This document shows positions 1 to 17,572 of a stretch of 17,572 bases of DNA, one piece after another (position 1 is the first letter of the stretch; each line of letters begins with the position of its first letter). The notes below the pieces were generated by a model that made no database searches, had not been told where the DNA came from, and saw nothing but the letters and a program-made list of their open reading frames with translations. Source of the DNA: Candidatus Roizmanbacteria bacterium CG06_land_8_20_14_3_00_34_14. GTDB taxonomy: Bacteria > Patescibacteriota > Microgenomatia > UBA1406 > GWC2-37-13. The position numbers and the translations under genes were made by a program. The stretch covers positions 2,824 through 20,395 of the forward strand of contig PEVZ01000052.1 in the NCBI GenBank assembly GCA_002779665.1. Direction: 5' to 3'.

Positions 1-1501
1 ATTTCTGCTTTGAATGATTTGCAAATATTCTTCTCGATGGTACAAAAATATAATCCGCTTTTGCTAAATGGTCGGCTAATTCTTGTTGGAGTATGGGGCT
101 TTCATCAATATCATAGAAATTGAATGAAATCACTTGATAGACTTTATGAACTTTATAGCTTTCTGACTCAATTGGAATATCAACCACATTGGCTGTCTCT
201 GAAAGAACATAGGATTCATTAGGAATATTCTTATAGATCCACTCAGATGCCTGGAAACGAATGTCAGGATTTTGGTAGATAGAAAGGTAGGCGATACCGG
301 GGACAATAGCGATTATAATAATTATTATTTTTATAAACTTTATAATTTTTATATTCAAAATAAATAAAATTGCAAATATCGTTATCAATGGAAATATAGG
401 TGCTACAAACCTACTCCATTTTGCATATATAATCGCGCTCGGTATAAAATATACTAAAAAGGCAAAACGTAAAAGATTGATTGCCTTGTCTTTCCAACTT
501 AGACTATAAAAGCCTAAAATTCCCAAAATAAATACCGGCCAGCCTAAAGCATAAGGAAATATTTTTTCAAACTGAAATAATAGAGGGATAGTATCAAAAA
601 ACTGCCTTGTATAAAAAACCAAGGATCTTCCTAAAGCTACATCCGATTCATAATTTATTGAGCTGATAAAGTCATTAAAATTTAGTAAATTATGGGGAGA
701 AAAAATCACAAAAATAACAATTGTTAAAAAAGCAAAAACAGATAAATCAATTATTTTACTTGCAAATTTATAAGAGTAAAATAAAAATCGATTTTTTGCT
801 ATGAGTAATAATATTTTTGATTGCTCAAAACTAAATAATAGTACTGAAAATGGGACTATCAAAAAAATTGTCGAAGAAACCTTGGTCGCCAATGATAGAC
901 CAGAAACTATCGCACACTTTAATACAAAAGATGCCGTGCTGATTTTTCTATCTACAAACAATAATGAATAATAAATAATCATTAAATAAAATAACATCAA
1001 GAGCGACTCCGTTGTCCCAAAATGAGCAAACTGGATGGCATACGGTGAAAATATTATCAACAGCGAAGAAATTAAGGTCAAAAAAGGCGATTCTTTTTTA
1101 GTTATTATTTTTATAATCTTTATAATAACTATAAAACTTATAACCGATGCGATCGCCGATATTATCCTCAGACCAATCGTCGCATCTACATTTAATAAAA
1201 AAGTAATAATATAGCCAAGATAAAGTGGCAATTGACCATAAGCAAAAAAATGCGGATTAAAACAATTTTGAAAATTGTTGATTGAAAATTGAAATTTGTT
1301 TGGAAATTGGAAATTGGAAATTGGAAATTTACAGTTTAGTTGATGAACTGCATTTGCCATATTTCTTTCATCCGGATGCATCGGATAGGGTAAACCCCAG
1401 CCAATATTAACAAACATAGAATAAACCAAAAGAATGAACAACCCAATAACCAATAACCTGTAACCGATAACCAAATAATGTTTCCCGTTGATTTTTTTCA
1501 T
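1..1501 (-). CDS. PMT/ArnT-like membrane glycosyltransferase (3' end cut by window edge)
   Basis: The frame reads open from an ATG at 1501-1499 down to the window edge, giving about 500 residues without a stop. The translation has a first membrane helix (about residues 10-35), then MHPDE at 41-45, then NPHFFAYGQLPLYLGY and many further hydrophobic helices, ending in a soluble stretch with ADYIFVPSRRIF. An acidic D-E pair just after the first helix is characteristic of the dolichyl-phosphate-mannose mannosyltransferase/ArnT superfamily, which transfers a sugar from a lipid-linked donor to an acceptor outside the membrane. The precise donor and acceptor cannot be told. Residues about 57-80 are encoded by a degenerate AT-rich repeat, as if the repeat expanded inside the first extracytoplasmic loop. 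The gene is transcribed away from rpsF. The family call is fairly secure; the substrate is unknown. Confidence 0.8.
   Translation of the reverse strand, partial: MKKINGKHYLVIGYRLLVIGLFILLVYSMFVNIGWGLPYPMHPDERNMANAVHQLNCKFPISNFQFPNKFQFSINNFQNCFNPHFFAYGQLPLYLGYIITFLLNVDATIGLRIISAIASVISFIVIIKIIKIITKKESPFLTLISSLLIIFSPYAIQFAHFGTTESLLMLFYLMIIYYSLLFVDRKISTASFVLKCAIVSGLSLATKVSSTIFLIVPFSVLLFSFEQSKILLLIAKNRFLFYSYKFASKIIDLSVFAFLTIVIFVIFSPHNLLNFNDFISSINYESDVALGRSLVFYTRQFFDTIPLLFQFEKIFPYALGWPVFILGILGFYSLSWKDKAINLLRFAFLVYFIPSAIIYAKWSRFVAPIFPLITIFAILFILNIKIIKFIKIIIIIIAIVPGIAYLSIYQNPDIRFQASEWIYKNIPNESYVLSETANVVDIPIESESYKVHKVYQVISFNFYDIDESPILQQELADHLAKADYIFVPSRRIFANHSKQK
1263..1333. repeat. 7-nt tandem repeat array inside the glycosyltransferase gene
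   Basis: Four exact copies of TTGGAAA lie at 1300-1327, with degenerate AAATTG-rich relatives on the left to about 1263. Because 7 is not a multiple of 3, the repeat is read in all three frames and gives the N/F/Q/P-rich peptide between the HPDE motif and NPHFFAYG. The frame stays open throughout. Confidence 0.8.
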
Positions 1502-1516
1502 ATAGGATAGTATTAT
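1488..1516 (+). promoter_or_regulatory. Promoter of rpsF-ssb-rpsR
   Basis: TTGATT at 1488-1493 and TATTAT at 1511-1516 are separated by 17 bp. The predicted transcription start (about 1523) leaves only about 9 nt before the rpsF ATG, too short for a Shine-Dalgarno. The promoter lies partly inside the start of the divergent glycosyltransferase gene. Confidence 0.6.
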
Positions 1517-1520
1517 TGTA
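1507..1520 (-). promoter_or_regulatory. Candidate -10 elements of the glycosyltransferase gene
   Basis: On the minus strand TACTAT (1512-1507) is followed by 5 nt and the ATG, which would give a leaderless mRNA. TACAAT (1520-1515) lies 13 nt before the ATG and is an alternative giving a leader of about 7 nt. Either would overlap the divergent rpsF promoter. No clear -35 is seen. Confidence 0.4.
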
Positions 1521-1531
1521 CAGACAAACAT

Positions 1532-1792
1532 ATGAAATATGAATTAACTTTCCTAACAAAGGAAGAAATAGAATTGAAAAATATCAAGGACATTATAGCA
1601 TCTTACAAGGGTAAGGTAATAAGTGAAGAAAAATTAGGAGAAAGAACTTTGGCTTACACAATTAAGAAAAATCACACCGCTCTTTTTTTCACTTTACAAA
1701 TAGAGATTGATAAAAAAAATGTCTTAGAATTTAAAAATAAGCTTAATCTTAACGAAAAAATTTTAAGATATTTATTATTAGTCAAGAGTTAA
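1532..1792 (+). CDS. rpsF: Small ribosomal subunit protein bS6
   Basis: This 86-residue protein starts MKYELTFL and keeps the S6 ferredoxin-like pattern: a first strand, a helix around residues 10-27, a KGKVISEEKLGERTLAY segment and the final strand EKILRYLLLV. bS6 binds 16S rRNA together with bS18 in the platform of the 30S subunit. It is followed 4 nt later by ssb and then rpsR, the classic rpsF-ssb-rpsR order. It is slightly shorter than typical bS6 (about 95-135 residues) because the C-terminal tail is missing. The ATG at 1532 lies just behind a promoter and has no Shine-Dalgarno, so the message is close to leaderless. Confidence 0.95.
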   Translation: MKYELTFLTKEEIELKNIKDIIASYKGKVISEEKLGERTLAYTIKKNHTALFFTLQIEIDKKNVLEFKNKLNLNEKILRYLLLVKS

Positions 1793-1796
1793 GAAT

Positions 1797-2252
1797 ATGT
1801 CCAGCCGTTCGCTAAACCGAATAGTTTTGATAGGAAATTTGACAAGAGATCCGGAGCTGAAATATACGCCAACCGGTACGGCAATTTGCACCTTTAGTGT
1901 TGCCACTAATCGAAATTGGACATCAAGTGACGGTCAGGTCAAAGAGGAAGTCCAATATCACAGAATCGTTGCTTGGCAAAAATTAGCCGAACTTTGTGGA
2001 AAATTACTAAATAAAGGACGAAAAGTATTTGTTGAAGGACGTATGACTTATAGAACCTATACCGGTAAAGATGGGGTTCAAAGGACGATTGCAGAAATTG
2101 TTTTGGATGATTTTATAGTTTTTGGTGACGGTAAAAAGGTAATAATATCATCAGAGCAAGAAGAGACAATTAAAACGGAAGTTACAAAAATAGAACCACC
2201 AAAAGAAAAATCAAAAGAAGAATCAGTCAACCCGGATGATATACCATTTTAG
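1797..2252 (+). CDS. ssb: Single-stranded DNA-binding protein
   Basis: The 151-residue product begins with the SSB signature NRIVLIGNLTRDPELKYTPTG and continues through an OB fold to about residue 112 (FSVATNR near the middle, KVFVEGRMTYRTYTGKDG, then TIAEIVLDDF). A polar, charged linker follows and the chain ends in DDIPF, the acidic tip that recruits replication and repair proteins to SSB-coated DNA. It binds single-stranded DNA in replication, recombination and repair. The ATG is 4 nt after the rpsF stop, so it is in the same transcript and probably translated by reinitiation; no Shine-Dalgarno is visible. Length and domain order are normal. Confidence 0.97.
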   Translation: MSSRSLNRIVLIGNLTRDPELKYTPTGTAICTFSVATNRNWTSSDGQVKEEVQYHRIVAWQKLAELCGKLLNKGRKVFVEGRMTYRTYTGKDGVQRTIAEIVLDDFIVFGDGKKVIISSEQEETIKTEVTKIEPPKEKSKEESVNPDDIPF

Positions 2253-2338
2253 TTCAAAGTCTTTAAAGTCCTTAAAGTTCATAGAGTCAAAAGCTTTATA
2301 GACTTTATAGACATTATAAACTTTATAAGCTAATTAAT
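2253..2338. repeat. Degenerate 9-nt repeats in the ssb-rpsR spacer
   Basis: The spacer contains four 9-nt units at 2294-2329 (CTTTATAGA twice, CATTATAAA, CTTTATAAG), preceded by looser CTTTAAAGT relatives. Similar ACTTTATA words occur inside the glycosyltransferase gene (about 138-165 and 325-350), so this looks like a dispersed sequence type. No promoter or terminator is evident. Confidence 0.65.
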
Positions 2339-2548
2339 ATGAATAAATGTTTTTTTTGTCAGTTTAAAAGTAATCCAAGTTATAAAGAGGTAGATAATTT
2401 ACAAAAATTTATTACACCAAGAAAGAAGATTTTAAATCGTGAAAAGACTAATGTTTGTGCAAAACATCAAAGGATGTTAACTAAGGAATTAAAGTATGCG
2501 CGCTATTTGGCTCTATTGCCTTACGTATCTTATCAGGGTTTGCGTTAA
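2339..2548 (+). CDS. rpsR: Small ribosomal subunit protein bS18
   Basis: The 69-residue protein carries CFFCQFK at its start and the highly conserved core KTNVCAKHQRMLTKELKYARYLALLPY. It is a 30S platform protein that pairs with bS6. Cys4, Cys7 and Cys40 (with a nearby His) suggest a zinc-binding version of bS18. It closes the rpsF-ssb-rpsR group. In many bacteria rplI (bL9) follows here; the next gene in this window is unrelated, consistent with the loss of bL9 reported for part of the Candidate Phyla Radiation. Length and motifs are normal. Confidence 0.96.
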   Translation: MNKCFFCQFKSNPSYKEVDNLQKFITPRKKILNREKTNVCAKHQRMLTKELKYARYLALLPYVSYQGLR

Positions 2549-2568
2549 GGATTTTTTCTTCTTATAAT
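2540..2568 (+). promoter_or_regulatory. Promoter of the 2577-4929 envelope operon
   Basis: TTGCGT at 2540-2545, a 17-bp spacer and a perfect TATAAT at 2563-2568. The ATG of the next gene begins 8 nt after the -10 box, so the transcript would have a leader of about 1-2 nt. The -35 overlaps the end of rpsR. Confidence 0.6.
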
Positions 2569-2576
2569 GGACTATT

Positions 2577-3290
2577 ATGCAGATAATTATTCCTTTAACA
2601 GATACAGATCATTGCATCTTAAAAGAGGGTCAGGATGTAGATTTTGAAACTCCGTTTCTTCAGAAAAAAACTGAGGAAGAAGTAAATATTTCTATCGCTA
2701 AAAACTTAAATGTTTCTCCGGAAAAAATATTTCATTTTTTAAAAAAATTTGTTGGTGAAACAATAGAAAAAGATGAGACTATAGCTTTAAACAAGGGCAT
2801 TTTTACAACTAAAAAAATTATTTCTAAATATTCTGGGTTAATCAAGGAAATCAATCATTCTGATGGATCGATTACCATACTTAGTAAAAGTAAGACCGAG
2901 AATACATTTAATTCCTATTTTAAAGGTAAAGTTAATAAAATTAAAAAAAATGAATTATCAGTTGAGGTAAGTAAGGGTGAAGAATTTCCCGGAAAAAATA
3001 TTAGTCAAAACTTTGGCGGAAAGACTTTTTTTGTCGATGAAGATGCAGACTTTAATTCAGAAAATGTCTTTAATAGTGTAATTGTATGTGAGGAAATAAC
3101 CCCTTACTACCGGGCTAAAGCCGAAGCGCTTGGTTGCCGGGGTTTTGTCAGTCTATCTAAACTTTCCGGAGATTCTGAAATTCCAACTGCCCAACTAAAA
3201 AATATAAATGATTATAAAAAAGTTGTTAAGACGAAATTTACCTATTGCACTATCCTTACCAATTCAAGTACTATTTACTTTTATCTATGA
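2577..3290 (+). CDS. Conserved-type unknown protein with a barrel-sandwich-like segment
   Basis: I do not recognise a named family for this 237-residue protein. Residues about 50-105 (FVGETIEKDETIALNKG, then a strand, SKYSGLIKEINHSDGSITI) resemble the repeated beta pattern of biotinyl/lipoyl or RnfC-type barrel-sandwich domains, but there is no MKM or DKA lysine motif for a cofactor. A second beta-rich part follows, and the C-terminal third contains ITPYYRAKAEALGCRGFVSLSKL. No signal peptide or membrane helix is seen, so it is probably cytoplasmic. Its TGA stop overlaps the ATG of the protease gene by 4 nt (ATGA at 3287-3290), so the two are translationally coupled. A role linked to the envelope protease is suggested by position only. 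Confidence 0.75.
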   Translation: MQIIIPLTDTDHCILKEGQDVDFETPFLQKKTEEEVNISIAKNLNVSPEKIFHFLKKFVGETIEKDETIALNKGIFTTKKIISKYSGLIKEINHSDGSITILSKSKTENTFNSYFKGKVNKIKKNELSVEVSKGEEFPGKNISQNFGGKTFFVDEDADFNSENVFNSVIVCEEITPYYRAKAEALGCRGFVSLSKLSGDSEIPTAQLKNINDYKKVVKTKFTYCTILTNSSTIYFYL

Positions 3291-4495
3291 AAAATAATAA
3301 AAATAAACTGACAGATTTTCTTCTTTTGCTTTCATTCATTATCCTTATTTTTGGCAGTGGCTATAAATTAGGTGAGTATAAAAGCCGTTTTACCTCCCTA
3401 CAACCTACAACCTACAACCTACAACCTGATGTCAATTTTGACCTTTTCTGGGAAACTTGGAATAAATTAAACGAAAGATATGTTGACCAAAAGAAAGTAG
3501 ATAAGAAAAAAATGTATATGGGTGCGATTAAAGGAATGGTCGCCTCAATCGAAGACCCTTATACTTTTTTTCTAACACCTGATGAAAATAAACAGACAAA
3601 AGATGATTTGGGCGGTAAATTTGAAGGAATTGGAGCTCAACTTGGATTAAAAGATAATAGAATAGTCATAATTTCACCATTAAAAAAATCTCCAGCTGAG
3701 ACGGCCGGTGTCAGAGCAGGTGACTTTATTAACAAGGTTAATGATGTTTCCACAAATAGTTGGACTCTTTCTCAAGCGGTTTCTAAAATTCGTGGACCAA
3801 AAAATACTAAGGTTAAATTAACACTTGAAAGAAATAGTAAAGAAATTGAGGTGACTATTGTCCGCCAGCAAATTATCGTTGCTTCAGTCGAAAATTCTTA
3901 TGAAAAAAATATTGCTATTCTTAAAGTCAACCAATTCGGAGATAATACTAATGATGAGTGGGATAAAGTCGTCCAAGATATCAGTGAGAAATGGTCAAAA
4001 AAACAAGTCACCGGTTTAGTATTGGATTTGCGCGATAATCCCGGTGGATATTTAGATAGTTCAGTTTACCTTGCCTCAGATTTTTTACCCTTAGGAAAAT
4101 TGGTAGTCAAACAGGAGGCTACTTTATACGGAGACAAAGAATACCGGGTCTCAAGAATTGGATCACTAAAAGACATTCCCATGGTCATATTAATTAATAA
4201 AGGCTCAGCTTCAGCATCAGAAATTTTGGCCGGTGCACTTCGCGACCATAAGCGAGCCCAGTTAGTCGGAGAAAAAAGTTTTGGCAAAGGTTCAGTCCAA
4301 GAGGCACTTGACCTTAGCCAAGGAGCAGGACTGCACGTGACTGTAGCCAAATGGGTTCTACCAAATGGTGATTGGATAAATGGAAAAGGAATTGAGCCAA
4401 AGATTAAAATTGTCAATGAAATTAAGGAAGGTAATACACTTTCTAAAGAAACAGATAAACAACTGCAAAGGGCAGTGGAAATTTTAATTAAATAG
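3287..4495 (+). CDS. C-terminal processing protease (S41 family, PDZ-containing)
   Basis: From the ATG at 3287 the protein has 402 residues: a short charged start, one hydrophobic segment (about 9-24, signal anchor), a linker, a PDZ domain (about 105-185, with GKFEGIGAQLGLK and SPAETAGVRAGDFINKVND), and the S41 peptidase core. The core shows LDLRDNPGGYLDSSV and the catalytic segment GSASASEI with the predicted nucleophile Ser309; the predicted base is Lys334 in FGKGSVQ, 25 residues later as in Prc/CtpA. These enzymes trim or degrade envelope proteins from the C-terminus outside the membrane. An in-frame TTG at 3245 would add 14 residues lying inside the previous gene; the ATG in the ATGA overlap is preferred. 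Four 7-nt repeats code for the linker just after the anchor. Confidence 0.93.
   Translation: MKNNKNKLTDFLLLLSFIILIFGSGYKLGEYKSRFTSLQPTTYNLQPDVNFDLFWETWNKLNERYVDQKKVDKKKMYMGAIKGMVASIEDPYTFFLTPDENKQTKDDLGGKFEGIGAQLGLKDNRIVIISPLKKSPAETAGVRAGDFINKVNDVSTNSWTLSQAVSKIRGPKNTKVKLTLERNSKEIEVTIVRQQIIVASVENSYEKNIAILKVNQFGDNTNDEWDKVVQDISEKWSKKQVTGLVLDLRDNPGGYLDSSVYLASDFLPLGKLVVKQEATLYGDKEYRVSRIGSLKDIPMVILINKGSASASEILAGALRDHKRAQLVGEKSFGKGSVQEALDLSQGAGLHVTVAKWVLPNGDWINGKGIEPKIKIVNEIKEGNTLSKETDKQLQRAVEILIK
3397..3424. repeat. Four 7-nt tandem repeats in the protease linker
   Basis: CCTACAA is repeated four times without mismatch. Three copies make 21 nt, so the peptide repeats with a 7-residue period (LQPTTYN then LQP). 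The array lies between the membrane anchor and the folded domain, where length changes should be tolerated. Confidence 0.85.
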
Positions 4496-4497
4496 CT

Positions 4498-4929
4498 ATG
4501 AAAAAACTTTTAATTATTTTGTTTTTCCTAATAATCGTTATTTTTATCGTGACTATTTATTTCCCAAAAAATTTAAAAAATAATTCCAATCAACAATTAA
4601 CAAATGTTCCAACTGATAAAATTTCACAGACAAGTTTTCCACCTATTCTTGGTATTCATTACAAAATGATCGATAGTCAGACAGCTACGCAAAATAAATT
4701 AGTTGAGGGAGCCTATATTACTCAGGTTATTAAAGATTCTCCAGCCGCTCAAGCCAATCTTCAGGAAGAGGATATAATTACCGAAATCGATGGACGCGAA
4801 ATTTCCAAGCTTGATAAACAGTCTATTTATAACTTAATTTCAGCCTTGAAACCCGGCTCTCAGGTTAATCTATTAATATGGAGAAATAATATAATCAAAT
4901 CCTTCTTAGTCAATCTCAAATATAAATAA
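4498..4929 (+). CDS. Membrane-anchored single-PDZ protein
   Basis: This 143-residue protein has an N-terminal hydrophobic helix (about residues 3-22) followed by a polar linker and one PDZ domain of the DegP/HtrA type (about 50-140: ILGIHYKMI, GAYITQVIKDSPAAQANLQEEDIITEIDGREI, then a helix and LKPGSQVNLLIWR). No protease domain is attached. It starts 2 nt after the C-terminal protease stop and is surely cotranscribed. PDZ domains bind C-terminal peptides, so it may present or tether substrates for the neighbouring protease; this is inference from the pairing. There is no sign of truncation of a longer HtrA gene: the start and signal anchor are intact. Confidence 0.85.
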   Translation: MKKLLIILFFLIIVIFIVTIYFPKNLKNNSNQQLTNVPTDKISQTSFPPILGIHYKMIDSQTATQNKLVEGAYITQVIKDSPAAQANLQEEDIITEIDGREISKLDKQSIYNLISALKPGSQVNLLIWRNNIIKSFLVNLKYK

Positions 4930-4956
4930 TCAAATTAAAACAGTTTATTTTCCTCA

Positions 4957-4986
4957 ATGTTACACCATAATATTACGGTGTAACAT
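4957..4986. promoter_or_regulatory. Palindromic operator candidate 1
   Basis: Ten-base arms ATGTTACACC and GGTGTAACAT flank ATAATATTAC. The centre TAATATTA and the 30-bp span match the palindromes at 5102-5131 and 5576-5605, while the arm sequence differs. It is about 145 bp (centre to centre) upstream of the palindrome at the regulator start. No T-run follows, so it is not a terminator. Confidence 0.65.
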
Positions 4987-5073
4987 GACTCATAACAAAT
5001 AGATATTCGTGCGTAATTATTGTATTGGTATATCGAGATTTTTTTACTTTTCTGACAATCCAAACAACTACTT

Positions 5074-5102
5074 TTGTAGGTTATAAGCGGTAGACATATA
5101 AA
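5074..5102 (+). promoter_or_regulatory. Promoter of the TrpR-like regulator
   Basis: TTGTAG (5074-5079), 17 bp, then TATAAA (5097-5102). The predicted start is about 5109, inside the palindrome at 5102-5131, so a bound regulator would block this promoter. The remaining spacer 4987-5073 is AT-rich and shows nothing I can name. Confidence 0.5.
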
Positions 5103-5131
5103 TACTACTGTGTAATATTACGAAGTAGTAT
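5102..5131. promoter_or_regulatory. Palindromic operator candidate 2, covering the regulator start
   Basis: ATACTACT (5102-5109) and AGTAGTAT (5124-5131) are inverted arms around GTGTAATATTACGA, again centred on TAATATTA. The right arm contains the first two bases of the regulator's ATG at 5130, and the left arm starts at the last base of the -10 box. The geometry suits autorepression. Confidence 0.75.
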
Positions 5132-5567
5132 GATTAGACTTTCATATTTAAAAATAAAAGAGGAAGATTACAATAAAATATTTTCAATATTTTATAAAGT
5201 AATTGGAGAAACTGAGAACAAAGACGAATTTAATCGTATTTTAATTGATTTATTAACACCCGCAGAACGAATTATGCTAATTAAACGCATCGCAGTTATT
5301 TATTTACTTTTGAAGGATATTGATTATTTGACAATTTGTAGGGTTTTAAAAGTATCTAATGGAACTGTTAGTAAATATCGGCTTTTAATGGAGGATAGTA
5401 AAGGTATTGTTCCAGTAATAAAAAAAATGATTAAGAACGAAAAAATATGGTTATTTTTTGAGGAAATATTTAGTGAGATCTTTTATCCAGGTCTACCTGG
5501 AATTAGTTGGACGGCCGCATGGGAAATGAGAAACAAATTAGAAAATAAAAAGGAAAGGGGGTTGTAA
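5130..5567 (+). CDS. TrpR/YerC-family transcriptional regulator
   Basis: The 145-residue protein contains the Trp-repressor-type domain at about residues 30-100: DLLTPAERIMLIKRIAVIYLLL followed by the helix-turn-helix DYLTICRVLKVSNGTVSKYR. This matches the layout of TrpR and its Gram-positive relative YerC/YecD. The C-terminal 45 residues (KNEKIWLFFEEIFSEIF onward) extend beyond TrpR itself. The family binds palindromic operators as a dimer, often with an amino-acid corepressor. Its gene is flanked by matching palindromes, one over its own start and one before the histidine leader/CntK-like/hisS transcript, so histidine or His-tRNA metabolism is the likely target; this is inferred from position and agrees with my recollection that YerC-type regulators (HisR) were linked to histidine genes in Firmicutes. 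The effector is unknown. Confidence 0.85.
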   Translation: MIRLSYLKIKEEDYNKIFSIFYKVIGETENKDEFNRILIDLLTPAERIMLIKRIAVIYLLLKDIDYLTICRVLKVSNGTVSKYRLLMEDSKGIVPVIKKMIKNEKIWLFFEEIFSEIFYPGLPGISWTAAWEMRNKLENKKERGL

Positions 5568-5573
5568 AATTTT

Positions 5574-5607
5574 AAATACTACTCCCTAATATTACGGAGT
5601 AGTATTT
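5574..5607. promoter_or_regulatory. Palindromic operator candidate 3, upstream of the His leader
   Basis: Twelve-base arms (AAATACTACTCC at 5574-5585 and its exact complement at 5596-5607) surround CTAATATTAC; one more outer pair (5573/5608) also matches. The inner 30 bp share ATACTACT, TAATATTACG and AGTAGTAT with operator 2. Its centre is about 60 bp upstream of the predicted leader transcription start. No T-run follows. Confidence 0.75.
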
Positions 5608-5634
5608 ACTTTAAATCAAATTTAACCAAGTAAA

Positions 5635-5643
5635 TGGTATAAT
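5635..5643 (+). promoter_or_regulatory. Extended -10 promoter of the His leader transcript
   Basis: TGG directly precedes a perfect TATAAT (5638-5643), an extended -10 promoter. Six bases later is the ATG of the leader peptide, so the predicted first transcribed base is the A of that ATG. No good -35 hexamer is present at the expected place (5615-5620), which would fit dependence on an upstream activator. Confidence 0.65.
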
Positions 5644-5649
5644 ATTACT

Positions 5650-5694
5650 ATGAAAATAAATGCTTTGAAAAATTTACATCATCACCCGGCGTAA
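5650..5694 (+). CDS. Histidine leader peptide (attenuator)
   Basis: A 14-codon frame encodes MKINALKNLHHHPA followed by TAA. Three His codons in a row (CAT CAT CAC, 5677-5685) lie near the end, and the stop codon directly abuts the GGCGGG segment (5695-5700) that takes part in alternative RNA pairing. The ATG is 6 nt after a TATAAT, so the message is probably leaderless and translated as soon as it emerges. Known his operon leaders of enteric bacteria use the same device: a ribosome slowed at His codons when charged tRNA-His is scarce. The gene is too short for routine annotation. Its meaning rests on three features agreeing: promoter position, His codons, and the attenuator fold that follows. 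Confidence 0.82.
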   Translation: MKINALKNLHHHPA

Positions 5695-5745
5695 GGCGGG
5701 AGGTGATTCTTTTCTAAAAAAGCAACTTACCCGCCCACAGGCGGG
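5681..5745 (+). promoter_or_regulatory. His attenuator: mutually exclusive RNA hairpins
   Basis: Segment 1 (ATCACCC, 5681-5687) overlaps the second and third His codons and pairs with GGGAGGTGAT (5698-5707, one bulged A). Segment 2 (GGCGGG, 5695-5700) can instead pair with segment 3 (CCCGCC, 5730-5735). Segment 3 also pairs with segment 4 (GGCGGG, 5740-5745) in the terminator. A ribosome paused at His codons would cover segment 1 and free segment 2, favouring the 2:3 antiterminator; one that reaches the stop codon would cover segment 2 and let 3:4 form. The antiterminator is six GC-rich pairs and the alternative folds are seen directly; the switching is inferred. Confidence 0.8.
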
Positions 5746-5754
5746 ATTTTTTTT
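5730..5754 (+). terminator. Intrinsic terminator of the His attenuator
   Basis: CCCGCC, a CACA loop and GGCGGG form a six-pair all-GC hairpin followed by A and eight T residues (5747-5754). It lies about 130 nt upstream of the CntK-like gene, so it must be bypassed for expression of that gene from the leader promoter. Confidence 0.9.
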
Positions 5755-5755
5755 A

Positions 5756-5860
5756 GGGTCTGTTCCCGACTATGTAGGGATTACGGACCCTGATCCTTCC
5801 GAAGTGAAGTTTTGACTGCGTGGCTGTAAGCCTCGAGTCGAACCTGAACGGAGGAGGATT
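5756..5860 (+). ncRNA. Structured 5' untranslated RNA element of unknown class
   Basis: Directly after the terminator T-run a hairpin can form: GGGTCTG (5756-5762) with CGGACCC (5784-5790), with an inner TCCC/GGGA. A second domain closes by ATCCT-TCCG (5793-5801) with CGGA-GG-AGGAT (5849-5859) and contains TTTGACT/AGTCGAA (5811-5817 with 5836-5842) capped by GGCT-GTA-AGCC (5822-5832). The purine-rich GGAGGAGG (5850-5857) is partly buried in the closing stem, but it is 28 nt before the next ATG, too far for an ordinary Shine-Dalgarno. It is notably richer in GC than its surroundings. I recognise no T-box, riboswitch, tRNA or tmRNA consensus. It could be a regulatory leader or a dispersed palindromic repeat. 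Confidence 0.45.
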
Positions 5861-5885
5861 GGTTACAAATTAAAATATTTAAACT

Positions 5886-6713
5886 ATGATTACAAAAATT
5901 AAAAAGCTTTACATTTGTTACCCAAGCGGTAACATTAACGCGATAGTTGAGGATAATATTCCAAAACGAGACTATTCTTCTGTAGCAGAAAGAATTATAA
6001 ATACATATAACAAAAATAAACCTGTTGAAGATCAGGTCGAGCAAGTTGCTTTTATTGATAAACCAACCAATAAAAAAGCTATCTCATCTTTGTCATTGTC
6101 CGGTAATGAGTTTTCCGGAAATGCTGTTTTATGTCTTGGAACTTTAAAACTTAAGAACAAAAAAGAAGGTAAATTTCAAATATCAGGCTCAAAACAGATT
6201 TTAAAAATCTTTAAAGATGATAATGGTTTTATTAATGGTAAAATGCCAATGTTTGAATTCGAAGGAAAAATCAATCAAACTAAAGAAGGTTATCAAATTA
6301 TTCCTTTGCAAGGAATAACTCAAATTTTAGTTTTTAAAAACTTCGATAAAAACGATTTGTGGTTAAAAAATGAAGCTCAAAAAATAATTAAAAATAACGG
6401 TTTAGAAAAATCATTAGCTGTCGTCATCGACTTTATAAACAAAGAGAATAATATTTTTAAAATAAAACCATACGTATATTTTAGAAAGGGATTAGTTTAT
6501 GAATTACTTCGAGAAACTGCCTGTGGAAGTGCCACAACAGCCATAGGAATTTATTTATCGTTCTTAACAAATAAATCTATTCAGTATCAGAAAGTTGTCC
6601 AACCTAGCGGAGATTCTTTATATATTTCAGTAGGAAAAATTAATAATCAATTTGAATCATATTTATCGGGTAAAGTTAAAATTTTATACCAAGGACCGTT
6701 TGATTTAAATTAA
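5886..6713 (+). CDS. CntK-like histidine racemase / DapF-fold epimerase homolog
   Basis: The 275-residue protein resembles the cofactor-independent two-base epimerases of the DapF fold, most closely the Staphylococcus histidine racemase CntK as I recall its sequence. Shared landmarks are YPSGNINAIV at 12-21 (CntK: YNPSGN), VEQVAFID, SGNEFSGNA at 72-80 (CntK: SGNEFCGNA), ACGSATTAIG at 212-221 (CntK: SCGSGTASIG), and VVQPSGDSLYISV near the end. The second catalytic Cys is present (Cys213) but the first is replaced by Ser77 (codon TCC at 6114-6116). Diaminopimelate epimerase itself is less likely. The gene follows a histidine attenuator and precedes hisS, which independently favours a histidine substrate. 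It may interconvert D- and L-histidine, perhaps as salvage. The family is likely; the reaction is unproven. Confidence 0.75.
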   Translation: MITKIKKLYICYPSGNINAIVEDNIPKRDYSSVAERIINTYNKNKPVEDQVEQVAFIDKPTNKKAISSLSLSGNEFSGNAVLCLGTLKLKNKKEGKFQISGSKQILKIFKDDNGFINGKMPMFEFEGKINQTKEGYQIIPLQGITQILVFKNFDKNDLWLKNEAQKIIKNNGLEKSLAVVIDFINKENNIFKIKPYVYFRKGLVYELLRETACGSATTAIGIYLSFLTNKSIQYQKVVQPSGDSLYISVGKINNQFESYLSGKVKILYQGPFDLN

Positions 6714-6733
6714 TTGTTATAAATTTGTATAAT
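6705..6733 (+). promoter_or_regulatory. Internal promoter of hisS
   Basis: A perfect TATAAT (6728-6733) lies exactly 6 nt before the hisS ATG at 6740; TTAAAT at 6705-6710 is a weak -35 with 17-bp spacing. hisS can therefore probably be made as a leaderless mRNA even when the attenuator terminates. Confidence 0.6.
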
Positions 6734-6739
6734 ACAAAT

Positions 6740-8056
6740 ATGGTAAACAAAATAAAGGTTCAAAAATTAGCCGGTTTCAGAGATTATTTTGCTGAAGATG
6801 TAAAAGTTAGAGAGCATGTCATCAATATTTTTAAAAAAGTATTTGAAAAATATGGTTATGAGCCATTGGAAACCCCTGCTCTTGAAAATAGTAATATATT
6901 TGTTGGCGAATTGGGTGATGAGGCGGAGAAATTATTCTACAAATTTAAAGATAACGGTGGGCGAGACGTGATGCTTAAATATGATGTTATGACACCAATG
7001 TGTAGAGTCGTTGCTGAGAATATAAATAATATAATTTTTCCATATAAAAGATATCAAATCCAAAGCGTTTGGAGAAGCGAAAAACCACAGAAGGGTCGAT
7101 TCAGAGAATTTACCCAATGTGATGCTGATACGATTGGAAGTAGCTCAGTTATTTGTGACGCAGAGTTCATCCAAATGGGCATTGAAGCTCTGACAAATAT
7201 AGGATTTAAGGAATTTCGGGTAAATATCAATAATAGAAAATTACTCAGTGGAATTATCCAGTTTGCCGGTGCGACTGAAAAGGAATTTATCCTTATTTGT
7301 ATCTCGATTGACAAATTGCCAAAAATAGGGAGAGATAATGTCAAAAAAGAATTAATTGAAAAAAGGAAGATTAGCTCTGAAGTAGCCGAAAAAATTTTGG
7401 ACGTTATTACGTTAACTGGCGAGACTAATGAATTGTTAGAAAAATTAAAAAAACAACTTAACAACATCCCAATTGCCATGGAGGCAATAGATGAACTTGA
7501 AACGATATTTAACTATTTTAAAACCATAAAGCTTAATGAAAAATTTTATCGATTCACTCCTTTCATAGCCCGAGGCCTTGCTTATTACACCGGACCGGTC
7601 TGGGAATTTGAAATTTTAGAGGGTGAGGTCGGTTCGGTTGCCGGTTGTGGCCGATATGATAATATAATCGGTAAGTTTGCCGGAAGAGAAATTGCTGCCA
7701 CAGGTGGGTCTTTTGGAATAGAGAGATTAGTTGAAGTAATTAAATCACGAAAGATGATTAATTTTTCTGCAAATTCAGCTAAGTCCTTAGTAACCGTATT
7801 TAATACAGATCTTTTTAATAATTCTTTAATCATCGCCGATCAATTGCGAAAAAATAATATCTCTACAATTCTTTATCCTGTCCCAACAGAAAGGTTAGAC
7901 AAACAACTAAAGTACGCTAATAAAAAAAATATTCCCTACGTGATTATCATTGGGCCGGAGGAAGTCGCTAATAAAACCGTCGTTTTGAAAGATATGAAGA
8001 CGGGAGAACAAAAGAAATTGACTGTTGAAGAGGTTATTGATCAACTAAGCCTATAA
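6740..8056 (+). CDS. hisS: Histidine-tRNA ligase
   Basis: The 438-residue class II synthetase charges tRNA-His. Visible landmarks are LAGFRDYFAEDVKVRE at the start, motif 1 around KYGYEPLETPALE, motif 2 with WRSEKPQKGRFREFTQCDADTIG, the histidine-specific RGLAYYTGPVWEFE (Arg278, usual form RGLDYYTG), the GCGRYDNIIGKF segment, motif 3 GGSFGIERL, and a C-terminal anticodon-binding domain (VTVFNTDLFNNSLIIADQLRKN to the end). The ATG at 6740 is chosen over an in-frame TTG at 6725 because that TTG overlaps the -10 box and the N-terminus then fits the family. It follows the CntK-like gene by 26 nt, so read-through from the His leader should also express it. Length is normal. Confidence 0.96.
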   Translation: MVNKIKVQKLAGFRDYFAEDVKVREHVINIFKKVFEKYGYEPLETPALENSNIFVGELGDEAEKLFYKFKDNGGRDVMLKYDVMTPMCRVVAENINNIIFPYKRYQIQSVWRSEKPQKGRFREFTQCDADTIGSSSVICDAEFIQMGIEALTNIGFKEFRVNINNRKLLSGIIQFAGATEKEFILICISIDKLPKIGRDNVKKELIEKRKISSEVAEKILDVITLTGETNELLEKLKKQLNNIPIAMEAIDELETIFNYFKTIKLNEKFYRFTPFIARGLAYYTGPVWEFEILEGEVGSVAGCGRYDNIIGKFAGREIAATGGSFGIERLVEVIKSRKMINFSANSAKSLVTVFNTDLFNNSLIIADQLRKNNISTILYPVPTERLDKQLKYANKKNIPYVIIIGPEEVANKTVVLKDMKTGEQKKLTVEEVIDQLSL

Positions 8057-8058
8057 AT

Positions 8059-8150
8059 GGATGAAATTGGATAGAATTAGATGTAATCAGATATAATTAG
8101 ATAAAAACCGATTATATCCAATTTCATCCGATTAAATCTGATTATATCTA
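8059..8150. repeat. Inverted array of degenerate decamers
   Basis: Four 10-nt units run at 8066-8105 (ATTGGATAGA, ATTAGATGTA, ATCAGATATA, ATTAGATAAA), then four units in complementary style at 8111-8150 (ATTATATCCA, ATTTCATCCG, ATTAAATCTG, ATTATATCTA). The outermost left 15 bases (8059-8073) are perfectly complementary to 8115-8129. The array fills the spacer between hisS and the release factor gene. It could fold as a long hairpin, but no T-run marks a terminator. Confidence 0.75.
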
Positions 8151-8152
8151 TT

Positions 8153-8845
8153 ATGCAAATAAATCCCAACATCGCCATTATCGAAGCCTTGCCCGGAGTC
8201 GGAGGAGATGAGTCCAAGCTCTGGATGGAGGAATTACTTGAATCATACTTATTGTTTGCTCAAAAAAAAGGATTTAAAAAATCTAATCTTGATGAAAAAA
8301 CAATTCAAATCAATGGACCGGGCGCTTTTCAAATGTTTAAAAATGAAACTGGAGTCCATCGAGTCCAGCGAATTCCTGACACCGAGAGAAAAGGGAGGAT
8401 ACATACTTCAACTTGTATTATGGTCGTTCTTCCCCAAATTATTCAGTCTGACACTCGAACAAATCCAAGTGATCTTGATTGGCAATTTTATAGATCGGGT
8501 GGGCACGGAGGACAAAATGTCAATAAAGTTTCTACCGCTGTTCGTTTAATTCATAGGCCGACTGGAATCGTCGTTACAGCCAGCCGAGAAAGAGATCAGC
8601 AGGCTAATCGTAAAATTGCTTTAGATTTATTGAATGCCAAGCTTTATCAACTTGAGGAAGAAAAGAAAAAAGGAATGAGAAATTCATACGTGACAAATGT
8701 TGGGATAGGGGATCGGGCTGAAAAAATCCGCACTTATAATTTCCCGCAAAATCGTCTTACTGATCACCGAGTCGGCAAAAGCTTTCATAATCTTGAGGAT
8801 ATAATTTCCGAAGGCAAGTGGGATAAAGTTTTTGCTATCCAATGA
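8153..8845 (+). CDS. prfA: RF1-like class I release factor lacking domain 1
   Basis: At 230 residues this is far shorter than normal RF1 (about 360). The chain starts at the family's central part: IIEALPGVGGDESKLW corresponds to the RAGTGGDEAALF segment, and everything before it (domain 1) is absent. The codon-reading tripeptide position holds PDT (75-77, in HRVQRIPDTE), matching the RF1 PxT pattern for UAA/UAG rather than RF2 SPF. The catalytic GGQ is at 119-121 within SGGHGGQNVNK, and the conserved RTYNFPQNRLTDHR follows. The spacer upstream is repeat sequence with no trace of domain 1. RF-H-type rescue factors also lack domain 1, so the role (main RF1 or accessory factor) is open. The TGA stop overlaps the next gene's ATG. 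Confidence 0.8.
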   Translation: MQINPNIAIIEALPGVGGDESKLWMEELLESYLLFAQKKGFKKSNLDEKTIQINGPGAFQMFKNETGVHRVQRIPDTERKGRIHTSTCIMVVLPQIIQSDTRTNPSDLDWQFYRSGGHGGQNVNKVSTAVRLIHRPTGIVVTASRERDQQANRKIALDLLNAKLYQLEEEKKKGMRNSYVTNVGIGDRAEKIRTYNFPQNRLTDHRVGKSFHNLEDIISEGKWDKVFAIQ

Positions 8846-10062
8846 AAAAAAGATCCTTGATTTCCTTATTAAAAAATCGCGAATATATTCTACTTCAAAT
8901 AGGCATTTTCATTTCACGCTCCGGTACTTTTATGCAGGACGTCGCCGTCAACTGGCAACTTTACCAATTAACCAAATCCCCCTTATCACTCGGTATATTA
9001 GGGTTGGCAAAATTTATCCCGGTTCTAATTTTTTCAATGATATCAGGAATGGCCGCTGACGTTTTTAACAGGAAAAAAATCATTTTTCTGGTCCAGATTT
9101 TTTCTATTTTTAACGCCTTGGCTTTAGCTATCTTAACAATTACAGGAAGAATTACACCACTACTTATATATATTTTAGTCGGAATGGAAGCTGGTCTTTA
9201 TTCTTTTGAGACCCCGTCACGTCAATCTATGTTACCAAACTTAGTCGGAAAAGAAGATTTTCCCCTCGCCGTAAATATTAATAATATTCTTTTTAATTCA
9301 ACTAATTTTATTGGACCGGCAATTTCCGGGTTTATCATTGCCATATCTGGAGTTCAGACTGTCTATCTTATAAACGCTTTCAGTTTTTTAGCCGTTTTAA
9401 TTGCATTAATATTAATGAAACCTTTGACTAAAAATTTTGAAAAGCAACCGTCTTTTAATTTTAGAGGAATCAAAGAGGGGATAGATTTTGTTTTTAAAAC
9501 ACCACTTATTTATGGATCTATGTTCATTGATTTTGTGGCAACTTTTTTTGCGTCGGCTACGACTCTTATGCCCATTTTTGCCGTCGATATTCTAAAAGTA
9601 GGTCCAAAGGAATTAGGTTTTCTCTATGCCGCCCCTTCAATTGGAGCTATTATTGCCGGAATAATATTTCCTTTTATGAATAAATTCAAAAGTAAGGGAA
9701 AACTACTCATCCTTAGTGTTTGTTTTTATGGTTTAAATATTATCCTTTTTTCTATTTCAAGAAACTTTTATCTTTCTCTCATATTTATTGGCCTATCAGG
9801 AGCAGGTGATATGATTTCAGCCGTTATTCGTAATGTCATTCGGCAGATGAATACTTCTGATGATTTAAGAGGTAGGATGACGGCCGTTAATATGGTATTT
9901 TATACTGGAGGACCACAACTTGGCGAAACTGAAGCAGGACTGGCAGCCAGTTTTATGGGGACACCGCTTTCCGTCGCTTTTGGCGGGATGGCCACGATAC
10001 TCGCAACAATTTATATTGCCGTCAAAACCCCGGAATTGTTTAATTACAGAGATAGGATCTAA
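8842..10062 (+). CDS. MFS transporter, EntS-like (MFS_3 type)
   Basis: The 406-residue membrane protein has about twelve hydrophobic helices. After the basic N-terminus come FISRSGTFMQDVAVNWQLYQLT and LAKFIPVLIFSMISGMAADVFNRKK, the family's loop 2-3 motif (D-x-x-x-R-K). Near helix 11 it has GGPQLGETEAGLAA, matching the NQLGE-x-E-x-G pattern of enterobactin-exporter-like carriers. These proteins export small molecules using the proton gradient; the cargo here is unknown. Translation is coupled to the release factor by an ATGA overlap (8842-8845), and the transporter occupies the place where prmC often follows prfA. No truncation is seen. Confidence 0.88.
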   Translation: MKKRSLISLLKNREYILLQIGIFISRSGTFMQDVAVNWQLYQLTKSPLSLGILGLAKFIPVLIFSMISGMAADVFNRKKIIFLVQIFSIFNALALAILTITGRITPLLIYILVGMEAGLYSFETPSRQSMLPNLVGKEDFPLAVNINNILFNSTNFIGPAISGFIIAISGVQTVYLINAFSFLAVLIALILMKPLTKNFEKQPSFNFRGIKEGIDFVFKTPLIYGSMFIDFVATFFASATTLMPIFAVDILKVGPKELGFLYAAPSIGAIIAGIIFPFMNKFKSKGKLLILSVCFYGLNIILFSISRNFYLSLIFIGLSGAGDMISAVIRNVIRQMNTSDDLRGRMTAVNMVFYTGGPQLGETEAGLAASFMGTPLSVAFGGMATILATIYIAVKTPELFNYRDRI

Positions 10063-10076
10063 ATTTAAATAATCCA

Positions 10077-10106
10077 TTGAATAATTGCCGTCTCGTCTGA
10101 TATAAT
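10077..10106 (+). promoter_or_regulatory. Promoter of rpmE
   Basis: TTGAAT (10077-10082), 18 bp, then a perfect TATAAT (10101-10106). The rpmE ATG begins 9 nt after the -10 box, so the leader would be only 2-3 nt long. Confidence 0.6.
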
Positions 10107-10115
10107 AATTATCTT

Positions 10116-10409
10116 ATGAAAGCAAAGGTACACCCAATATATTATAATGACGCTCAAGTAGTTTGTGCTTGTGGAAATACGTTTACAACCGGATCGACCA
10201 AACAAACGATCACAGTTGAAGCCTGCTATAAATGTCATCCTTTTTATACCGGAGAACATAAATTCTTAAATAGAAAAGGAAGAGTCGATTCATTCCAGAA
10301 AAAAATGGCTTTTGCAGTAAAATATAAAAGCTCTAATGCAGGAAAAAAACAAAAAGATAATAAGGGCGAAAAAAATGTAAAATCATTACGTGAACTTTTG
10401 GGAGAATAA
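10116..10409 (+). CDS. rpmE: Large ribosomal subunit protein bL31
   Basis: The 97-residue protein begins MKAKVHP, as bL31 does, and contains VVCACGNTFTTGSTKQTITVEACYKCHPFYTG. Cys17, Cys19, Cys37 and Cys40 form the zinc-binding set of the C-plus type, which can store zinc. bL31 bridges the two ribosomal subunits. The usual bL31 is about 70 residues; here a lysine-rich tail (from about residue 68) extends it. It stands before rplJ, whereas rplJ normally follows rplK-rplA; neither of those is in this window. Confidence 0.95.
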   Translation: MKAKVHPIYYNDAQVVCACGNTFTTGSTKQTITVEACYKCHPFYTGEHKFLNRKGRVDSFQKKMAFAVKYKSSNAGKKQKDNKGEKNVKSLRELLGE

Positions 10410-10412
10410 TGA

Positions 10413-10491
10413 TACAATTAAATACCTTAGAAATCAGGTGCAAAAATAAATCCTGATAAAATACTCGATAAAGTCGAGATACGGTAAAAAT
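10413..10491 (+). promoter_or_regulatory. rplJ leader with two hairpins
   Basis: A -10-like TACAAT (10413-10418) follows rpmE. Two hairpins precede rplJ: ATCAGG (10433-10438) with CCTGAT (10452-10457), and CTCGA (10464-10468) with TCGAG (10474-10478). Many bacteria regulate rplJ-rplL through an mRNA leader that binds the L10-L12 complex; this spacer is in the right place, but I cannot confirm the L10-binding kink-turn. Confidence 0.4.
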
Positions 10492-11025
10492 ATGGCAAAC
10501 TCAAATAAAAAAAATCAGGTTGAAACAATCTCCGAGATTGTTGAAAAAAATCAAAATATTTTACTTATTAAAATAGGTAAAACTACTCATCAAAGTTTAG
10601 AGACACTTCGTAAAGAACTGTTAAAAAGTAATTCAAAAATAAAAGTAATCAAAAATACTTTGTTTGAAAAGGCTATCAATAAAATTGCTATAAAAAATGA
10701 GATTTATAAAAATTTAAAAAAACAATTTTTACCTTTAAAGGAAACGGCTGGATTAGTTACCCTTTCCGAAAAGTGGAATGAAGGACTTAAAGCTGTTTAT
10801 ACATTTGCTAAAAAAGATGCTTCCTTAAGTCTTAGAATGTCACTCTTAGATAAAACTCTTTATGATTCAGCAAAAACTATACAAATGGCAGAGCTTCCAA
10901 GCAAAGAGGAATTGTTAGGTAAAATCATAGGCAGTATGAAGAGTCCGATGAGTAAATTTGTCTATGCATTGAAGTTTAATACCAACAAACTAGTCTATAT
11001 TTTGAAACAAAAGAGTACAAATTAA
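10492..11025 (+). CDS. rplJ: Large ribosomal subunit protein uL10
   Basis: The 177-residue protein follows the uL10 pattern: an N-terminal RNA-binding domain with VETISEIVEKNQNILLIKI and LRKELLKSNSKIKVIKNTLFEKAI, a central part with KETAGLVTL, and a C-terminal helix (about 135-177) that carries L12 dimers. It forms the base of the ribosomal stalk that recruits translation factors. rplL follows after 59 nt, the standard partner order. The lack of rplK and rplA upstream is worth noting since uL1 is missing in part of the Candidate Phyla Radiation. Length is normal. Confidence 0.93.
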   Translation: MANSNKKNQVETISEIVEKNQNILLIKIGKTTHQSLETLRKELLKSNSKIKVIKNTLFEKAINKIAIKNEIYKNLKKQFLPLKETAGLVTLSEKWNEGLKAVYTFAKKDASLSLRMSLLDKTLYDSAKTIQMAELPSKEELLGKIIGSMKSPMSKFVYALKFNTNKLVYILKQKSTN

Positions 11026-11036
11026 AATAAATCCGA

Positions 11037-11062
11037 TCCTCCTACGCTAAAGCTACGGAGGA
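11037..11062 (+). repeat. Palindromic element before rplL
   Basis: TCCTCC (11037-11042) pairs with GGAGGA (11057-11062) around a loop containing GCTAAAGC. The same TCCTCC could alternatively pair with the rplL Shine-Dalgarno GGAGG (11068-11072). It may be a dispersed repetitive palindrome, a translational control element, or both. Confidence 0.55.
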
Positions 11063-11067
11063 CGAAG

Positions 11068-11075
11068 GGAGGTGA
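11068..11075 (+). promoter_or_regulatory. rplL: Strong Shine-Dalgarno of rplL
   Basis: GGAGGTGA is perfectly complementary to the 16S rRNA 3' end and lies 9 nt before the ATG at 11085. It is the only textbook Shine-Dalgarno at a start codon in the window, which suits a protein needed in several copies per ribosome. Confidence 0.8.
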
Positions 11076-11084
11076 ATATATAAA

Positions 11085-11480
11085 ATGACTGAAATAAAAT
11101 TATCTGATAAACTACAAAAAATTGCGAGCGAAATCGAAACTTTGACAGTAGTTGAGATGGCTGAACTTGCCAAATATTTAGAAGAAAAATTTGGTGTTTC
11201 TGCTATGCCAGTTGCCGCAGCTGCTTCCGCCTCCGCAGGAACTGCTACGGCGGACAAGGAAGAAAAAACCAGCTTTACCGTTGTTTTGACTGCCACCGGA
11301 GACAATAAATTAGGAGTAATCAAAGCTGTTCGAGAAATTCTTCCTAACTTAGGTCTTATGGACGCCAAAAAATTAGTAGAGTCTGCACCAAAAGATTTGT
11401 TAGTTAATGTCAAGAAAGAACCAGCCGAAGAAGCAAAGAAAAAGATTGAAACCGCCGGAGGTAAAGTTGAACTTAAATAA
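11085..11480 (+). CDS. rplL: Large ribosomal subunit protein bL12
   Basis: The 131-residue protein shows all parts of bL7/L12: an N-terminal dimerisation region ([30 protein letters not shown]), an Ala-rich hinge at about 42-55, and the C-terminal domain [25 protein letters not shown] with [15 protein letters not shown] and the end AGGKVELK. It forms the flexible stalk that binds elongation and release factors. It follows rplJ and has its own strong Shine-Dalgarno. Length is normal. Confidence 0.97.
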
Positions 11481-11486
11481 AAATTA

Positions 11487-11601
11487 AATCCGACCAATAT
11501 AACCAATAAATGATTAAATAAGAAAACAAAATATTTAATTAAATTGGTTTATTTGGTTTATTAAGACATTGATAAATTCATTGGTAATTATTGGTCGGAT
11601 T
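11487..11601. repeat. Large inverted repeat with ATTGGT words behind rplL
   Basis: The outer 13-base arms are perfect complements: AATCCGACCAATA (11487-11499) and TATTGGTCGGATT (11589-11601). Between them lie further ACCAATAA words on the left and TTGGTTTATT and ATTGGT words on the right at roughly 8-12 nt spacing. It resembles the decamer array at 8059-8150 in design but not in sequence. It could end the rplJ-rplL transcript; no clear T-run is present. Confidence 0.65.
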
Positions 11602-11631
11602 GGTAGTATTGGATTATTCAAATAAATATTG

Positions 11632-11660
11632 TTGAATTCGTTTTTAAATCTCTGTACAAT
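11632..11660 (+). promoter_or_regulatory. Promoter of gyrB
   Basis: TTGAAT (11632-11637), exactly 17 bp, then TACAAT (11655-11660). The gyrB ATG begins 5 nt after the -10 box, so transcription would start at or within a base or so of the start codon. Confidence 0.65.
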
Positions 11661-11662
11661 GA

Positions 11663-13600
<1,938 letters not shown>

Positions 13601-13602
13601 AT

Positions 13603-13646
13603 TAAGGTCTGACCTTGTCAGCGACTCAACTTAAGGTCAGACCTTA
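13603..13646. repeat. 14-bp inverted repeat between gyrB and ppa
   Basis: TAAGGTCTGACCTT (13603-13616) and its exact complement (13633-13646) flank a 16-nt loop. Each arm is itself almost palindromic (AAGGTC-GACCTT), giving a cruciform-like design. It lies 12 nt before the ppa -10 box and could end gyrB transcription or be a dispersed palindrome. Confidence 0.75.
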
Positions 13647-13657
13647 TTAAAAGTTTT

Positions 13658-13663
13658 TATAAT
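13658..13663 (+). promoter_or_regulatory. -10 box of ppa (leaderless)
   Basis: A perfect TATAAT lies exactly 6 nt before the ppa ATG at 13670. No convincing -35 hexamer is seen upstream, where the inverted repeat sits. Confidence 0.5.
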
Positions 13664-13669
13664 ATTTAT

Positions 13670-14182
13670 ATGAATTTAGCTAAACTTTCCGCAGGGAAAA
13701 ATGTTCCGCAAGAAGTTAATGTATTTATTGAAATCCCTCAAGGTTCATCGATAAAATATGAGCTTGATAAGAAATCAGGGGTGGTGATGGTTGATCGTTT
13801 TAATTTTTCCGCCATGTTTTATCCATTTAATTATGGATTTATTCCTGGGACAAAAGCCGAAGACGGCGACTCAACCGATGTTTTGGTTATTTCAAGCTAT
13901 TCAGTCGCACCGGGTACTGTCATCCCAAGTCGTCCAATTGGGATGCTTGAGATGGAGGACGAGGCCGGAATTGATACAAAGATAATTGCCGTCCCGACTT
14001 TAAAAGTTGATCCATTTTTTGCTAAAATAAACGATGTCTCAGATCTTGATGAAATGACCAAAAAAAAGATACAACATTTTTTCAATCATTATAAAGAGCT
14101 TGAACCAAATAAATGGGTCAAAACAAAAAGTTTCCTGGGTAAGGAAGAAGCATATAGAGATATTAAGAAATCGATTAAATAA
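13670..14182 (+). CDS. ppa: Inorganic pyrophosphatase (family I)
   Basis: The 170-residue soluble enzyme hydrolyses pyrophosphate to phosphate, pulling biosynthetic reactions forward. It contains [17 protein letters not shown], the [12 protein letters not shown] segment and the metal-binding signature with Asp65, Asp67 and Asp70 ([10 protein letters not shown]), the same numbering as the E. coli enzyme; the usual Pro after the second Asp is Ser. [19 protein letters not shown] and the C-terminal [15 protein letters not shown] complete the family pattern. It is inserted between gyrB and gyrA and has its own -10 box. Length is normal for bacterial type I enzymes. Confidence 0.97.
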
Positions 14183-14189
14183 ATGTAGG

Positions 14190-14239
14190 GGTTGGTCTTG
14201 TACCAACCTTCGTAGGGAACAAAAATTTTTGTTCCCTAC
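14190..14239. repeat. Two adjacent palindromes upstream of gyrA
   Basis: GGTTGGT/ACCAACC (14190-14196 with 14202-14208, 5-nt loop) is followed by a perfect 28-bp palindrome (14212-14239) with 9-base arms GTAGGGAAC and GTTCCCTAC around A5T5. Each half begins with GTAGGG. The right arm contains the first three bases of the gyrA -10 box. They look like REP-type dispersed elements. Confidence 0.75.
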
Positions 14240-14242
14240 AAT
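14237..14242 (+). promoter_or_regulatory. -10 box of gyrA (leaderless)
   Basis: TACAAT lies 5 nt before the gyrA ATG at 14248 and overlaps the right arm of the 28-bp palindrome, so folding or supercoil-driven cruciform extrusion there would affect this promoter. No clear -35 is seen. Confidence 0.5.
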
Positions 14243-14247
14243 AAATT

Positions 14248-16752
14248 ATGGCAAACAATATTCAGGTAACAGAAATTAATAGCGAAATGAAGTGCGCGTA
14301 TTTGGATTACGCAATGTCTGTCATCGTCTCACGGGCGCTCCCTGACGTCCGAGACGGCCTAAAACCAGTCCACCGGAGAATTCTTTATGCTATGTATAAA
14401 TTAGGGTTGACTTCCAGTGCCCGATTTTCCAAATCAGCCAAAGTGGTCGGAGAAGTCTTGGGTAAATATCATCCTCACGGTGATTCATCAGTCTATGAGG
14501 CCTTGGCAAGATTAGCGCAGACTTTTTCTATGCGTTATCCTTTGATAAAAGGACAGGGTAACTTCGGGTCAATTGACGGAGATCCGCCGGCAGCTATGCG
14601 TTATACCGAAGTTAAAATGGCTAAAATTTCCGATGAGATGGTCGCTGATATTGAAAAAGAGACGACTCCATTTATAGACAATTTTGATGGATCACTCAAA
14701 GAACCTGTCTATCTTCCCGCTAAACTGCCAAATCTTTTACTTATGGGTTCTGAAGGAATTGCCGTCGGTATGGCAACCAAAATTCCACCTCACAATCTGA
14801 CTGAGTTGGTCGACGCTTTAGTTTTTATGATTGATAAATCAACTCTCGGCGATGAAAAAAAAGCTAAAAAAACACCCATGGAAGATATTAAAGAATTAAT
14901 GTTTAATACTACCTTGGAAGATCTTTTAACATTTGTCAAAGGACCGGATTTCCCGACTGCAGGTATAATTTATGGTCATGCTGATATAAAAGAAATGTAT
15001 GCCACCGGTCGAAAATCGATTATGATGCGTGCCCGAGTGACCGATGAGGATATGGGTAAAGGCAAGGTCGCCATCATCGTTAATGAATTACCATATCAGG
15101 TTAATAAATCATTACTTGTTGAAAAAATAGCCAACTTGGTCACCGATAAAAAAATTGTTGGTATTTCCGATCTTCGGGATGAGTCTGACCGCGATGGCAT
15201 CCGAGTCGTTATCGAATTAAAAAAGGATGCTTCCTATAAAAAAGTATTAAATAATCTTTTTAAATTTACTAATCTACGAACGACTTTTCCGGTCAATATG
15301 GTTGCTTTAGTTGATGGAGTTCCTCAAACATTATCTTTGAAAACAATTTTAGAAATTTATATTAGAAATCGGGTTGAAGTCATCGTTAAAAGGTCAGAGT
15401 ATGAATTGGCTGAAGCCAAGGCACGAGCCCATATTCTCGAAGGATATTTAATTGCTTTAGACCATATTGACGAGGTAATTGCCGTTATTAAAAAATCTAA
15501 AGATGAGCCGGAAGCCAAGGCAAAATTAATGAGTAAATTCGGTCTTTCGATGATCCAGGCCCAGGCAATTATGGAGATGCAGTTAAGACGTTTGACAGGA
15601 CTTGAAAGAAACAAAATCGAGGATGAACTTGCCCTTCTCAAAGAAACAATTTCATACTTAGAGAGCTTGCTAAAAGATGTATTTAAAATACTCAAAGTTA
15701 TAAAAGATGAGATAATCTATTTAAAAACTAAATACGGAGATGAACGTAAAACTCAGGTGATGAAATTCAAACCGGGCGAAATTACCGATGAACAACTGAT
15801 TGAGAATAAAGAAGTAATTGTTGTTTTGACTAAGGAAGGCTATATTAAGCAGATTCCTCGGGAAACTTTTAGACTCCAACATCGGGGTGGTAAAGGAGTC
15901 TCAGGTATGGAGACAAAGGATACTGATAATGTATATTATATAACGACCGCCATGACTCACGATTATATGCTTTTCTTTAGTAATCAGGGTCGGGTTTTTC
16001 AAACAAGGGTCTGGGATGTACCGGTTGGTTCACGAATTTCCAAAGGTAAAGCGATTATTAATCTCGTTGCTTTAAAACCTGAGGAAAAAATCACCTCAAT
16101 TCTTAGCTATAGCGTCGAGACGATGGGTAAGGCTAAAAATATGTTTGTCGTTATGTCTACTAAGTATGGTACAGTCAAAAAGTCCTCATTTGAGGATTAT
16201 ATCAACATCCGAACCAACGGTATTATTGCAATAAGATTAGAGAAAAATGATGAACTGCTTTGGGTCAAGTTGACCGATGGATTAAAGAATGTCATCTTAG
16301 CTTCAAAGAATGGTAAAGCGATTGTATTTAAAGAAAAGGAAATTAGGTCAACTGGCAGGGCCTCAATCGGTGTCAAAGGAATGGATATTGAGCCAACCGC
16401 AGATCACGAAGTCATTGCCGCTGACGTCTTTTCTGACGCCGAATTTAAAAAGGATATTTTAGTTTTGACTGAAAGAGGAATTGGCAAAAAAACTAAACTT
16501 TCTAATTTTAAAGGTCAACATCGCGGAGGTAAAGGAGTTAAGATCACCTCAGTTGATAAAAAAATAGGTTCGGTCGCTTATTCTGCAATTATCGAGCCTG
16601 AAGATACGACTTTAATAATAACCAGCGCCTTAGGTCAAATTGTTAAAATGGATATTGAAAATATACCTTCGAGGTCAAGGACAGCTAAAGGGGTAATCTT
16701 GATGAGATTTTCCGATAAAACTGACAGAATTGTCAGTGCCACTAGCGTCTAA
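14248..16752 (+). CDS. gyrA: DNA gyrase subunit A
   Basis: The 834-residue protein has the breakage-reunion domain with [47 protein letters not shown], and the catalytic Tyr119 in [11 protein letters not shown] long coiled-coil region (about 360-480) follows, then the DNA-wrapping C-terminal propeller. The canonical GyrA box occurs as QHRGGKG in [12 protein letters not shown], and a second copy appears in [12 protein letters not shown] near the end. It cuts and rejoins DNA in gyrase. In the quinolone-resistance region Ser is kept at the position equivalent to E. coli Ser83, and the Asp87 equivalent is Glu. It starts with ATG 5 nt after a -10 box. Length is normal. Confidence 0.96.
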
Positions 16753-16756
16753 AATA

Positions 16757-16765
16757 TGGTATAAT
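16757..16765 (+). promoter_or_regulatory. Extended -10 promoter of folD
   Basis: TGG followed by a perfect TATAAT (16760-16765), then 6 nt and the folD ATG at 16772. It has the same arrangement as the His leader promoter and predicts a leaderless mRNA. It lies directly after the gyrA stop. Confidence 0.6.
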
Positions 16766-16771
16766 TCCCCT

Positions 16772-17572
16772 ATGTTTATCGACGGTCGTAAAATCGCCAA
16801 TAGCCTCTTAGGAATACTTAAAAAAGAACGTAAAACTATAAAAAAACGGATTGGTCTATCAGTGTTTTTAGTTGGTAATGCTCCTGATCAACTATCTTTT
16901 GTAAAAATCAAATCAGAAATGGCCAAAGCCTTAAAGATCGATTTTAAATTCATTCATCTGACCAAAACCCCAAATTTTATTGATTTTGCCAATCTACTGA
17001 AAAAGGAAGTTTTTAACCCAAATGTCACCGGAATTATAATTCAACAACCGCTTCCAGCCCAACTTTCAACTGATAGCATTTATGATTATATTCCATTGTC
17101 AAAAGAGATTGAGGGTCATAAACGAAAAACAGAATTTATTTTTCCACTCGGACTGGCCGTTATGACCTTGATTAAATATATTTATTATGGAAAAAAGAAA
17201 GAGGATATTAATTTTGTTGATATGAAAAAGGACAGGGTCCTATTCAAAAATATTCTTAAAAGCAAAAAAATAGTTATCGTGGGAAGGGGTATGACCGGCG
17301 GGATGCCAATTGGAAAAACACTTGGTAGTCTTAATATTAATTATATAAGTACTAATTCTACCACAGTCGAACCGGAGTCATATTTTAAAACCGCCGACCT
17401 GATTATCACTTCAACCGGAAAAAAAGTCATTGAACCGTCAATGTTAAAACCCGGCGTTGTCCTGATTAACACTGGAGTAAGAAAAGAAAATGGTAAGTTA
17501 AAAGGAGATTACGAAGAGAGTGAGATAAAAGATATCGCTTCATTTTATACACCAACCCCGGGCGGAAGCGGA
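16772..17572 (+). CDS. folD: FolD-type methylenetetrahydrofolate dehydrogenase/cyclohydrolase (3' end cut)
   Basis: The open frame runs 267 codons to the window edge without a stop. It starts MFIDGRKIANSLL and shows FVKIKSEMAKAL (the catalytic Lys segment, normally SYVxxK), VTGIIIQQPLPAQL (normally DGILVQLPLP), a Rossmann segment with IVIVGRGMTGGMPIGKTL, TADLIITSTGK, and TPTPGGSG at the edge (normally TPVPGGVGP). FolD interconverts methylene-, methenyl- and formyl-tetrahydrofolate with NADP. It is divergent: the usual Tyr before the catalytic Lys region is Phe, KDVDG reads KEIEG, the PxTPxG motif is degenerate (FIFPLG), and there is an extra charged segment (KKKEDINFVDMKKD) before the Rossmann fold. 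The family is clear; full activity is less certain. Confidence 0.87.
   Translation, partial: MFIDGRKIANSLLGILKKERKTIKKRIGLSVFLVGNAPDQLSFVKIKSEMAKALKIDFKFIHLTKTPNFIDFANLLKKEVFNPNVTGIIIQQPLPAQLSTDSIYDYIPLSKEIEGHKRKTEFIFPLGLAVMTLIKYIYYGKKKEDINFVDMKKDRVLFKNILKSKKIVIVGRGMTGGMPIGKTLGSLNINYISTNSTTVEPESYFKTADLIITSTGKKVIEPSMLKPGVVLINTGVRKENGKLKGDYEESEIKDIASFYTPTPGGSG

Follow-up and report, generated by a model that had tools for sequence, protein, structure and literature searches.

A putative histidine leader-peptide attenuator upstream of a CntK-like gene and hisS in a Candidatus Roizmanbacteria genome

Results

The DNA analysed, called here the window, is a stretch of 17,572 nt from Candidatus Roizmanbacteria bacterium CG06_land_8_20_14_3_00_34_14 (assembly GCA_002779665.1, contig PEVZ01000052.1, positions 2,824-20,395 of the forward strand), placed by GTDB in Bacteria; Patescibacteriota; Microgenomatia; UBA1406; GWC2-37-13. 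The source genome, G000 in the genome set, is 82.6% complete. Coordinates are window positions, those of the leader region having been obtained by counting, and the genes and RNA elements described all lie on the forward strand. The order of features in the window is a TrpR-like gene, an extended -10 box, a His leader, a switchable hairpin, a repeated block, a CntK-like gene and hisS.

The extended -10 (TGGTATAAT, 5635-5643) consists of TG at 5635-5636 and TATAAT at 5638-5643, and the latter was not among the sites returned by a two-hexamer promoter scan. It is followed by an open reading frame for the leader peptide MKINALKNLHHHPA (5650-5694), with its ATG at 5650, 14 codons and a TAA stop at 5692-5694; sequence reading places His10-12 at 5677-5685. 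As the ATG comes only 6 nt after the -10, the mRNA of the window leader is probably leaderless. Among 26 start sites chosen from the leaders, with those inside TrpR-like genes left out, 15 have a -10-like hexamer upstream whose end is 6-9 nt from the start codon, and the 16 nt preceding the start contain no SD-like tetramer (GGAG, GAGG, AGGA) in any of the 26.

The stop codon abuts GGCGGG at 5695-5700 (in strand 2), and further on are found CCCGCC at 5730-5735 (strand 3), a CACA loop, GGCGGG at 5740-5745 (strand 4), one A and eight T residues (5747-5754). Three hairpins are predicted from these strands, namely a protector 1:2 (5678-5707, -15.7 kcal/mol), an antiterminator 2:3 (5695-5735, pairing 5695-5704 with 5725-5728 and 5730-5735, -16.5 kcal/mol) and an intrinsic terminator 3:4 with its T8 (5730-5754, -12.2 kcal/mol). 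The last is one of two sites found by the terminator scan (shuffle mean 0.3), and the hairpin pattern CCCGCCNNNNGGCGGG occurs at two places in the genome. The earlier note had described the extended -10, the ATG 6 nt on, the His leader and the competing antiterminator and terminator with T8, and sequence reading and folding energies recovered all of them between 5635 and 5754. In the equilibrium calculation for the window the antiterminator wins (0.68-0.91) only with nucleotide 5695 free, falling to 0.11 if the RNA is free from 5696 and to 0.02 from 5697. The predicted outcome depends therefore on the assumed ribosome footprint, one or two nucleotides at 5695 being enough to alter the antiterminator probability. 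The His leader family RF00514 gave no match in the window, neither at the gathering score nor at E<=5. The Rfam matches that do fall in the leader (sX14, STnc240, anti-hemB, Phe_leader and GlsR26; E 0.02-4.2) are far under their gathering scores and were rejected.

A His-codon leader with a terminator was detected before 15 of 28 CntK-like loci and in none of 560 dinucleotide shuffles, by a detector that looks for a His cluster and a terminator. The locus set excludes partial matches (L045-L048) and duplicates (L022-L026 and L028), and L011 and L013 are of one species, leaving 27 distinct loci. Only one of 400 background tiles was positive, and this tile was the window itself. When leaders with codon triplets were sought for other amino acids, His gave 10/27, Val 1 and the remaining 18 amino acids 0 each; a pair-codon detector was less specific (His 14/27, but Gly 8, Val 6 and Leu 4). 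For 12 of the 27 distinct loci no own-strand His leader with terminator was found, by detector or by eye. A few of these 12 show other ties to tRNA-His. That the hairpin simply ends a transcript coming from upstream, behind a frame that is His-rich by chance, would agree with the fact that a GC-rich hairpin with T8 terminates on its own; the empty shuffles, the excess of His triplets and the recurrent phasing and pairing speak against this explanation and make it most improbable.

The earlier note had proposed as a check the covariation of the stems and the conservation of the His codons in relatives. Run on related loci, it found a 2:3 pairing that is specific to each leader and His clusters that are retained in relatives. 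Strand 2 is complementary to strand 3 at p<=0.05 in 23 of 26 leaders, and none of 5000 permutations paired as well as strands of the same leader. These 26 leaders were found by the detector, whose criterion is the His cluster and terminator and not strand 2; L029 was listed as well and gave none. Stem 1:2 reaches p<=0.05 in 8/26 leaders (p 0.2 for the window). Of the stems of the note the 2:3 pairing was borne out, and the protector 1:2, strong in the window and weak in most relatives, is not general. Without a ribosome, strand 3 is bound with a probability below 0.5 in 8/26 leaders only.

The ribosome-position switch was predicted in all 26 leaders of a second set, under an assumed footprint and with 345 of 1300 shuffles also passing. 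This set lacks L015 and L035 of the pairing set and includes L055 and L111 in addition. Seven extra leaders, among them L015 and L035, all switch as well (71/350 shuffles pass too); for this set L029 had no terminator by the rule and the start string of L175 was not found. In all, 33/33 modelled leaders switch as required, a figure to be read beside the roughly one quarter of shuffles that pass in the 26-leader set. The shuffles of the pairing and switch tests keep base composition only.

Two features of the locus were absent from the earlier note: a structured block at 5753-5862 and, upstream, a TrpR-like gene at 5130-5567 accompanied by three palindromes. The block (model R1) is a repeated structured element separate from the attenuator. 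At least one both-sided change is seen in 14 of its 29 predicted pairs, and 46 of 281 genomes in the class carry it. It was rejected both as a T-box and as a component of the attenuator, being missing at the corresponding place in L011 and L014 and having no Rfam match at gathering. The same covariation and spread could be those of a riboswitch controlling the gene, and this seems very unlikely to us in view of its absence before the CntK-like gene in these two loci and its position elsewhere before unrelated genes and tRNAs, some copies lying, by eye, antisense upstream of genes.

The TrpR-like gene encodes a putative DNA-binding protein of 145 aa (PF01371, 33 bits, cut-off 27) which is a possible histidine repressor. 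The palindromes, each a candidate operator, lie at 4956-4986 (I4 and D1), over the start of the TrpR-like gene at 5101-5131 (I3, D1 and D2) and just upstream of the attenuator promoter at 5573-5608 (I2, D1 and D2). They raise the alternative that this protein, bound between 4956 and 5608 with L-His as corepressor, is the main control and the RNA a secondary one. Proteins of the same kind beside the CntK-like genes of L016, L021 and L039 belong to the YerC/YecD family TIGR02531 (82.8, 80.5 and 69.1; cut-off 42.2), and the HisR of R. gnavus is described as requiring L-His for DNA binding (PMC9413887). The window protein has no match to TIGR02531 at E<=0.001, and L011, L018 and L020 have the leader with no TrpR-like gene detected in the flanking DNA. 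Moreover the two modes of control can coexist, the E. coli trp operon being an example. A main role for the repressor is considered unlikely.

The CntK-like gene (5886-6713) encodes a protein of 275 aa that sequence evidence assigns to the DapF superfamily and fold, with Ser77/Cys213 in place of Cys/Cys. It is similar over nearly its whole length to 9cr1 (E 3.5e-10) and 6jiw (E 1.1e-8). It scored 76.4 bits against the CntK profile NF033599 and 58.2 bits against a second histidine racemase profile, short of the cut-offs of 300 and 400, respectively. The first catalytic Cys of CntK is Ser, and the second is kept, in 23/23 homologues including the window protein. The following gene, hisS (6740-8056, scanned from 6743), encodes histidyl-tRNA synthetase (TIGR00442, 379.9 bits, cut-off 286.75). 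Of the two downstream genes named in the earlier note hisS is thus secure, and the other holds as a distant relative of CntK; given the Ser for Cys and the scores below cut-off, the label of histidine racemase is unproven.

Leaders of the same kind are found at other genes. Of 49 related genomes without a CntK-like gene, 9 have one in front of hisS on its own, in a survey with a looser T rule than that of the CntK-like detector and in which 4 of the 60 hisS starts could not be located; the 12 of 72 genomes outside the 60 are G001, G022, G023, G067 and eight whose matches were poor, partial or unlisted. Such a leader also stands before both of the hisD loci that were fetched (2 of 13 found) and before tRNA-His in L042 and L032. 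In a survey of tRNA-His loci of the family it was present in 2 of 29 (29 of 30 fetched loci). L141 was not counted as a further case, ARAGORN finding no tRNA there and only the first bases being tRNA-like. No tRNA-His was found by BLAST in the 82.6% complete G000. In L033 a T-box-like leader is followed by tRNA-His and then by the CntK-like gene; it scores 35.9 bits against the T-box family RF00230, whose gathering score is 93. In L031 and L033 the specifier (CAC, in a GUCACGA loop) and a UGGG bulge were recognised by eye, and Rfam listed no T-box in L031. The attenuator on the CntK-like gene described in the earlier note thus stands and is not specific to that gene.

In three relatives the leader precedes an unrelated Asp/Glu-type racemase that occupies the same slot before hisS (3 of 4 such operons). 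A search for hisD gave nothing in G000 and nothing in the nine further genomes of the family that carry a CntK-like gene; it recovered 13 of 14 controls, missed Bacillus subtilis and may therefore miss genes. Of the four genomes with the Asp/Glu-type racemase, G066 and G067 have hisD, which disfavours salvage as their sole source of histidine. That hisD and the CntK-like gene, which occur in 13 and 10 of 72 genomes with no overlap, exclude one another was rejected as not significant, an overlap of about 1.8 being expected by our estimate.

These distributions can also be read as those of an attenuator that in essence belongs to hisS, with the CntK-like gene a passenger or a non-racemase such as a histidine-binding partner which has lost the first Cys. 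The leaders on hisS alone fit this explanation, as does the presence of hisS directly after all ten Ser-type loci. Both Cys residues have catalytic roles in the Fusobacterium enzyme, and the change Cys67 to Ser is reported to reduce its activity greatly (PMC11602996). On the other side, in five genomes a Cys-type gene carries the His leader and hisS lies elsewhere without one, and the unrelated racemase fills the same slot. Moreover an active epimerase with a Ser93/Cys255 pair is described from the related proline-racemase group (PMC4113996), so that the Ser/Cys CntK-like protein may be active. We give this explanation a substantial chance, distinctly under one half. L044 and L086 were assigned to the Cys type by eye; in the tree L044-L047 and L086 were omitted, the columns of the trait itself were retained and L043 is on a long branch. 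A VanX-like peptidase occurs in Cys-type units.

Discussion

The element in the window is very probably a leader-peptide transcription attenuator that senses the supply of charged tRNA-His, judging from what was computed, namely the parts, their phasing, their conservation with compensating change and the predicted switching. This is the reading of the earlier note, and it is strengthened by relatives that retain the frame and its His codons while the hairpin strands co-vary. Transcription start, ribosome stalling and termination in the cell are steps that we infer. A ribosome would load on the AUG, which would lie at the 5' terminus of the transcript or close to it. With His-tRNA scarce it would stall on codons 10-12, so that strand 2 (5695-5704) stays available for strand 3; with strand 3 taken, the terminator would be blocked and transcription would run on into the CntK-like gene and hisS. 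With ample His-tRNA the ribosome would reach the stop codon and mask strand 2, and 3:4 with T8 would end transcription. The operon of the window would be one branch of a response to histidine shortage that in relatives takes in hisS alone, hisD loci, tRNA-His and racemase units.

That the racemase-like product enlarges the pool of L-His is, in our estimation, only slightly short of an even chance. Salvage of D-histidine is possible, and gains indirect support since an unrelated racemase occupies the same slot before hisS. A fuller model can be put forward tentatively, with low confidence in it as a whole. CPR bacteria without histidine biosynthesis would have a histidine-shortage regulon in which a racemase is produced along with HisRS, in some cases with tRNA-His as well, and converts D-histidine, free or released from D-amino-acid peptides by the VanX-like peptidase of the Cys-type units, to L-histidine on demand. 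Two unrelated racemase folds would have been recruited to this slot, the Ser/Cys form would be an active epimerase, the leader would be read from a 5'-terminal AUG, and in some relatives the leader would be the last codons of a regulator gene.

Leaders were tallied across 32 genomes by our own count. By this comparison very reduced CPR genomes appear to keep ribosome-sensing attenuation, on tRNA-charging, racemase and even tRNA genes, and the repeated association of hisS with racemases of two unrelated families, behind a histidine sensor, may be a clue to their L-histidine supply. In a collection of open papers (subscription papers being mostly outside this coverage) no paper was found on leader-peptide attenuation in Patescibacteria, on a T-box riboswitch in CPR bacteria, on leader-peptide attenuation of hisS, or joining a histidine racemase and histidyl-tRNA synthetase.

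As far as its sequence tells, the attenuator is a variant of the known leader-peptide type, placed on a racemase-like/hisS operon. It resembles the enteric his leader (RF00514) and other leader-peptide attenuators in its His codons, its exclusive antiterminator and terminator and its strand-2-masking stop codon. It differs from the enteric leader in having no RF00514 match, three His codons, a probably leaderless mRNA, racemase-like and hisS targets and, in most relatives, a weak protector. Attenuation of an aminoacyl-tRNA synthetase gene is known from E. coli pheST, which shares the attenuated synthetase with the window, but is enteric, responds to Phe and has no racemase gene. The T-box (RF00230) is another sensor of tRNA charging, and a leader resembling it is found before tRNA-His and the CntK-like gene in L033, not in the window. 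The window protein is similar to CntK of Staphylococcus aureus and HisR of Fusobacterium nucleatum and keeps their second Cys, but its first Cys is Ser, its scores are under the cut-offs and its gene is linked to hisS, whereas staphylopine genes and the gene surroundings described for Fusobacterium in PMC11602996 are not its context. A study of Firmicutes his leaders makes no mention of Patescibacteria, hisS or racemase in its main text; the his biosynthesis operons that it describes have, like the window, consecutive His codons (3-5) just before the attenuator structures.

Organisation and conservation of the leader

In the window, whose genome is assembled as 785 kb in 72 contigs (completeness 82.6%), a TrpR-like gene (5130-5567) is followed by a palindrome (5573-5608) and an extended -10 (5635-5643) located just before the leader ORF (5650-5694), which encodes MKINALKNLHHHPA*. 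The strands GGCGGG, CCCGCC and GGCGGG then follow with eight T, ending at 5754, and a separate structured block (5753-5862) precedes the CntK-like gene (5886-6713) and hisS (6740-8056), the gene for histidyl-tRNA synthetase (HisRS). The gene at 4498-4929 retains a signal-like start and a PDZ domain without the protease domain, the same place in the related Candidatus Roizmanbacteria genome L011 (recognised in the contig scan) being occupied by a 383-aa gene with a protease domain identified by eye. The release-factor-1-like protein encoded at 8153-8845 (230 aa) aligns with the RF1 model (347 positions) over 106-334 only and therefore lacks the N-terminal part.

The earlier note had read this region as a leader-peptide attenuator, and comparison with relatives supports this. 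In two congeneric species the frame and the His codons are retained directly 5' of the CntK-like gene and hisS (MKINISLKSHHHLP in L011 and L013; MKINIIANSHHHLLFGGR in L014) while the hairpin sequences are altered and the 5753-5862 block is absent. The CntK-like gene was found in 10 of 72 family genomes, in 28 of 373 sampled from the class and in 9 of 379 sampled from the phylum, three of these nine being already in the class set. The detector found a His cluster with a terminator at 15 of 28 CntK-like loci (27 distinct species) against 0 of 560 dinucleotide shuffles, and L041 is an additional case lying beyond its 450-nt limit. Among the 27 loci, triplet leaders numbered ten for His, one for Val and none for the other 18 amino acids, and adjacent-pair leaders 14 for His, eight for Gly, six for Val, four for Leu and 0-3 for the rest. 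The only positive among 400 background tiles was the window itself. No His leader with a terminator was present on the own strand at 12 of the 27 distinct loci; L029 has a His-pair leader with no terminator and L027 a single His.

Leader peptides translated from leaderless transcripts have precedents in other bacteria such as Corynebacterium. Judging from the sequences, the transcript here probably starts with the AUG of the leader, since a -10-like hexamer ends 6-9 nt 5' of the start codon in 15 of 26 leaders (13 being exact TATAAT) and an SD-like tetramer was found at none of the 26 starts.

Predicted switching

The predicted energies in the window are -15.7 kcal/mol for the 1:2 protector hairpin, -16.5 for the 2:3 antiterminator and -12.2 for the 3:4 terminator. 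With a ribosome footprint assumed to extend 12 nt from the A-site codon, occupation of His10, His11 or His12 leaves the RNA exposed from position 5689, 5692 or 5695 onwards, and the equilibrium probability of the antiterminator in the presence of strand 4 is 0.91, 0.68 and 0.73, respectively. This result is footprint-dependent, dropping to 0.11 and 0.02 when the RNA is free from 5696 and 5697. When strand 4 is not yet made the probability is 1.0 from all four starts tried (5689, 5692, 5695 and 5696), and with the ribosome at the stop codon the terminator is predicted to form.

Across 26 leaders, the 2:3 pairing exceeds that of shuffles in 23 cases at p<=0.05 and in 20 at p<=0.01, and the distance from the last His codon to strand 2 is 9-12 nt in 19. 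Strand 3 varies (CCCGCC, CCCTCC, AACCGCC, ACCCCGC, ACCAGCC and others) and, when swapped between leaders, the total pairing score, 450.5 for the original combinations, drops to 341.5 on average (sd 17.1), with none of 5000 permutations reaching the original value. The pairing is thus leader-specific and the changes compensating. Of the stems whose covariation the earlier note had proposed to test, 2:3 is supported. The 1:2 protector has a favourable energy in the window but is not general, 8 of 26 leaders surpassing the shuffles at p<=0.05. In every member of a largely overlapping set of 26 leaders strand 3 is predicted to be bound (0.56-1.0) with the ribosome on the first His codon and free (0-0.39) with it at the stop, a test also passed by 345 of 1300 shuffles; seven of seven further leaders passed it, as did 71 of 350 shuffles.

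Other genes behind His leaders

In genomes without the CntK-like gene, hisS carries a His leader in 9 of 49 cases, for example MKITNSKDIVHHHLPNGG*. In five genomes that carry the CntK-like gene (G050, G070, G035, G037 and G069) hisS lies apart from it and the leader is found on the CntK-like gene and not on hisS, which marks the former as a target independent of hisS. Thirteen hisD loci were found, and in both of the two fetched an HH leader lies some 1 kb 5' of hisD. The tRNA-His gene is also involved: in L032 a leader precedes it, divergent from the CntK-like gene, in L042 MNTLMSTHHHHHQ* precedes tRNA-His, which is followed by a second His leader and then by the CntK-like gene and hisS, and 2 of 29 family tRNA-His loci tested have a His leader (L175 and L174, the latter coinciding with L138). 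In these loci tRNA-His, behind a His leader and terminator, is apparently attenuated by its own charging.

At L033 a T-box-like leader (Rfam, 35.9 bits, E 1.5e-6, below gathering) is followed by tRNA-His and the CntK-like gene. By eye, the T-box-like leaders of L031 and L033 have a very short stem I, CAC in the loop and a UGGG bulge fitting tRNA-His. An open-literature search found no published report of a T-box in CPR.

Upstream of the CntK-like gene in L016, L021 and L035 the attenuator His codons are the last codons of the TrpR-like regulator gene, the 3' end of which therefore also serves as leader. The TrpR-like proteins of L016, L021 and L039 belong to the YerC/YecD family, which the TrpR-like protein of the window does not reach in the profile search. 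In Firmicutes YerC/YecD is named HisR and its DNA binding is described as requiring L-His (PMC9413887). Dual control by the TrpR-like protein and the attenuator is possible.

The structured block of the window is a repeated element, to which BLAST found 22 matches spread over 14 of the 72 family genomes. Across 17 copies, 14 of 29 predicted pairs have changed on both sides at least once. Its model matches 46 of 281 class genomes, up to eight times per genome. Copies occur after terminators or tRNAs and before genes named by eye as purF-like, tRNA-His, pheA-like and others, some being antisense upstream of genes (by eye). At L125 a leader with four Phe codons, MANLSTWYCFFFFTRLGGLVDNEIKL*, and a terminator precede this element and a prephenate-dehydratase-like gene (named by eye).

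The racemase-like genes

The CntK-like protein of the window is similar to the Fusobacterium histidine racemase (9cr1, E 3.5e-10) and to CntK (6jiw, E 1.1e-8). The first catalytic position is Ser and the second Cys in 23 of 23 homologues, its own included. Replacement of Cys67 by Ser is reported to greatly reduce the activity of the Fusobacterium enzyme (PMC11602996), and in the related proline-racemase group an enzyme that naturally has Ser93/Cys255 is described as an active epimerase (PMC4113996). Among the wider loci hisS directly follows all ten Ser-type genes and lies within the fetched flanks of 7 of 24 Cys-type genes (six by analysis, L086 by eye). Two changes of the Cys/Ser state are needed on the tree, which may represent either a double gain or one gain with a later loss. 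Many Cys-type genes carry a fused GNAT domain and have a VanX-like peptidase gene next downstream: in L015, L016, L017, L019, L027, L029, L030 and L035 the CntK-like and GNAT acetyltransferase parts share one frame before a VanX-like M15 peptidase gene, these assignments being by Pfam for L016 only.

An Asp/Glu-racemase-family gene lies directly 5' of hisS in 4 of 61 hisS loci, many of which cover no more than about 0.9 kb on the 5' side. For the protein of L124 the scores are 147.4 bits with TIGR00035 (cut-off 93.1) and 123.3 with PF01177, and the other three share 67, 63 and 33% identity with it. Three of the four genes (L124, L055 and L111) lie behind a His leader and terminator, the fourth, L114, being near a contig end, and in L124 a TrpR-like gene lies upstream as in the window. 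That an unrelated racemase recurs at this position speaks for a racemase function alongside HisRS, with no particular substrate specified. The earlier note had suggested that D-histidine is salvaged when charged tRNA-His is short; hisD is present in two of the four Asp/Glu-racemase genomes (G066 and G067), which counts against so simple a salvage story.

Comparison with known attenuators

The His-codon leader attenuator is well supported by comparison among genomes, and beyond it we infer the reaction of the enzyme and the physiology. Most of the relatives' leaders differ from the textbook attenuator in their weak 1:2 stem, and no more than 8 of 26 leaders have strand 3 bound at a probability below 0.5 when no ribosome is present.
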